From Thalassotalea euphylliae (lineage in GTDB: Bacteria; Pseudomonadota; Gammaproteobacteria; Enterobacterales; Alteromonadaceae), in NCBI RefSeq assembly GCF_003390395.1, contig NZ_QUOV01000001.1, positions 4,216,001 through 4,280,000 of the forward strand: 64,000 bases of DNA. The letters run 5' to 3'. The notes under the pieces were generated by a model. The model was not told the origin of the DNA, did not search any database, and saw only the letters and a list, made by a program, of their open reading frames with translations. Each line of letters opens with the position of its first letter. The first letter of the stretch is position 1. A program made the translations under genes and the position numbers. Below, piece by piece: positions 1 through 64,000 of this stretch.

Positions 1-360
<360 letters not shown>

Positions 361-419
361 CTAGAAGGATAGTTAGGTGTAACTACTCTGTTCAGCGAAA
401 GTATAGGAGATTCCCAAGC

Positions 420-456
420 AATCGAAATTTGATTAAAATGAACGTTATATTCGATT
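420..456. promoter_or_regulatory. Candidate OxyR binding site between katG and oxyR
   Basis: Inverted arms AATCGAA (420-426) and TTCGATT (450-456) bracket exactly 37 bp, the length of the known OxyR tetramer motif, and ATCG/TGAT-like half sites lie inside. The position between divergent katG and oxyR, ending 15 bp before the oxyR start, suits both autoregulation and katG activation. It does not match the E. coli consensus base for base, so this is an inference. Confidence 0.45.
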
Positions 457-471
457 TATTAGAACAACAAG

Positions 472-1383
472 ATGATTTCTCTTAAGCAAATCAATTACGC
501 GCTAGCGGTTGGTAAAACCTTGCACTTTAAAAAAGCCGCAGAAATGTGCAACGTGTCGCAGTCAGCATTAAGCTCTGCTATTAATGAAATGGAAACTCAG
601 CTTGGCCTCAAAGTATTCGAACGTAATAACAAGCACGTTTTTATTACTGATATCGGTCAGCAAGTGTTAGCAAAGGCTCAACAAGTTAAGTTGGAACTTG
701 AAGAACTTATGCAGCTGTCACAAATGGATAAATCACCGCTGAGTACCCCAATGACGCTTGGCATTATTCCAACCATTGGCCCTTACTTATTACCGAAAGT
801 GCTACCGGAAGTACGCAAAAACTACCCAGATTTTCGCTTAAAAATTGTTGAAGCACAGTCGCACGAGTTAGTTGATCGAGTGCGCACAGGTGATTTAGAC
901 GCGGCAATTTTAGCACTACCTTATGCGATTGATGGCTTGATGAGTTTCGAATTTTGGCAAGAAGACTTTTATATGGTTTGCCACCACGAAGAATGCCCTG
1001 CCAACACGAAAGAAATCAGCACGCAAGAAATGGCAATGGACAAGCTCATGTTGCTCAAGGAAGGACATTGCTTAAAAGATCACGCCCTTGCTGCTTGCCA
1101 ACATAAAAGCGTAGAGAAAGACTCAACCTTTGATGCCACTAGCTTACATACAATAGTCCAGATGGTAGCAGGTAAATTAGGCACCACGTTAGTACCAGAG
1201 ATGGCACTACAACAATTGCTACATAACGAAAGTGAACTGCGCGCATTACACTTAAATGAGCCAGGCCCGCACCGTAGCATTGCCTTTATTATTCGTCCTA
1301 ACTACGTTAAAACCAATGACATTGAAGTGTTGATGAAGCTATTTCGTCAGCAACTTAAGTTGCTGTGCACTAAGCCCAAATAG
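472..1383 (+). CDS. oxyR: Hydrogen peroxide-responsive LysR-type regulator OxyR
   Basis: The 303-aa protein has an N-terminal LysR winged helix-turn-helix (residues about 1-60) and a periplasmic-binding-protein-like effector domain. The decisive motif is GHCLKDHALAAC, which places cysteines at residues 200 and 209, the counterparts of E. coli C199 and C208 that form the regulatory disulfide. Oxidised OxyR normally activates katG, ahp, dps and gor. Here katG is divergent next door and a Dps-family gene lies 1 kb downstream. No strong Shine-Dalgarno precedes the ATG (AGAACAACAAG). The length is normal for the family and no key residue is missing. Confidence 0.95.
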   Translation: MISLKQINYALAVGKTLHFKKAAEMCNVSQSALSSAINEMETQLGLKVFERNNKHVFITDIGQQVLAKAQQVKLELEELMQLSQMDKSPLSTPMTLGIIPTIGPYLLPKVLPEVRKNYPDFRLKIVEAQSHELVDRVRTGDLDAAILALPYAIDGLMSFEFWQEDFYMVCHHEECPANTKEISTQEMAMDKLMLLKEGHCLKDHALAACQHKSVEKDSTFDATSLHTIVQMVAGKLGTTLVPEMALQQLLHNESELRALHLNEPGPHRSIAFIIRPNYVKTNDIEVLMKLFRQQLKLLCTKPK

Positions 1384-1443
1384 TTACCGAAAACTGCTGC
1401 CAATTAGACAACGTTAAACGCAATCATCAAAATAAATCGCGTA

Positions 1444-1489
1444 ATCGTTGAGCCTATGCTGCTGGCAAAGGCTCAACGATTTGCTTGTT
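1444..1489 (+). terminator. Probable oxyR terminator hairpin
   Basis: A perfect 12-bp inverted repeat, ATCGTTGAGCCT (1444-1455) and AGGCTCAACGAT (1469-1480), lies 60 bp after the oxyR stop. It is followed by the weakly T-rich TTGCTTGTT. The stem is strong but the T tract is broken, so the function is likely rather than certain. Confidence 0.6.
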
Positions 1490-1834
1490 AAAACGGCTTG
1501 CTTGTCAAAGCCGAATACTGAACGATCCAATTTTCATCTCACTTTCTATTTCACTGTTGTACTTTTCCTGCGCTTTTCTTGCGCTTTTGCTCGCTCTGAC
1601 TCTCAGGTTTGTTGTTTCACTTAGCTGCTATGTGTTGGTTAGTAATATGTGTTGACGAGTTGAATGCAGGCATAAAACCATTATGTTCGAAAAAACTGAT
1701 TGTAATAACAATTTTAATTAATTTTTATAATTAACACCTTGGTCGCATACTAGCTTCATCAAACAAACACAGGCACTTGTTATTTCGCTCTACGGGCATT
1801 GATAGCAAGCACAAGCAAGATAAGGCTAACCATT
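1490..1834 (+). promoter_or_regulatory. Gene-free leader upstream of the small stress genes, with a TATAAT box
   Basis: No open frame of note is seen across these 345 bp. An AT-rich stretch holds a perfect TATAAT at 1726-1731, with only a weak -35 (TTGTAA at 1700-1705, spacing 20 bp). If used, transcription would start near 1738 and leave an untranslated leader of about 95 nt before the 47-aa ORF. Nothing else in the stretch was recognised. Confidence 0.4.
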
Positions 1835-1978
1835 ATGAAAAATGTTATTCAATCAGTTATTCGCCAGTTCAACCGCAATCATTCCGTTAAAGCGGAAGCT
1901 GTTAAAAACAAGGCAAACGAATGTAATTACAAAAACAATTACTACGGCGATCAATTGTGCAAAGTGAAGTTGGGTTAA
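1835..1978 (+). CDS. Small 47-aa hypothetical protein
   Basis: ATG to TAA encodes 47 residues beginning MKNVIQSVIRQFNRNHSVKA, basic and rich in Asn and Lys, with cysteines at positions 31 and 42. The N-terminal 16 residues could form an amphipathic helix and no membrane span is evident. AAGG lies about 10 nt upstream of the ATG. It sits between oxyR and a DUF2061/Dps pair in the same direction, with a TATAAT promoter upstream. No family was recognised. The coding call rests on the start signal, position and non-random composition; the function is unknown. Confidence 0.55.
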   Translation: MKNVIQSVIRQFNRNHSVKAEAVKNKANECNYKNNYYGDQLCKVKLG

Positions 1979-2080
1979 ACCCTGCTCCAATAAAACGTTA
2001 GCAATTATTAAACACTTATTAAGTGCTAGGTAATTAACTCAGCTTTAACTGGGCAGAGCAACCAAAATAGGAAACCAACA

Positions 2081-2293
2081 ATGGCTAAAACAACGACCTT
2101 CGCAATTACGCATTTTTCTGTCGCCTTTGGCGTCACTTATGCCATTACCGGTGATTTTGTATTGGGTGGCTTAGTTGCCATTGTTGAGCCAGCAATTAAT
2201 ACCGTTGCCTACTTTTTCCATGAAAAAATTTGGGACAAAGCAAAAGCATCAAGTGCCAGTCGCCCCCTCAGCAGATCCGCAGAGTATTGCTAA
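2081..2293 (+). CDS. DUF2061 small inner-membrane protein
   Basis: The 70-aa protein has two closely spaced hydrophobic segments (about residues 7-25 and 27-46), joined by a short turn around TGDFVLGG, then the FFHEKIWDK motif. This is the layout of the DUF2061 family of small two-helix membrane proteins of unknown role. AGGAAACCAACA directly before the ATG is a good ribosome-binding site. It lies 102 bp after the 47-aa ORF and 57 bp before dps in the same direction, so co-transcription with dps is plausible. The C-terminal tail (RPLSRSAEYC) looks variable. Confidence 0.8.
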   Translation: MAKTTTFAITHFSVAFGVTYAITGDFVLGGLVAIVEPAINTVAYFFHEKIWDKAKASSASRPLSRSAEYC

Positions 2294-2350
2294 TTTAACC
2301 ACTAGAAGAAATTAATCGCTGAATTCAGACCAGCAAAGACCCAAGGAATA

Positions 2351-2830
2351 ATGATGAGCGCAAATACAATCAATATCGGAATTAACGAAGCAGACCGAAT
2401 TAACGTAGCGGAGCAATTAAAGCACTTACTCGCAGACTCATATACGCTTTACCTACAAACACATAATTTTCACTGGAATGTCACTGGTCGCCAATTCCGT
2501 GAACTGCATTTAATGTTTGAAGAGCACTACACTGAATTGGCCGATGCGGTTGATGAAATTGCCGAACGCATTCGCACACTAGGCGTTGCAGCACCTGGCA
2601 CATACAAAGCATTTGCTGCACTAAGCTCAATTGAAGAAGTGGAAGGTGTACCAAGTGCAAGTGACATGGTCAGCATTTTAACCCGAGCTCATGAAACTGT
2701 GGTTCGTACCTGCCGCGCAGCACTAAAAGTGGCTCAAGATGCTGATGATGAATCTTCTGCGGCACTAGCTTCAGACCGCATGCGTGTACATGAGAAAACA
2801 GCATGGATGTTAAGAGCACTGCTAGACTAA
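2351..2830 (+). CDS. dps: Dps-family DNA-protecting, iron-storing mini-ferritin
   Basis: The 159-aa protein is a ferritin-like four-helix bundle. It carries the Dps ferroxidase signature: HNFHWNVTG followed by [22 protein letters not shown], giving the His, Asp and Glu that form the inter-subunit di-iron site. Dps dodecamers oxidise Fe(II) with H2O2 and coat DNA. Two adjacent ATGs (2351 and 2354) are possible starts after AAGGAATA; 2351 is used. A strong terminator follows. Nearness to oxyR and katG fits peroxide induction, a classical OxyR target. Confidence 0.93.
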
Positions 2831-2869
2831 TCTCAGCAACCTTGCTTGCAGCAATGTGATAACGATAAG

Positions 2870-2901
2870 GCAGCACCTAAAGCTTTAGGTGCTGCTTTTT
2901 T
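2870..2901 (+). terminator. Strong rho-independent terminator after dps
   Basis: A perfect 26-bp palindrome (2870-2895, GCAGCACCTAA then its complement through AGCTTT) is followed by six T (2896-2901). It begins 39 bp after the dps stop. Confidence 0.92.
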
Positions 2902-2961
2902 AGATACTGCTCCTTTCGCTGACTAAGCAAAATCGGCGCTGTTGAAGCCTGCCAAACATCA

Positions 2962-5172
2962 CTAAATAAAATTCACTGTCTTATTCATAGGTAGCTCGCG
3001 AATGCGCTTAGCTGTTGCAGCAAAAATCGCATTAGCAAGAGCAGGGGCCGCCGGTGGTACGCCCGGTTCGCCAATGCCTTTAATGGACTGATTGTTTTCC
3101 AGTACTTTAATGTGAAATTCCGGTACTTGGTTCAGACGCATCCCTTGATATTGATGATAGTTCGTCTGCTGAGGTGCATAGTTATCGTACGTCAGCTCAC
3201 AATTGATGGCGTGCCCTAGCCCCCAAATCGCAGCGCCAAACAGTTGCGCCTCAACATTAACCGGATCTAGCACTAGGCCAACATCAGCCACAATATAAAC
3301 CTTGTCGATACGAATCCCTGCCGGTGTGTTCGTCACATCAACCACATAAGCACAGGCAACGCCAAATGAGCGAGTCATAGCCACTCCGCGCCCACGGTTT
3401 TTACTTGGCTTACTGCCTTGCCAGTTAGCAAGTTCAGCTAAGGTTGCCAAGACTTGATCGGCAACAGGGTCGTTACATAGGCGAATACGTTCAGCCATTG
3501 GGTCTGCGCCAGCTTGCACAATAAGCTCATCTAAAAATGATTCATGGTAGAAGCCATTTTGTGAAGCGCCAACCGAGCGCCAAGAACTGATCGGCACCAT
3601 TTCTGGTGCTTTGTAGCCAGTGACTCGATAGTGTTCAATACCATAGGGTTGATCGTCGGCACCTGTGGTGATGGTGGCATCTGGCCCTGGTAGTGCGTTA
3701 TCTATTCGCCCAAACCAAGACGCCATTAATGAAGCGCTGACCAATTGCATATCCATGGCGACAACTTGTCCGTTACTGACTCGGCCTTTTGCTTTTGCAA
3801 GCGTCATTGGCCTTGGGTAATCGTGACTCATGTCTTCTTCGCGTGACCATGTCATTTTTACTGGTGTGCCTTTCATTGCCATGGCGATTTCCACCGCTTG
3901 TAATACGTAAGTATCTTCTAAACGGCGACCAAAACTGCCGCCCATTGGCAGCACGTGCAAGTGAACATTCGCTTTGGCATAGCCCGTAAGTTGGGCAACA
4001 TGATTTTCAATAAAACGGGGAATTTGAGTGCCTGTCCAAATGTCGATGCGGGTATCGGTTATCAACACTGTCGCATTCATTGGCTCTAATGGCGCATGGG
4101 CTAAATAGGGGGTGCGGTATTCAGCACTGACTAACTCTGATGGTGTGCCGCTCGCTAACACTTGTTCAACACGCCCGTTATCAAGGCGCTGAATATTCTC
4201 AAATTCAGGTTGAATATGGTTTTCAAGTACTTGCCACATTTGCGCTGAATTGGCGGGATAGGGGGCTGGTTGCCATTCAATTTCAATCGCATTTACCGCT
4301 TTAAAAGCTCGCCACGTGTTGTCAGCAACCACCGCAACACCATTAGTAATCGGCATAACCCGTTTAACACCGCGCATTTTTTTAGCACTACTGGCATTGA
4401 ACGACTTTACTGGTGCCCCCAAACCAGGATTGGCGCGAACACTGGCGTAAACCATGTTATCGGCTTGCATATCAATGCCGTAATTTTGTGTTCCCGTTGA
4501 TTTGGCTAGGGTATCAAGTCGTTGATGTGGCTTGCCTAAGTACCGCCATTGGCTAGCAGGGCGCAGTGTCACCTCATTTTGAGGTGCAATATTGGCAGCA
4601 CTTGGTGCGAGTTCCTGATAACTAATTGCTCGTTCATCAGGTAAAATCACAAAGCCATTTTCTGTTGTTAATGCCTCAAGTGGCACATTGTAGACAACAG
4701 ACGCCGCCATTTTTAACGTTTCACGAGCAACCGCTCCTGCCATACGCAAACGCTGATATAAATCTGGTACCGTTGAACTGCCGCCGGTAATTTGAAAACC
4801 CAACAACTTACCGATAACATCGCCAAAACCAGGCATAGCTTCGTCAATGACGGCGCCATTATAGTAAGCCAAACTTGGCTTACCTGGGCTAAGAGTCACT
4901 TGATAGGGGTCAACATCAAGCTCTTCTGCAAGCAACATGGCCTGAAGTGAATATACTCCTTGGCCTTTGTCAGCCCGTGGGGTTATTAAAGTCACGCCAT
5001 TGGCATCAATTTTAACGAATGGCGTTAATGCTGCCTCACCTTCTTTTAATCCATCGAGCAACGGGTTGTCTGCAGGCGTTAGATATTTATAGGTACCAAA
5101 GGCAATACCACCGGCAATTGCCGCAGAGCCGATTAAGAAAGTGCGACGGGTGAATGTGCCAAGCTTACTCAT
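2962..5172 (-). CDS. iorB: Molybdopterin-binding (large) subunit of an aldehyde/isoquinoline 1-oxidoreductase-type enzyme
   Basis: The protein of about 736 aa belongs to the xanthine oxidase family, IorB type. It begins [22 protein letters not shown], a twin-arginine signal that exports the folded cofactor enzyme. The C-terminal [16 protein letters not shown] holds the conserved active-site Glu next to molybdenum. The start at 5172 is preferred because it overlaps the end of the small subunit by 8 bp; a longer frame to 5286 would run into iorA coding sequence. Substrate cannot be read from sequence: aldehydes or N-heterocycles are usual. No cofactor-maturation genes lie nearby. Confidence 0.88.
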
Positions 5173-5638
5173 CAGCAGCCCCTTGGCGCAAAAGCTTACT
5201 AGCGCTATAAATCGCTTGTTTGATACGAGGGTAACTGCCACAACGACATAAGTTGCCCGACATGGCGGCATCAATATCACTGTCACTCGGGGTAGGGTTA
5301 AACGCCAATAGGGCGGCGGCTTGCATCATCTGGCCCGACTGACAATACCCACATTGCGCCACTTGATGCTCGGCCCATGCTTGTTGCACCGCATGCATCG
5401 CTTGAGGTGTTCCAAGTCCTTCAATGGTGGTAATTTTTTGGCCGTCTACCATTTGTGCTTGTAACTGGCATGAGCGCATCGCGGTGCCATTAAAGTGGAC
5501 AGTGCAGGCACCACATTGCGCTAGGCCACAACCAAACTTAGTGCCCGTTAGTCCCAATTCATCACGCAGTACCCAAAGTAGTGGCATATCATCCTCGACA
5601 TCAACCTCTACGGCGCTACCGTTTAATTCAAATTTCAT
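5165..5638 (-). CDS. iorA: (2Fe-2S)-binding small subunit of the molybdenum hydroxylase
   Basis: The 157-aa protein has two iron-sulfur modules. The N-terminal plant-ferredoxin-like cluster motif is [17 protein letters not shown]...MRSC, and the C-terminal four-helix cluster is [10 protein letters not shown]...[12 protein letters not shown]. It passes electrons from the molybdenum site of IorB to an outside acceptor, in this two-subunit family usually a cytochrome c. It has no leader of its own, so it is expected to cross the membrane with Tat-tagged IorB. Translation is coupled to iorB through the ATGAGTAA overlap. Confidence 0.92.
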
Positions 5639-5857
5639 GATTCCATTCCATTAGTTATCAGCCAGCTCACGAGCAATAGCTTTTTTATTGAGTCTTGTCA
5701 GTAGCATACAATTTAGCATGAAGATGCTCAAACTTTGTACTAACGTTAATAGGCAGAGTTACGATGTGTTGCGCGCTTTAGATTCATTCCATCTGTCCTC
5801 CATACTCAATGCCGCCGAAAGGCAATGTTAACTAGATTAACCACAAAGGACGTGCAC

Positions 5858-8800
5858 ATGAGACATTGGCGACCATCGCTTGATACCCGCAATCAAAGCA
5901 AAGTAAATGAGTTTTGGGTGTTATTCGACACGATTATCAATGAAGCCATTTCACTAGAACCGCTTAAAAGTGCCCAGCAAAAAAATGGCGAAGTCTTTCC
6001 CTACTATATTCAACGGCGCTCTTATTTTTCAGCAGAAACGTTAGAAAAACTGAAGAGTAAAATCAGCATAAAATTCAAGCACTATCAATTAGGTGAACAG
6101 GAAATTGATTTAATTGGTATGTTGACCAATTACAGTGGCAGAAGACAAATTGCGATAGTGGGTCATCGTGGGGTCGGCAAATCGTCATTTATCAATTATG
6201 TTAGCTGGGTTATCCAACAGTCAGGGGTCAACGAAGGCTCACAATTCCTCAATATTGATTGTCGCGCCATAATCGAAAGCGAAGGAAAAATCAGCTTGTG
6301 TCAGCTTTTCTACGACGCAGTTGAAGCACTACCTAGCGAGGTTTTTGGCCGAGAGTTATTGAAAAAAGTTAAAGCAATTCTCAAAGAAGACAAAACCGAG
6401 AGTATTACTGGTGCACTCACACATTTGAGCCGGCAGTTACAAAAGCCACAAAAAGACAAGTTGGTCGTGGTTTTTGATAATTTAGATCATCTGCATTGCG
6501 ACTTCATTGCCAAAGCAACCGCGTTATCACGGCAAATTAGCATTCAAACCGACTTGCCAACTATTGTGTGCATTCGTCCCAACAGTATGCAGCGCCTTGC
6601 ATTGCGGGGAAATTCCCGAGCTATGTTTGGTTATCGACTTAATTTGTCACCACCTGATTTTACTGTTTGGTTTAACATGTTGGGTGAGCGTGTGGTCAAC
6701 ACCTTTATGAAGCATCGCAGCAGCAATAAAACCACCTATAAACTCTACAATCGTACGGTCACCAAAACTAATCTACTGAACTTTTTTTCAAGCGTGAATC
6801 ACCTACTGCGTGGTCGCCAACCTGATGATGATGTATTTAAGCTGATGGAAACCATTAGCTCTGATGACACTCGCCATTTAGCCTTAATTATTATGCGCTT
6901 ATTTTGTCATCATGGATTTCCGGTTTACCCATTGTTCTTGCAAAAAACAATAGAAGGGCATTTGCATCATCCTTTGCATTACTTGATGCGCGCTGAACAC
7001 GATATCTACCGCAGTGACACGTCGTTGATCACTATTCCAAACCTGCTATACGTCGAGTGTGGTAATGAAGAATCTTATTTATTGCCATATCGTACTTTAT
7101 CGCTGATTGCCGATGGTGTGATCATCTACAAAAACATAGTCGCTTGTTTAAATTTGATGGGCTATTCCGAACGTTTAGTCCAACAGACCTTAAACAAACT
7201 GATGTTGACTCTGTTAATTCGTGGCACGACCTCGGTTTCGATTGATCGCGTAGGTGAACCAGAAGCCTTTTATCTAACGCAGTCCGGGCATTATTACGTG
7301 GAATCGTTTATCAGCACACCAGATTACCTCACTAATGTAATGCTTGACGTGAAAGCCGAGCACAAGTCCTTCTATACATACTGCAATAGCCGCAAAAGCG
7401 ATACAGAGTTTACACCTAGGCTTGTTGACCTACTTGATTCAATTGAAGAGTACTTAAAAAAGGCATTTGAATTAGAAAAGTCAGCACTAACTAAGTTGAC
7501 GTCAAAACCGAAAAGTGAACCTTTATATCAACTAACGAAGTCGATTCATAATTTTGGTTTTCTCACTGATCGTATTTGGGAAGGACTAACATCGCTACTC
7601 AAGCGCATAGATGGCAGTAAATTTAAGCGGTTAGCTGAAATTGAATTAATGGCACAAGAAGTAATTGAAGAGGTGCACTCATTTCGCGAACACCGATTTC
7701 AAGAACTCCTTAACAAGTGCACTAACGAACACAATTTTGAACATTGCGAGCTAGACTTCAATATCCAAGAAACCAATGTTCAACTGCTGCTCGACAATGG
7801 TATGGGAGGCACCAATATCAAAGTAGCAGTAGACGCCAATGGCTCCTATACCAGAGATTCAACTTACCTTATCGCATTAGCGGCTAACGATGGTGAAGGT
7901 GAGGTTTATTACGCAACGAAAGCAACCGGCTATTTTAATTCTGCGCACCAGAAATCTCAGTACATTAGGAATTATCAAACCTTTCCAAGCTTGAATTTGC
8001 CATTTGAACAAGCCTGTGAAAAACAGCGCTATAACGTCAAACTAACGCAAGTCACCCCAAGTCGCGAGGATATCGTGCGTTCGAATCTGGCGATCATCAA
8101 CACTTACCTGAATCAAAATACCCTAAAAATTGTCTTATCGATTGTTGGCGGCGACGACTGCAGCGAACACATCATCGGCTCACATGCTGATTTTCCGGCG
8201 CTTCAAAGCTTAGTGGACGAACAAGTGTCGAGCATTAGTGCCTTAGCAAGCCAAGGAAAGTTAACCCATGCCGCACTTGATGTTGCAGGTTCTACACTGG
8301 CGTCGAATATTCTTACCCCTGAAGGCGAATCATTGCTTGCCACCCATTTGCATATGGTGAATAAAGCCGTGTTGTGCATCAATCGTGAGCTTCTAGGCAT
8401 CCCTTGGGAGTGGATTAGACCGCGTCCGAAACCAGGTGCCCAAACCTTAGCAATAGGTCAGGCATGGCATCTTTATCGCAACGTGTTGGATGACAGCAAT
8501 TTTGTCAAAATTGACTTCACCGCATTTGATTATCAGCTTTCGACTGATAAATATTTAGCATTCGGCATTCAGCCTGCTGAAGAGATTGAGCAAACGGTAA
8601 ATACGCCAAGTTCACTACCTGAGCTTTACCAGCATTTAGAGTCCAGTAGCATTATTCACTTGGTTGGGCATCATGATGAAAGCAATGCCAACATAGTGTT
8701 GGGCGAAAGTAGTATCGGTAGTATTGACGATCACAAGCTTACGATTAATTACGCAGAAGCAGACGCATATAGCTTTGAGGGTAAAGATAGCCTGCTAGTG

Positions 8801-9055
8801 CTATCGTCTTGTGGCGTATCACTATCACCTTATCACAACAATATCGCGATCAAACTATGTGAGCGAAACGGCTGCGAAGTTTGGTCGCCCCTGATCATTA
8901 TTCCTTACCAATACGCCCAACAATTACATCATCATTTCGCCCAGCTTCACCAGCAAGAACAAGAAATGTCGATTGCTGCTGTATGGGAGCATGTCATGAA
9001 ATGCGATACAACGATCGCAGAGCGTATTTACACCCGCTATTTAAATATGGAGTAG
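5858..9055 (+). CDS. P-loop NTPase fused to a C-terminal CHAT caspase-like protease
   Basis: The 1065-aa protein starts at 5858, where AAAGGA lies 7 nt before the ATG; the longer frame from 5825 has no such signal. Residues about 90-400 form an AAA/STAND-like NTPase: Walker A GHRGVGKSS (about 102-110), Walker B LVVVFDNLDHL (about 202-212) and a following TIVCIRP strand. Residues about 400-640 look helical (a winged-helix-like lid and coiled stretch). Residues about 640-860 form an unrecognised beta-rich part. The C-terminal 200 residues are a CHAT domain: LGIPWEW entry motif, IIHLVGHHDES with the catalytic His near 938, and LLVLSSCGVS with Cys near 985. Such proteins act as NTP-gated protease effectors in bacterial conflict systems. 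It is coupled to the next gene. The trigger and target are unknown. Confidence 0.85.
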   Translation: MRHWRPSLDTRNQSKVNEFWVLFDTIINEAISLEPLKSAQQKNGEVFPYYIQRRSYFSAETLEKLKSKISIKFKHYQLGEQEIDLIGMLTNYSGRRQIAIVGHRGVGKSSFINYVSWVIQQSGVNEGSQFLNIDCRAIIESEGKISLCQLFYDAVEALPSEVFGRELLKKVKAILKEDKTESITGALTHLSRQLQKPQKDKLVVVFDNLDHLHCDFIAKATALSRQISIQTDLPTIVCIRPNSMQRLALRGNSRAMFGYRLNLSPPDFTVWFNMLGERVVNTFMKHRSSNKTTYKLYNRTVTKTNLLNFFSSVNHLLRGRQPDDDVFKLMETISSDDTRHLALIIMRLFCHHGFPVYPLFLQKTIEGHLHHPLHYLMRAEHDIYRSDTSLITIPNLLYVECGNEESYLLPYRTLSLIADGVIIYKNIVACLNLMGYSERLVQQTLNKLMLTLLIRGTTSVSIDRVGEPEAFYLTQSGHYYVESFISTPDYLTNVMLDVKAEHKSFYTYCNSRKSDTEFTPRLVDLLDSIEEYLKKAFELEKSALTKLTSKPKSEPLYQLTKSIHNFGFLTDRIWEGLTSLLKRIDGSKFKRLAEIELMAQEVIEEVHSFREHRFQELLNKCTNEHNFEHCELDFNIQETNVQLLLDNGMGGTNIKVAVDANGSYTRDSTYLIALAANDGEGEVYYATKATGYFNSAHQKSQYIRNYQTFPSLNLPFEQACEKQRYNVKLTQVTPSREDIVRSNLAIINTYLNQNTLKIVLSIVGGDDCSEHIIGSHADFPALQSLVDEQVSSISALASQGKLTHAALDVAGSTLASNILTPEGESLLATHLHMVNKAVLCINRELLGIPWEWIRPRPKPGAQTLAIGQAWHLYRNVLDDSNFVKIDFTAFDYQLSTDKYLAFGIQPAEEIEQTVNTPSSLPELYQHLESSSIIHLVGHHDESNANIVLGESSIGSIDDHKLTINYAEADAYSFEGKDSLLVLSSCGVSLSPYHNNIAIKLCERNGCEVWSPLIIIPYQYAQQLHHHFAQLHQQEQEMSIAAVWEHVMKCDTTIAERIYTRYLNME

Positions 9056-9058
9056 CTA

Positions 9059-9340
9059 ATGGATTCATTTGAATTGGAAATCAACGAGCAAGATTTACCC
9101 ATTGACGTAAAAAACAAATTAGAAATCGCTAATGCCGAGCAAGAAAATTTAGGCGTGGTAGATAATGTTAAAGAAGTGCTGTCAGCAAATTTCGGTAAAA
9201 TAGTGCTATCAAAAGTATCTTCAATTATTCCTGATGCCTACGAAATCAATGAGCTCAGCTTTTCAGTATCACTAAAAGGTGAGTTGTTTGGCAATGGCTT
9301 TAATACGCAAGTAACCGTTAAAGTGAAGCCGGTAAAATGA
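9059..9340 (+). CDS. Small partner protein, resembles trypsin-co-occurring (Trypco1-like) domain
   Basis: The 93-aa acidic protein begins 3 bp after the NTPase-CHAT stop, with GGAG of its ribosome-binding site lying inside that gene, so the two are translationally linked. The C-terminal half (IIPDAYEINELSFSVSLKGEL followed by a FNTQVTVKVK strand) follows the pattern of small proteins that accompany trypsin-like and CHAT effectors: a helix, then a PDE-V-V-F-S-LKGE strand, then a polar loop and a final beta strand. This assignment is by eye only. It may bind or restrain the protease, or present the sensed signal. It has no signal peptide or membrane segment. Confidence 0.6.
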   Translation: MDSFELEINEQDLPIDVKNKLEIANAEQENLGVVDNVKEVLSANFGKIVLSKVSSIIPDAYEINELSFSVSLKGELFGNGFNTQVTVKVKPVK

Positions 9341-9367
9341 CTCAAAATAACAGAAGCGAGCTCTTAC

Positions 9368-9979
9368 TTATTCAGGCCTAGTTAAACCTAAACCGCTTAA
9401 GCAAGTATCAACCACAACTTCCAGTTCATTTGCTTCTACGCCAGAGCGAGCCATTGCTGCTGTGCCTTTAAGCATAGTGTATAAGGTAAGCGCAATTTGC
9501 TCAGCTTGATTGGCGAGGTTTAATGAAATAGCTTCACGATCGTGTTGAAATAGTTCAGTAAATACTTGCTTGGGTATAGACTCAGCTGTCGCCAACACAG
9601 CACTAGCTTGTGCAGGTAGATCTCCCCCGACAATTTCCGACTGGCACAGCACTAGATAGCAACCTTTAGGAGAGTTAACACAGCATTGTTGATTAATAAT
9701 CGACATTAAATATTGTTTAAGGCGCTCAAACAACGATAGCGAAGGGTTATTAAGGATTTCCAAGTGTGGCTTCATTTTGCTATTGATGTATAGCTGTGTA
9801 GCCTTGATAAACAATGATTCTTTATTGCCAAATGCACTGTATAAACTGGGCTTGTTAATGCCCATTCGGCTGGTTAAATCGCTAAGCGAGGTACCGCTAT
9901 AGCCTTTTTGCCAAAACACTTCCATCGCAGCTTGCAGCGCAACTTGTTCATCAAATTCTCGTTTTCGACCACTTACCAC
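9368..9979 (-). CDS. TetR/AcrR-family transcriptional regulator
   Basis: The 203-aa protein has a TetR-type N-terminal DNA-binding domain, residues about 8-55: ALQAAMEVFWQKGYSGTSLS, then the recognition helix MGINKPSLYSAFGNKESL. The ligand domain contains a CCVNSPKGCYLV segment, as in the C-terminal class often seen with YxaF/LmrA-like repressors. It is convergent with the CHAT cassette (27 bp between stops) and lies downstream of the AhpD-like gene on the same strand. A near-perfect palindrome 21-41 bp upstream of its start could be its operator. The inducer is unknown. Confidence 0.88.
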   Translation of the reverse strand: MVSGRKREFDEQVALQAAMEVFWQKGYSGTSLSDLTSRMGINKPSLYSAFGNKESLFIKATQLYINSKMKPHLEILNNPSLSLFERLKQYLMSIINQQCCVNSPKGCYLVLCQSEIVGGDLPAQASAVLATAESIPKQVFTELFQHDREAISLNLANQAEQIALTLYTMLKGTAAMARSGVEANELEVVVDTCLSGLGLTRPE

Positions 9980-9999
9980 GTACTTTTCCTAAGGCTACT

Positions 10000-10020
10000 T
10001 ATACCAATTGAATTGGTATA
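10000..10020. repeat. 21-bp palindrome upstream of the tetR gene; operator or remnant of the 162-bp repeat family
   Basis: The core TACCAATTGAATTGGTA flanked by TA on both sides makes an odd-centred perfect palindrome. Its left half equals the left terminus of the 162-bp repeats (TACCAATTGAA) and its right half their right terminus (AATTGGTA). It could be an internally deleted copy, a TetR operator, or both. Confidence 0.6.
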
Positions 10021-10074
10021 ATCATTCACATCTCGCTAATGAATATTTTACGCCGCCATGCTCGTATCCGCAAT

Positions 10075-10106
10075 CTGGTGTTTAGGGCGCAGGCACTAAA
10101 CACCAG
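10075..10106. repeat. Inverted repeat after the AhpD-like gene
   Basis: Perfect 11-bp arms CTGGTGTTTAG (10075-10085) and CTAAACACCAG (10096-10106) lie 13 bp past the stop of the AhpD-like gene. No T run follows on either strand, so it may protect the 3' end of the mRNA or act as a weak terminator. Confidence 0.5.
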
Positions 10107-10118
10107 ATAGGCTAATGA

Positions 10119-10658
10119 TTACGCGAATTGCTTAAACGGGGCATCTAATTCTGTCTCAGCAATGTGATTAGTGTAGTTACTTATCACTTTTTGCGATAGA
10201 CCTAAGATGATTTCAAGTACTTGCTGATCACCATACCCAGCTGCGAAGAAACGCTCTAATTCAGCACCATCAATGTGACCGCGATTGCGAACAATCGCTA
10301 ATGTCGTATCGCGAAGTACTTCTAACTTCTCTGTTGGTAGCGGAGTTTTGTTGCGCAACGCATTAATGATCTCTTCACTCACTTTCATTGAGTGGGCAAT
10401 ACCTGTATGCGCCGGCACACAGTAGCCGCATTCGTGTTCAACATTAATGGTTTGCCACACAACCGTAAGTTCATCAGCATCAAACGATGAGTTAGAAAAT
10501 AGTTCGTGTAACACTTGGTAAGCTTTTAGCGTCTCTGGTGAACTTGCCAATACTGCGTGTAAGTTAGGCACCATACCAAATGCTTTTAACGAGTTGTCTA
10601 GTAGTGGTTTACTTGCTTCAGGTGCACTGTCTACTGTGTGAGTTTTTAATTTAGTCAT
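10119..10658 (-). CDS. Carboxymuconolactone decarboxylase/AhpD-like protein
   Basis: The 179-aa protein carries the AhpD-type motif ECGYCVPAHTGIA, with a CxxC and a downstream His that serve as a thiol redox site in AhpD-like proteins. Helical repeats typical of the CMD fold surround it. The family includes alkylhydroperoxidases and decarboxylases; the CxxC favours a peroxide or thiol-redox role. It is on the same strand as the tetR gene, 139 bp upstream of it, with a hairpin between. Control by that regulator is plausible but unproven. Confidence 0.85.
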   Translation of the reverse strand: MTKLKTHTVDSAPEASKPLLDNSLKAFGMVPNLHAVLASSPETLKAYQVLHELFSNSSFDADELTVVWQTINVEHECGYCVPAHTGIAHSMKVSEEIINALRNKTPLPTEKLEVLRDTTLAIVRNRGHIDGAELERFFAAGYGDQQVLEIILGLSQKVISNYTNHIAETELDAPFKQFA

Positions 10659-11029
10659 CTGCTTATTCCTCTCTTATTGCCGCGCTAATTGGGCGACTTC
10701 ATTAAGTTTTCGCCAAATCTGTACCGATAGGTATGAAATTAATTATAGTGACAATTGGTTAGATGGCTAATATTTGTTTGTTACAAAGTGTAGGGCGATA
10801 AATTGACCAAATACTCTGGTTAGCGATCACAGTTGAATGTCTACGCGAATTACTGGCGAACTTGACAGATTATTTTTATATGCATAGAAAAGCGTAGTTA
10901 GGACACAAACGGCCAAGCGGTTAAGGCTAAGTGAAATAAGAAGTGTGAAATAGAATAATGGTTAGAAGCTACCTTCTGATAAGGTGGTTGTTATTTATAT
11001 TCAAGTAAGTGAAATTAAATTACAGACAT
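10659..11029. other. Gene-free stretch upstream of the AhpD-like gene
   Basis: AT-rich sequence without a convincing open frame. It must hold the promoter of the AhpD-like gene (minus strand). No strong box, palindrome or repeat was recognised apart from the sRNA terminator that borders it at 11030. Confidence 0.5.
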
Positions 11030-11058
11030 AAAAAAACCGGTGATAACAAAATCACCGG
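11030..11058 (-). terminator. Rho-independent terminator of the candidate sRNA
   Basis: 8-bp GC-rich stem CCGGTGAT/ATCACCGG with a 6-nt loop, followed by seven U on the minus strand (AAAAAAA at 11030-11036 on the plus strand). Confidence 0.88.
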
Positions 11059-11156
11059 CGTATTAGCTTATGGGGAAAGCTAGAATATACAATTATTACA
11101 ACAAGCGTTCACGTCGAGGAACAGGATGAATTATAGAGTAAGGACTCTATTCCTGT
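11030..11156 (-). ncRNA. Candidate small RNA downstream of polA, Spot 42-like by position and architecture
   Basis: On the minus strand this stretch of about 127 nt folds into three stems. The first is a bulged 5' hairpin with arms ACAGGA/TCCTGT (11151-11156 and 11121-11126) enclosing ATAGAGT/ACTCTAT. The second is a TAGCTT/AAGCTA hairpin (11064-11082). The third is a terminator CCGGTGAT/ATCACCGG (11037-11058) followed by seven U. It is preceded on the same strand by TATGCT, a possible -10, and by the polA terminator. In enteric bacteria and vibrios spf (Spot 42, an Hfq-binding sRNA of carbon metabolism) sits exactly here, directly after polA in the same direction. Primary sequence similarity to E. 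coli spf is weak (UACAGRRRUARAG at the 5' end). Confidence 0.5.
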
Positions 11157-11222
11157 AAAGCATATTTTGTAATTTTTTTTCATTTTAGTTGTAAAAAAAC
11201 GTAAAGTGATGATTGTTACAAT

Positions 11223-11249
11223 AAAAAAAGCCGCATTTGCGGCTTTATT
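11223..11249 (-). terminator. Terminator downstream of polA
   Basis: AAAGCCGC/GCGGCTTT hairpin with an ATTT loop (about 11227-11246) and A-runs on the plus strand that give a U tract on the minus strand. It ends the polA transcript after it has passed through the 162-bp repeat. Confidence 0.85.
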
Positions 11250-11284
11250 GATCGATCGCTGTTAATTTACAACATTTGTGATTT

Positions 11285-11446
11285 ATACCAATTGAATTAA
11301 CTAATTGATCAATTATGGCGTAGGAAAAAGGTTCATAAACAAGGCGTTATTTTTTAGTAACTAGTTGTTCTAATTTCAAAAATAACAACGCAGTTTATGA
11401 GCATTTTAACCAGCCAGAATGATTAAGTATTTATTGAAATTGGTAT
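11285..11446. repeat. 162-bp palindromic repeat (MITE-like), copy 1
   Basis: Ends ATACCAATT and AATTGGTAT are inverted. Inside, GTTCATAAAC (11331-11340) pairs with GTTTATGAGC (11393-11402) and the neighbouring GGCGTTATTTT with AAAATAACAACGC, so the whole unit can fold into one long hairpin. A second copy of identical length at 53909-54070 differs at about 10 positions. Its right end meets the polA stop codon: the last A of TAA is the first base of the element. There is no coding capacity, and no transposase is seen in the window. Confidence 0.9.
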
Positions 11447-14241
11447 TAATGAGCTTGTTGCCAATTATCGCCACTACCCGCTTCTGCGATTAATGGCACA
11501 TTTAATTCAGCTGCCGCATTCATGATTTCAACCAATTTGGCTGTCACTTGTGCTAACTCACTTTCCTTGATTTCAAAAATCAATTCATCATGCACTTGCA
11601 TGGTCATTTTCACCACATCAGCTGGCTGCGTAGCAATCCATTGATCTACTGCTAGCATTGCCTTTTTAATAATATCAGCGGCAGTGCCTTGCATAGGGGC
11701 GTTGATGGCAGCGCGCTCAGCCGCTTTTTTACGTGCTTGGTTGCGGGCTTTAATATCAGGCAAGTACAAACGACGGCCAAACAAGGTCTCAACATAGCCT
11801 TTCTCGCTCGCTTGCTTACGCGTATCTTCCATGTACTGCATGACGTTAGGGTAGCGCTCGAAGTATTTGTTCATATAGTCTTGCGCTTGGTTTCGGCCAA
11901 CACCAATTTGCTTGGCTAAACCAAATGCTGACATACCGTAAATTAAACCAAAGTTAATGGCTTTCGCGCTGCGGCGCATATCGCTAGTGACACTATCAAC
12001 ATCAACCGCAAAAATTTCAGCTGCGGTTGCACTGTGAACATCTTTACCTTCGCTAAACGCTTTCACTAAGCCCGGATCGTCAGACAAGTGCGCCATAATT
12101 CGCAATTCAATTTGCGAGTAGTCGATCGCAACAATTTTGTAACCTTGTGGTGCAATAAAGGCTTGGCGAATTTTACGGCCTTCTTCACTGCGAATAGGAA
12201 TGTTCTGTAAATTTGGATCGGTTGATGACAAGCGACCTGTTGCTGCAACTGCTTGATGATACGAAGTATGTACTCGACCTGTTTTCGGTTGCACTAGCAA
12301 CGGTAACTTATCGGTATACGTTGATTTTAGCTTGGCTAGGCCGCGGTGCTCTAAAATCAGCTTTGGCAGTGGGTAGTCAAGTGCTAACTCTTGCAATACT
12401 TCTTCAGCCGTTGATGGCACACCACTTGGCGTTTTCTTGATCGCAGGAATTTTTAACTCTTCAAACAAGATTTCACGCAGTTGCTTAGGTGAAGCTAAAT
12501 TAAATGCTTTACCCGCAATGTTATGCGCTTCAATTTCCAACTCCGCTAAACGAGCGCCGATCGCTTGGCTTTGCTCCGCCAGCACATCACTGTCAATCAA
12601 TACACCGTGGCTTTCCATACGTTGCAATACTTGGCTAAGCGGAAGCTCGATATCCGTAAAAACGGATAACGGGCCTTTATCTTTAACAAGTTTTGCGTGC
12701 AATGCCTGATGTAAACGCAAGGTGATATCAGCATCTTCCGCGGCATAATGACCGGCTTTTTCGATCTCAATTTGGTTAAACGTTAGTTGTTTAGCGCCTT
12801 TGCCGGCAATATCTTCAAAATGAACAGTTTCGTGGTTCAAATATTTTTTCGCCAGCGCATCCATATTGTGACGGCTTGCCACACTGTTGTAGCAATAAGA
12901 TTCAAGCATGGTATCGAATTCAATGCCGGCTAAATTAATGTTGTAGTGACTTAGCACATGCGCATCATATTTTAAGTTTTGTCCGACCTTTTTATGCTCA
13001 TCACTTTCTAGCAAAGGTTTTAACTGTGCCAAGACCCAATCGCGACTTAGCTGCTCTGGAGCGCCTACATACTCATGGGCAACAGGTACATAGGCAGCCT
13101 TGCCAACTTCGTGAGAGAAGGATAAGCCGACAAGTTCTGCTTGCATGTAATCAATACTGGTGGTTTCGGTATCAAACGCGAATAAAGGGGCAGCTTTGAG
13201 CTTTGCTAACCATGTGTTGAAGTCTGCTTCGGTGAGAATAATGTCGTATTCAGCAGTCACTGTTTCGCTTTCATCTTCACCTTGCTCTTTGCTTTCTTCT
13301 TGGGTCTCTGGCGCTTGCGATGCGGCAACGTCACTACTTGAAGCCGATACTGTTGGCTTTTTCAGATCCGCTAAGTGGCGACGCAATTCATACTGAGTGA
13401 AAAGCTCAGTCAATTTATCCAGATCGCGTTCTACTGGTTGTAACTCATCTACTTGTTGCTCAAGTTCAACATCACATTTTATTGTCGCGAGCTCATATGA
13501 CAGGCGAACAATTTCTTCGTGCTCGATCATTTTCGGCTTTAAGCTTTTACTGCCGCGAAAGCCAAGACCTGCTATGTCGTCTAATCGCTCGTAAATATCG
13601 CGAATTCCACCAATGCCAGCAATTAGCGCTTTGGCAGATTTATCACCAACACCTGGCATACCTGGAATGTTATCCACCGCATCGCCCATCAGCGCTAAGT
13701 AATCAATCATATGCTCAGGTGCAAAACCGTACTTTTCTTTAACAGCGTCAATATCGGTAATTTTCTCTTTCATGGTATCAAGTAAAGTTACGTGCTCAGT
13801 TACCAACTGCGCCATGTCTTTATCGCCAGTTGAAATAACCGTTTCGATACTTTTTTCACATGCTTGTTTTGCTAACGTGCCAATAACATCATCCGCTTCG
13901 ACCCCTTCAATAACCAGTAATGGAAAGCCCATAGCAGCAATCATTTCGTGCAGCGGTGCAATCTGACAGCGTAAATCTTCTGGCATAGGCGGGCGGTTCG
14001 CTTTGTATTCGGCATACATATCATTGCGGAATGTTTTTCCCTTAGCATCGAACACCACCACGATATTGCCGTTTGGATAATCTTTTTGCAGGCTTTTGAT
14101 CATATTTAGCACACCTGTGATTGCCCCTGTTGGGTGACCATCAGCTGTGGATAAAGCTTGCAAATAAGGAACGTGATATGCGCGGAATAAGTAAGAAGAA
14201 CCATCAACCAAAATGAGTGGTGAAAGGGCTGAACTTGCCAT
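11446..14241 (-). CDS. polA: DNA polymerase I
   Basis: The 931-aa protein is full length. It has an N-terminal 5'-3' exonuclease (VEADDVIGTLA, GDKDMAQL, DNIPGMPGVGDKSA), a 3'-5' exonuclease with an intact FAFDTETTS motif near residue 354, and a C-terminal family A polymerase with YSQIELRIMAHLS, the O-helix RRSAKAINFGLIYG and MQVHDELIFE. A spacer of about 40 residues rich in Ser, Glu and Gln (near 300-330) separates the nuclease domains. It fills gaps after Okazaki-fragment processing and excision repair. The upstream region contains two DnaA boxes. Confidence 0.98.
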   Translation of the reverse strand: MASSALSPLILVDGSSYLFRAYHVPYLQALSTADGHPTGAITGVLNMIKSLQKDYPNGNIVVVFDAKGKTFRNDMYAEYKANRPPMPEDLRCQIAPLHEMIAAMGFPLLVIEGVEADDVIGTLAKQACEKSIETVISTGDKDMAQLVTEHVTLLDTMKEKITDIDAVKEKYGFAPEHMIDYLALMGDAVDNIPGMPGVGDKSAKALIAGIGGIRDIYERLDDIAGLGFRGSKSLKPKMIEHEEIVRLSYELATIKCDVELEQQVDELQPVERDLDKLTELFTQYELRRHLADLKKPTVSASSSDVAASQAPETQEESKEQGEDESETVTAEYDIILTEADFNTWLAKLKAAPLFAFDTETTSIDYMQAELVGLSFSHEVGKAAYVPVAHEYVGAPEQLSRDWVLAQLKPLLESDEHKKVGQNLKYDAHVLSHYNINLAGIEFDTMLESYCYNSVASRHNMDALAKKYLNHETVHFEDIAGKGAKQLTFNQIEIEKAGHYAAEDADITLRLHQALHAKLVKDKGPLSVFTDIELPLSQVLQRMESHGVLIDSDVLAEQSQAIGARLAELEIEAHNIAGKAFNLASPKQLREILFEELKIPAIKKTPSGVPSTAEEVLQELALDYPLPKLILEHRGLAKLKSTYTDKLPLLVQPKTGRVHTSYHQAVAATGRLSSTDPNLQNIPIRSEEGRKIRQAFIAPQGYKIVAIDYSQIELRIMAHLSDDPGLVKAFSEGKDVHSATAAEIFAVDVDSVTSDMRRSAKAINFGLIYGMSAFGLAKQIGVGRNQAQDYMNKYFERYPNVMQYMEDTRKQASEKGYVETLFGRRLYLPDIKARNQARKKAAERAAINAPMQGTAADIIKKAMLAVDQWIATQPADVVKMTMQVHDELIFEIKESELAQVTAKLVEIMNAAAELNVPLIAEAGSGDNWQQAH

Positions 14242-14364
14242 AGTGTGTTGTCAACTTAGAGTAAATTTAGCTAAGCATGCCATATCCTGAAAATTGTCTC
14301 CAGCACAGGCACCGAGTTGGTGGATAGACAAGAGGCTAATTCAGCTGAAAGTTTCAGTAATTAT

Positions 14365-14373
14365 TGTGGATAA
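14365..14373 (-). promoter_or_regulatory. Perfect DnaA box 1
   Basis: TGTGGATAA, the exact complement of the consensus TTATCCACA, lies 124 bp upstream of the polA start. A second identical box in the same orientation lies 143 bp further on. Confidence 0.6.
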
Positions 14374-14507
14374 GTTTGTTAACAAGCATTATAAATCTCC
14401 GAGATAAGTTTTCACTTAAATCAGATGTCATTTCATAAGTTGTTGGAATACATAAAAAAGATGAGGCAGAAATCCTTTTTACACACAACATTTATTATTT
14501 TTATTTT

Positions 14508-14516
14508 TGTGGATAA
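14508..14516 (-). promoter_or_regulatory. Perfect DnaA box 2
   Basis: TGTGGATAA again, same orientation as box 1, embedded in a TTTATTATTTTTATTTT tract that would unwind easily. Confidence 0.6.
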
Positions 14517-14732
14517 AACATTTAACTTGTTTGCTTCGGTTTTTGTACAAAAAGCAACCAAAGTTCGAACAAGGGGTAAAAGATTACCAGATAATTACCC
14601 CATTACCAGAAGATTATTAAAATTTTTTGAACGTTATTTGACAGGCTAAAATAACTAAATTTTCTAAGACACAATTCATAAGGGCTGGCGAATAACTAAG
14701 CAAAAGTTAGATGAATTTTTTATCTTAAGCTC

Positions 14733-15000
14733 TAGGGCGTGTTGATCTTTCGAGATTGAATTTTGTTCAATCTAAACGCTTTCTGATCGCGGCGCTCGCT
14801 TTGTCGCATAGTCGTTCTATGTAAAAAGCGAGCAACAATGAGCAGGAAGCGTTTAGATGAACCCGCAGGGCAGCGTCTGTTTGAATTTTCTACTGTGTGG
14901 GCACTTATTTATGGAGAATGACTACACCACACAAGTGCCGCCTTGTATAAAGCCCAAACAGACTGCTGCAAAAACAACTCTGAAAGATCAACACGCCCTA
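14733..15000. repeat. 268-bp palindromic repeat (MITE-like), copy A
   Basis: Terminal inverted repeats TAGGGCGTGTTGATCTTTC (left) and GAAAGATCAACACGCCCTA (right, ending at 15000). Two large internal hairpins follow each other: ATCTAAACGCTTTCTG/CAGGAAGCGTTTAGAT (14770-14785 with 14843-14858) and GTCTGTTTG/CAAACAGAC (14875-14883 with 14955-14963). A second copy of the same length lies at 59927-60194 in the opposite orientation, roughly 90% identical by eye. There is no coding capacity. The right end overlaps the last codons of ptrB. Confidence 0.92.
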
Positions 15001-17042
15001 GCTAATACATCAAGATAAAAAGCATACTCCAAGGCAACTTCGCGATACTGGTTAAAGCGCCCAGATTGACCGCCATGGCCCACTTCCATATCACACTTAA
15101 ACAACAAGGAATTATTATCCGTTTTGTATTCTCGGAGTTTAGCTACCCACTTAGCAGGTTCAAAGTACTGCACCTGTGAGTCGTATAAACCTGAAGTAAC
15201 GAGCAGATGAGGGTAGGCCTGTCGCTTAATTTGATCGTACGGCGAGTAGCTTAATATGCAGTCATAGTAGGTTTTATCATTAGGGTTACCCCATTCATCA
15301 TACTCACCACAGGTCAATGGCAGACTTTCGTCTAACATAGTTGTCAGCACATCAACAAAAGGAACATGAACCGCACACGCCAAGTAAAGCTCTGGTGCCT
15401 GATTAAGCGTAGCACCAATTAACAAACCGCCTGCGCTGCCACCGGTTGCCAACACCTTGTCAGCAGCGCCAAAACCCAAAGCGACTATGGCTTGCGTAGC
15501 ATCAACAAAGTCATTGAAGGTATTTTGCTTATTTAACATTTTCCCTTGTTCATACCAATGGCGACCCAACATAGCAGAGCCGCGCACATGGCAAAATGCA
15601 TAAACAATACCGCGGTCGAGCAAACTTAATCGGCTGTAAGAAAAATCAGCATCAACATTGAACCCATAGGCGCCATAACCATCAATCAATATCGGATTTT
15701 CACTCGGGTTAAACTTATCTTTGCGATAAACAAGTGTGACGGGTACTTGCTGACCGTCACGCGCGCCAATTTCAATATGCTCACAACAATAATCTTGTGC
15801 ATTAAACTCACCGGCAACTTGGTGCTGTTGCAACAGGGTTGGTTCGCCAGAGCTTAATTCAAACTCAAGTACCGATTCTGGTGTAGTCATGCTGTTATAG
15901 TTAATACGCACCCGTTTAGCCGCTAAATCAAGATTGTCCTGAAAGTAGGCAGAAAAAGCCGAGTCATTAAACTTAAGCTGAAGTTCTTGCCCAGAATCTA
16001 AGCTCTTAACGATAAACTGTGGCAGCCCTTTAACGCGTTGGCTAAACACTAGATGTTGATTAAACACTTCAAAGTTTTCTAGCAGCGCATCTTCTCTATG
16101 CGCAACAACTTCATGCCAAGTCGATTTATCAGCAATAGTACTTATGCTAGTGGTGACAACTTTGAAATTTTTCGCCTGCCAGTTAGTTAAAATAAAAGCG
16201 CGATCATCAACCAACTCAAGCCAGCAAAGGTGATTTTCTTCTTTTGGCAAGAGCGTAACTACGCTGGCAGATTCGTCATCTGCACTTAACAGAGAAACAC
16301 CACTCGACTCTTTGGTGCCGTGATAAATTACAATGCTCGCCTTATCTTTGCTTTTAGCAATTTGAGTCCAAAAGCGTTGATCTGTTTCTTCGTACAAGAG
16401 TTCATCGTTATCTTGCGTTGTGCCAAGCCTGTGGCGATACACTTGAAAGGGTAATAAGGTTTGCTGATGCATTTTTACATAGTAAAAGCAGCGACCGGTA
16501 TTACACCAAACCAGCTCACCGGAAGTATCAACAAGTTTGTCGTTTAAATAGCTACCATCTTCAATGTCCTTTACCGAAACCTGATAAAGTCTATCGCCAT
16601 TGGTATCTTCGGCAATCGCAGCATAGGTGCCATCCTCACTCACTTCAATTGGCGCGAGATCATAGTATGCATGGTCTTTGGCGCACACATTTGCATCGAG
16701 TATCTGCAGAGCTCTTTGCTTTTGCGCCGACGCATCGCGCCAGTAAATAGGATATTCAGCATCCCCTGCATACTCATGCCAATAGAAATGGGCACCGTGT
16801 TTGAAAGGGACTGACTGACGTTCTTTTACCTGCCGAGCAACCATCTCTTGAAACAAGCACTCTTGCAATGCTTCGGTGTGGGCGAGCGCTTGTCGGCAAT
16901 GTGCATTTTCAGCACTTAGGTGAGCAATCACCTCCGACGATTGCTTGCTGTCATCTCTCAACCAATAGTAATTATCGACACGTTCATGGCCATGCATTAC
17001 CAGTTTATGAGGCTGTTTTTTAGTGTGAGGAGCTGTGGCCAT
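14988..17042 (-). CDS. ptrB: Oligopeptidase B (prolyl oligopeptidase family S9A)
   Basis: The 684-aa protein has an N-terminal seven-bladed propeller (residues about 60-400) and a C-terminal alpha/beta hydrolase. The nucleophile motif is ATGGSAGGLLIG. The catalytic Asp lies in SGLYDSQVQYFEP and the His in MEVGHGGQSGR. It cleaves short peptides after basic residues in the cytoplasm. Its final residues A-R-A-C and the TGA stop are read out of the terminal inverted repeat of the 268-bp element, so the native C-terminus was replaced by a few residues. Overall length is still that of E. coli PtrB, so activity is expected. Confidence 0.95.
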   Translation of the reverse strand: MATAPHTKKQPHKLVMHGHERVDNYYWLRDDSKQSSEVIAHLSAENAHCRQALAHTEALQECLFQEMVARQVKERQSVPFKHGAHFYWHEYAGDAEYPIYWRDASAQKQRALQILDANVCAKDHAYYDLAPIEVSEDGTYAAIAEDTNGDRLYQVSVKDIEDGSYLNDKLVDTSGELVWCNTGRCFYYVKMHQQTLLPFQVYRHRLGTTQDNDELLYEETDQRFWTQIAKSKDKASIVIYHGTKESSGVSLLSADDESASVVTLLPKEENHLCWLELVDDRAFILTNWQAKNFKVVTTSISTIADKSTWHEVVAHREDALLENFEVFNQHLVFSQRVKGLPQFIVKSLDSGQELQLKFNDSAFSAYFQDNLDLAAKRVRINYNSMTTPESVLEFELSSGEPTLLQQHQVAGEFNAQDYCCEHIEIGARDGQQVPVTLVYRKDKFNPSENPILIDGYGAYGFNVDADFSYSRLSLLDRGIVYAFCHVRGSAMLGRHWYEQGKMLNKQNTFNDFVDATQAIVALGFGAADKVLATGGSAGGLLIGATLNQAPELYLACAVHVPFVDVLTTMLDESLPLTCGEYDEWGNPNDKTYYDCILSYSPYDQIKRQAYPHLLVTSGLYDSQVQYFEPAKWVAKLREYKTDNNSLLFKCDMEVGHGGQSGRFNQYREVALEYAFYLDVLARAC

Positions 17043-17136
17043 TCTTTATTCCTAAGTTACTTATATTCGCACTGGCTTTTATGATTTTAACGTGCCATCA
17101 AACTACGTAAAAGCGATTCGGCAATAACACGATAGG

Positions 17137-17703
17137 CTAAAACGAATAGGCATAAGATAAGTTTAAGAAATCAACCCCTGGATTTTTACTATTAAGGCCT
17201 CCGTTACTGTAATGCATGTACCGAATTGCCGCAGATTGACTATTGTTTTGACCAAAATCTATTGCCAAACCGAGCCTGTCTTCAAACTGATAGTGAGAGC
17301 CAATGTCTTTGCCGGCAAATCTAGTATCTTCCACAAGTGATATGCCAACGCCAAACTCCCATCTAATCGGATATTTTCCTTTGATGTGATAAAACGTTTG
17401 ACCAATTACGGGAGAAAAAGCCAGTACATAGTTCGTCTCATGCTGGTTTGATTCACCATACTCCCAAAAATTCACACTCACTTCCCAATATATATAGAGC
17501 TGATCGACAAATAAGATATCTTCAAGGTGATAAACATGTGGTCGATACGCTAAGCGAAGCCCGTCAATATCATCTGACCCAATTAACACATCCACCGCAA
17601 TGGCCTGAGATAATTTTCGTTCAGACGAATAACTGGCAAACGAAGACAATATCAGTGTGAAAAATAAGACAGTGATGAGAAGTTTTGAATTAAGTATGTT
17701 CAT
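17137..17703 (-). CDS. PagL-like lipid A 3-O-deacylase (acyloxyacyl hydrolase family)
   Basis: A 188-aa outer-membrane protein if started at the ATG at 17703, which has a nearby AAG-type ribosome-binding site and gives a clean signal peptide (MNILNSKLLITVLFF...SFA); a longer frame begins at 17727. The mature part alternates aromatic and polar residues as in an eight-stranded beta barrel and ends with YAYSF, a C-terminal aromatic signal. The motif MHYSNGGLNSKNPGVDF matches the PagL active-site region, with His and Ser two residues apart. At the position of the catalytic Glu (His+14) there is Asp. The family removes the 3-position acyl chain of lipid A. Confidence 0.75.
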   Translation of the reverse strand: MNILNSKLLITVLFFTLILSSFASYSSERKLSQAIAVDVLIGSDDIDGLRLAYRPHVYHLEDILFVDQLYIYWEVSVNFWEYGESNQHETNYVLAFSPVIGQTFYHIKGKYPIRWEFGVGISLVEDTRFAGKDIGSHYQFEDRLGLAIDFGQNNSQSAAIRYMHYSNGGLNSKNPGVDFLNLSYAYSF

Positions 17704-17937
17704 ATTCTTCAAGGTTAATGGCCTCATTCACTAGAGAATATTCGTGACTTGATGCACCTGGATTTAAGAATAGAAATATAAGAAATTTGCAGAATACTAT
17801 GGCGGCAGTTCGTACAAACTTTCTAGCAAATCATCCAAATGTTCATTGCTAGCAGGTTAGAAACTATGAGAATAAACCAAGCTCAAAATTAAAAGGAAGA
17901 GAGCGAGAGAGGTATCCATAAAAGTGTTTTTAAGAAC

Positions 17938-17976
17938 AAAAAAGCCCTCACTAAATTGAGCTAACTTAGCGAGGGC
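17938..17976 (-). terminator. Terminator after glutathione reductase gene
   Basis: GCCCTCGCTAAGTT pairs with the complementary arm ending GAGGGC (17944-17976), followed by six U on the minus strand. It lies 62 bp past the gor stop. Confidence 0.9.
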
Positions 17977-18037
17977 AGTGTGTTATTCAAGTGAATCGAG
18001 AGAAAACGAGTTTGTGGCAAGTTTTCTCAGGAAAAAT

Positions 18038-19390
18038 CTACATAGTCACAAATTCTTCAGCCGAAGTCGGGTGAATCGCCACTGTATTATCAAAATCAGC
18101 CTTAGTTGCGCCCATCTTCATCGCCACAGCAAAACCTTGTAGCAATTCATCGCTGCCAAAACCAATTGAGTGAATACCAACAATTTTCTCTTCTTTGCCC
18201 ACACATACTAGCTTCATGCGTGTTGGGTCGCGGTAATCTTCGGTAATTGCTTGATAAAGTGCCGTAAATTGTGAGTTATACACCTTAACTTGATCTTCAC
18301 CGTACTGCTCTATCGCTTCTTGCTCGCTTAAGCCAACCGTACCGATAACTGGGTGACTAAAGACCACGGTGGCGACATTTTCATAGTCTAAGTGCTCGTA
18401 TGGTTTATTGTTAAATAAACGCTCACATAAACGGCGACCAGCAGCCACAGCAACAGGCGTTAACTGCACTCGGCCTGTGTTATCACCCACAGCATAAATG
18501 CCGTCTACATTGGTGTTTTGGTATTTGTCGGTTGGAATAAAGCCACGCTCGTCGGTTTCAACACCCGTCGCTTCAAGGTTAATTTGATCAGTCGCTGGCT
18601 CGCGACCAATCGCCCAAATTAGGGTATCAACCGGGCCAACTGTCTTACCGTTTTCAAGGTGAACGGTTAACTGGCCGTTGTCGTGTTTTTCAACCTTAGT
18701 TGGCACGCTTTGGTTGTGAAGTGTTGGGCCATGTTTCGCCATTTGCTCAACTAGCGTGTCACTTAACATTTCATCAAAACCGCGCAATGGCTTTTCTTTA
18801 CGAACAAGCAAGTGTGATTCTGTACCTAACGCATGTAAAACGCCTGCTAGCTCTACAGCTATATAACCTGCGCCAACAACAGCTGCAGATTTAGGTTGTT
18901 CAGTTAACGCGAAGAAGCCATCTGAATCGATGCCATATTCAGCGCCTTCAATATTTGGAATGCTAGGGCGACCACCTGTTGCAATCACAATATGATCAGC
19001 AGAGTAAAGCTCACCGTTCACTTCAACGGTATTTTTATTTACAAACTTAGCGAAACCTTGAATAACGGTGACATCATTGGCGGTAAAACCACGTTGATAT
19101 GCGGCGTGAATACGCTCAATGTACGCTTCACGGTTTTTAATTAAGGTTGCCCAGTCAAAGCTTTGCAGTGGTGCATTGAAACCGTAGTCTGGCGCATAGT
19201 GCAATGCGTCGGCAATTTGCCCTGCGTACCACATCGCTTTTTTCGGCACACAACCAACATTTACACAAGTTCCACCAATTGCCTTCGCTTCAATTACGGC
19301 TGCTTTTTTACCATGCCTCGCTGCACGGTTAGCTGAAGCAATACCGCCACTACCTGCGCCAATGGCGAGAAAATCAAAATGTTGAGTCAT
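18038..19390 (-). CDS. gor: Glutathione-disulfide reductase
   Basis: The 450-aa flavoprotein has an N-terminal FAD dinucleotide fold ([14 protein letters not shown]), redox-active [13 protein letters not shown] with Cys 42 and 47, a central NADPH fold ([13 protein letters not shown]) and a C-terminal dimer domain ending in [11 protein letters not shown], which holds the catalytic His. It reduces GSSG to GSH with NADPH in the cytoplasm. The length equals that of the E. coli enzyme. It is a single gene with its own terminator. In Gammaproteobacteria gor often sits near prlC and rsmJ, as here. Confidence 0.97.
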
Positions 19391-19497
19391 AATTGTGTAC
19401 CTATAAACCTAATCGTTTTGTTATCGTTAATTAATGGGGGAGGAAAAGGCAAATTACAAGCTTGCATTACTATGCCTAACTTTTGCCAAACCTTTGT

Positions 19498-22400
19498 CTA
19501 ACCTTTAGCGACCGTACTAAACTCATTTTTATTCTCCGCGAGTTTTTCTGTCAGCTCATCCATGGCCAGCGGCGAGTAATAAAAATAGCCTTGGATCAAG
19601 TGGCATTGATGATCAACTAAGTACTGAAGCTGTGCTTCGGTTTCTACGCCTTCGGCAACACAGGCAATATTTAAACTTCGTGCCAATACCAGTGTTGAGT
19701 CTACAATTGCTTCGTCTTCAGGCGATTCGCCAATACCACTAACAAAGCTGCGATCAATCTTAATAATATCAAGCGGTAGCTGTTTGATATAAGACAGTGA
19801 TGAATAGCCAGTACCAAAATCATCTAACGCTAAGCGACAGCCCATAGCAGAAAGCGTATTGATGGTTTCTATCGCTTTTTCTGGCTCGCTCATAAATGCG
19901 CTTTCGGTCACTTCTATTTTTAAAGCACCAGCAGGTATTTGATAATCATTAAACTTGTTTTCCAAGAAGGTGACTAAACTAGCGTCAGCAAAATGTTTGG
20001 CTGATACGTTAATCGACAAGTAAAAGTTAGGGCTTAGCGCACGCCATACTTTAAGTAGTACCAACGCCTTATCGAGAGCAATCCCGGTCATGGTGGCGAT
20101 CAAGCCCATTTCTTCGGCAAGTGGAATAAACTTGTCAGGTGATACTAAGCCCTCTTCACTTTTCCAACGCATGAGTAATTCAGCACCAATAATCTTGCCT
20201 GTGTGGGCATCAATCACGGGCTGATAAACATTGAAAAACTCATCGTTTCTCACCGCCTGCTTAAGGCTGGATTCCATGGTTAACCGCTGTTTAGCTTCCA
20301 AATTCATACGTTCGGTAAAGAACTGGAAGTTGTTGCGGCCTTGTTGTTTGGCGTGATACATGGCAACGTCGGCATTGCGCAATAGCTCGTCTTGCGACCC
20401 TGAATCTTCAGGGTACATCGCAATACCAATGCTGGCGCCAACACTCACGGTGGTACTTTTCAGTTTCACTGGCACCTCAACCACATCAATAATCTTTTGC
20501 GCAATGCGGCTTAAATCATTATGCGATTTAAAATGCTCCACCAGCACCACAAATTCATCACCGCCAATGCGGGCAATTGTGTCGTCTTCTCTAAGTGCAC
20601 TATTCAGACGAGCGGTGATTTCTTGCAATAGCAAATCACCATAGTCATGGCCGAGCGAGTCGTTAACCTGCTTAAAACGGTCTAAATCAATGAAAAACAG
20701 GGCAATGGTGTGTTGCGCGCGACGTGCCTGTTCAATACCGTGCTTAATGCGTTCAAGTAATAATGAACGATTGGGTAAGCCGGTTAGGTGGTCATAGTTG
20801 GCTAATTGTCTAAGCTCGAACTCAGCTTTTTTCTGCGCACTAATATCGGTCATCACAAAAATATAGTGATGCGTATTGTTCACTTTATTTTTGCTGACAC
20901 TGATATTCATTAACACATGGTATTCTTGACCTAGCGGCGTTTGAATCAGCTCTTCACCGCTATAGTGGCCTTTGTTTTTCAGCGTTGGTAACAGCTCAAG
21001 ATAATAATTGCTGCGCTCTTCTGTTAACCCGAATAGCCCTCGATGGTAGTCAAACTCTTCATTTTTCCAGCCGAACACTTGGCCCATTGATTGATTAACC
21101 GTGACACGCTCAAAGTTTTCATCAATGATCACCACCCAGTCTTGGGTATGCTTAAAGGCATCACCAAAGTTTAATGCACGCTCTTCATCGGCACGCGTTT
21201 GGGTAATGTTAGAATAAGATCCGGTTACGCGATCTGGCTCACCATCGATATTGCGGGTCACAATTTTGCCAATATCTTTGTACCATAACCAATGGCCATC
21301 GCTGTGCTGTAATCGATAGCTGCATTCAAAGCTGTCAACGGGCGAATCGCTCATCAAAAACGCGTGCCATTTGGACAAAAACAACTCTTTGTCTTCTGGG
21401 TGGATCAAGTCAACGTGAGTTTCAAAGCCAAGCGATGTATCCGGAGCCCCATAGCCTAAGTCTTTGGTAAAACGCTTAGCATAAATACGATTGGATTGGC
21501 TTTCCCAGTCCCACACCTCGCTATCACTGCCAGTAAGTGCTAGCTGTAAACGGTGCTCTCTTAACTTAACCGCTTCGTGTGCAGCAATTAATTCTTGCTG
21601 TTTATTGGCCCGCCAACGAAGCCAAATAAACAAGCACACTAAGACACTAAACCCATAAAAAACGAGGGTTACTGGTGCTCGCCACAATGGATATGAGACA
21701 CTAAACGACAAGGAGCTAGGCGCAGAAAGCTCGCCTGTGTAAGGCGATTTAGCACGCACAATCAGCTCATAGTCGCCAGAACTTAAACTCGGAAAAGTAA
21801 CATAGTGCTGACTGGAAAACGGCGCGTTTATTTCAGTAGGTCCAACGAGCTGGTAACGATACTCAATAGTGTCGCGATGTAAGAATGAAGACGTAGTAAA
21901 GTCGATACGAATGCCAATATCACTGTGCTTGAAGGCAAACGTCTGATCATTATTAATAAATGTAGGGACAGTTAAGTCACGTGATAACGTACTGACGCCC
22001 GCAAATTTAACGCTAAAGTCTTGGTTAATGGCCTCATTTTGGTTGTGCAGTTGAACCGGGTTAAAAATACTTAAGCCCAGCATTGTGCCATAGGCAAGTT
22101 TGCCATCGGCCATTGCAAGGTATGCATCGGCATTAAATTCATTAGTAGCAAGGCCATCACCAATATCGAATTGACGCAGGTGTCGAGTGTTTTTATCCAA
22201 TCGATAAATCCCCACTTGACTCGCGAACCATAAATGACCCTCAGTATCAGTCTTTACACCATAAATATGCTCATCTAAGGAAGTGCTAGCAGCGTCAATA
22301 AATACTCTAGATTCAAGGCTTAAACCATCAAGCCCAAACAAACCAACACCATCATAGGCGACCCATAAAATATTGTTATCATCTAACGCTAGGCTATTAA

Positions 22401-24171
22401 TCTCGGCGTGACGAAACTCTTGGTTGTGATGAAACTGATAAACCAATTTCAACGAATCAAGCATTGGGTTATAGACCCAGATACTATCTTGAGTGGTTAA
22501 TACTAACTGCTCAGGCCATAATGCCACATCGGCAAAAACTCGCTGAATTTGGTCAGGTGATAACACCTTGTTAATTGCATCAAGTTTTTCCATTTCACCA
22601 GTTTTTAACGAAATACGCCCAGCCCCTTCCGAGCCAAAAAACCATAAACTTTGCTGCAATATGGCAAACGTATAGTGCTCACCATGATGTTGACACAGCC
22701 ACGTTTGAGTTGCCGCAGAAAAAGGTTCTGACACGACCCGCTCTAAGCGCTTATTAAAAGGCCTAATTCCTTGTTGAGTTCCAACCCAAAGTGTATCGCC
22801 GCTATCAACTAGTTTGGTGATGTCGGCGTGTAAATGTCTAGTGTGTTCGTGTAGGTCGATAGCATAGTGTTTAACTGTTTTAGTCTCAGTATTGATGCGG
22901 TTTAGTACACGCCCCGTACTTGCCCAAATAATCTTCGGGTCTTGGCTATCAGCAGTCATGGCGTATACACCGCCTAGACCAAGTCCGCTTACTTCTTCAT
23001 TTAGCGGGCTATTATTAGTGGCGCTAACATGCTCAACATTCCAAATGAGTTCACTGTTTGGATTCCAACGATAAACCCCATTTGACTGTGAACCAAACCA
23101 AAATATGCCACTGTTGTCTTTGGTAATATCCAACACATCATTGTGTGCAACATGTGGGTTAATATCAGAAAAGCGAAACAATAACTGATAAACGAAATCT
23201 GCCGATGTGGGGGCGGTTGTATTTTTAATGTCAGTATTGCTTTCGATATCTGTTCCGTTTTCGCTACCCGCGCTGCTTTCACCTAGCTGCACCTGCATCA
23301 CACCTTCGTGCGAGCCCACTAGCACTTTATCCTGCTCAGCATATAGCGCACGCACACCATGCATAACGTTCGGATGAACAACAGGCAATTCAGCCAAATT
23401 GTCAAAGTAACGCACCAGATCGGCAATCTTAAAAATGATCAAGCCAGCTTCCGTAGCAACAAATACGTGACCTCGCCAACTAACAAAGTCATACAAACGG
23501 TTGGCCTCAAAACCGTCTAAACTAATACTGGAAACAACCTGATTAACCACTAAATCTAAGTGATTAACTTGCCCAGTGGATAACTCCAGAACAAAGGCGC
23601 CTCGGGGGGTAGCGACCAATAAAAATTGCTCAACTTGATGCACCCGCTCAATAAATTCCCCACCTTCTAATTGCTCGGTTAAATCAAGCACCAATTCAAC
23701 TTGCTTGCTTGCTTGGCTGTATCGCAACACCTTTTGCCCAATAGCAAGCCATGGCGAGTCTCCAGAATTGGGTTGATGAGCTGCATCAGCAGTTGTGATA
23801 ACGGAGTCGCTATCGGTGACTAATTGATAACTATCGGCTTGAGAGTCGTATCGGTAGATGCCTTTACCCGGCATGGTTAGCCAAACAATACCTTGTTTGT
23901 CTTGCACAATTTGCGTCACTGCATAGCGCTCAAAGTCACCTTCGGGGCCACTTAGCGAGCGCATTGTGTATCCATCGTAAATGTTGACACCATGCTCTGT
24001 GCCCAGCCACAAGTAGCCATTAGTGTCCTGCATCACTGCAAAAACACTGGCACTATTAAGACCATCAGCCACACTAATGTTTGATAATGACAAACTGGTG
24101 TTGCTGATCGCAAAAACAGAGCGAGTGATTAACACACTCAGCAATAGCAGACACCACATTATTCGACGCAA
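19498..24171 (-). CDS. Membrane sensor with two-component-type propeller, PAS, GGDEF and EAL domains
   Basis: The 1557-aa protein starts at TTG (24171); an ATG four codons later is the alternative. In order: signal peptide (1-21); about 700 residues of periplasmic regulator-propeller repeats (VMQDTNGYLWLGTEHGVNIYD, IVWLTMPGKGIYRYD, ILWVAYDGVGLFGLD); a Y_Y_Y domain (about 740-815); a membrane helix (about 822-845); two PAS folds with a PAC-type WDWESQ...RLQHSDGHWLWYKD; GGDEF with intact RIGGDEF near 1222; and EAL with AELLMRW and DDFGTGYSSL. Both c-di-GMP synthesis and hydrolysis motifs are intact, so net activity is undecided. The propeller type is known from polysaccharide-sensing hybrid systems. 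It is divergent from prlC. Confidence 0.92.
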   Translation of the reverse strand: MRRIMWCLLLLSVLITRSVFAISNTSLSLSNISVADGLNSASVFAVMQDTNGYLWLGTEHGVNIYDGYTMRSLSGPEGDFERYAVTQIVQDKQGIVWLTMPGKGIYRYDSQADSYQLVTDSDSVITTADAAHQPNSGDSPWLAIGQKVLRYSQASKQVELVLDLTEQLEGGEFIERVHQVEQFLLVATPRGAFVLELSTGQVNHLDLVVNQVVSSISLDGFEANRLYDFVSWRGHVFVATEAGLIIFKIADLVRYFDNLAELPVVHPNVMHGVRALYAEQDKVLVGSHEGVMQVQLGESSAGSENGTDIESNTDIKNTTAPTSADFVYQLLFRFSDINPHVAHNDVLDITKDNSGIFWFGSQSNGVYRWNPNSELIWNVEHVSATNNSPLNEEVSGLGLGGVYAMTADSQDPKIIWASTGRVLNRINTETKTVKHYAIDLHEHTRHLHADITKLVDSGDTLWVGTQQGIRPFNKRLERVVSEPFSAATQTWLCQHHGEHYTFAILQQSLWFFGSEGAGRISLKTGEMEKLDAINKVLSPDQIQRVFADVALWPEQLVLTTQDSIWVYNPMLDSLKLVYQFHHNQEFRHAEINSLALDDNNILWVAYDGVGLFGLDGLSLESRVFIDAASTSLDEHIYGVKTDTEGHLWFASQVGIYRLDKNTRHLRQFDIGDGLATNEFNADAYLAMADGKLAYGTMLGLSIFNPVQLHNQNEAINQDFSVKFAGVSTLSRDLTVPTFINNDQTFAFKHSDIGIRIDFTTSSFLHRDTIEYRYQLVGPTEINAPFSSQHYVTFPSLSSGDYELIVRAKSPYTGELSAPSSLSFSVSYPLWRAPVTLVFYGFSVLVCLFIWLRWRANKQQELIAAHEAVKLREHRLQLALTGSDSEVWDWESQSNRIYAKRFTKDLGYGAPDTSLGFETHVDLIHPEDKELFLSKWHAFLMSDSPVDSFECSYRLQHSDGHWLWYKDIGKIVTRNIDGEPDRVTGSYSNITQTRADEERALNFGDAFKHTQDWVVIIDENFERVTVNQSMGQVFGWKNEEFDYHRGLFGLTEERSNYYLELLPTLKNKGHYSGEELIQTPLGQEYHVLMNISVSKNKVNNTHHYIFVMTDISAQKKAEFELRQLANYDHLTGLPNRSLLLERIKHGIEQARRAQHTIALFFIDLDRFKQVNDSLGHDYGDLLLQEITARLNSALREDDTIARIGGDEFVVLVEHFKSHNDLSRIAQKIIDVVEVPVKLKSTTVSVGASIGIAMYPEDSGSQDELLRNADVAMYHAKQQGRNNFQFFTERMNLEAKQRLTMESSLKQAVRNDEFFNVYQPVIDAHTGKIIGAELLMRWKSEEGLVSPDKFIPLAEEMGLIATMTGIALDKALVLLKVWRALSPNFYLSINVSAKHFADASLVTFLENKFNDYQIPAGALKIEVTESAFMSEPEKAIETINTLSAMGCRLALDDFGTGYSSLSYIKQLPLDIIKIDRSFVSGIGESPEDEAIVDSTLVLARSLNIACVAEGVETEAQLQYLVDHQCHLIQGYFYYSPLAMDELTEKLAENKNEFSTVAKG

Positions 24172-24429
24172 ACTAACTTATCCTACACTAAAAAAAGAAA
24201 TACAAAGCTAACCCAATATTATGCCGAAATTTATGCTGCTCGTATTGCGTTAACACAAGGTAAAACAAAACAATACAATTGGTTTACACGCAAAAAGGTA
24301 CAAACAAGAGCGAGCACTTAGCTGCAAAAGTTAGAACTAACATACAATAAATATAGTGCGCCTCTTGAATTACGCGACTACTGGCTATAAATGTATAGCT
24401 GATAACAACTGATGCCGAAGGCTTACTTT

Positions 24430-26475
24430 ATGACAAACCCATTATTGCAATCACACGCACTACCACAATTTTCAGCGATTAAACCAGCGCACGTAAAGCC
24501 TGCCGTTGAACAAGCCATTGCTGATTGCAAGCAGTGTATCGACCAAGTGTTAACCGAAAATGATACATTCACATGGCAAAATTTAGTGATGCCGATTGAC
24601 GAAGTTGATGATGTTTTAGGAAAGTTATGGTCACCAGTATCACACCTAAACTCAGTGTTAAGCAGTGAAGAGTTGCGTGAAGCCTATGAAAGTTGTTTAC
24701 CGCTGCTGTCAGAGTACGGCACCTTTGTTGGCCAGCACCAAGGCTTATATCAAGCCTATAAACAGCTTGCCGAAAGCGAACACTACCAAACACTAGATAC
24801 TGCACAACAGAAAGTCATTGATAATGCCCTTCGCGATTTCAAACTCTCAGGTATTGCCTTAGCACCTGAGAAACAACAACGCTACGGTGAAATTGTGGCG
24901 AAACTATCTGAACTAGGTTCGGGCTTTAACAACAATTTACTCGATGCCACACAAGCATTTACCGTTAATATCACCGACGAAACAGAATTAAGTGGCCTAC
25001 CCGATAGCGCGAAAGCGGCAGCAGCCCAACTTGCACAAGCAAAAGCGCTTGACGGATGGTTATTTACCTTAGATTTTCCAAGCTACTTACCGATCATGAT
25101 GTACTGCGACAATCGCGATCTGCGTGAGAAAATGTACCGCGCATTTGTTACTCGCGCGTCAGAACTTGGCCCAAATGCAGGTGAATTCGACAACTCACAA
25201 GTGATGAATGAGATTCTTGCACTGCGCCACGAACTTGCACAACTACTTGATTTTGAACACTACGCCGATAAATCACTGGCGACCAAAATGGCTGATTCGA
25301 GCGAGCAAGTCATTGGCTTTTTACAAGACTTGGCAGCTAAGTCAAAACCGCAAGGTGAGCAAGAGCTGGCAGAATTACACGAATTTGCCAAAGAAAAACA
25401 TCAAGTTGAAACATTAGCTGCATGGGATTTACCCTACTACAGCGAAAAGCTTAAACAAGAGCGTTACGCAATTTCAGACGAAGAGTTGCGCCCATATTTC
25501 CCTGAACAAACCGTTGTTGCCGGTTTATTTGAAGTGGTCAATCGTTTATTTGGTTTAACCATTAAACAACGTGACGGCGTTGATGTATGGCACCAAGACG
25601 TTAAATTTTTTGACGTTTACGACGAAAACGAACAGCTACGCGGCAGTTTCTACCTAGATTTATACGCACGCGAGAAAAAGCGTGGCGGTGCTTGGATGGA
25701 CGATTGCGTTGGTCGCCGTGAGTTAGCCAACGGCACAGTGCAACTGCCAGTTGCTTACCTAACTTGTAACTTTAACGGCCCAGTAGGGGACAAACCCGCG
25801 TTATTTACCCATGATGAAGTGGTCACCTTATTCCACGAATTTGGTCACGGTATTCACCATATGCTAACGCAAATCAACGCTTCTAGTGTTGCCGGTATTA
25901 ACGGTGTTGCATGGGATGCTGTTGAACTACCAAGCCAGTTCTTAGAAAACTGGTGCTGGCAGCCAGAAGCATTAAGTTTCATTTCAGGCCACTTTGAAAC
26001 AGGCGAATCGTTACCACAAAGTATGCTAGACAAAATGTTGGCCGCGAAAAACTTCCAGTCAGCAATGCAAATGTTACGTCAGCTCGAGTTTGGTTTGTTC
26101 GACTTCACGATGCACGCACAATTTTCACCAGAAAAAACCGAGCATATTCAAACCGTGCTAAACGATGTACGCGCGCAATACGCTGTGGTTAAAGCACCTG
26201 AATTTAACCGCTTCCAACACAGTTTTGGCCATATCTTTGGTGGTGGTTATGCGGCTGGCTACTACAGCTACAAATGGGCGGAAGTGTTATCAAGTGATGC
26301 TTTCTCACGTTTTGAAGAAGAAGGTGTGTTTAACCAAGGCACTGGCCGCAGCTTCTTAGTGAACATCTTAGAAAAAGGTGGTTCACAAGAGCCAAGCGAG
26401 CTATTTAAAGCCTTCCGTGGTCGCGAGCCTGAAATTGATGCGCTACTAAGACACAGCGGTATTCAAACAGCTTAG
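24430..26475 (+). CDS. prlC: Oligopeptidase A (M3 family metallopeptidase)
   Basis: The 681-aa zinc peptidase has the catalytic motif FHEFGHGIHH, with a downstream Glu in WDAVELPSQFLENW. The start at 24430 (MTNPLLQSHALPQF) matches the E. coli N-terminus and is preceded by AAGG at 8 nt; the frame extends six codons further but without support. It degrades signal peptides and other short peptides in the cytoplasm. It is followed at 23 bp by a DNA glycosylase gene and then rsmJ in the same direction, likely one transcript. Confidence 0.96.
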   Translation: MTNPLLQSHALPQFSAIKPAHVKPAVEQAIADCKQCIDQVLTENDTFTWQNLVMPIDEVDDVLGKLWSPVSHLNSVLSSEELREAYESCLPLLSEYGTFVGQHQGLYQAYKQLAESEHYQTLDTAQQKVIDNALRDFKLSGIALAPEKQQRYGEIVAKLSELGSGFNNNLLDATQAFTVNITDETELSGLPDSAKAAAAQLAQAKALDGWLFTLDFPSYLPIMMYCDNRDLREKMYRAFVTRASELGPNAGEFDNSQVMNEILALRHELAQLLDFEHYADKSLATKMADSSEQVIGFLQDLAAKSKPQGEQELAELHEFAKEKHQVETLAAWDLPYYSEKLKQERYAISDEELRPYFPEQTVVAGLFEVVNRLFGLTIKQRDGVDVWHQDVKFFDVYDENEQLRGSFYLDLYAREKKRGGAWMDDCVGRRELANGTVQLPVAYLTCNFNGPVGDKPALFTHDEVVTLFHEFGHGIHHMLTQINASSVAGINGVAWDAVELPSQFLENWCWQPEALSFISGHFETGESLPQSMLDKMLAAKNFQSAMQMLRQLEFGLFDFTMHAQFSPEKTEHIQTVLNDVRAQYAVVKAPEFNRFQHSFGHIFGGGYAAGYYSYKWAEVLSSDAFSRFEEEGVFNQGTGRSFLVNILEKGGSQEPSELFKAFRGREPEIDALLRHSGIQTA

Positions 26476-26498
26476 GCATTGAATTTAGATTTTAAACA

Positions 26499-27206
26499 AT
26501 GAAACTAGAAGCTTTCGATAAACTCTATCAGCGCGCCGCCGAGCGAAAAGGAGGCGTTGCGCAATTAAATATACTGCTACCACCGGTTGAAGAGCAGGGC
26601 GCATTAGCCTTGCTACCCGATGATCGCTACTTAGCGGCATTCACGAAAAAAGTATTTCAGTCGGGCTTTGTTTGGCGTGTGGTCGAACAAAAATGGCCAG
26701 ACTTTGAAGAAGTGTTCTTCGGCTTTAACATCGAGAAAATCTTGATGATGCCAGAAGATATGCTGGAGCGAAAAGCCGCCGATCCGAAAATTATTCGCAA
26801 CTTTAATAAGGTAAAAACCATTAAAGCCAATGCCCAAATGATTTTTGAAGAGCAGCAAAACGGTCATTCATTTGCAGAATTTATTCGCCAATGGCCAAGC
26901 GACAATATTATCGGCCTATGGGCGCACCTGAAAAAACACGGTGCCCGTTTGGGTGGCAATACGGGCCCATACGCGCTGCGCGCGCTTGGTAAAGACACCT
27001 TTTTGCTGTCACGCGATGTGGAAGCCTACTTTCGGGCGCACGACTTAATCTCGGGCGGCTTGCAAACCAAAGCCAGTTTAACCACCATTCAAACTGCGTT
27101 TAATCGCTGGCAGCAAGAGTCCGATCTCAGCTTAACTCAGTTAAGTCGACTTGTTGCTTATGCCACTGGCGATAACTACATCCAAGTGCATGAGGACGAC
27201 AGCTAA
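26499..27206 (+). CDS. DNA-3-methyladenine glycosylase I-like protein
   Basis: The 235-aa protein resembles the Tag superfamily of helix-hairpin-helix glycosylases: [47 protein letters not shown] and a helix-hairpin-helix-like [28 protein letters not shown]. It would excise alkylated purines in base excision repair. Family members of this length lack some of the zinc-binding Cys/His of E. coli Tag, so substrate range could differ. Its stop overlaps the start of rsmJ by one base (TAATG), so the two are translationally coupled. Confidence 0.78.
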
Positions 27207-28006
27207 TGGCAGACAATCACTTGCAAGTTGCCGTTGCCTACGTTCACAAAACCGATGTTGATCTAGCCAAACAAATTGCACAGCGTTGGCACTTTGACTA
27301 TATCGGCGATATTGCCGCAGCAGCTAACTTTGCTGAGCTTGCCTTTGTGCTGCAAGTAAACGACCAAGTGCTTGAATTAGTGAAGTTAGATGAACCTAAG
27401 CTCGCCCCGATTAAAGTTGATTTTATTGACGGCGCTGTTGGTCATCGCCGCAAATTTGGTGGTGGTCGAGGCCAAGACATCGCCAAGGCTGTTGGCCTAA
27501 AGCATGGTTTTAACCCACATGTGTTAGACGCTACAGCTGGTCTTGGTCGCGACGCCTTTGTACTTGCTGCGCTCGGTTGCAAAGTTACGCTAGTAGAGCG
27601 CAACCCTGTGGTCGCCGCTTTGCTGGAAGACGGGCTGGCACGCGCACAACTCAATGCTGACATCAATGAAATAGCCCAGCGCATGACACTGATTCACCAG
27701 TCGTCTACGCAAGACATGCCGCAACTTGATGATATTGATGTGGTCTACCTTGACCCTATGTATCCGCACAAAGAAAAGTCGGCGCAAGTGAAAAAAGAAA
27801 TGCGTGTATTCCAACACTTAGTCGGTGCCGATCTCGATGCCGACCAACTACTCGCGCCAGCATTAGCGCTTGCGGAATACCGTGTGGTAGTGAAACGACC
27901 CAGCTATGCCGACTACTTGGCGGATCAAAAACCTTCAACCGAAGTAAAAATGAAGAAAAACCGCTTCGACATCTACGTCAACAAAGGGATTCCCAAACCG
28001 GCATAA
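27206..28006 (+). CDS. rsmJ: 16S rRNA (guanine-1516-N2)-methyltransferase
   Basis: The 266-aa Rossmann-fold methyltransferase has the S-adenosylmethionine motif [19 protein letters not shown], motif [10 protein letters not shown] and the catalytic loop [15 protein letters not shown] (DPPY-like), typical of RsmJ. It modifies G1516 of 16S rRNA. Synteny prlC-rsmJ is conserved in Gammaproteobacteria. It follows the glycosylase gene with a one-base overlap. Confidence 0.94.
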
Positions 28007-28014
28007 CTGCTCAA

Positions 28015-28045
28015 CGTGTTGCTGGTTTTTATAGGCAGCAACACG
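28015..28045 (+). terminator. Hairpin after rsmJ, possible terminator
   Basis: Arms CGTGTTGCTG (28015-28024) and CAGCAACACG (28036-28045), perfect 10-bp stem starting 9 bp after the rsmJ stop. No T tract follows, so termination efficiency is uncertain. The next 240 bp before the chemoreceptor gene show nothing recognisable. Confidence 0.55.
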
Positions 28046-28287
28046 AATAAAGCCCTATCTCTATTCCTTTAGCCGCCTATTCGTTTAACCACCTATTCTT
28101 TTAACCAAAAGTTTTAGCGAACCAGTTATATAGCCTAGCTGTTGATATTTCTGCCTGAACACACCTTATTAACAAGCTACTAACAAAATCATTACTGAGC
28201 AAAAAACGAGCTGTAACAAAAATGTCATATTAGATCGTTACCATCCGCCGCGACTAAATATATTCGGCCAGTTGAGAGATTTAAACA

Positions 28288-30255
28288 GTGCGAGTTTCAA
28301 CGTTTTCACGTTCATCGGTAGTTGCCATTAGCAGCTTTGCCATCATATTTTTGCTGGCAATGTATCAGGTCGGCAACACGCTAAAAACCAATCGACTACT
28401 GCTCGCTGAATACCAAAATTTGAAGTCGTTAACGACCGTCGATTTTTATCGAACTATCGCTAGCTATTTGCAGTCTGGCGATGCGAGTTTGCTGACCACT
28501 GCGGAAAGTTTGTTAGATCAAATCAATACCAGTGCAGAGCAATTATCAATTGCTGATTTAGGCGCTACTGTTTCTGAAAAAACTACTGAACTTAAACAAA
28601 ACATTGCCGACACTTACCGCCCGCTCGGCAAACTAAGTGGTGACCCGATGGCGCTTTTACGCAACAACGAACAAGGGATTTCGTCGCTAAATAGCGGCCT
28701 TGCTAATTATGCGCGCCAATCGAATGAACTAAGCAGCGACCAGCGATTAGACTACCTTGCCACCACCAACAATATTGCCTCTGCGTTGACCAGCGTTATC
28801 AATGTTCGTAGTAAAATATTTGCTAGCGACAATGTAAATTCCTCGCTGCTTAACCAGCCGTTATCTGAACTGAATAGCTTGGCTGGCAAGCTCGCTAATT
28901 TTCCATTGCTTGGCATTTTCGAAACAGGTGTCGAAACAGATGATGAAGACGAATTAGGCGATGATGACGACTTATTGCTTGACGATGAAGAAGAGGCAAC
29001 GGATTTAAGTGAAGAAGCGCTTGATGAATTGCGCTCGTTAGTTGGCCGCTATCGTAGCGAGCTAAACAACACAATTTCACAGCAACAACAGCGCCAACAA
29101 GGTTTAGCCTTGCTCAATGCTGATGTATCAGCCATTGAGAAAATTATCCTTGAAGGTGAGGCGATTATCCTAGCTGAGCAAAAGAGCATTAACGATCGCA
29201 TTACCTGGGTTGTGATCTTACTGATGTCGATTCTGGTCGTCTTTTTAGCGGCAAATTACTGGTTAACCCGCACCGTTGTATTAAACCCGCTGCGCCGCTT
29301 ACGCGACAGTTTTGTCACCTTAGTGAATGAAGGCCGTGTTGATTTGATTGAAGGTATTCCTGAAAAAACGGAGCTAGGGCAAATTTCTAGCAGCTTCAAT
29401 AAAATGGTGACGCAACTTGCGGAAGAAGATAAGCAAAAAGCAAAGCAGCTTGGTTTAGTATCAACCGCCATGCAAACCATGGAAACACAGGCACAAACCA
29501 TATTAAATTCATCTTCAAGTACCAGTGCTCATTTAGCAGCGGTTGATGAAATTATGGCGGCGCTATCGCAAGTCACCGAACATGTAAATTCATTGTCGCA
29601 ACAAGTGGTTGATAATGCCCAAGCGAGCCAACAGGCGCTAACAGACAGCCAACAAAAGGTTGATGAAGCACTCGCCGCCAGCGAGCAAACCAGCCTTGCC
29701 GCGCAAGCGGGTAAAGAAGCGATTGAATCACTAGGACAGTCAGTAGAGAGTGTCGGTACCATTGTCGATGTGATCAGTTCCATTGCCGATCAAACCAACT
29801 TATTAGCGTTAAACGCTGCCATAGAAGCGGCGCGCGCTGGTGAACATGGCCGCGGTTTCTCGGTTGTTGCCGACGAAGTACGCCAACTTGCCGGTAAAAC
29901 ACAAGAATCCCTTAAACAAGTGAGCGATCGTTTAGATCAGTTAAACCACGACAGCAAAGCGCTGGAAACCAATATTTTTGATATTGAAGCAGCGTCTAGC
30001 CGACAGCGTGAAATTTCAGACGCCCTAAATGAAAACACTGCCAACGTGCTCGACCAAGCAAGCGCATCGGCAGGGGTTGCCGCCGACTCGCTAGAGCAGA
30101 TTAATCAGCAGCGCCACCACTTTGCTGAATTTGAGCAAGCAATGGAAAGTGTCCGTGGTGAAGTTACTTACTCTCGCGAACTCGCCGAAACGATTTCAAG
30201 CGATGTGGCGACCCAAGTTGTAGATATAAGTGCCACGTTAAAGTTAGTGTCGTAG
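28288..30255 (+). CDS. Methyl-accepting chemotaxis-type signal transducer
   Basis: A 655-aa protein from a GTG start with GAGAG upstream. A membrane helix lies at residues about 9-27 and another at about 310-332 ([20 protein letters not shown]), framing a periplasmic sensor of about 280 residues. HAMP follows ([13 protein letters not shown]), then a coiled MCP signalling domain with the hairpin tip [35 protein letters not shown]. Odd points: a run of Asp and Glu inside the sensor (about residues 213-240), and no C-terminal CheR/CheB-binding pentapeptide; the protein stops soon after the signalling helices. No che genes are nearby. Confidence 0.9.
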
Positions 30256-30297
30256 ACAAACTAGACGTCGAATAGCGAATAGAGACAAGCAAATAAG

Positions 30298-30334
30298 CCT
30301 CTAATACTTTAGAATATGTGTTAGAGGTTTTTTT
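30298..30334 (+). terminator. Intrinsic terminator whose 3' arm contains the next gene's ribosome-binding site
   Basis: CCTCTAATAC (30298-30307) pairs with GTGTTAGAGG (30318-30327), one G-U pair, followed by seven T (30328-30334). The AGAGG in the 3' arm is the only Shine-Dalgarno for the ATG at 30335, which starts right after the T tract. The hairpin would both end the chemoreceptor transcript and, if read through, hide the ribosome-binding site. Confidence 0.8.
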
Positions 30335-30490
30335 ATGGCTAAATCACTCTGTAAGTGGAAAAAGAAGGATATTGAGAAAAATATCCATGAATTGATCCAC
30401 ATTGTTGATAAACCCCGTTTTATCTGTAAAGACTGCGCACGTAGTGCGCACGACAAAGGCTTTTTGTGTAAGCCAATCAAGCTAAAATAA
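30335..30490 (+). CDS. Small 51-aa Cys-containing protein, possible zinc ribbon
   Basis: Begins MAKSLCKWKKKDIEKNIHEL and holds four cysteines: C6, C31 and C34 as CKDC, and C47, plus His 19, 22 and 39. The CxxC with two flanking cysteines suggests a small zinc-binding fold. It is basic, with no signal peptide. AGAGG eight bases before the ATG supports translation. It lies 27 bp before the peroxiredoxin gene in the same direction. I recognise the type as a conserved short hypothetical of marine Gammaproteobacteria but know no function. Confidence 0.75.
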   Translation: MAKSLCKWKKKDIEKNIHELIHIVDKPRFICKDCARSAHDKGFLCKPIKLK

Positions 30491-30517
30491 CAATTCATTC
30501 ATACGAGAAAGCAACAA

Positions 30518-30994
30518 ATGACTATTGCCCTTAACGACAAGATGCCAAGCGGCCAATTACAAGAACTTAAAGATGGTGAAATGATCAACCACGCTACAGA
30601 TGAACTTTTTGCTAACAAGAAAGTTGTACTGTTTGCCGTACCTGGCGCGTTCACACCAACCTGCTCGGCTGCTCACTTACCTGGTTATGTTGTTAATGCT
30701 GACGAATTTAAAGCCAAAGGTGTTGACCTAATCGCTTGTGTGTCAGTTAACGACACCTTTGTCATGAATGCATGGGGCGCAGCACAAAACGCAGAGCATA
30801 TTGCTATGTTGGCTGATGGTGACGGCAGTTACACCAAAGCCCTTGGTCTTGAAATGGAAACTGGCGCCTTTGGCGGCCTTCGTTCTCAACGTTACGCCAT
30901 GGTGATCGAAAATGGCACAGTAACACTGTTACATGTTGAAAAACCTAAAGAATTTGAAGTGTCAAAAGCAGAAGCTGTGCTTGCTGCGCTGTAA
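30518..30994 (+). CDS. Peroxiredoxin, Prx5 type
   Basis: The 158-aa thioredoxin-fold peroxidase has the peroxidatic motif PGAFTPTCSAAHLPGY, whose Thr and Cys, with the Arg in GGLRSQRYAM, make the active site. No fused glutaredoxin domain is present, so it would be recycled by separate glutaredoxin/GSH or thioredoxin; gor is in the same window. It reduces H2O2 and organic peroxides in the cytoplasm. It sits directly upstream of ferritin, fitting a peroxide/iron theme. Confidence 0.94.
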   Translation: MTIALNDKMPSGQLQELKDGEMINHATDELFANKKVVLFAVPGAFTPTCSAAHLPGYVVNADEFKAKGVDLIACVSVNDTFVMNAWGAAQNAEHIAMLADGDGSYTKALGLEMETGAFGGLRSQRYAMVIENGTVTLLHVEKPKEFEVSKAEAVLAAL

Positions 30995-31135
30995 ATATTA
31001 CACGTTGAGTGCATAACAGAAGATAAACAATAACCATTATCACTTTGTATCCATTTGTTTTTATTGGTTTTTATTTGTCTTCATCAAAAGTTTTTGGCAC
31101 AATGCCGCCATTATTAACGCTGTGAGGTTGTTCCT

Positions 31136-31666
31136 ATGTTGAAGCCGGAGATGGTTAAAGAGCTTAACCAACAAATTAATTTAGAGTTTTACTCATCAAA
31201 TATGTACCTACAAATGAGTGCTTGGTGTGAAGACCAAGGCTTTGAAGGAGCGGCAGAGTTCATGCGCAAGCACGCGCTTGAAGAAATGGACCATATGAAC
31301 CGTTTATTCACTTACGTGAGTGAAACAGGTGCATTACCAATTCTAGGTGCGATTGAAGCGCCACCACACGAATTCAGCTCACTTGCCGATGTGTTCGAAC
31401 AAACCTATAAGCACGAATGCCATATCACTGAGCAAATTAACGCGCTTGCTCATAAAGCTTTCACCACGCAAGACTACTCAACCTTTAACTTCTTGCAATG
31501 GTATGTGGCTGAGCAACACGAAGAAGAAACCTTATTCAAGAGCGTGCTAGATAAAATCAATCTTGTGGGTCACGATGGCCACGCGTTGTTCTTCGTTGAT
31601 AAAGATTTGGCTGAAATGGCAAAATCTGGCGGCAACGGCAGCGTAATGACGGATACTGGCGCTTAA
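31136..31666 (+). CDS. ftnA: Bacterial non-haem ferritin
   Basis: The 176-aa four-helix-bundle ferritin has ferroxidase ligands in [28 protein letters not shown] and the EQHEEETLF helix. It stores iron as a 24-mer in the cytoplasm. It is 141 bp after the peroxiredoxin gene with its own leader, and a terminator follows. Length and motifs are those of FtnA rather than haem-binding bacterioferritin, since the haem Met is absent. Confidence 0.95.
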
Positions 31667-31716
31667 CGAGCTGCTGCCGACAGCGCATAGTAAAAAGCGC
31701 ATCACAAAAAATAACA

Positions 31717-31740
31717 GGGGCTTCATAGCCCCTTTATTTT
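31717..31740 (+). terminator. Terminator after ferritin gene
   Basis: GGGGC (31717-31721) TTCATA GCCCC (31728-31732), then TTTATTTT. It lies about 50 bp past the ftnA stop. Confidence 0.85.
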
Positions 31741-31785
31741 TATCTCACTATAATGTGCGCTTTATTCCTTATCGAGCCACATTCC

Positions 31786-32997
31786 ATGTCAATAGTCCAA
31801 ACAGATGTTTTAGTTATCGGCGCAGGTGCCGCCGGCCTTATGTGCGCCGCCACCGCAGGCTATCGCGGAAAATCTGTTACTGTCGTGGATATGGGTAAAA
31901 AGCCCGGTCGTAAAATACTGATCAGTGGTGGTGGTCGTTGTAACTTTACCAACGAAAATACCCGCCCAGAAAACTACCTGAGCCAAAATCCACATTTTGT
32001 AAAATCAGCATTAAGCCGCTATAGCGCGCAAGACTTTATCGAATTAGTTGATCGCCACGGCCTTGCCTATCACCATAAAACTTTAGGCCAGCTATTTTGT
32101 GATGACAGCGCACAAGATATTGTTGATATTTTGATGACCGAGTGTGACTGGGCGGGTGTTAATATCGCACTACGCAGCGAAGTGCTGTCAGTAACCAACT
32201 TATCTAAAGGCAGCGAAGAAAGCGCACAAGGCTACCAAGTTGTTACCTCTGGTGAAACTTATCATTGCAAATCTTTGGTTATCGCTTCTGGCGGCTTAAC
32301 CATGCCGAAATTAGGGGCGACACCGATTGGTTATAAAATTGCTGAACAATTCGGTTTGAACGTATTACCGACCATGGCGGCACTGGTACCGTTTACCCTA
32401 CACGATCACGACAAACAACGCTTTGATGGTTTGTCAGGCATTAGTCTGCCAACAATCGTTACCGCAGATGATGGCACCCAATTTCGTGAGAATATTTTAT
32501 TTACCCACCGCGGTTTATCCGGCCCCGCAATACTACAAATTTCTTCTTTCTGGCGAGCAGGGCAGGCTGTAACTATCGATTTATTACCTGACAGCCCAAT
32601 TGCAGATCTCATCAAAGAGTGGCGTCAAACCAGCCCACAAAAATCACTGAAAAACTTGCTAACCACTGTGCTCCCTAAACGCTTAGTAGAAGCCATGTTC
32701 AACAATAAAGAGCTGACCGACAAAGTGATCAGCCAGTTAAGTAATGAAGAAGTTACTTACTTGCAGCAATACCTACACCACTGGCAAATAAAACCTAACG
32801 GCACCGAAGGGTACCGCACCGCCGAAGTCACCCTAGGCGGCGTTGATACCGACGAACTCAGCTCAAAAACCTTTGAGGCGAAAAACGCCAAAGGCTTATT
32901 TTTTATCGGCGAAGTCATTGACGTGACGGGCTGGCTAGGGGGCTACAACTTCCAATTCGCATGGAGTTCTGGCGTAGCTTGTGGGCAGGCGGTGTAA
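31786..32997 (+). CDS. YhiN/HI0933-family FAD-dependent oxidoreductase
   Basis: A 403-aa flavoprotein from MSIVQTDVLVIGAGAAGLMCA, the FAD-binding dinucleotide fold. PGRKILISGGGRCNFTN and FFIGEVIDVTGWLGGYNFQFAWSSG are hallmark motifs of the HI0933/YhiN family. The upstream in-frame ATG at 31753 lies inside a perfect TATAAT (31749-31754), so that position is better read as a promoter and 31786 as the start. The family's physiological reaction is not established. It converges on the serine hydrolase gene. Confidence 0.92.
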   Translation: MSIVQTDVLVIGAGAAGLMCAATAGYRGKSVTVVDMGKKPGRKILISGGGRCNFTNENTRPENYLSQNPHFVKSALSRYSAQDFIELVDRHGLAYHHKTLGQLFCDDSAQDIVDILMTECDWAGVNIALRSEVLSVTNLSKGSEESAQGYQVVTSGETYHCKSLVIASGGLTMPKLGATPIGYKIAEQFGLNVLPTMAALVPFTLHDHDKQRFDGLSGISLPTIVTADDGTQFRENILFTHRGLSGPAILQISSFWRAGQAVTIDLLPDSPIADLIKEWRQTSPQKSLKNLLTTVLPKRLVEAMFNNKELTDKVISQLSNEEVTYLQQYLHHWQIKPNGTEGYRTAEVTLGGVDTDELSSKTFEAKNAKGLFFIGEVIDVTGWLGGYNFQFAWSSGVACGQAV

Positions 32998-33015
32998 ACG
33001 GCCTATCGCCAATAA

Positions 33016-33053
33016 GACAATACCAAGCACTCAAGGTTACATTTGGTATTGTC
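33016..33053. terminator. Convergent hairpin between yhiN-type and serine hydrolase genes
   Basis: Perfect 11-bp arms GACAATACCAA (33016-33026) and TTGGTATTGTC (33043-33053) in the gap between two convergent genes. T tracts are poor, so it is a likely but weak two-way terminator. Confidence 0.55.
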
Positions 33054-33076
33054 ATCATTATCGGTAGACTCCGCTA

Positions 33077-35068
33077 CTAATCCGCAAATGCTGGAATAAC
33101 GGTATCGGTAATTTGCGTCATGATTTTATCGTCTCTGTCATGGCCGGTAATGGCGATAACTAACCCTAGCTCTGCGACCACAATAACGCGCTGTCCACCG
33201 CCGCCCCATGCCAAATTAGCCACATAAGTTTTGCCTTTCACTTGCACTGGAGTGGTGTACCAGAAATAACCGTAACGGTATTCCTCTGGAATAAAGTCTT
33301 CAGGAGGGTTGGCAAAAGCACTCGTAGCTTTCACTAAATAGTCAGTAGAAACAAACGGTTTTCCCTGCCACTTACCTTGATTAGCGACTATTAAGCCTAA
33401 TTTAACCATATCACGTGACGTTAGGTTTATCTTCCAACCTGCTTGGGGTAGGCCGCTAATGTGTGTGCTCCACTGGTAATTCGCAATATTTAACTTATCT
33501 AACACTTCGGTTTTTATGAAGTGTTCGGCCCCCTTTGGCGTTACCGCATCAATCACTGCCATAACAAGTATGGGATTGTAGTTACCATATTTGTAGACTT
33601 GGGTTTCATCGGTGATCGGTGCACTGATTTCCAGTAACGCTTGAACCAGCTTTTGACCCTGAAGCTGAGCGGGCGACTTTTCTAATTCCTGCCATTTTTC
33701 CTCATCAATGGTTAAACCACCGTGCATAGTAAGCGCTTTGTGTAGTGTAATTTTCTCAGCGCCTTTAACTAGTTCGCTTTTATTTATTTTGTTCAAAAAG
33801 CTGATGATTGGCTTATCAAGATCAGCCATCGACAAGTAACCTAGCTGAATCGCACGGCCAACCAGTAAACTTGTGTAGCCTTTGGTGGCAGAGGCTTGCG
33901 GGTGAGCCAAATTAAATCGTCCTCTTTGCTGATAACTTTCAAAAACCAAGGCATTCTTATGGGCGATTAACAGGCTGTCGTAATTGCCATGTTTAACGGC
34001 ACCTATTTCTTTTGCTAGCTGAATAATCGCTTTGGTATTGTCTTCCGCCACGGCCAGTTGCCTTGCCGCTAAGCTGCTATCTGAAGATGATGGCGCTGTA
34101 TCGAAAAAGGCATTTTTAAGCGCTGGAATATCCCTAAATGACCCGACAGCTTGTGCGGCTGTACCACGCGGCGCACTTGTAGCGTGATACTGCTTGATAT
34201 GAGCAGGTTTTAGTTGCTCGATGACCTTGGCATCTACCCAAAAGGTATCTACGTTGTCATCGTCCACACTGCGGTTAAAGAATAAATAGTTACCATCAGG
34301 CGAGACTTGTGCGGCAAATTCAGAAACTTCAGTGTTAATGTTCTCGCTAAATTTAATCGCCTCGCCCCAAGTGCCATCAGGCTCTTTAAAACTGATAAAC
34401 AAGTCTGAATTTCGATCATCACTGCCTCGCTGACCATCCCAAATAACATAGCTTTCATCAGGGGCAATAAACGGGTGTGCATTCCATAAACCTGTGTTGA
34501 TATGCTTAGGGAATGGTTTAGGTGCCAAGCGTTTGCCATTCTCTAATTTGGAATAACGCAGCATTCCCTCTTTTTCGGCAACATCGAATGCAATGGTACC
34601 GTTTAATGAAGCGGTCACGCGCATAATCCTGAACTCTTCAAAGTCAGGGCCTAGCCTTTGCATTTCAGACCAACCTGACTCTGTTCGAGTTTTAAAGCTG
34701 CGACCAAAAAACATCGTTTTATTATCCGGCGATAGTGTCGGCGTTCCTACCCTTTTGGAAATAACACGCTCCTGCCATTTCTCATCGTGTTGTTCAAAAA
34801 CAACAAACTCTTGGTACGGTTTATTGTCTTTCATAACTTCTCGAACAAAGTACATTTCATCCAAGCGTGGCGAAAAAACAACGCCGTATTCCCATCCTTC
34901 GCTAGAAACAATGTCTGGCGCAAAAACTTCAGGTGTTAACCCTGGTGCATTTTGGCCAAGATATGGGCCAGTTATTGAAGCCTTTACATCCTCAGCTTTT
35001 GACAGTGCATTACCACTAAAACTTGCCACTAGTGCTAATGCCAATAAATTTTTAAAAGTTACCTTCAT
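33077..35068 (-). CDS. Exported propeller/serine hydrolase (class C beta-lactamase fold) fusion
   Basis: The 663-aa protein has a signal peptide (MKVTFKNLLALALVASFSGNALS). Residues about 40-290 contain WD40-like PD40 repeats (GVVFSPRLDEMYFVR, PTLSPDNKTMFFG, AAQVSPDGNYLFFNRS). Residues about 340-660 resemble beta-lactamase/DD-peptidase-like hydrolases, with SATK as the SxxK nucleophile motif and YGNYNP as the YxN counterpart. The usual KTG/HTG box is replaced by WGGGGQ, as in many esterase or peptidase members. The substrate is unknown. It is divergent from a CadC-like regulator that carries the same kind of propeller. Confidence 0.85.
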   Translation of the reverse strand: MKVTFKNLLALALVASFSGNALSKAEDVKASITGPYLGQNAPGLTPEVFAPDIVSSEGWEYGVVFSPRLDEMYFVREVMKDNKPYQEFVVFEQHDEKWQERVISKRVGTPTLSPDNKTMFFGRSFKTRTESGWSEMQRLGPDFEEFRIMRVTASLNGTIAFDVAEKEGMLRYSKLENGKRLAPKPFPKHINTGLWNAHPFIAPDESYVIWDGQRGSDDRNSDLFISFKEPDGTWGEAIKFSENINTEVSEFAAQVSPDGNYLFFNRSVDDDNVDTFWVDAKVIEQLKPAHIKQYHATSAPRGTAAQAVGSFRDIPALKNAFFDTAPSSSDSSLAARQLAVAEDNTKAIIQLAKEIGAVKHGNYDSLLIAHKNALVFESYQQRGRFNLAHPQASATKGYTSLLVGRAIQLGYLSMADLDKPIISFLNKINKSELVKGAEKITLHKALTMHGGLTIDEEKWQELEKSPAQLQGQKLVQALLEISAPITDETQVYKYGNYNPILVMAVIDAVTPKGAEHFIKTEVLDKLNIANYQWSTHISGLPQAGWKINLTSRDMVKLGLIVANQGKWQGKPFVSTDYLVKATSAFANPPEDFIPEEYRYGYFWYTTPVQVKGKTYVANLAWGGGGQRVIVVAELGLVIAITGHDRDDKIMTQITDTVIPAFAD

Positions 35069-35292
35069 GATTGTTCTTCCCCTTTGCCAAATGGCATTTC
35101 TTCAAAGCGTTTGGATCGTTGTTCAACGATCCTTATTTTGTTTGCATGCAAAAGTTGAATATCAAGCTGCCAGCTCATGCCCTGAAGCACATGAAAAAAA
35201 CCTGACGTTTAGCTGATTTCTCTGTTTTCAGCTTTATTTTGTAAGTGTGTACGGTAAGATTTGAGCAGAATTACCAAGGAATGAACTTTTTT

Positions 35293-37371
35293 ATGGCCAC
35301 GCAGTTTTGGGTTAACAACTACTTTATCGATGTCAGTCGAAACCAAATAAAGCATCAACAACAAGCCACCCAAATCCCTCCTAAAGCATTAAAAGTATTA
35401 GAGGTGTTAGCGAGCCGGGCGGGTGAAGTCGTCAGCCATGATGAGTTAATGGATGTAGTTTGGGAGAGCAGTGTTGTTGGCCCCAATACCTTGCAACGTG
35501 CCATTGCCCAGTTGCGCAAAGCATTCGGTGACGACAGTAAACAACAAGCATTTATTAAAACTCATGCGAAAAAGGGCTACAGCTTAGAAGCGAATGTACG
35601 TTGGGAAACAAATAACAATCAGAAAACGCCTGTTCGTGAATTAGAGCCAAATAAATCACTAACCTATCGGTATGCGTTGGCGGCATTGGCGAGTGTCGCT
35701 TTACTCGTTTTCATGCTATTTCCGTCAGAGCAAGCCGTTTTTGATCGCGTTATGCCACTCACAGCAAGTGACGAACAAGAATTTAATGCCGCCTATTCCC
35801 CTGACGGTAGATATTTAGTTTTCAACCGTTATGTTGGCCAATGTATTAGTCACTTATGGGCTAAAGATTTAACCAACAACCAAGAAGAGCGTTTAAGCAC
35901 AGAGCCTGGGCATTATAGCCAGCTAAGTTGGTCGTCGGATGGTTCTCAGTTAGCGTTTATCTTGCAATCTGATTGCTCAGATGATCTTGAATATACGCAG
36001 CAATGTTGGCAATTACAGACGCTAGATTTCGCTGAGGCTTGGAATGGTAACGCGAAAAATCTATTGCGTTACAACTGTGCCAACATCAAAACAACGCACC
36101 CTACTTGGCTCAATGACGGCCGAATAGCGATGCTGCAATATCCCACACCTGACAGTAATCAACCGACACTGGTTATCTATGATGCTGTTGCTGATGAGCT
36201 CACTAACATACCGACAAGTGACAGTGATCGAATATATTCGCTGGATTATTCTCGTCGCTTAGATCGGTTGGCAACCGTATCTATCAGTGATGACCATATG
36301 CATATATTGCGAACCTTATCTGTTGACGGAACAACAAAGAGCGAAGCGCAAATATCTCCAACAGAAAGTTATTCTGCAGATGCTCGCTTTCCAATTGACT
36401 TTTCGCCTGACGGTGAGCATTTTTTGACTCATCTTGAAGGGCAAATATATCGTCTTGGTATCGACGGCGACCTTACCTTGATGCACCCAGCAAGCCACTC
36501 GGGACTCTGGAATCCTAGTTACCACCCGAGCCAAGAGAAGTTTGCTGCTACCTTTGGTATTAAAGACTATGATATTGGCTACCTGTCCCTAGAAAGCGAA
36601 GAAGAGGCAGATATACAGACGTTTGCTCGCTCTACTTCTGTTGATTTCAATGCCAAATTTCAACCTAGCGGCGAGCTCATTACCTTTATCTCGCACCGCT
36701 CTGGCAAACGCCAACTATGGGTAATTGATGGCACTAGCACCTACCAACTTACCCAATTTGAACAAGGACTTAGAAGTAGCCGATACGAATGGTCACCTGA
36801 CGGGCAAACCCTAGCCGTTAATGTAAACAACCAAATTGCGTTAATTAGCTTAGATGGTAGCTATCGGCTGGTTAAATCACCGATATCGGTGAGCGTGATA
36901 ATGCCTTGGACGGCTCCAGACACACTACTGGTAACAGATAACCAAACTAAACAACAGCGATTGTTTGCGATTGATATCAATAGCGGTGACGCTACCGATT
37001 TGGCGCAGGAGCAAATTTTATGGGCTGCCTACTATCAAGCAGATCAATTGCTTTACCTGAATAGCCAAGGCCAAGCCATGCTGCGTTCTGGCTCAGACTC
37101 GGGCTCTGGCTCTGTTTCAAATATTCAACCGCTTAACATATTGACCAATAAGCTGTTTGACGATTATTTATTGTTAAAAGGGGACTCGCTTTATGGCATT
37201 AGTTCGCAAGCAAAGCTTTGGCGTTACGATTTAAAATTACATCAGCTAACGCCTATTGCTAACCTTGATAAAGATGTTCTTTATGTTACTGATATCCGAG
37301 ATGATAAAATGCTGGCGAGCAAATTCATTGGCGGCAGACGAGAGCTAGTTGAATTTAGCCAGCCTAAGTAG
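35293..37371 (+). CDS. CadC-like membrane regulator: winged helix, one TM helix, periplasmic propeller
   Basis: The protein of about 692 aa has an OmpR/PhoB-type winged helix at the N-terminus (IPPKALKVLEVLASRAGEVVSHDELMDVVW...TLQRAIAQLRKAFGDD...KKGYSLEA), one membrane helix (YALAALASVALLVFMLF, about residues 130-147), then TolB-like PD40 repeats outside the membrane (AAYSPDGRYLVFNR, LSWSSDGSQLAF, YEWSPDGQTLAVN). The start at 35293 is chosen because AAGGA directly abuts the ATG at 35281 with no spacing. ToxR/CadC-type proteins bind DNA while sensing the periplasm. The divergent hydrolase gene 224 bp away is the obvious target. Confidence 0.88.
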   Translation: MATQFWVNNYFIDVSRNQIKHQQQATQIPPKALKVLEVLASRAGEVVSHDELMDVVWESSVVGPNTLQRAIAQLRKAFGDDSKQQAFIKTHAKKGYSLEANVRWETNNNQKTPVRELEPNKSLTYRYALAALASVALLVFMLFPSEQAVFDRVMPLTASDEQEFNAAYSPDGRYLVFNRYVGQCISHLWAKDLTNNQEERLSTEPGHYSQLSWSSDGSQLAFILQSDCSDDLEYTQQCWQLQTLDFAEAWNGNAKNLLRYNCANIKTTHPTWLNDGRIAMLQYPTPDSNQPTLVIYDAVADELTNIPTSDSDRIYSLDYSRRLDRLATVSISDDHMHILRTLSVDGTTKSEAQISPTESYSADARFPIDFSPDGEHFLTHLEGQIYRLGIDGDLTLMHPASHSGLWNPSYHPSQEKFAATFGIKDYDIGYLSLESEEEADIQTFARSTSVDFNAKFQPSGELITFISHRSGKRQLWVIDGTSTYQLTQFEQGLRSSRYEWSPDGQTLAVNVNNQIALISLDGSYRLVKSPISVSVIMPWTAPDTLLVTDNQTKQQRLFAIDINSGDATDLAQEQILWAAYYQADQLLYLNSQGQAMLRSGSDSGSGSVSNIQPLNILTNKLFDDYLLLKGDSLYGISSQAKLWRYDLKLHQLTPIANLDKDVLYVTDIRDDKMLASKFIGGRRELVEFSQPK

Positions 37372-37452
37372 GGGAGGCAAGAAGATAGATTCTAATCACA
37401 TACGCCTAACCGATTGGCAAACCAAGAAAAAAGTACCCCGCTATTTGCAAAC

Positions 37453-37480
37453 AAAAGGCTAGCAATTTCGCTAGCCTTTT
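37453..37480. terminator. Two-way terminator between the CadC-like gene and msbA
   Basis: AAAAGGCTAGC (37453-37463) and GCTAGCCTTTT (37470-37480) give a perfect 11-bp stem with A and T runs on both sides, between two convergent genes. Confidence 0.9.
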
Positions 37481-37505
37481 ACGTTCTATATGCTGAGTTT
37501 GTTAG

Positions 37506-39284
37506 TTATTGAGCAAACTGAAACTTATGCAGCTGCGCGTAAGCGCCATCTTGCGCTAGTAACGCTTCGTGATTGCCTTGCTCTATCACTTTACCCTGAT
37601 CGATCACCAAAATATTGGTGGCACTTTCAATCGTCGATAAACGGTGAGCGATAATGATTGATGTGCGTTGCTGTTGCAGTTCGGTCAAAGCATCCTGAAT
37701 ATGGCGCTCAGATTCAGTGTCTAGCGCACTGGTGGCTTCATCTAAAATTAAGAAAGGTGCATCACATAGCAATGCTCTAGCAATTGCCACGCGTTGACGT
37801 TGACCACCTGATAGCAGGGCGCCATTGTCACCAATATTGGTGTCTAAGCCTTGTGGCAATTTGTCGGCAAATTCCAATACGTGAGCTTTCTTTGCGGCTG
37901 CGATGATTTCTTCGCGGCTTGCTTCAGGCTTGGCATACGCAATATTGTTAGCAAGCGAGTCGTTAAACAGCACAACTTGTTGAGATACATAAGCAAATTG
38001 GCGACGTAGCGATTTAATCGTCAGTGTCGAGATATCGGTATCGTCAATTAAAATTTCGCCTTTTTGCGCTTGATAGAACCTTAATAACAACGACGTTAAC
38101 GTCGATTTACCGCTACCAGAGCGGCCCACCAAAGCAATTGTTTCGCCGGTATTGGCGTGAAAGCTGATATTGTCGAGCGTTAGCTTTTCTTCATTCGGGT
38201 ATGCGAAGCTCACATTGCGAACGGTTAACGCACCTTGCGATTGCTCAAGCACCTTATCACCAGTTTCTTGCTCTGGTTGCTTGTCGAGCAGTTCAAAAAT
38301 ACTGCTACTCGCCGCCATTCCGCGCTGGAATTCATTGTTCACATTAGTGAGCAGTTTCAGTGGCCTCAATAGCATGGTCATATAAGTCACTACGCCCATA
38401 AATACACCGGGCGTTAAGCTGTCAACAAAGCCATCAAGGGTGGCCACATACAGTACAAAGGCTAAAGCGAAGGACGCAATAATTTGAATAATTGGCACAC
38501 TGGCAGACTTAGCGGTGACCATTTTCATCCGCTGCTGGCGATTGTGCTTATTAATTTGGTAGAAGCGATCATTTTCACGCTCTTGGCCATCAAACGTGAT
38601 AACAACCTTGTGTCCGTTAAACGTTTGCTCTGCAGCGCTGGTCACTTCACCCATGGCGTTTTGAATATTTTTACTGATCTTGCGAAAACGTTTAGACACT
38701 ATAGTCACAATCACCGCGATAATTGGCGTGATCACTAAGAAAATCGCCGATAACTGCCAGCTTTCCCAAAACATTAGGAATAGTAAGCCAATTACAAAGC
38801 CGCCTTGCTGAACCAGCGTCAATAATGACTTGCTCACCGCTTGTAACACTTGCTCCGTGTCAAACGTTAGCTTGGAAATTAAGGTACCCGTAGACGTGCT
38901 ATCGTGAAAGGCAACAGGCATTGCCATAACATGCTTAAAAATTTTCTGGCGCAAGTCGGCAACCACATTGTTGCCAACCCAAGCTAAACAGTAATTGCTT
39001 AAGAAGTGGAAAGTGCCGCGCAAAATAAAGCAGACAATCACAAACAGCGGGGCCCACTTCATAAACTCTGGGTTTTTGCCTGTTAAGCCTTCATCGATCA
39101 GCGCTGGCAATTTAGATAAGAAGTAAACATCAATTGAGGCATAGCCAAGCATACAAAAGATCGCGAAAAACGATGCTGCTCGGTAAGGAAACGCATGGCG
39201 AATCAAGCGCTTAAAATTAAGCCAAGTGTTTAACTCGGTTACGTGTTGTTCGGCTGGCGATACTTCTTTGGAGCCATTTCCCAT
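37506..39284 (-). CDS. msbA: Lipid A export ATP-binding/permease protein MsbA
   Basis: The 592-aa half-transporter has six membrane helices in the first 320 residues, then an ABC ATPase: Walker A LVGRSGSGKSTL, Q-loop YVSQQVVLFNDSLANNIAY, signature LSGGQRQRVAIARAL, Walker B FLILDEATSALD and switch IIAHRLST. It flips lipid A-core across the inner membrane as a homodimer. The common partner lpxK is not adjacent in this window. The length is that of E. coli MsbA plus a short N-terminal extension. Confidence 0.93.
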   Translation of the reverse strand: MGNGSKEVSPAEQHVTELNTWLNFKRLIRHAFPYRAASFFAIFCMLGYASIDVYFLSKLPALIDEGLTGKNPEFMKWAPLFVIVCFILRGTFHFLSNYCLAWVGNNVVADLRQKIFKHVMAMPVAFHDSTSTGTLISKLTFDTEQVLQAVSKSLLTLVQQGGFVIGLLFLMFWESWQLSAIFLVITPIIAVIVTIVSKRFRKISKNIQNAMGEVTSAAEQTFNGHKVVITFDGQERENDRFYQINKHNRQQRMKMVTAKSASVPIIQIIASFALAFVLYVATLDGFVDSLTPGVFMGVVTYMTMLLRPLKLLTNVNNEFQRGMAASSSIFELLDKQPEQETGDKVLEQSQGALTVRNVSFAYPNEEKLTLDNISFHANTGETIALVGRSGSGKSTLTSLLLRFYQAQKGEILIDDTDISTLTIKSLRRQFAYVSQQVVLFNDSLANNIAYAKPEASREEIIAAAKKAHVLEFADKLPQGLDTNIGDNGALLSGGQRQRVAIARALLCDAPFLILDEATSALDTESERHIQDALTELQQQRTSIIIAHRLSTIESATNILVIDQGKVIEQGNHEALLAQDGAYAQLHKFQFAQ

Positions 39285-39429
39285 GGATTAAATTCTCGTG
39301 TCTTGCGTATGCAATCTAGCTGAAATAATAACTTAGCGCTGATAGAAAGCGTTCTGCGCTGAAATTTTGCTAATTATATACAAAGTTTGTGGGCATTGGC
39401 ATGACTGTATAAGATTCTCGTCAATGTGA

Positions 39430-39828
39430 TTAATCTTCTGGCAAACAGCCGTGAGGGATCGGCTTCATGGTTTCAGGGTCAACACAGACAAAAGTCACAT
39501 CGTGCACTTCACAGATAACGCAATGAGTTGATTTATTGCGCACCAGTACATCAACCGTGATTGAGGTACGACCAAGGTTCTTGGTTTTCATCCCAAATTC
39601 GATGATATTGCCTTTGAAAGCTGGCGCACGAAAATTAATTTCGCCAAATCGAGCCGTTACCATGGTCATATCATCTTGGTTACCTAATTGGCACTTGGCG
39701 TAGATGTAAATTTCTTCGTCTATCCACGCCAACATAGTGCCACCAAACAAGGTGTCATTGTGATTAAGGTTGCCGGTTTGCACTAAACGGCGACCGAAAA
39801 AGGCCCAATCTTGCGAGGCTGATGTCAT
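39430..39828 (-). CDS. Acyl-CoA thioesterase, YciA-like hotdog fold
   Basis: The 132-aa single hotdog domain carries NLNHNDTLFGGTMLAWIDEEIYIYAK, the typical thioesterase motif with the helix-start Asn/Asp, and the ARFGEINFRAPAFKGNIIEFGMK strand. It hydrolyses acyl-CoA in the cytoplasm; specificity is unclear. It is divergent from ubiE with about 200 bp between the starts and no obvious operon partner. Confidence 0.85.
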   Translation of the reverse strand: MTSASQDWAFFGRRLVQTGNLNHNDTLFGGTMLAWIDEEIYIYAKCQLGNQDDMTMVTARFGEINFRAPAFKGNIIEFGMKTKNLGRTSITVDVLVRNKSTHCVICEVHDVTFVCVDPETMKPIPHGCLPED

Positions 39829-40026
39829 TCGTTATACCTATCAGTAAAGTGTTGAAGTTAAGTTTATCACGCTCGGCCAGTAATCAGGCGATATGTCGCA
39901 GAAAAACCCCCAAAGTAATCCAAGATGCCCTAGATCAATCTCTCGCTAAAATATATCGGCAAAAGCTGATTTTAACTAAGGCTTGCAGTACACTAGCGTC
40001 AACTTGAAAAGGTAAACGAATAATTG

Positions 40027-40818
40027 ATGTCTCAGCCCATGCAGCACGAACAAACTGAAAACCAAAACGCAACGGATCAAGAAACCACTCATTTTGGCTA
40101 CCAAACGGTAGAAAAAGGTTCTAAAGAATCTATGGTGGCAGGTGTATTCCACTCTGTAGCGAAACAATACGACATTATGAATGACTTGATGTCTTTCGGT
40201 ATTCATCGCTTGTGGAAACGTTTTACCATTGACGCTTCAGGCGTGCGCCCTGGCAATAAAGTTTTAGATTTAGCCGGTGGCACGGGCGACTTAACGGCGA
40301 AGTTCTCTCAGCTTGTGGGCAAAGACGGCAAAGTGATTTTGGCAGACATCAATAGCTCAATGCTTAATGTAGGTCGTGACAAATTGCGTGACCGCGGCTT
40401 AGTGCAAAACATTGAGTATGTGCAAGCAAACGCCGAACACTTACCATTTGAAGAAAATACCTTTGATATTGTGACCATTGCTTTTGGTCTACGTAATGTC
40501 ACCAACAAAGACAACGCATTGCGTTCAATTTTCCGTGTATTAAAACCAGGTGGACGGCTACTGGTATTAGAGTTTTCAAAGCCTGAGCACGAAATCCTTA
40601 ACAAAGCTTACGACTTCTATTCATTCAACATTTTGCCAAAAATGGGTGAACTGGTCGCCAAAGACGGTGAAAGCTACCAGTACTTAGCCGAGTCAATTCG
40701 CATGCACCCAGATCAAGAAACGTTAAAAACTATGATGAATGATGCAGGCTTTGAACAAACTACTTATCACAACTTAACCGGTGGTATTGTGGCGTTACAC
40801 AAGGGCTACAAGTTCTAA
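40027..40818 (+). CDS. ubiE: Ubiquinone/menaquinone biosynthesis C-methyltransferase UbiE
   Basis: A class I SAM methyltransferase of about 263 aa: [67 protein letters not shown] and [14 protein letters not shown], all UbiE signatures. It methylates the benzoquinol or naphthoquinol ring of ubiquinone and menaquinone precursors. The start is ATG 40027; a TTG immediately before (40024) is in frame and has better spacing to AAGG, so either could be used. It leads the ubiE-ubiJ-ubiB cluster. Confidence 0.97.
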
Positions 40819-40821
40819 TTT

Positions 40822-41457
40822 ATGCGACCTGCTTTACTTGCTCAATTGCTGTGTTCAGCGATAGAAACTATCGCTAATCAAGCGTTTGCACTAAGTGAAA
40901 GGCCAGTAACTTTTGCCGAAAAGTATCAAGGCAAAGCACTTGCTATTGACCTCAAAGAGCTCGGCTTTTCACTGCAATTTCAATATATCTCTGCGAAGTT
41001 ATTAGTCACAAGTCCTGAGCAGCCAGCTGCTGATTGCACCATTACCACTAGCTTATCAACACTGAACAAAATAAAAAGTGAGTACCAACTTACTGAATTA
41101 ATAAAGGCAGACCAGCTCGATATTTCGGGCGATATGAAACTCGCACAGCAGTTTGCTGCCTTGGCAGAAAGTATTGAGATTGATTGGGGCAGTGCCATTG
41201 AGGCACATATTGGTGATGTTGCAACGCACAAGTTGCTAAGCCTTGTGGCTAAAGCGAAAGACAAGCTGAATTTTGCTAAAGCACAAATAAGCGCGGATAT
41301 GAGCGAATACTTGGTCTTTGAGCAACAGTTAGTGGTTTCTGCTAGCGAATTGCGTCACTTTAACGAAGGCGTAAAAGACAACCAGCAATACGCTGAGCAG
41401 CTTGCTCAACGCATTGATGATCTGTCAGCAAAAATCTCGAAACTCAGCCATCATTAG
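40822..41457 (+). CDS. ubiJ: Ubiquinone biosynthesis accessory factor UbiJ
   Basis: The 211-aa protein has an N-terminal SCP2-like lipid-binding domain (residues about 15-110: PVTFAEKYQGKALAIDLKEL, ADQLDISGDMKLAQQFAAL) and a C-terminal coiled coil (about 170-208). UbiJ with UbiK organises the soluble ubiquinone-biosynthetic complex. It starts 3 bp after ubiE stops, so translation is coupled. Confidence 0.93.
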   Translation: MRPALLAQLLCSAIETIANQAFALSERPVTFAEKYQGKALAIDLKELGFSLQFQYISAKLLVTSPEQPAADCTITTSLSTLNKIKSEYQLTELIKADQLDISGDMKLAQQFAALAESIEIDWGSAIEAHIGDVATHKLLSLVAKAKDKLNFAKAQISADMSEYLVFEQQLVVSASELRHFNEGVKDNQQYAEQLAQRIDDLSAKISKLSHH

Positions 41458-41590
41458 CGGGTATAGCTCACTAAGAATTTGGCTTTGTTAATCTCAGCTT
41501 TGTAAACAAGAGCCTTGTAACTCTTAGCCTTATAAAATATGGCAAGTCAAAATAAGCGGCTTCAGCCAATAACACTAACGGAATGCCAAC

Positions 41591-43234
41591 GTGCGCAGCT
41601 TACGAATTTATCGAATTATTAAAACCTTTCTTCAGCATGGATTAGACGATCTGCTGCCAAGCAAAGCTATTCCTTGGTACGTAAAACTGGCAAGGCTTTC
41701 ACTGTTTTGGTTATACAACAAACATTCAGATAAAAGCGATGCCCAGCGTTTTCGTTTAGCCATTGAGGCGTTAGGGCCTGTATTTATCAAGTTTGGTCAA
41801 ATGCTCTCAACACGCCGAGACCTGTTGCCACAAGCCTTTGCCGAAGAGCTGGCATTACTACAAGACCAAGTACCACCCTTTTCTGGCGAGCAAGCCTTAA
41901 AACAAATAGAAAAATCGATTGGTCGCGAAGCCTTTGCCACCCATTTTAAAAACTTTGAACAAGAGCCGCTTGCGTCTGCTTCGATTGCACAAGTGCATAC
42001 CGCCACGTTACTAGATGACGACGGTAACAACATAGAAGTCGTACTAAAAGTACTTCGCCCGGGTATTGAAAAAACCATTATCGCTGACATTAACGTTATG
42101 TTGATGTTTGCAGGCATTGTCGCCAAGTGGCTGCCTGACGGTAAACGGTTGCGTCCAAAAGAAGTGGTGAACGAATACAAGAAAACCATTTTAGATGAAT
42201 TAGACTTAAACCGTGAAGCGGCTAATGCCATTCAACTAAAGCGCAATTTCACGCAAGGCCGTGATACAGATCACCACTTATACGTTCCTGAAATTTACAG
42301 CAGCTATTGCCACAAGAACGTTTTAGTGATGGAGCGCATCTATGGCATAGGTGTTGGAGAAGTAGCCACCTTGCAGGAACTTGGCTGCAATATGAAGCTC
42401 TTGGCTGAACGCGGCGTTGAAGTGTTTTTCACGCAAGTATTTCGCGACAGCTTCTTCCATGCCGATATGCACCCCGGCAATGTATTCGTTAACGCCAGCA
42501 ACCCTAGCGATCCAACGTGGATCGCCATTGATTGCGGTATTGTTGGCACACTAAACAAAGAAGATAAACGCTATTTAGCTGAAAACTTTGTAGCGTTTTT
42601 CAATCGCGATTACCGCAAAGTAGCGCAATTACATGTCGATTCAGGTTGGGTGCCACGCGACACTAGCGTTGATGAATTCGAATTTGCTATTCGCACGGTT
42701 TGCGAGCCTATTTTTAATAAGCCGCTGGCCGAAATCTCGTTTGGCCAAGTGTTGGTGAACCTGTTTAATACAGCCCGCAGATTTAACATGGAAGTACAAC
42801 CACAACTGGTGTTACTGCAAAAAACCTTACTCTATATCGAAGGTTTAGGGCGCCAACTCTACCCTCAGTTAGATTTATGGCAAACCGCAAAGCCGTTTTT
42901 AGAAAACTGGGTAAAAGAGCAAATGGGGGTTTCGGCAGTTTTTGGCAAAATTAAAGACAACTTGCCGTTCTGGAATGAAAAACTACCTGAAGTACCTGAT
43001 CTGGTTTATGACTTTTTGTACTCAGGAAAACAGGCACATTTACAGCAAATTGAATTATTGACCGAAATCAAACAACACCAGCAAGTAAAATCACGCCAGC
43101 TGACATATTCTATTCTTGCAGCCGGAGCAATGATCACTAGCGCGTTAAGTTTGTCCGCTCAGAACTGGCTTGTTACCTATGCTACTGGTGCTATTGCGGT
43201 GCTATTTGCAATCAAAGCACTCAGCGCTCGCTAG
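41591..43234 (+). CDS. ubiB: Atypical kinase/ATPase UbiB for ubiquinone biosynthesis
   Basis: The 547-aa protein starts at GTG with GGAA upstream. The KxGQ motif reads [16 protein letters not shown], then come the Ala-rich ASASIAQVH loop, the catalytic [12 protein letters not shown] and the metal-binding IAIDCGIVG. Two C-terminal membrane helices ([14 protein letters not shown] and a second one at the very end) anchor it. It is an ADCK/UbiB-family ATPase needed for ubiquinone synthesis. It is separated from ubiJ by 133 bp. The tat genes that follow ubiB in E. coli are absent here. Confidence 0.96.
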
Positions 43235-43264
43235 CGCTAATTTCTGCTAACGCTAATTCCTATT

Positions 43265-43284
43265 GAGGAGCTAAACTGCTCCTC
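43265..43284 (+). terminator. Hairpin after ubiB
   Basis: GAGGAGC (43265-43271) and GCTCCTC (43278-43284) with a 6-nt loop, 30 bp past the ubiB stop and followed by TTCTAT. Probable terminator with a weak T tract. Confidence 0.6.
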
Positions 43285-43456
43285 TTCTATCTGCTTTCTT
43301 CTGTCCGCAGCTACTCCTTCTTGCTATTCGGCGTAAACCCTCACTCAGAAATTTTCCAGCATTCTCAAAATCAATTGCTAAGCTTGTTTTAAATCAAAAC
43401 CTAAGCAGTAGCCAACTGCTAAGATGAAGAAAATATAGACAAGGAACTCGCTCAGC

Positions 43457-44194
43457 TTGCAAGAAACCATCAAAAAGCTCGCTGGATTTATGCTCGGCAG
43501 TATTCGCGATTTAGCGCCAATTATTGCCGTGATCGTGTTTTTTCAGCTAGTCATTATTCAACAACCCCTACCTAACGTGCTAGAGCTCTTAGTCGGTGTA
43601 CTTTTTGTACTACTCGGCTTGACCTTTTTTATCCATGGTTTAGAGCAAGGCCTGTTTCCTATTGGCGAAACCATGGCTCACGCATTTGCCAAAAAAGGCA
43701 GTGTCTTTTGGCTACTCGTTTTTGCCTTTGCACTGGGTTTTGGTACGACAGTCGCCGAGCCTGCGCTTATTGCCGTTGCGGCAGAAGCCGCTGAGGTCGC
43801 TGCCAGTGGCAATATGATAGCCGCCGATGAAGCAGCAAAAGCTAGCTATGCTAATGGCCTACGATTTACCGTTGCCTTATCAGTTGGACTCGCCATTGTG
43901 CTTGGTGTATTTCGAATTCTTAAGGGGTGGCCAATTCAGTACCTAATTATTGGTGGCTATGTCTTGGTGGTAATTCTTACCTTGTTTGCACCGGTTGAAA
44001 TTATTGGTATCGCATACGACTCTGGCGGTGTTACTACGTCAACGATCACAGTGCCTTTGGTGACCGCTCTCGGGGTCGGCCTTGCTTCTTCCATTAAAGG
44101 TCGTAACCCAATGATTGATGGCTTTGGTTTGATTGCACTCGCATCATTAACGCCAATGATGTTTGTCATGGTTTACGGGATGGTGATGCTATGA
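43457..44194 (+). CDS. DUF1538 multi-pass membrane protein, first copy
   Basis: The 245-aa hydrophobic protein has about six membrane segments. Two related motifs occur: [18 protein letters not shown] and [21 protein letters not shown], suggesting an internal inverted repeat as in many transporters. It starts at TTG with AAGGA upstream; alignment with the neighbouring paralogue (the region before [18 protein letters not shown]) supports this start. DUF1538 proteins have no assigned substrate that I know of. The stop overlaps the second copy by 4 bp (ATGA). It heads a four-gene operon with a PII-like and a CBS protein. Confidence 0.88.
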
Positions 44195-45000
44195 ACCTAC
44201 TCACGATATTGACCGATCTCGCACAAACCATGTTCAGCACGGTAACAGATGTTATTCCAATTGCCGTTATTATTTTTGGCTTTCAATTTGCCGTCATACG
44301 CCAGCCTGTACCCAATATCGGTAAGGTACTGACAGGGTTTGTTTGGGTTGTCGTCGGCCTAACGTTTTTCTTAGTCGGCTTAGAACGAGCCTTGTTCCCA
44401 CTTGGCAAACTAATGGCGCAGCAACTTACTGACCCTGTGTTTATTGCTGGTGGCGAAGCACTTAACGCGGTTAAACAGGCTATTACACTTAGCTGGCAAG
44501 ACTATGGCTGGGTTTATTTATTCGCTTTCTTAATCGGTTTTAGTACCACCATTGCCGAACCCTCATTAATTGCTGTGGCGATCAAAGCGAACCAAGTTTC
44601 TGGTGGTGCCATTGGCATTTGGGGATTGCGTATTTCAGTTGCACTTGGCGTTGCTATTGGGATTTCTTTGGGTTGTTACCGCATTGTTGTTGGCGACCCT
44701 ATTCACTGGTACATCATTGCTGGCTATGTCGTTGTGGTTATCCAAACCTTATTTGCGCCGAAATTGATTATTCCACTGGCGTATGATTCCGGTGGGGTAA
44801 CAACGTCAACCGTAACCGTGCCATTAGTCGCAGCGCTTGGTTTAGGCCTAGCGGAAACTGTGCCGGGCAGAAGCCCACTTATTGATGGCTTTGGATTAAT
44901 CGCTTTTGCTAGTCTGTTCCCGATGATGTCGGTAATGGCCTATGCACAATTAAGTCAATGGTACGCTCAGCGCAAACGCCCTGAAGCGGCTCAATCTTAA
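44191..45000 (+). CDS. DUF1538 multi-pass membrane protein, second copy
   Basis: The 269-aa paralogue of the preceding protein shares the layout and motifs: [20 protein letters not shown] and [21 protein letters not shown]...[18 protein letters not shown]. About six membrane helices are visible. Having two adjacent copies suggests a heterodimeric transporter or channel. Its start lies inside the end of the first copy. A PII-like gene follows at 9 bp, so the membrane complex is probably gated by nucleotide-sensing proteins. Confidence 0.88.
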
Positions 45001-45009
45001 GGAATTATT

Positions 45010-45360
45010 ATGCGCTTTAAACTTATTGTGGTCTTCGTGGAAGATGCACTAACAGATCAAGTCGTTGAATCTGCTCGTGAAACAGGCGCGACGGGCGCGA
45101 CTGTTATCAACAATGCTCGCGGAGAAGGGTTAAATAAGTCAAAAACCTTTTTTGGCTTGGATTTAGTCACTCAACGTGACGTGGTGCTGCTATTGGTAGA
45201 AGAGCACATGTCACGCCATATTTTAGAAGAAATCGCCCGAGTAGGTGAGTTTGACGAAAAACCAGGCTCAGGTATTGCTTTCCAAATCGATGTTGAAGAC
45301 GCGGTTGGCGTATCTCATCAAATCAGTCAATTAAGCTCAAGTGTGGAGAACGAACTGTGA
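45010..45360 (+). CDS. PII-family signalling protein linked to DUF1538
   Basis: The 116-aa protein has a ferredoxin-like PII fold: KLIVVFVEDALTDQVVESARETGATGATVINNARGEG, FFGLDLVTQRDVVLLLVEEH and FDEKPGSGIAFQIDVEDAVG. The T-loop position lacks the uridylylated Tyr of GlnB/GlnK, so it belongs to the transporter-associated PII-like group that binds adenine nucleotides or other small ligands directly. Placement right after two membrane proteins mirrors GlnK-AmtB and SbtB-SbtA. It is inferred to gate the DUF1538 pair. Confidence 0.85.
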   Translation: MRFKLIVVFVEDALTDQVVESARETGATGATVINNARGEGLNKSKTFFGLDLVTQRDVVLLLVEEHMSRHILEEIARVGEFDEKPGSGIAFQIDVEDAVGVSHQISQLSSSVENEL

Positions 45361-45761
45361 GTATGAAACAAACCATCAAAGCAAAAGATGTTATGACCTC
45401 AGCCTATGCCCAACTTGACGGCATGCAAACAGTGCGCGAAGCACTTACCGCGATGAAAGAAAAAAATACGCAAGTCGTGATTGTGAACAAACGCGACCAA
45501 CATGACGCTTATGGTATTTTATTGCTGTCAGACATCGCGAAAAAAGTGCTGGCTAAAGACCGCTCGCTTGACCGCGTGAATATTTATGAAATTATGTCTA
45601 AGCCAGTGATGTCGGTGCCGCCAGAAATGGATGTACGCTACTGTGCACGCTTATTTGATAAGTTTGGCTTGAGCTGTGCGCCAGTGATTGAATCAGAGCA
45701 AATTCTGGGCTTAGTTGGCTATCAAGAATTGCTGATGAAAACTATTGAACAATTTGAGTAA
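45357..45761 (+). CDS. CBS-domain pair protein, fourth gene of the DUF1538 operon
   Basis: The 134-aa protein consists of two CBS motifs (KAKDVMTSAYAQLDGMQTVREAL; IMSKPVMSVPPEMDVRYCARLFDKFGLSCAPVIE), forming one Bateman module that usually binds AMP, ATP or related nucleotides. The start is GTG at 45357, with GGAG at 8 nt, overlapping the PII stop by 4 bp; an ATG two codons later is the alternative. With the PII-like protein it gives the operon two nucleotide sensors. A terminator follows at 45811. Confidence 0.88.
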   Translation: MSMKQTIKAKDVMTSAYAQLDGMQTVREALTAMKEKNTQVVIVNKRDQHDAYGILLLSDIAKKVLAKDRSLDRVNIYEIMSKPVMSVPPEMDVRYCARLFDKFGLSCAPVIESEQILGLVGYQELLMKTIEQFE

Positions 45762-45810
45762 TCGCTGACACTGCTTGCAATAAGCTTTTTTCCAAAAAAA
45801 ATACGAAAAA

Positions 45811-45839
45811 GGTCAGCGTGATAACAGCTGACCTTTTTT
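45811..45839. terminator. Two-way terminator between the CBS gene and arsH
   Basis: GGTCAGC (45811-45817) and GCTGACC (45827-45833), preceded by AAAAA and followed by TTTTTT. It serves both convergent units. Confidence 0.92.
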
Positions 45840-45914
45840 ATTCAAAACTAAGACTAAGCGACTAATTTAGCTTAAAGCCCCAGCATACTCAGATGTACTA
45901 GTTCAGACTAGTCA

Positions 45915-46646
45915 CTAGCAACAAGCCGCTTTCCCCTCTACTTTTGCTTCTAGTACATCCGCTTGTGCAACTTGCGCTTTAACTGCTTGTAATGCCTGTG
46001 TATTGCGTTCACTAAACCTGTCGGTGAGCATAGGGTTGGCATCGCGAGTCAACAAAGTGAATTTCATTAACTCTTCCATCACATCAACAATGCGATCCCT
46101 AAAGGGTGACGCTTTCATTGTTCCATCAGGGTTAAACTCTTGCCAAGCTTTCGCTACCGATGATTGATTCGGTATGGTTAGCATACGCATCCACCGACCT
46201 AAGACCCGCATATTGTTGAGCGCATTAAAGCTTTGAGAGCCACCCGTCACTTGCATAATCGCCAGCGTCTTCCCTTGTGTCGGGCGCACAGCACCATCAG
46301 AGAGCGGTATCCAGTCAATTTGATTTTTAAACACCCCTGACATATTGCCGTGAATTTCCGGCGAACTCCACACTTGAGCTTCTGACCACATAACAAGTTG
46401 CCTTAATTCCTTCACTTTTGGGTGCGAAGCCGACGCACCATTATCAAACATTGGCAACTCCGCTGGATTAAAGAACCTCACCTCAGCGCCTAAATGTTCG
46501 AGTATATTGCCCGCTTCTTGTGCCGCAAAACGACTAAAAGAATTCTCTCGTAGCGATCCGTACAGCACCAATACTCTTGGTTTATGGGGGCTCGGCTTAG
46601 TTACAGTTGAACTGAGGTTAAAGGTATTATTTTCTAGGTAATTCAT
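45915..46646 (-). CDS. arsH: ArsH-type NADPH-dependent FMN reductase
   Basis: The 243-aa flavodoxin-fold protein has the FMN phosphate loop [13 protein letters not shown], the [20 protein letters not shown] motif and [19 protein letters not shown], all typical of ArsH. ArsH oxidises trivalent organoarsenicals and can reduce quinones or Cr(VI). The C-terminus ends GKAACC, a vicinal Cys pair. No other ars gene is present. It lies 99 bp downstream of a SigZ-type sigma factor on the same strand, so it is probably that factor's target. Confidence 0.85.
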
Positions 46647-46745
46647 TAGCTATCCTATGTTGGTTAAGACAGCTATAAGACGTGCGTCAGTCTGAAAAGA
46701 CGAAACAACAACGAGAAAAAATCAAAATATTTTGCTAACGCTTAC

Positions 46746-47288
46746 TTAGTCGCAACGTAAACAATTAGTCGGTTTTTCGATAAATTCGATTAAATTACCC
46801 TTTTTATCCAACTCGAAATGGCAGCAGTCATCAAACAAGGTTTTTAATAACATCCGTCCTTTTTGGACGCGAGACTTTAACGTTGAATAGCTAATCCCAA
46901 GCTGCTCTGCGTATTGCTTTTGGGAATGCTCCGAAAGCTCAATAACAGTCAGCAATTCTGCAGTTTCTCGTGGCAGTGCGTTAATAAAAGGCGCGATACA
47001 TTTCGACAACTCTTCTTTAACATCCGGTGGACTATTTTCATACCACAAGTCTTGCGCACTAAGATCTCGGTTTCGTTGTTTTCGATAAAAATCGATGATG
47101 GTGCGGTTAGTAATTTGGAACAGCCAAGGCTTAATACGGCTTTTATCTTTAAGCTCGGGTAACTTGGCGTGTACTTTAATCAAAATTTCCTGCAACAAGT
47201 CTTCAACATCATCAACGTTAGCCACTCGTGATAACAAAAACGCTTTCAAACTACTTTTGTATTGTTGCCAGATAACTTCAAGCTTCAT
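46746..47288 (-). CDS. sigZ: ECF-type RNA polymerase sigma factor, SigZ group
   Basis: The 180-aa sigma-70 family factor has region 2 (VDDVEDLLQEILIKVHAKL...PWLFQITNRTIIDFYRKQ) and region 4 (LPRETAELLTVIELSEHSQKQYAEQLGISYSTLKSRVQKGRMLL). A Cys-rich tail follows: DDCCHFELDKKGN...TNCLRCD. No anti-sigma gene is adjacent, so the tail cysteines may sense metal, metalloid or redox state directly. The upstream region has TGTAAC on the minus strand near 47310, reminiscent of ECF -35 elements, which would mean autoregulation (weak inference). Confidence 0.85.
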   Translation of the reverse strand: MKLEVIWQQYKSSLKAFLLSRVANVDDVEDLLQEILIKVHAKLPELKDKSRIKPWLFQITNRTIIDFYRKQRNRDLSAQDLWYENSPPDVKEELSKCIAPFINALPRETAELLTVIELSEHSQKQYAEQLGISYSTLKSRVQKGRMLLKTLFDDCCHFELDKKGNLIEFIEKPTNCLRCD

Positions 47289-47431
47289 ATCAGTGCACCT
47301 TAGACATGTGTTACATGATAGGGAAGAGTGGGGAAATTTATCACAATCCTCTCAGCAGCTTAAGCCAAATAGTTAGCGAACTCTGCTTGAAGGATTAAAG
47401 ACTTAAAGCAGATGAGCAATGAAAAGCTAGC

Positions 47432-49165
47432 CTAGCTATAAGCTGACGAAATTTGATCTGAACGGCTCACTAGCTTGGTCAGTGAGGCTAGCGGCATGGG
47501 TTTATAGTAAAAGTAGCCTTGGTGGTAATGAATATGAAGCTGCTGACAATAGTCCGCTTGCTCCGCACTTTCTATTCCCTCTGCAACCACTCTCATATTC
47601 AGCTTTTGTAGCATGCTGGCAACGCCCGCCAACATCGCCTTACTCATCGAGTGTTGCGAGCCAGAATCATCAATAATACTGCGATCAATTTTAACCGTAT
47701 GAATGGGACATTTTAGTAGGTGTGATAACGACGAATACCCCGTACCAAAGTCATCCAACGCTATCTTAATACCATACTCATATAAGGCTTCTAAGTTTTC
47801 TAATGTTGCGGTGTTATCGTTGAGTAGGGCGGTTTCGGTAATTTCAATGGTGATATTCTTGGCAAGAATTTTCTTTTGTTTTAACCGGTTAATGATCGCC
47901 TTAGCAAAGCCTGCTTCGGTGAGTTGGCAAGGAGAAACATTGATAGAAACATAAAATTCAGACGCTGGTGATTGTAAATACGTTGCCAATTCTTCAAGTG
48001 CTTTGTCAAATACCCACAAACCTAGTTTTTGAATAAGGCCACATTCTTCTGCAACCGGAATAAACTGATCTGGTCGCTGCGTGACATTTGCTTTGGGCCA
48101 GCGCACTAACGCTTCAGCCCCCATAATTTGTCCTTGCTTGACGATAGGTTGGTAGTGAAGCTCGAAATCCTGTGCAAACGATGCGCGCCTAAGCTCGGTT
48201 TCGATCTTATATTTGAATAAGATCTCTGCCTGCATATTGTCTTCGTATACACACAGCTTTTCGTGAACGTTTTGTTTAGCTCGATACATAGCAATATCTG
48301 CACACTTCATCAGCTCTGTTTGAGTATCCCCATTGAGTGGGAACAGCGCCATACCAACGCTTGCAGAGCTATGAACTAAATGGTCGTCGATCATAAAAGG
48401 TTCCGCCAGAGCCTCTAAAAGCCGATTACCAATTTGTTTTGCTTCTACCAACGACTTAAGCTGACCGCAGGCAAAGGCAAACTCATCCCCCCCAAGTCGA
48501 GCAAACAGCTCGTTACTGCGAAAGACTTTTTTAAAGCGCTTGGCCACTTCAACAAGCAATTGATCGCCAACATTGTGACCATATGTATCGTTAATATGCT
48601 TAAATTTGTCGAGATCGAGCAACATTACGACAATAATTTCACTGGGATGGCGCAGTCCTGCTTTGATGCGCTGCAATAATGATTCTTCAAAATGGTAGCG
48701 ATTGTACAAGCCAGTCAGAGAATCACGCTCCGCCATACTCTTAACTTTTTGATAGCTGTCGTAAAGCTCTTGTTCTAACTCATAACGCTTTTTCGCCTGT
48801 AAAATTGAGCGTTTTAGCTGTGAAGGGGTAATATCTTCTTTGAGTACAAAGTCTTGGGCACCCGCATTAATAGCATCAAGTATAAGCTCATCATCCGCAT
48901 AATTGCTGACCATAATAAAAGCCGTTTCACAGACAAAGGGCGATTTTTTCAGTTTAAGCATCAACTCAATACCATTAACCGCAGGCATCAGATAATCTAA
49001 TAAAACCACATCAAAATTTTGATAAGTAAGTTGTTGCAGTGCTTTATTTGGCTCGCTTTCTTCGACAATATTGTAGTTAAAATCAGCGTTCGACAGAGCG
49101 CGCTTTAAACTAGCCCGCTCAATATCATCATCATCCACGATAAGCACATTTAACTGGTTATACAT
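47432..49165 (-). CDS. Response regulator with GGDEF and EAL domains
   Basis: The 577-aa protein has an N-terminal receiver (residues 1-125: VLIVDDDDIE, phosphoacceptor Asp in VVLLDYLMP), a GGDEF domain with intact RLGGDEFAFA near residue 225, and an EAL domain with AEALVRW and DDFGTGYSSLSHL, both apparently functional. It turns a phosphorylation signal into a change in c-di-GMP. It is the last gene of a five-gene signalling cluster on this strand, though a 200-bp gap separates it from the next gene upstream, so it may have its own promoter. Confidence 0.93.
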   Translation of the reverse strand: MYNQLNVLIVDDDDIERASLKRALSNADFNYNIVEESEPNKALQQLTYQNFDVVLLDYLMPAVNGIELMLKLKKSPFVCETAFIMVSNYADDELILDAINAGAQDFVLKEDITPSQLKRSILQAKKRYELEQELYDSYQKVKSMAERDSLTGLYNRYHFEESLLQRIKAGLRHPSEIIVVMLLDLDKFKHINDTYGHNVGDQLLVEVAKRFKKVFRSNELFARLGGDEFAFACGQLKSLVEAKQIGNRLLEALAEPFMIDDHLVHSSASVGMALFPLNGDTQTELMKCADIAMYRAKQNVHEKLCVYEDNMQAEILFKYKIETELRRASFAQDFELHYQPIVKQGQIMGAEALVRWPKANVTQRPDQFIPVAEECGLIQKLGLWVFDKALEELATYLQSPASEFYVSINVSPCQLTEAGFAKAIINRLKQKKILAKNITIEITETALLNDNTATLENLEALYEYGIKIALDDFGTGYSSLSHLLKCPIHTVKIDRSIIDDSGSQHSMSKAMLAGVASMLQKLNMRVVAEGIESAEQADYCQQLHIHYHQGYFYYKPMPLASLTKLVSRSDQISSAYS

Positions 49166-49366
49166 CCTTATACCTCAGTACTTTCAACTTTATATTTTTA
49201 ACTTTGCACTTTTGCCTTCTAACTTTTACCTTGGTACTGGAAGGCTCCAAAAGTTTAGACGGAAACATGAAATAGAAAGCTTAAGCTAAACCTCAACTAA
49301 AAAACTCAAAAACAAACCACAGCGGTGCGAGCTAATTTGCATTACGCTGGCTAGTGCCAATAGGGT

Positions 49367-49789
49367 TTATACTGGCAAATGAGCTATCCGCCAATACCCC
49401 TGTAATAAAGACACTATTTCAACAAACTCTTTACCTGCTTCATCTTTGACAAAGTAGCCAGCAACGTTTTGGGAATAACTACTGACAATGTCTTGCTCAT
49501 CATCAGAAGTTGTGAGTACAAAAATGATCGCATTTGCTGTGTTCTCATTGCTTCTAACCTGCGCTAAAAATTCTAGTCCTCCCATTTTAGGCATTTGCAG
49601 ATCTAGCAATACAACATACGGATGAGGTACAGCATCATTGAGCAGCAAAGACAAAGCTTCTTCACCGTGATGAGCACGGATGATTTTGTTACCAATACGC
49701 TCTCTAGCAAAACTGCGCTCTATGGTCATAAAATCAATATCGTCATCTTCAACTACCAGCAGAGTAACTTGCTCACCGAACTTGGTCAT
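49367..49789 (-). CDS. Single-domain response regulator (receiver only)
   Basis: The 140-aa CheY-like receiver has acidic pair EDDDID, phosphoacceptor Asp in VVLLDLQMPKMGG, switch Thr in LTTSDD and the final Lys in FVKDE. The start at 49789 (MTKFGEQ) overlaps the end of the upstream hybrid kinase by 17 bp; the longer frame is only that gene's shadow. With no output domain it probably relays phosphate or acts by protein contact. It resembles the Rcp1 group that partners phytochrome-like kinases. Confidence 0.9.
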   Translation of the reverse strand: MTKFGEQVTLLVVEDDDIDFMTIERSFARERIGNKIIRAHHGEEALSLLLNDAVPHPYVVLLDLQMPKMGGLEFLAQVRSNENTANAIIFVLTTSDDEQDIVSSYSQNVAGYFVKDEAGKEFVEIVSLLQGYWRIAHLPV

Positions 49790-51683
49790 AAGCTTCCTTA
49801 TTAGTTTGCAAAACCACAAGCTGCTGCAACGGCCAAACAATTTTAAAGTGCACCCCTTGGCGGTGTTGCTCGTTATAGACAAGCTCAACGCTACCTTGGT
49901 AGTGATCGATGACCTTTTTCACCATCGCCAGCCCCATACCGCTGCCTTCAACTTCATCTTTAGATTTGAGTGTTTGAAACATTTGGAATACTTTGTCAGC
50001 ATATTCTGGCGCAATGCCTGGCCCATCGTCTTGATAATGAATCTCGTAGCAGTTTTCGCACTCAACTACATCAATAGTAATAGTCCCTTGCGCTTGATGG
50101 TGATGTTTGATGGTATTGCCAAGTAAATTCAACAACACAATCTGTAAGGCCGCCCTTGGCAGCACAACGTCGATATCGGTTGCCACTACTGGAAACCGCT
50201 CATATTCAGCATTAAGCTCGTGGGCACTGACTGCCAACCGATTGAAGTTAAAGTGTTCAGCGTCTGTCAGCTTTTTATTCAATCGTGAATAGGCCAGCAA
50301 ATCATTTAATAATTGTGACAATCGCGCAGCGCGATTCTTGATCATATTAAAATGCTGCTTAGCACCACCTGGCATGCTATCGCCGTAATCTTCTTCAACC
50401 CATGAGACAAGCTTCTTAATGGCATTAAGTGGTGATTTTAGATCGTGTGACGCGATATAAGCGAATTGCTCGAGGTCTTCATTGGACTTTCGCAACTTTG
50501 AAATCAGTAAATCGCGCTCTGTCACATCAGCAGCAGAGCCGAGAATAAAGGGCTCACCAGCGCCATCAGTAAAGCGAACTTTATTAGTTTGGAGGATTCG
50601 GACTTCACCGTTGGGAAATGTAATTTTTTCAACGGTTTCGCTAAAACCCGCAGCAAACGCTTCCTTGTCTTTGGCGAGGAAATCTTCTACGTCTGCGGGG
50701 TCATAATCTTCAAAAGTCGTTCTACCCAACACTTGCTCTTGATCGTCAACCCCATAAAGCTGAAGGAATTGCTCGTTAACTTTAACTAAACGAAAATCTT
50801 TGTCTTTCACGAACATATAGCCAGGTACAGCCTGAAAGACTAACTCTAAAAAATTATGCGCCTCGTTAAGTTCTTGTTCTTTTATTGCTAACTGCCGGTC
50901 ATGACGCTTTTTCTGCACCGCTAGCCAAATAGTTTTATCCAACATACTGGCAGTCAATTCAGCTTTGACTAAATAGTTTTCCGCACCAAATTTAATAGCA
51001 TTAACGGCGACAGATTCACTACCTTGCCCTGTAGTCATAATGACGGGTATAAAAGGGTGATTAGTGACGATATTAGCAAGCACTTCTAAGCCCGTTACCC
51101 CTGGTAGAGAGTAATCAAGCAGTATGCAATCTGGCTGTATGTTTTTTACCAGTTCCATACCTTTTTGACCTGTAATGGCATGGTAAAAAATATAGTCACT
51201 GGATGCCTTCCCCAACAAGCGTTCACACATTTCAATATCATCGGGGTTATCATCAATGATCAATACTTTGCAATCCAAAGAAGTGCGCCGAGGTAGTAGT
51301 GTTTTAGCATGTTTAATTGCTGAAGATATTTTCTCATCGAGATTAACAGAGAATAAATTATATTTGTTGATATAGTCTTGGGCGCCTTGTTTTATCAAGG
51401 TTGCGGCGGTTAGCTGATCTGTCTGTCCGGTTAACACCACAATCGGAATGCTAGGAATTTTGGCCTTTAAAGCACGAAATAAATCTAAGCCCGACATGCC
51501 CGGTAGATGGTAATCAAGCAAAATACAATCGTACTTATTCACTTCAATTAGGCTTAACCCTTCTTCACCTGACAAGGCACTTGAAAACTGATAGCTATGC
51601 GCCTGACATTTTGCCAAAGAGCGCTGAATCGCTTCAACATCGTCTGGGTTATCATCAATGATTAATACATCCCTTACTTGCAT
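49773..51683 (-). CDS. Hybrid sensor kinase: REC-REC-PAS-histidine kinase
   Basis: The protein of about 636 aa starts at 51683, 1 bp after the preceding stop. Two receivers lie in tandem (DVLIIDDNPDD...CILLDYHLPGMSG and KVLIIDDNPDD...CILLDYSLPGVTG), then a PAS domain (VFQAVPGYMFVKDKDFRLVKVN) and a kinase core with H-box FAYIASHDLKSPLNAIKKLV, N-box LLNLLGNTIKHHH and G-boxes DDGPGIAPEYADKVF and GSGMGLAMVKKV. It is soluble with no membrane helix. The receivers preceding the kinase suggest it is switched by phosphotransfer from another kinase of the cluster. Confidence 0.92.
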   Translation of the reverse strand: MQVRDVLIIDDNPDDVEAIQRSLAKCQAHSYQFSSALSGEEGLSLIEVNKYDCILLDYHLPGMSGLDLFRALKAKIPSIPIVVLTGQTDQLTAATLIKQGAQDYINKYNLFSVNLDEKISSAIKHAKTLLPRRTSLDCKVLIIDDNPDDIEMCERLLGKASSDYIFYHAITGQKGMELVKNIQPDCILLDYSLPGVTGLEVLANIVTNHPFIPVIMTTGQGSESVAVNAIKFGAENYLVKAELTASMLDKTIWLAVQKKRHDRQLAIKEQELNEAHNFLELVFQAVPGYMFVKDKDFRLVKVNEQFLQLYGVDDQEQVLGRTTFEDYDPADVEDFLAKDKEAFAAGFSETVEKITFPNGEVRILQTNKVRFTDGAGEPFILGSAADVTERDLLISKLRKSNEDLEQFAYIASHDLKSPLNAIKKLVSWVEEDYGDSMPGGAKQHFNMIKNRAARLSQLLNDLLAYSRLNKKLTDAEHFNFNRLAVSAHELNAEYERFPVVATDIDVVLPRAALQIVLLNLLGNTIKHHHQAQGTITIDVVECENCYEIHYQDDGPGIAPEYADKVFQMFQTLKSKDEVEGSGMGLAMVKKVIDHYQGSVELVYNEQHRQGVHFKIVWPLQQLVVLQTNKEAYDQVR

Positions 51684-51684
51684 G

Positions 51685-52143
51685 CTAGCCTTCCTTCTGC
51701 TCGCTACCTGGCAATACTGCAATACCAAACCAATAATCTTTTATGGTTCCAATCGCTTGAGTAAGCCCTTCGAAACTAACCGGTTTTTGAATATAAGTAC
51801 TGGCTCCCAAGTTATAGCAGGCTTCAATATCATGCGGATCTGTAGAAGTAGTCAGCACCACAACAGGAATACCTTTTAATGCCATATCCTGTTTAATAAT
51901 TCTCAGTAGTTCTCGTCCATCTAGGCCCGGCATATTAAGGTCTAACAAAATAATTATCGGCTTTTCAGCGGCGTTTTTACCACTGTGCTTGCCTTCATGG
52001 TACAAATAATCTTTTGCATCCTGACCGGATTGACACCAAGCAACGGGATTTAACAATTGATTTTTGCGCAACCCTCGAAAGGTTGCCTCAAAATCATCAG
52101 GGTTGTCATCAACGAGCAAAATAGTACCGACTTTATTGTCCAT
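51685..52143 (-). CDS. Rcp1-like single-domain response regulator
   Basis: The 152-aa receiver has VDDNPDDFEATFRGL, phosphoacceptor Asp in IILLDLNMPGLDGRELL, LTTSTDPHDIEACYNLGASTYIQKPVSF and a C-terminal helix DYWFGIAVLP, which is the Rcp1 pattern of receivers serving phytochrome-type histidine kinases. It overlaps the upstream kinase gene by 11 bp and is followed by the hybrid kinase after 1 bp. Co-translation with both supports a direct relay role. Confidence 0.92.
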   Translation of the reverse strand: MDNKVGTILLVDDNPDDFEATFRGLRKNQLLNPVAWCQSGQDAKDYLYHEGKHSGKNAAEKPIIILLDLNMPGLDGRELLRIIKQDMALKGIPVVVLTTSTDPHDIEACYNLGASTYIQKPVSFEGLTQAIGTIKDYWFGIAVLPGSEQKEG

Positions 52144-53635
52144 CGTTGCCTTCCATATTTAACGTAAAGTAAAAGCAAGTACCGTTGCCCACCGAGGACT
52201 CCAGCCATATTTGCCCATTTTGCCGCTCAATAATTTTTTTAACGAAAGTTAACCCGACACCTGTGCCACGAACAGCATCATTTTCTTCGTTTAAGCGCTT
52301 AAAAATGCGAAAAATATCAGTAAAAAAGCGTTTATCAATACCAATGCCATTGTCTTTAACAAAGAAGACTCGTGACTCCTGACTACCTGAAAACGGATTT
52401 ATCATCTGTGTGATACCAACTTCCACACGCTTATTCGGGCTATTGTTGTACTTGATTGCGTTAGAAATTAAGTTTCGAAATAACTCAGTGGTACGCGGCA
52501 CATCGCACAACACTTCAGGTAAATCACTAGGCCAATGCACGCTGATATTGGGTTTTTCCTCAGGCAACGTGATTTCCACGACATTGGTTAACACGTCAGT
52601 AAGATTGACCTTGTTGATCGCTAACTCCTGACGCCCGAGTCGAGAGTAGTACAGCAAACTATCAACCAAGTGCTCCATGCGCTGGCAAAGAAATCGCATT
52701 CTTGCCAGTCGTTGTTTACCTCGCTCATCAACTAATTGTTCGTAGTCTTCTTCTAAAAACATGGCGTTATTAGACAAACCGCGCAATGGCTCTTTAAGAT
52801 CATGGGAGGCGATATAAGCGAATTGGTCGAGCTCTTCGTTACTCACTTTTAGCTGATCCATATAAGTTTGTATTTCACTTTCTGCGGCTTTGCGCTCGCT
52901 GATATCGTGAATGGTGCCTACAAATATGGTCTCGCCTTCATTTTTCATTTCATTGACACCGAGCTCTATCGGAAAAATAGTGCCATCTTTTTTCCTTGCA
53001 GCAACTTCACGACCAAGGCCAATGATTTTTTTCACGCCGCTGTGATGATAATTTTGCAAATACTGATCGTGCTCTGAGTGATATGGATCAGGCATCAGGA
53101 TTTTGACATTTTGACCAACCACTTCGCTTTTTTGATAACCAAAAATACGCTGCGCCGCTTTATTGAATTCTTTAATTTGACCACGTGAATCTATCGTAAT
53201 CAGGCCATCAATCACGGTATCTAGTAAGGTTTCGGCATATTTAACGGAGGTTCTAAGTTGCGCTTCACCTAGCTTGCGACTGGTAATGTCGCTAATGGTG
53301 CCGAGAAAATAGCGCTGCTCATCTATGAACAACTCATTCACCGATAACTCCATCGGAAAAGTCTCGCCATTTTTGCGCTGTGCTTTTATTTCTCGACCTT
53401 TGCCAATGATCTTTTTGGTACCAGTGGTTAAGTAGTTGGCTAAGTAGCCGTCGTGCTCAGAATGAAAAGGCTCAGGCATTAAGACGTTGACATTTTTGCC
53501 TAATACTTCTTCCGATTGATAACCGAAAATGCGACATGCTGCGGCATTGAAACTTTGAATTTGGCCTTTTTCGTCAATAATGATAAAGCCATCGACAACA
53601 GTATCGATGACCGACTGTATTTGGGCATTAAACAT
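52133..53635 (-). CDS. Soluble PAS-PAS histidine kinase
   Basis: The 500-aa protein has two near-duplicate PAS domains (FIIIDEKGQIQSFNAAACRIFGY and LITIDSRGQIKEFNKAAQRIFGY, each with LMPEPFHSEHD/LMPDPYHSEHD and GREV/GREI). This FixL-type pattern can bind haem or flavin in relatives. The kinase core has the H-box FAYIASHDLKEPLRGL, N-box LISNAIKYNN and G-boxes DNGIGIDKRFF and GTGVGLTFVKK. No membrane segment is present. It is the first gene of the cluster. The ligand is unknown. Confidence 0.92.
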   Translation of the reverse strand: MFNAQIQSVIDTVVDGFIIIDEKGQIQSFNAAACRIFGYQSEEVLGKNVNVLMPEPFHSEHDGYLANYLTTGTKKIIGKGREIKAQRKNGETFPMELSVNELFIDEQRYFLGTISDITSRKLGEAQLRTSVKYAETLLDTVIDGLITIDSRGQIKEFNKAAQRIFGYQKSEVVGQNVKILMPDPYHSEHDQYLQNYHHSGVKKIIGLGREVAARKKDGTIFPIELGVNEMKNEGETIFVGTIHDISERKAAESEIQTYMDQLKVSNEELDQFAYIASHDLKEPLRGLSNNAMFLEEDYEQLVDERGKQRLARMRFLCQRMEHLVDSLLYYSRLGRQELAINKVNLTDVLTNVVEITLPEEKPNISVHWPSDLPEVLCDVPRTTELFRNLISNAIKYNNSPNKRVEVGITQMINPFSGSQESRVFFVKDNGIGIDKRFFTDIFRIFKRLNEENDAVRGTGVGLTFVKKIIERQNGQIWLESSVGNGTCFYFTLNMEGNDGQ

Positions 53636-53908
53636 GGGGGACTACATCATTCCTTTGATCAAAGATTTTTTTGTCCATTCATCAAAGGTATAGACCATTT
53701 TCATCAATTATTGAAATTAGCCCGCTATATATTGGAAAAATAGTCGATAAGCCTGTAGATTTTGTCCAGCCTACTTGCCAATATCACTTAACTAAGCCTA
53801 TGATTTTAAAGGTTTGTCACCTAAATGTCGCCTCTATGACGTGGTGTTTATGAGCCACAACAAAGATGATTGCTAACGACTGCAATATTTAACAAGTATT
53901 GCCAAATA
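53636..53908. other. Intergenic region upstream of the signalling cluster
   Basis: 273 bp without a convincing open frame, holding the promoter of the minus-strand kinase gene. AAAGGA lies about 14 nt before that gene's ATG on its strand. No repeat or palindrome was noticed until the 162-bp element starts at 53909. Confidence 0.5.
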
Positions 53909-54070
53909 ATACCAATTGAATTAATTAGTTGATCAATTGTGGCGTAGGAAAAAGGTTCATAAACAAGGCGTTATTTCTTGTTAACTAGTTGTTCTAATTT
54001 CAAAAATAACAACGCAGTTTATGGGCGTTTTAACCAGCCAAAATGATCAAGTATTTATTGAAATTGGTAT
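53909..54070. repeat. 162-bp palindromic repeat (MITE-like), copy 2
   Basis: Same length and ends (ATACCAATT ... AATTGGTAT) as copy 1 at 11285-11446, same orientation, about 94% identical (around 10 substitutions by eye). It lies 21 bp upstream of the HTH/2TM gene, so it sits inside that gene's promoter or leader. Confidence 0.9.
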
Positions 54071-54091
54071 AAGCTGCAAAGGAAGATTTAC

Positions 54092-54604
54092 ATGCTAATA
54101 AAGAAGTTACGCCTACAACGTGGTTGGTCACAAGAACATTTATCACAAGTGTCTGGTATTAGTGTTCGCACGATTCAGCGTATTGAGCGTGGCCAAAAAG
54201 CGGGACTCGAATCACTCAAATCGCTGGCAGCTGTTTTTGAAATTGATATTACATCACTGCAACCGGAGGCAGACATGACCAGCAATCAAATATCATCAGA
54301 ACATTCATCAGGGCTAGATCGTTCTTCTCAACTTCAGGTGACGATTGAAGAACAACGGGCAATGGAATACGTGCAAGGGCTAAAAGCTTTCTATGGGCAC
54401 TTGGCCACTTACATTATTGTTAACATCGTATTGTTGGCCGTTAATTGGTTTATTACGCCGGGTTATTTCTGGGTACTGTGGGTGATGATGGGGTGGGGCA
54501 TTGGCCTTGCCAGCCATGCTGTTGCTACGTTCGAGTTTTTCAACTTTTTTGATGCCGATTGGGAAAAGCGTGAAATTGAGAAACGTTTAGGACGAGACTT
54601 GTAA
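54092..54604 (+). CDS. XRE-type helix-turn-helix regulator with C-terminal 2TM domain
   Basis: The 170-aa protein has an N-terminal lambda-repressor-like helix-turn-helix (MLIKKLRLQRGWSQEHLSQVSGISVRTIQRIERG, residues 1-60), a polar linker, and a C-terminal 2TM module (about 95-165: two membrane helices ending in EFFNFFDADWEKREIEKRL). Membrane tethering of a small DNA-binding protein suggests envelope or membrane-state sensing. AAAGGAAG precedes the ATG. Its promoter must lie within or across the 162-bp repeat just upstream. Confidence 0.9.
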   Translation: MLIKKLRLQRGWSQEHLSQVSGISVRTIQRIERGQKAGLESLKSLAAVFEIDITSLQPEADMTSNQISSEHSSGLDRSSQLQVTIEEQRAMEYVQGLKAFYGHLATYIIVNIVLLAVNWFITPGYFWVLWVMMGWGIGLASHAVATFEFFNFFDADWEKREIEKRLGRDL

Positions 54605-54648
54605 GCAATAACTCGCGCTGCGCGCTATACAGAATCAAATAGAGGGTG

Positions 54649-56460
54649 TTAGCCACCAAGGTGAGCGTTTATCAATGATAAGAATGGCTCACCGTATCTC
54701 GCCAGCTTAGTATCACCAATACCACTGACTGACAACATCTGCGCTTGTGAACGAGGCTGAATGCGGGCTAATTCCGCCAGTGTTGCATCGTTAAACACGA
54801 TAAACGGGGCGACATCTTCGGCATCGGCAATTTCTTTGCGCAACGAGCGCAATTTGCCAAATAGCTTACGATCGTATTGCTTGGTGGCCGTATTTTGCTG
54901 CCAGTAGCTAGCACGTTGTAAACGTGGAGAAGCGAGCATTAAGGTTTCTTGCGCGGTTAAGATTGAGCGCGCAGCTTCAGTTAACTTCAGTGCCGAATGT
55001 TGAGCAATATCTTGCTGTAAATAGCCTAAATGAATCAGTTGGCGAATCACCGAAAACCAGTAGCTAGGCGTTTTGTCTTTGCCAAGACCAAAGGTTGATA
55101 CTTTTTCATGACCATGTTTTTGAATAAGCGGCGTTACTTGACCACGCAGTACCGTCACCAGGTATTGCACATCGCCTTTTTGCTCAATGCGATAGACACA
55201 AGACAATACTTTTTGCGCCACTTCTGTGGCATCAAATTCACTGGGTGGATCCAAACAAATATCACAGTTACCACAGCGTGTTTTGGTAAATTCGGCAAAG
55301 TAATTGAGTACCACTTGTCGGCGACAAGTTTGCGCATCAACAAAATCAGTCATCGCCTGAAAACGTTGCATCTCCACTTTCGCCCGCTGCTCGTCTTCAT
55401 GCTCAGCAATGCGCTTTTTCATTCGGCTGATATCTTGCTCATCGCATAAAAACAGGGCTTCCGCGGGCAAGCCATCACGACCGGCACGGCCAATTTCCTG
55501 ATAGTAGGACTCTATCGTGCGAGGCGGCTCAAAATGCACCACGAAGCGCACATTTGGCTTGTTAATACCTAAGCCAAACGCAACTGTTGCGACCACAATT
55601 TGAATATTGTCTTTGGTAAAACCGTCTTGCACGTAAGCGCGAATTTCCGTTTCTAATCCTGCGTGGTAGGCCGCACAATTAATCCCTGCTTCACCCAGAA
55701 ATTTACTGAGCTTTTCCACTTGCCAGCGACTACTGCAATAAATAATGCCGGCATCGTCTTTACGTTGTTTTATGTACGACAGTATTTGCTTTTGACCGTT
55801 GTACTTCTCTGCAAGCGTAAAACGAATGTTCGGGCGATCAAAGCTATCTAGGTGAACATAAGGGTTGTGCAAGCCTAGTTGCTCAAGAATATCTTTGCGC
55901 GTAGTGACATCAGCAGTGGCGGTTAAGGCCATCACGGGAATATGCGGAAAATGACGTTTTAGACAACCTAGCTGGGTATAAGCACGACGAAAATCATGCC
56001 CCCACTGAGAAATACAATGTGCTTCGTCAATGGCAAATAAACGAATGGGGAGGCTAGCAATACCTTGCAAGAAGTAGTGCTGAGTTAACCGCTCAGGAGC
56101 CACATAAAGTAGGCGAATTTGCCCTGCTGCCAAACGCTGAAAAATATCGTTAACCTCAGCTTGGCTTTGCGAAGAGTTAACAAATGCGGCGCTAATGCCT
56201 TGTCGGGTGAGACCGTCGACCTGATCTTTCATCAATGAGATCAGTGGCGAGACCACAATCGTGATGCCGTCAAACAAGGTGGCAGGCAACTGATAACACA
56301 TCGACTTACCGCCGCCTGTTGGCATTAAGACTAAGCAATCCCGGCCACTCATCACTTGCTCAATAACATCTGCCTGCCCATCGCGAAATGAGGTGTATCC
56401 AAAATGATGCTTAAGCGAATCGAGAAGTGAAGCTTGCGGGGCAATTGCAGAGGGAGTCAA
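54649..56460 (-). CDS. recQ: ATP-dependent DNA helicase RecQ
   Basis: The 603-aa superfamily 2 helicase has Walker A LMPTGGGKSMCY (about 46-57), the IDEAHCISQWGHDFR box, motif III ALTATAD, GIIYCSSRWQVEKL and the QEIGRAGRDG arginine finger. A zinc-binding RQC domain (CRRQVVLNYFAE...RCGNCDICLDPP) and a C-terminal HRDC domain follow. It acts in recombination and fork repair. It is divergent from the yigI-type gene, matching the E. coli recQ/yigI/rarD neighbourhood except that pldA is missing. Confidence 0.97.
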   Translation of the reverse strand: MTPSAIAPQASLLDSLKHHFGYTSFRDGQADVIEQVMSGRDCLVLMPTGGGKSMCYQLPATLFDGITIVVSPLISLMKDQVDGLTRQGISAAFVNSSQSQAEVNDIFQRLAAGQIRLLYVAPERLTQHYFLQGIASLPIRLFAIDEAHCISQWGHDFRRAYTQLGCLKRHFPHIPVMALTATADVTTRKDILEQLGLHNPYVHLDSFDRPNIRFTLAEKYNGQKQILSYIKQRKDDAGIIYCSSRWQVEKLSKFLGEAGINCAAYHAGLETEIRAYVQDGFTKDNIQIVVATVAFGLGINKPNVRFVVHFEPPRTIESYYQEIGRAGRDGLPAEALFLCDEQDISRMKKRIAEHEDEQRAKVEMQRFQAMTDFVDAQTCRRQVVLNYFAEFTKTRCGNCDICLDPPSEFDATEVAQKVLSCVYRIEQKGDVQYLVTVLRGQVTPLIQKHGHEKVSTFGLGKDKTPSYWFSVIRQLIHLGYLQQDIAQHSALKLTEAARSILTAQETLMLASPRLQRASYWQQNTATKQYDRKLFGKLRSLRKEIADAEDVAPFIVFNDATLAELARIQPRSQAQMLSVSGIGDTKLARYGEPFLSLINAHLGG

Positions 56461-56613
56461 CGGTTTTCCAGCTGGTTAAAAATCGCAAGCATTTTAGCCC
56501 AAGCGCATGTGAATCCCTAGAGTGGAGTTTAAAAAATACAAAAAAAGCTGCTAGGCTGAGGTTACCTAGTCAGCACATCTGACCAGATCCTCAAAGGAGC
56601 TAAGGCGCACAAT

Positions 56614-57069
56614 ATGAATAAAGAACAACGCTTTCAAAAAGTTGCTGAGCTATGGAATGCCAACATGCCATTTAACCAGCTACTGGGCTTTGAAATTTCT
56701 CGCTTTGACGACACTCGCTCTGAAATTAGCTTTCATTGGCACGACAAACTTATTGGCAATCCTATGCAGAAAATACTTCACGGAGGGGTGACGGCTGCAG
56801 CACTTGATTTGGCCGGCGGTGTTGTTGCTGCCGCCAGCATTATCGCCAATATGGAAGAGGTATCTGCACAGGTGATTCAAGAAAACCTCAGCAAGCTCGG
56901 CACCATAGATTTACGTACCGACTTTTTACGCCCCGGCCGAGGTGAGCACTTTGTTGCCTCCGCACATATTATTCGCAGTGGCAGTAAAGTCGCTGTTGCC
57001 CGAATGGAGCTGCACAACGAAAAGAACGACCATATTGCCTTTGGTACTGGCACCTATATGGTTGGTTAA
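56614..57069 (+). CDS. yigI: YigI-type thioesterase
   Basis: The 151-aa PaaI/YigI hotdog thioesterase has FNQLLGFEI, NPMQKILHGGVTAAALDLAGG (HGG motif with catalytic Asp) and DLRTDFLRPGRGEHFVASA. It hydrolyses acyl-CoA or related thioesters in the cytoplasm; relatives act on medium- and long-chain substrates. The position next to recQ and rarD equals that of E. coli yigI, which supports orthology. Confidence 0.88.
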   Translation: MNKEQRFQKVAELWNANMPFNQLLGFEISRFDDTRSEISFHWHDKLIGNPMQKILHGGVTAAALDLAGGVVAAASIIANMEEVSAQVIQENLSKLGTIDLRTDFLRPGRGEHFVASAHIIRSGSKVAVARMELHNEKNDHIAFGTGTYMVG

Positions 57070-57148
57070 AACCGCGTTATAACCTTGCTATGAATGTGCG
57101 AATCTGTGATAGAATTCGCGCCCTTAAAATAGTGACTAGGTCTTCTTC

Positions 57149-58060
57149 ATGCCCAACTCATCAGCTTCAGCTCAAACCAATAGCGGGATAATCAATGCGC
57201 TAGCGGCTTACTTTATGTGGGGCTTAGCACCAATGTATTTTAAGGCACTAACAGCCGTTGGAGCGACTGAGATATTGATCCACCGCGTCGTCTGGTCAAC
57301 GCTGTTATTGTTAGTCATCGTTGTAGCTATTCGCAAATGGCAGCCTTTTATCAATACTATCACCAACAAAAAAGTCGTCGCTAGCCTTGCAGTTACGGCA
57401 ACATTGCTGGGCAGTAATTGGTATATCTTCATTTGGGCAGTGAATAACGATCACCTTTTAGATGCCAGTTTAGGTTACTACATCAATCCTATTTTTAATG
57501 TCGCGTTAGGTATGATTTTCCTAGGTGAACGGCTGCGCAAGTGGCAGGGTGTTGCAGTGGCGCTAGCGATAGTTGGCGTATTGATCCAAGTCGCCGTACT
57601 CGGCACTATTCCAGTGATTTCACTGGTGTTAGCAGCAACGTTTGGCATTTATGGCTTAGTGCGTAAAAAGCTACACGTTGATTCATTTGTAGGCTTATTG
57701 ATTGAATCGCTATTACTACTGCCTGTTGCGCTCTTAGGTTGGCTATTTTTTGTCAGCAGCGACACTAGCAATATGGCTAACAATGCTTGGACGCTAAACA
57801 CTATGTTAGTATTAGCTGGTGTTGTCACCACAGCACCACTACTTTGCTTTACCGCAGCAGCTAAACGTTTAACGTTAGCAAGCCTAGGATTTTTCCAGTA
57901 TATCGGCCCTAGCATTATGTTTATGCTCGCGACATTTTATTATCAAGAAACGCTAGAACCAGCCAAGCTCGCAACCTTTGCCTGTATCTGGCTCGCACTG
58001 CTAGTTTACAGCGCAGACTCACTGCGCGCGCGAAAAGCTAGTAAAGCTGTATCAGGCTAA
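57149..58060 (+). CDS. rarD: EamA-family permease RarD
   Basis: The 303-aa protein has about ten membrane helices in two EamA halves (YFMWGLAPMYFKALTAVGATEILIHRVVWS is the RarD N-terminal signature; GYYINPIFNVALGMIFLGERLRKWQ follows). RarD proteins are drug/metabolite-superfamily transporters of undefined substrate. It lies 79 bp after yigI in the same direction, as in E. coli where rarD neighbours yigI. Confidence 0.92.
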   Translation: MPNSSASAQTNSGIINALAAYFMWGLAPMYFKALTAVGATEILIHRVVWSTLLLLVIVVAIRKWQPFINTITNKKVVASLAVTATLLGSNWYIFIWAVNNDHLLDASLGYYINPIFNVALGMIFLGERLRKWQGVAVALAIVGVLIQVAVLGTIPVISLVLAATFGIYGLVRKKLHVDSFVGLLIESLLLLPVALLGWLFFVSSDTSNMANNAWTLNTMLVLAGVVTTAPLLCFTAAAKRLTLASLGFFQYIGPSIMFMLATFYYQETLEPAKLATFACIWLALLVYSADSLRARKASKAVSG

Positions 58061-58166
58061 TTAGCAGAGCAATAGAAAGAGCAAAATAAAAACTAATAGA
58101 CAAGTAACATTGCAAATTCTCAGGCTGAGCTATACTAAATAAGGTATTTAGCAGGGAATTTGCACT

Positions 58167-58616
58167 ATGGAACAGTTACTTGTCTTTGAAAAAATCCGCT
58201 ATCAGATTGACCCACCAAACAATATATTCACAGTGAAAGTTGCACGTAATATCGACTACAAAGACATTGTCGTGCATTACGGTAATTTGATGGAAGATGA
58301 GGGTTATTATGCCGGCTTAAATGGTTTATATGACTTTAGCCAATTAAAACGCATTACTGGCGATCACCAAATTTTGATTGATACGGCAGAGGTGATGAAC
58401 GACCCACAAGTGGTTAGCAGCCCAGCTAAAACAGCCATTGTTGTGTTTGAAAAATGTGGATTTTTTTATGAAGTGCTAAAAATGTTTTGCCAAGCAGCAG
58501 CACCTTCACAAAATGACTTTCAAATATTTGATGTCAGCGAAAAAGCTGAAATAGAGCGCTTCCTCGCCTTACCAAAAAACTACTACCAGCTGGCAAGTAA
58601 TGCCTTGCCAGCTTAG
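58167..58616 (+). CDS. Hypothetical protein, 149 aa
   Basis: A soluble mixed alpha/beta protein: MEQLLVFEKIRYQIDPPNNI, a beta-rich N-terminus, the DFSQLKRITGDHQILIDTAEVM helix, then a hydrophobic strand TAIVVF. The secondary-structure order and length recall STAS/SpoIIAA-like modules, but no motif is decisive. There is no signal peptide or membrane helix. It stands alone between rarD and a convergent diguanylate cyclase gene with its own leader. No function can be assigned. Confidence 0.7.
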   Translation: MEQLLVFEKIRYQIDPPNNIFTVKVARNIDYKDIVVHYGNLMEDEGYYAGLNGLYDFSQLKRITGDHQILIDTAEVMNDPQVVSSPAKTAIVVFEKCGFFYEVLKMFCQAAAPSQNDFQIFDVSEKAEIERFLALPKNYYQLASNALPA

Positions 58617-58637
58617 CTACAGCACCTTACAAGGTTA

Positions 58638-59891
58638 CTAGTCTTCTTGGCCGCTAATCACGACTTGGTTACGGCCATTTTCTTTGGCATTGTATAAGGC
58701 TTGATCAGCTTCATTCATTTGGCTTGCCAATGAACCTGAGCCATTGAACACCGCACCTATACTGATAGTGAGTGATATTTGCTGATCTTCGTATGGCAAT
58801 TGGGCAACAGAAAGCTCACGGCGCAAATCATCTAGGCGCGTGAATAATTGGTCTTCATCAACCCCTTCCATCAACACCGCAAACTCTTCACCACCCAAGC
58901 GCGCCAACATCGCTCTTGGCAAGTGTTTACGCATATACAAGGCAACCATTTTCAGCACATTGTCACCGGCATCGTGACCATAGTTATCATTGATTTTTTT
59001 GAAGTAATCAATGTCTAACATCGCTAATCCGTAAGCGACACCTTGTTCCGCGTATTTAGGCAATTTGGTTTGCGCAACTTGAATAAAGGCGCGACGGTTA
59101 GGTAAGTCTGTTAAGTAGTCAGTATTCGCTGCACGTTGAATTTGCTTAATATTGTTTAAACTTTCAATGTTTTGCGTAATTCGGCAGTAAAACTCTTCAG
59201 GACAAAATGGTTTGCGTAAGAAGTCATCGGCGCCATTTTTAATAAATCGAGCAGAATGAATACCATTGCTGGCGCCTGAAATACCAATAACCGACATACG
59301 ATCACGTGAGTAACGTTTGCGCAATTCATTGGTAAGCTCAATACCATCCATATTCGGCATTTCTAAATCAGTGATCACCATCTTAATATCAGGGTGCTGC
59401 TCTATTACTTCGAGTGCTTTAACACCGTCGCTGGCGACATAAACAGTAAAGTTTCTGCGCATTAACAGTTCAACAATATGATTGCGAGTTGCGAGGCTAT
59501 CATCAACCACCAAAATGCCATTTTCATGATTCACTTGCTGGCCGTGCAATATACGTTTTAAATACAAAAACGCTTGGCTATTTTCTTTCGGAATATAATC
59601 AACAACGGCTTGCGCTAAGATTTTCTGACGGGTGATATCATCCATTTTTCCGGTCATCACAACCGCTTGCACACCATGAGATAACACGCATGGAATAGCC
59701 TCGCCATCAGGTGCATCCGGTAAGGCATAGTCAACAGTGGCAGCAAAAAACTTAGTATCACCTTGCAATAAAGCTTCAACTTCAGCCAAGGTGGTTGCAA
59801 CCACGACTTCGAATCCCAATGACTCAGCCAGCTGACTAATAACCCTAGCAATTGGCTTACTATCTTCTACAACTAATAAACGATCAGCCAT
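58638..59891 (-). CDS. Diguanylate cyclase with two receiver domains
   Basis: The 417-aa protein has REC1 (residues 1-115: LLVVEDSKPIARVI, Asp in ATVDYALPDA), REC2 (125-240: ILVVDDSLATRNHI, Asp in MVITDLEMPNMDG, KPF) and a GGDEF domain with active-site ARLGGEEFAVL near residue 330. GGEEF is the active variant, so c-di-GMP is made on phosphorylation. The first receiver has DYALP in place of the usual D-x-x-MP. No cognate kinase is adjacent. The 268-bp repeat lies upstream in its promoter region. Confidence 0.93.
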   Translation of the reverse strand: MADRLLVVEDSKPIARVISQLAESLGFEVVVATTLAEVEALLQGDTKFFAATVDYALPDAPDGEAIPCVLSHGVQAVVMTGKMDDITRQKILAQAVVDYIPKENSQAFLYLKRILHGQQVNHENGILVVDDSLATRNHIVELLMRRNFTVYVASDGVKALEVIEQHPDIKMVITDLEMPNMDGIELTNELRKRYSRDRMSVIGISGASNGIHSARFIKNGADDFLRKPFCPEEFYCRITQNIESLNNIKQIQRAANTDYLTDLPNRRAFIQVAQTKLPKYAEQGVAYGLAMLDIDYFKKINDNYGHDAGDNVLKMVALYMRKHLPRAMLARLGGEEFAVLMEGVDEDQLFTRLDDLRRELSVAQLPYEDQQISLTISIGAVFNGSGSLASQMNEADQALYNAKENGRNQVVISGQED

Positions 59892-59926
59892 TATCTCTCG
59901 TTACTCCTACTCATTATGAATCGAGT

Positions 59927-60194
59927 CAGGGCGTATTGATCTTTCAGGATTATTTTTGCAGAAGTCTGTTTGGGCTTTATACAAGGCGGCGCTTGTGCAG
60001 TGTAGTCACTCTCCATAAATAAGTGTCAACACAGTAGAAAGCTCAAACAGACAATGCCCTTCGGGTTCATCTAAACGCATCCTGCTCATTGTTGCTCGCT
60101 TTTTACATAGAATAACTATGCGACAAAGCGAGCGCCGCGATCAGAAAGCGTTTAGATTGAACAAAATTCAATCTCGAAAGGTCAACACGCCCTA
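59927..60194. repeat. 268-bp palindromic repeat (MITE-like), copy B, inverted relative to copy A
   Basis: Left end CAGGGCGTATTGATCTTTC and right end GAAAGGTCAACACGCCCTA (60176-60194). Its reverse complement matches copy A along the full 268 bp with scattered substitutions. The last three bases (CTA, 60192-60194) are the TAG stop of uvrD. It separates uvrD from the diguanylate cyclase gene. Confidence 0.92.
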
Positions 60195-62369
60195 GTTAAT
60201 TGATGTTAAGTTAGCGTACGAAACAACTAACCATTTGATACCCACTTGCTCAAAATTAACCTGAATACGGCTTTGAGCACCTGCTCCTTCATAATTAAGT
60301 ACCACACCTTCACCAAACTTTTGATGCATCACTCGTTGCCCAAGGCTAAACCCAGTATTATCAAAAGACTCCGTGGTTAAGGTCGCAGAAAACCTGCCAC
60401 TTGAAGCTGGTCGTGAAACCTGACTTTGCAAGCGTATCTCTTCTACACACTCTTGTGGTAACTCGCGTAAAAAACGACTCGGCTTATGGTATTTTTCTTG
60501 ACCATATAAGCGCCGACTTTCAGCATGACATAAGTATAGCTTGTGCATTGCCCTTGTCATGCCAACGTAACATAGGCGTCGCTCTTCTTCTAAACGACTA
60601 ATATCTTCTTGCGACTGTTGAGAAGGGAACATACCTTCCTCTAAACCAGCAATAAAGACCAGCGGAAACTCCAAACCTTTCGCCGAGTGCATCGTCATTA
60701 ATTGCACCGCTGGCTCATATTCATCTGCTTGCGACTCACCTGCTTCAAGCGAGGCATGAGTAAGAAAAGCCGTTAACTTGGTTTGTTCTTCTTCCAGTTC
60801 TGGTTCTTGCACAAAGGTTTGGCAAGCCGTGACTAATTCGTTTAAGTTTTCAATGCGTGCCTGCGCTCGTTCGCCTTTTTCTGCTTGGTACATAGCTTTA
60901 AGACCGCTATGACCGATAACAAAGTTCACTTGTTGATCTAAATCTAATGCAGCAGAGTCATCTTCAAGCTGATCAATCAGGTTAATAAAGTTGGTAATGG
61001 CGTTTGCTGCACGGCCTTTAATGCTTTGTTCGGCCAGCATGTTTTGACACGCTCGCCACAAAGTAACTTCCATCGACTTTGCGGCATCGCGAATCAGCGC
61101 TAGGCTTTGGTTGCCAATGCCACGTGTTGGCGTGTTGATAATGCGCTCGAACGCAGCGTCATCGTCACGATTATTAATTAGGCGCATATAAGCGAGCGCA
61201 TCTTTAATTTCTTGGCGCTCGAAGAAGCGTAAACCACCGTAAATGCGGTAGGGCAGCTGTGCTTGCAGTAAAGCTTCTTCCAGTAGGCGTGATTGCGCGT
61301 TACTGCGATATAAAATGGCGACATCATCAAGCGAGCCATTTTCTTCTCGCCAAGTATTGATGCGGCCAGCAATAAAGCGAGCTTCGTCGATTTCATTAAA
61401 GGCTGTGTAGATCGAGATTTTTTCGCCAGCCGTGTCTTGCGTCCACAGCTCTTTACCTAGGCGGTTATTGTTGTTGGCAATTAACTTATTGGATGCATTT
61501 AGAATGTTAGCGGTTGAGCGATAGTTTTGTTCTAAACGAATCGTTTCTGCTTTCGGGTAATCATCAAGGAAGCGCTGAATATTCTCGATTTTAGCGCCAC
61601 GCCAACCGTAAATTGACTGATCGTCGTCACCAACAATCATGACCTTGCTTTGATCTTTGCCAAGCATGGTCAGCCAGGCATATTGAATCGCGTTAGTGTC
61701 TTGGAATTCGTCAACCAAAATGTGCTGAAAGCGCTGCTGGTAATGATTAAGTAACGCTGGGTGTTCAAGCCATAGCTCATGTGCTCGCAGCAAGAGCTCA
61801 GCGAAATCAACTAAGCCAGCGCGGTCACATGCATCTTGGTAACTTTGGTAAATATTAATAAAGGTTTGCTCGGTCGGATCAAACTGAGCATCAAGGTGTT
61901 TCGGTCTTAATCCTTCATCTTTTTTGCCGTTGATATACCAAACTGCTTGCTTAGCCGGCCATTTTTTCTCATCTAGGTTGAGCGCTCGAATAGTGCGCTT
62001 GACTAAGCGCAATTGATCGTCAGAATCTAACACTTGGAAGCTCTGCGGCAAGTTAGCTTCTTGGAAGTGCATGCGCAATAAACGGTGTGCTAAACCATGG
62101 AAAGTACCTAGCCACATACCAAACACATTGCCGCCAGTGGTTTGCTCAACACGGGCGCGCATTTCTGAGGCGGCTTTGTTGGTAAAGGTTACCGCCAAAA
62201 TACTATGCGGCGACGCTTGCTCAATACGCATTAACCAAGCGATACGTTGTACTAATACACGTGTTTTACCACTGCCAGCACCTGCCAGCACAAGCATATT
62301 TTGTAGAGGTGCAGCGACGGCTTCGCGCTGCTTGTCATTTAAGCCGTCTAATAGATCAGAAACATCCAT
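60192..62369 (-). CDS. uvrD: DNA helicase II (UvrD)
   Basis: The 725-aa superfamily 1 helicase has the Q-motif LNDKQREAVAAP, Walker A LAGAGSGKTRVL (residues 28-39), motif II VDEFQDTN, motif III GDDDQSIYGWRGA, motif V MTMHSAKGLEF and motif VI EERRLCYVGMTRA, with a C-terminal Tudor-like KWLVVSYANL. It unwinds DNA in nucleotide excision and mismatch repair. The stop codon TAG is supplied by the first bases of the 268-bp repeat; the protein is otherwise full length. The neighbour yigB lies 16 bp upstream, as in E. coli. Confidence 0.97.
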   Translation of the reverse strand: MDVSDLLDGLNDKQREAVAAPLQNMLVLAGAGSGKTRVLVQRIAWLMRIEQASPHSILAVTFTNKAASEMRARVEQTTGGNVFGMWLGTFHGLAHRLLRMHFQEANLPQSFQVLDSDDQLRLVKRTIRALNLDEKKWPAKQAVWYINGKKDEGLRPKHLDAQFDPTEQTFINIYQSYQDACDRAGLVDFAELLLRAHELWLEHPALLNHYQQRFQHILVDEFQDTNAIQYAWLTMLGKDQSKVMIVGDDDQSIYGWRGAKIENIQRFLDDYPKAETIRLEQNYRSTANILNASNKLIANNNNRLGKELWTQDTAGEKISIYTAFNEIDEARFIAGRINTWREENGSLDDVAILYRSNAQSRLLEEALLQAQLPYRIYGGLRFFERQEIKDALAYMRLINNRDDDAAFERIINTPTRGIGNQSLALIRDAAKSMEVTLWRACQNMLAEQSIKGRAANAITNFINLIDQLEDDSAALDLDQQVNFVIGHSGLKAMYQAEKGERAQARIENLNELVTACQTFVQEPELEEEQTKLTAFLTHASLEAGESQADEYEPAVQLMTMHSAKGLEFPLVFIAGLEEGMFPSQQSQEDISRLEEERRLCYVGMTRAMHKLYLCHAESRRLYGQEKYHKPSRFLRELPQECVEEIRLQSQVSRPASSGRFSATLTTESFDNTGFSLGQRVMHQKFGEGVVLNYEGAGAQSRIQVNFEQVGIKWLVVSYANLTSIN

Positions 62370-62385
62370 TATTTTGAAACTCAGA

Positions 62386-63120
62386 TTAGGAACTCAAGTG
62401 GGGGGCTAAGCCTGCTAATTCAGTCACATCGCTTAGCTCAATATGGGGTAAAACTTTCAACGGTTTACCAACATCATAGCAAGACAACCAAGCGGCTTGG
62501 CAACCTGCACGCAGCGCACCAAGAATATCAGCACGACCACAATCGCCGACATGAAGTATATGCTCGCAAGCAATCGCTAAATCTTGTGCCGCTTGTTCAA
62601 ATAAGTCGCCAGCAGGCTTCATTTTTAGGCCATTGCCAGCGTGGTAAATATGATCAAACTGGTCTTTTAGCCCAATCGCTTGGGTATCTACATTACCGTT
62701 GCTGATGGCCACAACTGGCACATGCTCTCTAAGCTGCTGTAACAACTCAATGCTGCTGGCTGGCACAGAAAAATCGCTACGGGTTGCTAAAAAATGTGCC
62801 ATAGCTTGTTCAGCGAGTGATTTGGCGTTTGCCTTTTCCGCCCCCAAACTTGCAATACCAAGTTGGTAGGTGGCTAAACGCAATGCCGTAACATCGTGCC
62901 TTATTTCAGGGTTTTGCTCAATTGCGGCGGTGCGATGTGGCTGCCAAAAATGGCGATCAAAAGTAACTGTTTTGCCAGCTAATAGCGGCGACAATAGTTG
63001 TTGAAAATAGCCGGGCATCGCACGCTCGGTGGCAACCATCACAGGGCGATTGCTGTAGAGCGTGTCGTCTAAATCAAAGCTGATAGCCTTGATAGGCTTT
63101 AACGTACGGTAAAATTTCAA
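62386..63120 (-). CDS. yigB: HAD-family phosphatase YigB
   Basis: The 244-aa haloacid-dehalogenase protein has motif I ISFDLDDTLYSN, motif II VVAISNGN, the motif III Lys region GLKMKPAGDLFEQA and motif IV HVGDCGRADILGA. E. coli YigB dephosphorylates the riboflavin intermediate 5-amino-6-ribitylamino-uracil phosphate. It sits 16 bp before uvrD, likely co-transcribed. In most Gammaproteobacteria xerC lies directly upstream; here only 81 non-coding bp separate it from the DUF484 gene. Confidence 0.9.
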   Translation of the reverse strand: MKFYRTLKPIKAISFDLDDTLYSNRPVMVATERAMPGYFQQLLSPLLAGKTVTFDRHFWQPHRTAAIEQNPEIRHDVTALRLATYQLGIASLGAEKANAKSLAEQAMAHFLATRSDFSVPASSIELLQQLREHVPVVAISNGNVDTQAIGLKDQFDHIYHAGNGLKMKPAGDLFEQAAQDLAIACEHILHVGDCGRADILGALRAGCQAAWLSCYDVGKPLKVLPHIELSDVTELAGLAPHLSS

Positions 63121-63201
63121 GTGCTGACACCTTTGCCAATCATTTAATATTCTGTCAAACCTTACGCTAAGTTATATCGCAAGGCTTAGAAATGGCAGAT
63201 G

Positions 63202-63900
63202 TTATTGTTCAAGATGTTGAAATAACAGTTTAGCCACTAGCTTTTGGAATTGGCTAAGCAACAAGGTATCCATACGCGGATCAAAGTGATCGGCATCTTG
63301 CGAGCTAATCGCTAAAAACCCGATATCTTGACCAGCATGCTCGAGCTTAATGAGCACTACGGAGCCGGCAAACCCGTGACCAAATATTTGTTGTAGTTCG
63401 CTTTGCTGCAATCGGCCAAAATAATAATCTTCGTTTGCTAAGCGCGTTTCGATGACCGACTGGCAGTCGTTTACGATCACACTGTCGTGCGCTGGCGTTG
63501 CATGGTTAGCGATAAAGCTAGGCGTTAACCATAACTTTAATCCTGACAGAGAAAGCAGCTCTAAGGTTGCACGTGTAAGAATATCTAATAATTGCGTAAC
63601 ATTTTTGCTGTCAATTAACTGCAAATACAAATCGCTGTATAAGCGAAACAGTTGCTCATTATTGTTAGCAACGGACATTAACTGAGTAATTTCTTCCTCA
63701 AGCCCTTGAATTTTTTGTCTTAGCTGGGTTTGTTGACGCTCCACTAGTGAGACTGTGCCACGATGTGGGTCTTGCAAACGCAAAGACGTAATCAATGATG
63801 GGTTGCGGCTAAAAAACTCAGGGTTATCTTCAAGGTAACGCACAACGAGATCGTCTGTTAACGGTAAATCGTCGGCGTGTAACGGGTTTTGTTCATTCAT
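63202..63900 (-). CDS. DUF484 family protein
   Basis: The 232-aa protein starts [38 protein letters not shown], the DUF484 hallmark. A coiled coil (about residues 55-80) and a GAF-like domain (about 90-230) follow. Its function is unknown; genomic linkage to dapF and xerC is typical. Its ATG overlaps the dapF stop by 4 bp (ATGA), so it is translated together with dapF. Confidence 0.92.
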
Positions 63901-64000
63901 ATATGTATTTGACCATCAAAAACATGAGCAGCCGGGCCAGACATTTTCACCGGGTGGCCTGGACCCTTCCAAAATATCCGTAGTTTACCGCCAGGCAATT
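63897..64000 (-). CDS. dapF: Diaminopimelate epimerase, C-terminal end (gene runs off the window end)
   Basis: The last 33 or so residues are visible: [20 protein letters not shown] followed by [13 protein letters not shown] and TGA. This is the invariant DapF C-terminus. DapF interconverts LL- and meso-diaminopimelate for lysine and peptidoglycan synthesis. The catalytic cysteines lie outside the window. Confidence 0.93.

Follow-up and report, generated by a model that had tools for sequence, protein, structure and literature searches.

A rare and well-conserved gene pair encoding a probable NTPase-CHAT fusion in Thalassotalea euphylliae, a candidate antiviral or cell-arrest system

A two-gene unit on the chromosome of T. 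euphylliae encodes a large protein with a P-loop NTPase and a putative C-terminal CHAT protease domain, followed by a small acidic partner. The unit is real, well kept and extremely rare, and it is a candidate antiviral or cell-arrest system. It was found in a window of 64,000 nucleotides, by which we mean the whole stretch of DNA analysed.

Gene structure and the C-terminal domain

The sequence bears out the original prediction of both reading frames with their coordinates, the Walker motifs, the His-Cys pair and the acidic second product (Table 1). The longest form of the large ORF starts at ATG 5825 (1076 aa in the ORF listing). In our view, ATG 5858 is the better start. Since only 3 bp separate the stop codon of the large gene from the start of the small one, the two are probably co-transcribed. 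Promoter and terminator matches were at chance level only. The NTPase assignment is supported: both Walker motifs are present and belong to the 12 invariant positions of a ten-row NTPase alignment.

Table 1. Features of the cassette and its surroundings (window coordinates)
Feature	Position	Strand	Remarks
NTPase-CHAT fusion gene	5858..9055	+	1065 aa; ORF call, dN/dS 0.025
Small acidic partner gene	9059..9340	+	93 aa, pI 4.5 (4.51 computed)
Walker A, GHRGVGKSS, residues 102-110	6161..6187	+	G-G-G-K-F positions invariant, 10 rows
Walker B, VVVFDNLDH, residues 203-211	6464..6490	+	D-N-x-D invariant, 10 rows
NTPase core and following region, residues 93-498	6134..7351	+	common to HSDR_N nuclease-NTPase proteins
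Putative divergent CHAT domain, ~residues 801-1065	8258..9055	+	profile match ~927-1033
His938 codon, candidate catalytic His	8669..8671	+	sequence reading, conservation, profile alignment
Cys985 codon, candidate catalytic Cys	8810..8812	+	sequence reading, conservation, profile alignment
Shine-Dalgarno-like AAAGGA, 7 nt before ATG 5858	5845..5850	+	read from sequence
Shine-Dalgarno-like GGAG for the small gene, within the 3' end of the large gene	9049..9052	+	read from sequence
Four-gene block: MoCoBD and Fer2 oxidoreductase genes (-), cassette (+)	2962..9340	.	missing from the dps-tetR interval of G006

The C-terminal region is very probably a divergent CHAT domain. The part of this prediction that did not hold is a match to standard profiles. 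The large protein had no hit to the Pfam CHAT model (PF12770) above the gathering score, and its C-terminal pieces did not match that model up to E 10. With CHAT profiles of our own, HMMER scores were near zero, and the large protein ranked 11th among 42 ORFs of the window. Our first profile was built from 28 of 30 loci of the bacterial family (L023 and L025 dropped); a second had 24 of 30 phylum loci added (six dropped because the domain span was outside 200-420 aa; 52 rows in total).

The part that held is similarity at the level of profiles, with the dyad in register. The C-terminal pair of sequences scored 40.1 against the CHAT domains of the family and phylum (P 6.7e-5), compared with at most 23.1 for 100 column shuffles, 15.6, 12.8 and 13.3 for other parts of the protein, and about 13 for the reversed profile. 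In this alignment His938 and Cys985 coincide with the histidine and cysteine of the CHAT family. We accept the domain because the score lies beyond the shuffles and both residues are in register. As a single sequence, the window C-terminus scored 30.4, more than any of 60 shuffles of it (best 19.8) or of 29 other window ORFs (best 22.9). That of a distant relative, P0004, scored 18.4, which lies below the best of these shuffles. The two residues are kept in both known relatives, one of them 99% identical; that is, they are invariant in three of three known proteins, two of which are 99% alike. The predicted structure of the large protein (pLDDT 36.6) is too low in confidence for the fold to be read. 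The failure of HMMER and the extreme divergence would also fit a dead or chance look-alike of CHAT acting as a binding scaffold. However, the invariance of the histidine and cysteine, and their register with CHAT, make such a look-alike improbable.

Constraint, rarity and chromosomal setting

Both genes are under strong purifying selection. Between the window and the sister genome G001 (approximately 95% DNA identity over the region) the large gene differs by 89 synonymous and 8 non-synonymous substitutions (dN/dS 0.025), and the small gene by 12 and 1 (dN/dS 0.023). The binomial probability of so few amino acid changes without constraint is 1.4e-49 and 1.2e-7, respectively. The small ORF is thus a true gene. 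The values for flanking genes in the same comparison are 0 (LysR), 0.13 (Dps), 0.06 (TetR) and 0.05 (PolA). Such constraint, and the occupation of only one chromosomal locus in both sister species, are unlike a fast-moving defence gene.

The NTPase-CHAT family is extremely rare. In a collection of 5.8 billion clustered proteins, of which only the 7995 candidates sharing most words were scored, two relatives of the large protein were found, one from a sister species (99% identity) and P0004 from a 35.9-kb metagenome contig (48%, full-length). The C-terminal part as a query retrieved the same two proteins. P0004 is identical to the window protein at Walker A (GKSS), Walker B (FDNLD), His938 and Cys985. 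The sole relative found for the small protein is 99% identical to it. Among 98 genomes, own genome included, the cassette protein occurs in the own genome and G001 only; a third match (G030) was rejected as spurious, having 42 residues and two stops. The protein is absent from five of the seven genomes of the genus (own included), and in an order-level search of 394 genomes the own genome was the only match. Full-length relatives were not found among species genomes, viral contigs, phages or solved structures by searches that require short words or patterns in common and that remote relatives could escape. Solved structures gave weak P-loop matches only, and plasmids weak matches to the NTPase part only. 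Apart from the protein itself, a wider homologue search gave three matches, all of them short fragments around the P-loop. Neither the NTPase-CHAT pair nor the nuclease-NTPase family described below was recognised in the open literature (titles and abstract openings among the matches listed, with few subscription papers).

The original prediction had described a stand-alone module. The cassette is indeed a two-gene unit, but it forms part of a four-gene block with a divergent pair of molybdenum oxidoreductase genes. These genes and the cassette make up the interval between dps and tetR, which spans 6.5 kb in the window and 42 bp in the sister genome G006. The cassette is followed by a tetR-family gene and then by a CMD-family gene. 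Orthologues of the large oxidoreductase subunit (99-100% identity) were observed only in G000 and G001 among the seven genomes of the genus, other matches being 31-40% identical. As the block is absent from G006 and these orthologues are confined to G000 and G001, the block was either gained by the ancestor of G000 and G001 or lost in G006. The G+C content is 0.47-0.50 in the oxidoreductase genes and 0.41-0.45 in the cassette, the latter being the same as in the surroundings, which argues mildly against one foreign block. No direct repeat framing the block was found. Nine flanking proteins were scanned, and there was no dedicated defence gene among them; a PADLOC match to the PolA-like DRT model was read as ordinary polA.

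One alternative is that the cassette performs regulated proteolysis outside immunity, with the NTPase sensing a metabolic or stress state and the CHAT domain processing a regulator, perhaps in connection with the oxidoreductase pair or the dps neighbourhood. This would agree with purifying selection as strong as in the neighbours, with the chromosomal location and lack of a defence gene among the flanking proteins, and with the joint presence or absence of the cassette and the oxidoreductase genes in one comparison, that with G006. On the other hand, the cassette is missing from most genomes of the genus and was found once elsewhere, and its NTPase relatives carry nucleases and in some cases sit with mobile elements. 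We consider this alternative rather unlikely.

The NTPase and its nuclease-fused relatives

The large protein scores under the cut-offs of the Pfam families AAA_16 (30.2 bits against 32.6) and NACHT (18.3 bits against 26.7). A scan with defence models produced mad8 and mad3 matches only, both via the NTPase. The best explanation is that this part is a P-loop switch ATPase of the AAA/STAND-like kind.

One plasmid relative of approximately 800 aa, taken from the weak matches, finds 28 plasmid records, 20 of which cover at least 80% of it. These relatives are unnamed proteins of about 790-960 aa with an N-terminal HSDR_N-like restriction nuclease. Many are plasmid-borne (e.g. NZ_CP022090.2, LR134124.1, NC_020305.1), with hosts that include enterobacteria and rhizobia. 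Four of the six relatives scanned pass the Pfam cut-off of HSDR_N or HSDR_N_2, and the other two are just below it. The two relatives found first have no HSDR_N match, and yet they align with the other nuclease-NTPase proteins. Additional C-terminal domains were seen in two cases, an S1 domain in L061 and cold-shock domains in L062. No PADLOC or NCBIfam model names the whole protein, the matches being weak or limited to single domains.

Profile comparison shows that the NTPase of the window protein and the region following it are homologous to those of the restriction nuclease fusions. An alignment of eight nuclease-NTPase proteins (A4: L004, L005 and six of eight further plasmid records, with L063 and L064 left out for lack of annotated genes) matched residues 93-498 over 393 columns with P 2.8e-15. 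The region after the core is the decisive part, since a generic AAA protein matches residues 94-230 only, yet with P 2.1e-9, and a YobI-type ATPase matches at the P-loop only. Taken alone, this region scored 54.9 against the nuclease-NTPase proteins (P 1.2e-7), compared with at most 21.9 for 100 shuffles and 21.4, 14.8 and 10.7 for three other parts of the large protein. We read it as helical and winged-helix-like. In the tree, the window protein and P0004 are grouped on a long branch, whose placement has support 0.47. The ATPase of the Gifsy prophage, as described in the available part of PMC12724215, was considered as a further relative and rejected, being a ParA-type protein.

Within the order, long NTPase matches were found in six of 266 genomes (own included), and 14 of 20 matches were short P-loop fragments. 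All five of the other genomes encode the N-terminal nuclease according to a profile derived from A4, the match being weak in two cases (E 2e-8 and 9e-6). Judging by a scan of 10 of the 64 ORFs neighbouring these five loci, three appear to be mobile or linked to defence: L131 (DUF968, HTH_36), L132 (TraG_N) and L133, where an integrase core adjoins and a Csy2-like Cas protein is encoded within a few kb. L129 and L130 are surrounded by ordinary genes. Some nuclease-NTPase relatives are on plasmids and others in a prophage-like or conjugative region. Because the NTPase is common to nuclease fusions on plasmids and in mobile regions, an immunity role of the cassette is plausible, and it is the leading reading.

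The window protein has 92 residues before the NTPase core, compared with about 260-320 in the nuclease relatives. It has no Pfam HSDR_N match, and the N-terminal restriction-type nuclease is absent. The missing nuclease and the putative CHAT domain at the C-terminus suggest an exchange of effectors between nuclease and CHAT on one NTPase. The nuclease-NTPase family may be a more useful lead than the cassette, as it is unnamed in the libraries searched and is plasmid-borne in enterobacteria, rhizobia and others.

The small partner, mode of action and known systems

The original prediction had called the partner Trypco1-like. Trypco1 and Trypco2 are described in PMC7159879, as far as the available part of that paper goes, as products of genes adjoining those of trypsin-like peptidases. 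The small protein resembles Trypco1 (PF19493) in length and, by eye, in its strand-helix-strand-strand order; its model (pLDDT 73.7, medium confidence) has a beta-alpha-alpha-beta-beta fold. However, there is no Pfam match, and similarity by Pfam, NCBIfam, HMMER and hhalign is no better than for shuffles or unrelated ORFs. Against a six-row profile (six of eight loci; L054 fell below the cut-off, and L051, above it, was missed by the motif rule), its global score was equalled or exceeded by 146 of 150 shuffles and 84 of 102 other ORFs, and its local score by 68 and 41, respectively. With no sequence support in profile scans or profile comparison, we rejected this identity. No Trypco1 was found in 247 genomes of the order, and no trypsin family by Pfam in the eight flanking proteins scanned.

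The predicted pairing of the two genes across homologues holds in G001 (99%), the one neighbourhood read. No relative of the small protein was found in any other of 133 loci examined. At ten of 13 nuclease-NTPase genes there is no ORF of 50-200 aa less than 100 bp downstream, and the ORFs after the remaining three are unlike the partner. The partner accompanies the protease version and was not found with the nuclease versions.

Most likely, the partner is the substrate, brake or activator of the protease. A pair resembling a toxin-antitoxin system, in which the free protease is toxic and the partner keeps it inactive, would be consistent with the 3-bp spacing and likely coupled start, with the acidic and strongly conserved nature of the partner, and with the lack of its relatives beside the 13 nuclease-NTPase genes. 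However, the putative toxin gene comes first, which is the less usual order in such pairs, and the partner belongs to no recognised antitoxin family. Thus a toxin-antitoxin pair appears to be quite unlikely.

On balance, we lean towards the cassette being a divergent CHAT protease that is switched by ATP and accompanied by a small partner, mediating arrest or defence in response to a ligand. An infection- or damage-related ligand would bind the NTPase. DNA or a DNA-processing complex is a plausible ligand, given the restriction nuclease of the relatives and the S1 or cold-shock domains present in two of those scanned. Binding would lead to an ATP-dependent rearrangement or assembly of the large protein that orders the CHAT active site. 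The ordered CHAT domain would cut a single host protein, a few of them or the small partner, and this cutting would result in growth arrest or a defence response. If this is so, the same NTPase switch can serve to cut DNA in one form and protein in another, its trigger becomes testable by comparison of the nuclease and protease forms, and a very rare, compact protease system is added to bacterial immunity.

This ATP-switched protease shares features with several known systems. The nuclease-NTPase fusions have the same NTPase core and winged-helix-like region, but differ in possessing their own N-terminal nuclease, and none of the 13 genes examined has a relative of the small protein next to it. 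The CHAT proteases (PF12770, under which Borvo and type III-E systems are listed in the available part of PMC10952713) share the C-terminal His-Cys pair and profile-level similarity, whereas the window protein has an NTPase instead of the TPR region of Csx29/TPR-CHAT and lacks a Pfam CHAT hit. In type III-E CRISPR, the CHAT protease Csx29 is switched on by binding of target RNA and cuts Csx30 (PMC10028731, partial text). In contrast, there is no Cas7-11/gRAMP, Cas or TPR match in the cassette or in eight flanking proteins.

The Canu caspase-nuclease systems similarly place a caspase-superfamily protease beside a second gene. According to the part of PMC12799240 available, a pro-nuclease is activated by proteases that form fusions with defence proteins or come as a pair with a second gene, and caspase homologues are listed in other systems. 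The cassette differs in having no Pfam match to an MBL nuclease or an Ig-like domain, a partner of only 93 aa, and downstream genes of the tetR and CMD families. With bacterial NLR/STAND systems (Avs, bNACHT), it shares a P-loop switch joined to an effector, but here the effector is C-terminal, Pfam finds no repeat sensor, and the NTPase is below the NACHT and AAA_16 cut-offs. A more specific reading, which we regard as tentative and somewhat doubtful, is an immune switch with a swapped effector, CHAT having taken the place of the nuclease and a dedicated partner being cut by the protease or holding it. If true, this would represent a bacterial caspase-like system gated by NTP that falls outside the CRISPR, Thoeris, gasdermin, Canu and NLR/Avs types.

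Divergent neighbours of the cassette

Divergent from the cassette lie the genes of a molybdopterin oxidoreductase, whose MoCoBD large subunit is confined to two of the seven genus genomes compared, G000 and the sister-species genome G001. Between the NTPase-CHAT gene (window 5858-9055) and its G001 counterpart, synonymous divergence in the CHAT part (0.078) is half that in the NTPase part (0.164).

Plasmid-borne nuclease-NTPase proteins

Plasmid-borne single-gene proteins combining an HSDR_N-like nuclease, the NTPase and a winged-helix-like region form a family without a name, a candidate undescribed defence family. Two of the nuclease-NTPase proteins scanned carry C-terminal S1 or cold-shock domains.

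Coordinates of the oxidoreductase genes and plasmid family members
Feature	Location	Strand
MoCoBD and [2Fe-2S] subunit genes	window 2962-5638	-
Nuclease-NTPase, plasmid	L004:4113-6554	
Same	L059:3944-6394	
Same	L060:3944-6388	
Same	L061:3377-6061	
Same	L062:3929-6802	
Same	L065:3929-6451	
Same	L066:3827-6439	

Neighbourhoods of the relatives

In a locus from the same order (L129:2412-12654), genes of HrpB-type helicases (839 and 823 aa) flank the nuclease-NTPase gene on both sides, on the same strand. On a Paracoccus plasmid, the nuclease-NTPase relative adjoins a protein (L005:60-3665) matching the Tmn defence model with 260 bits.
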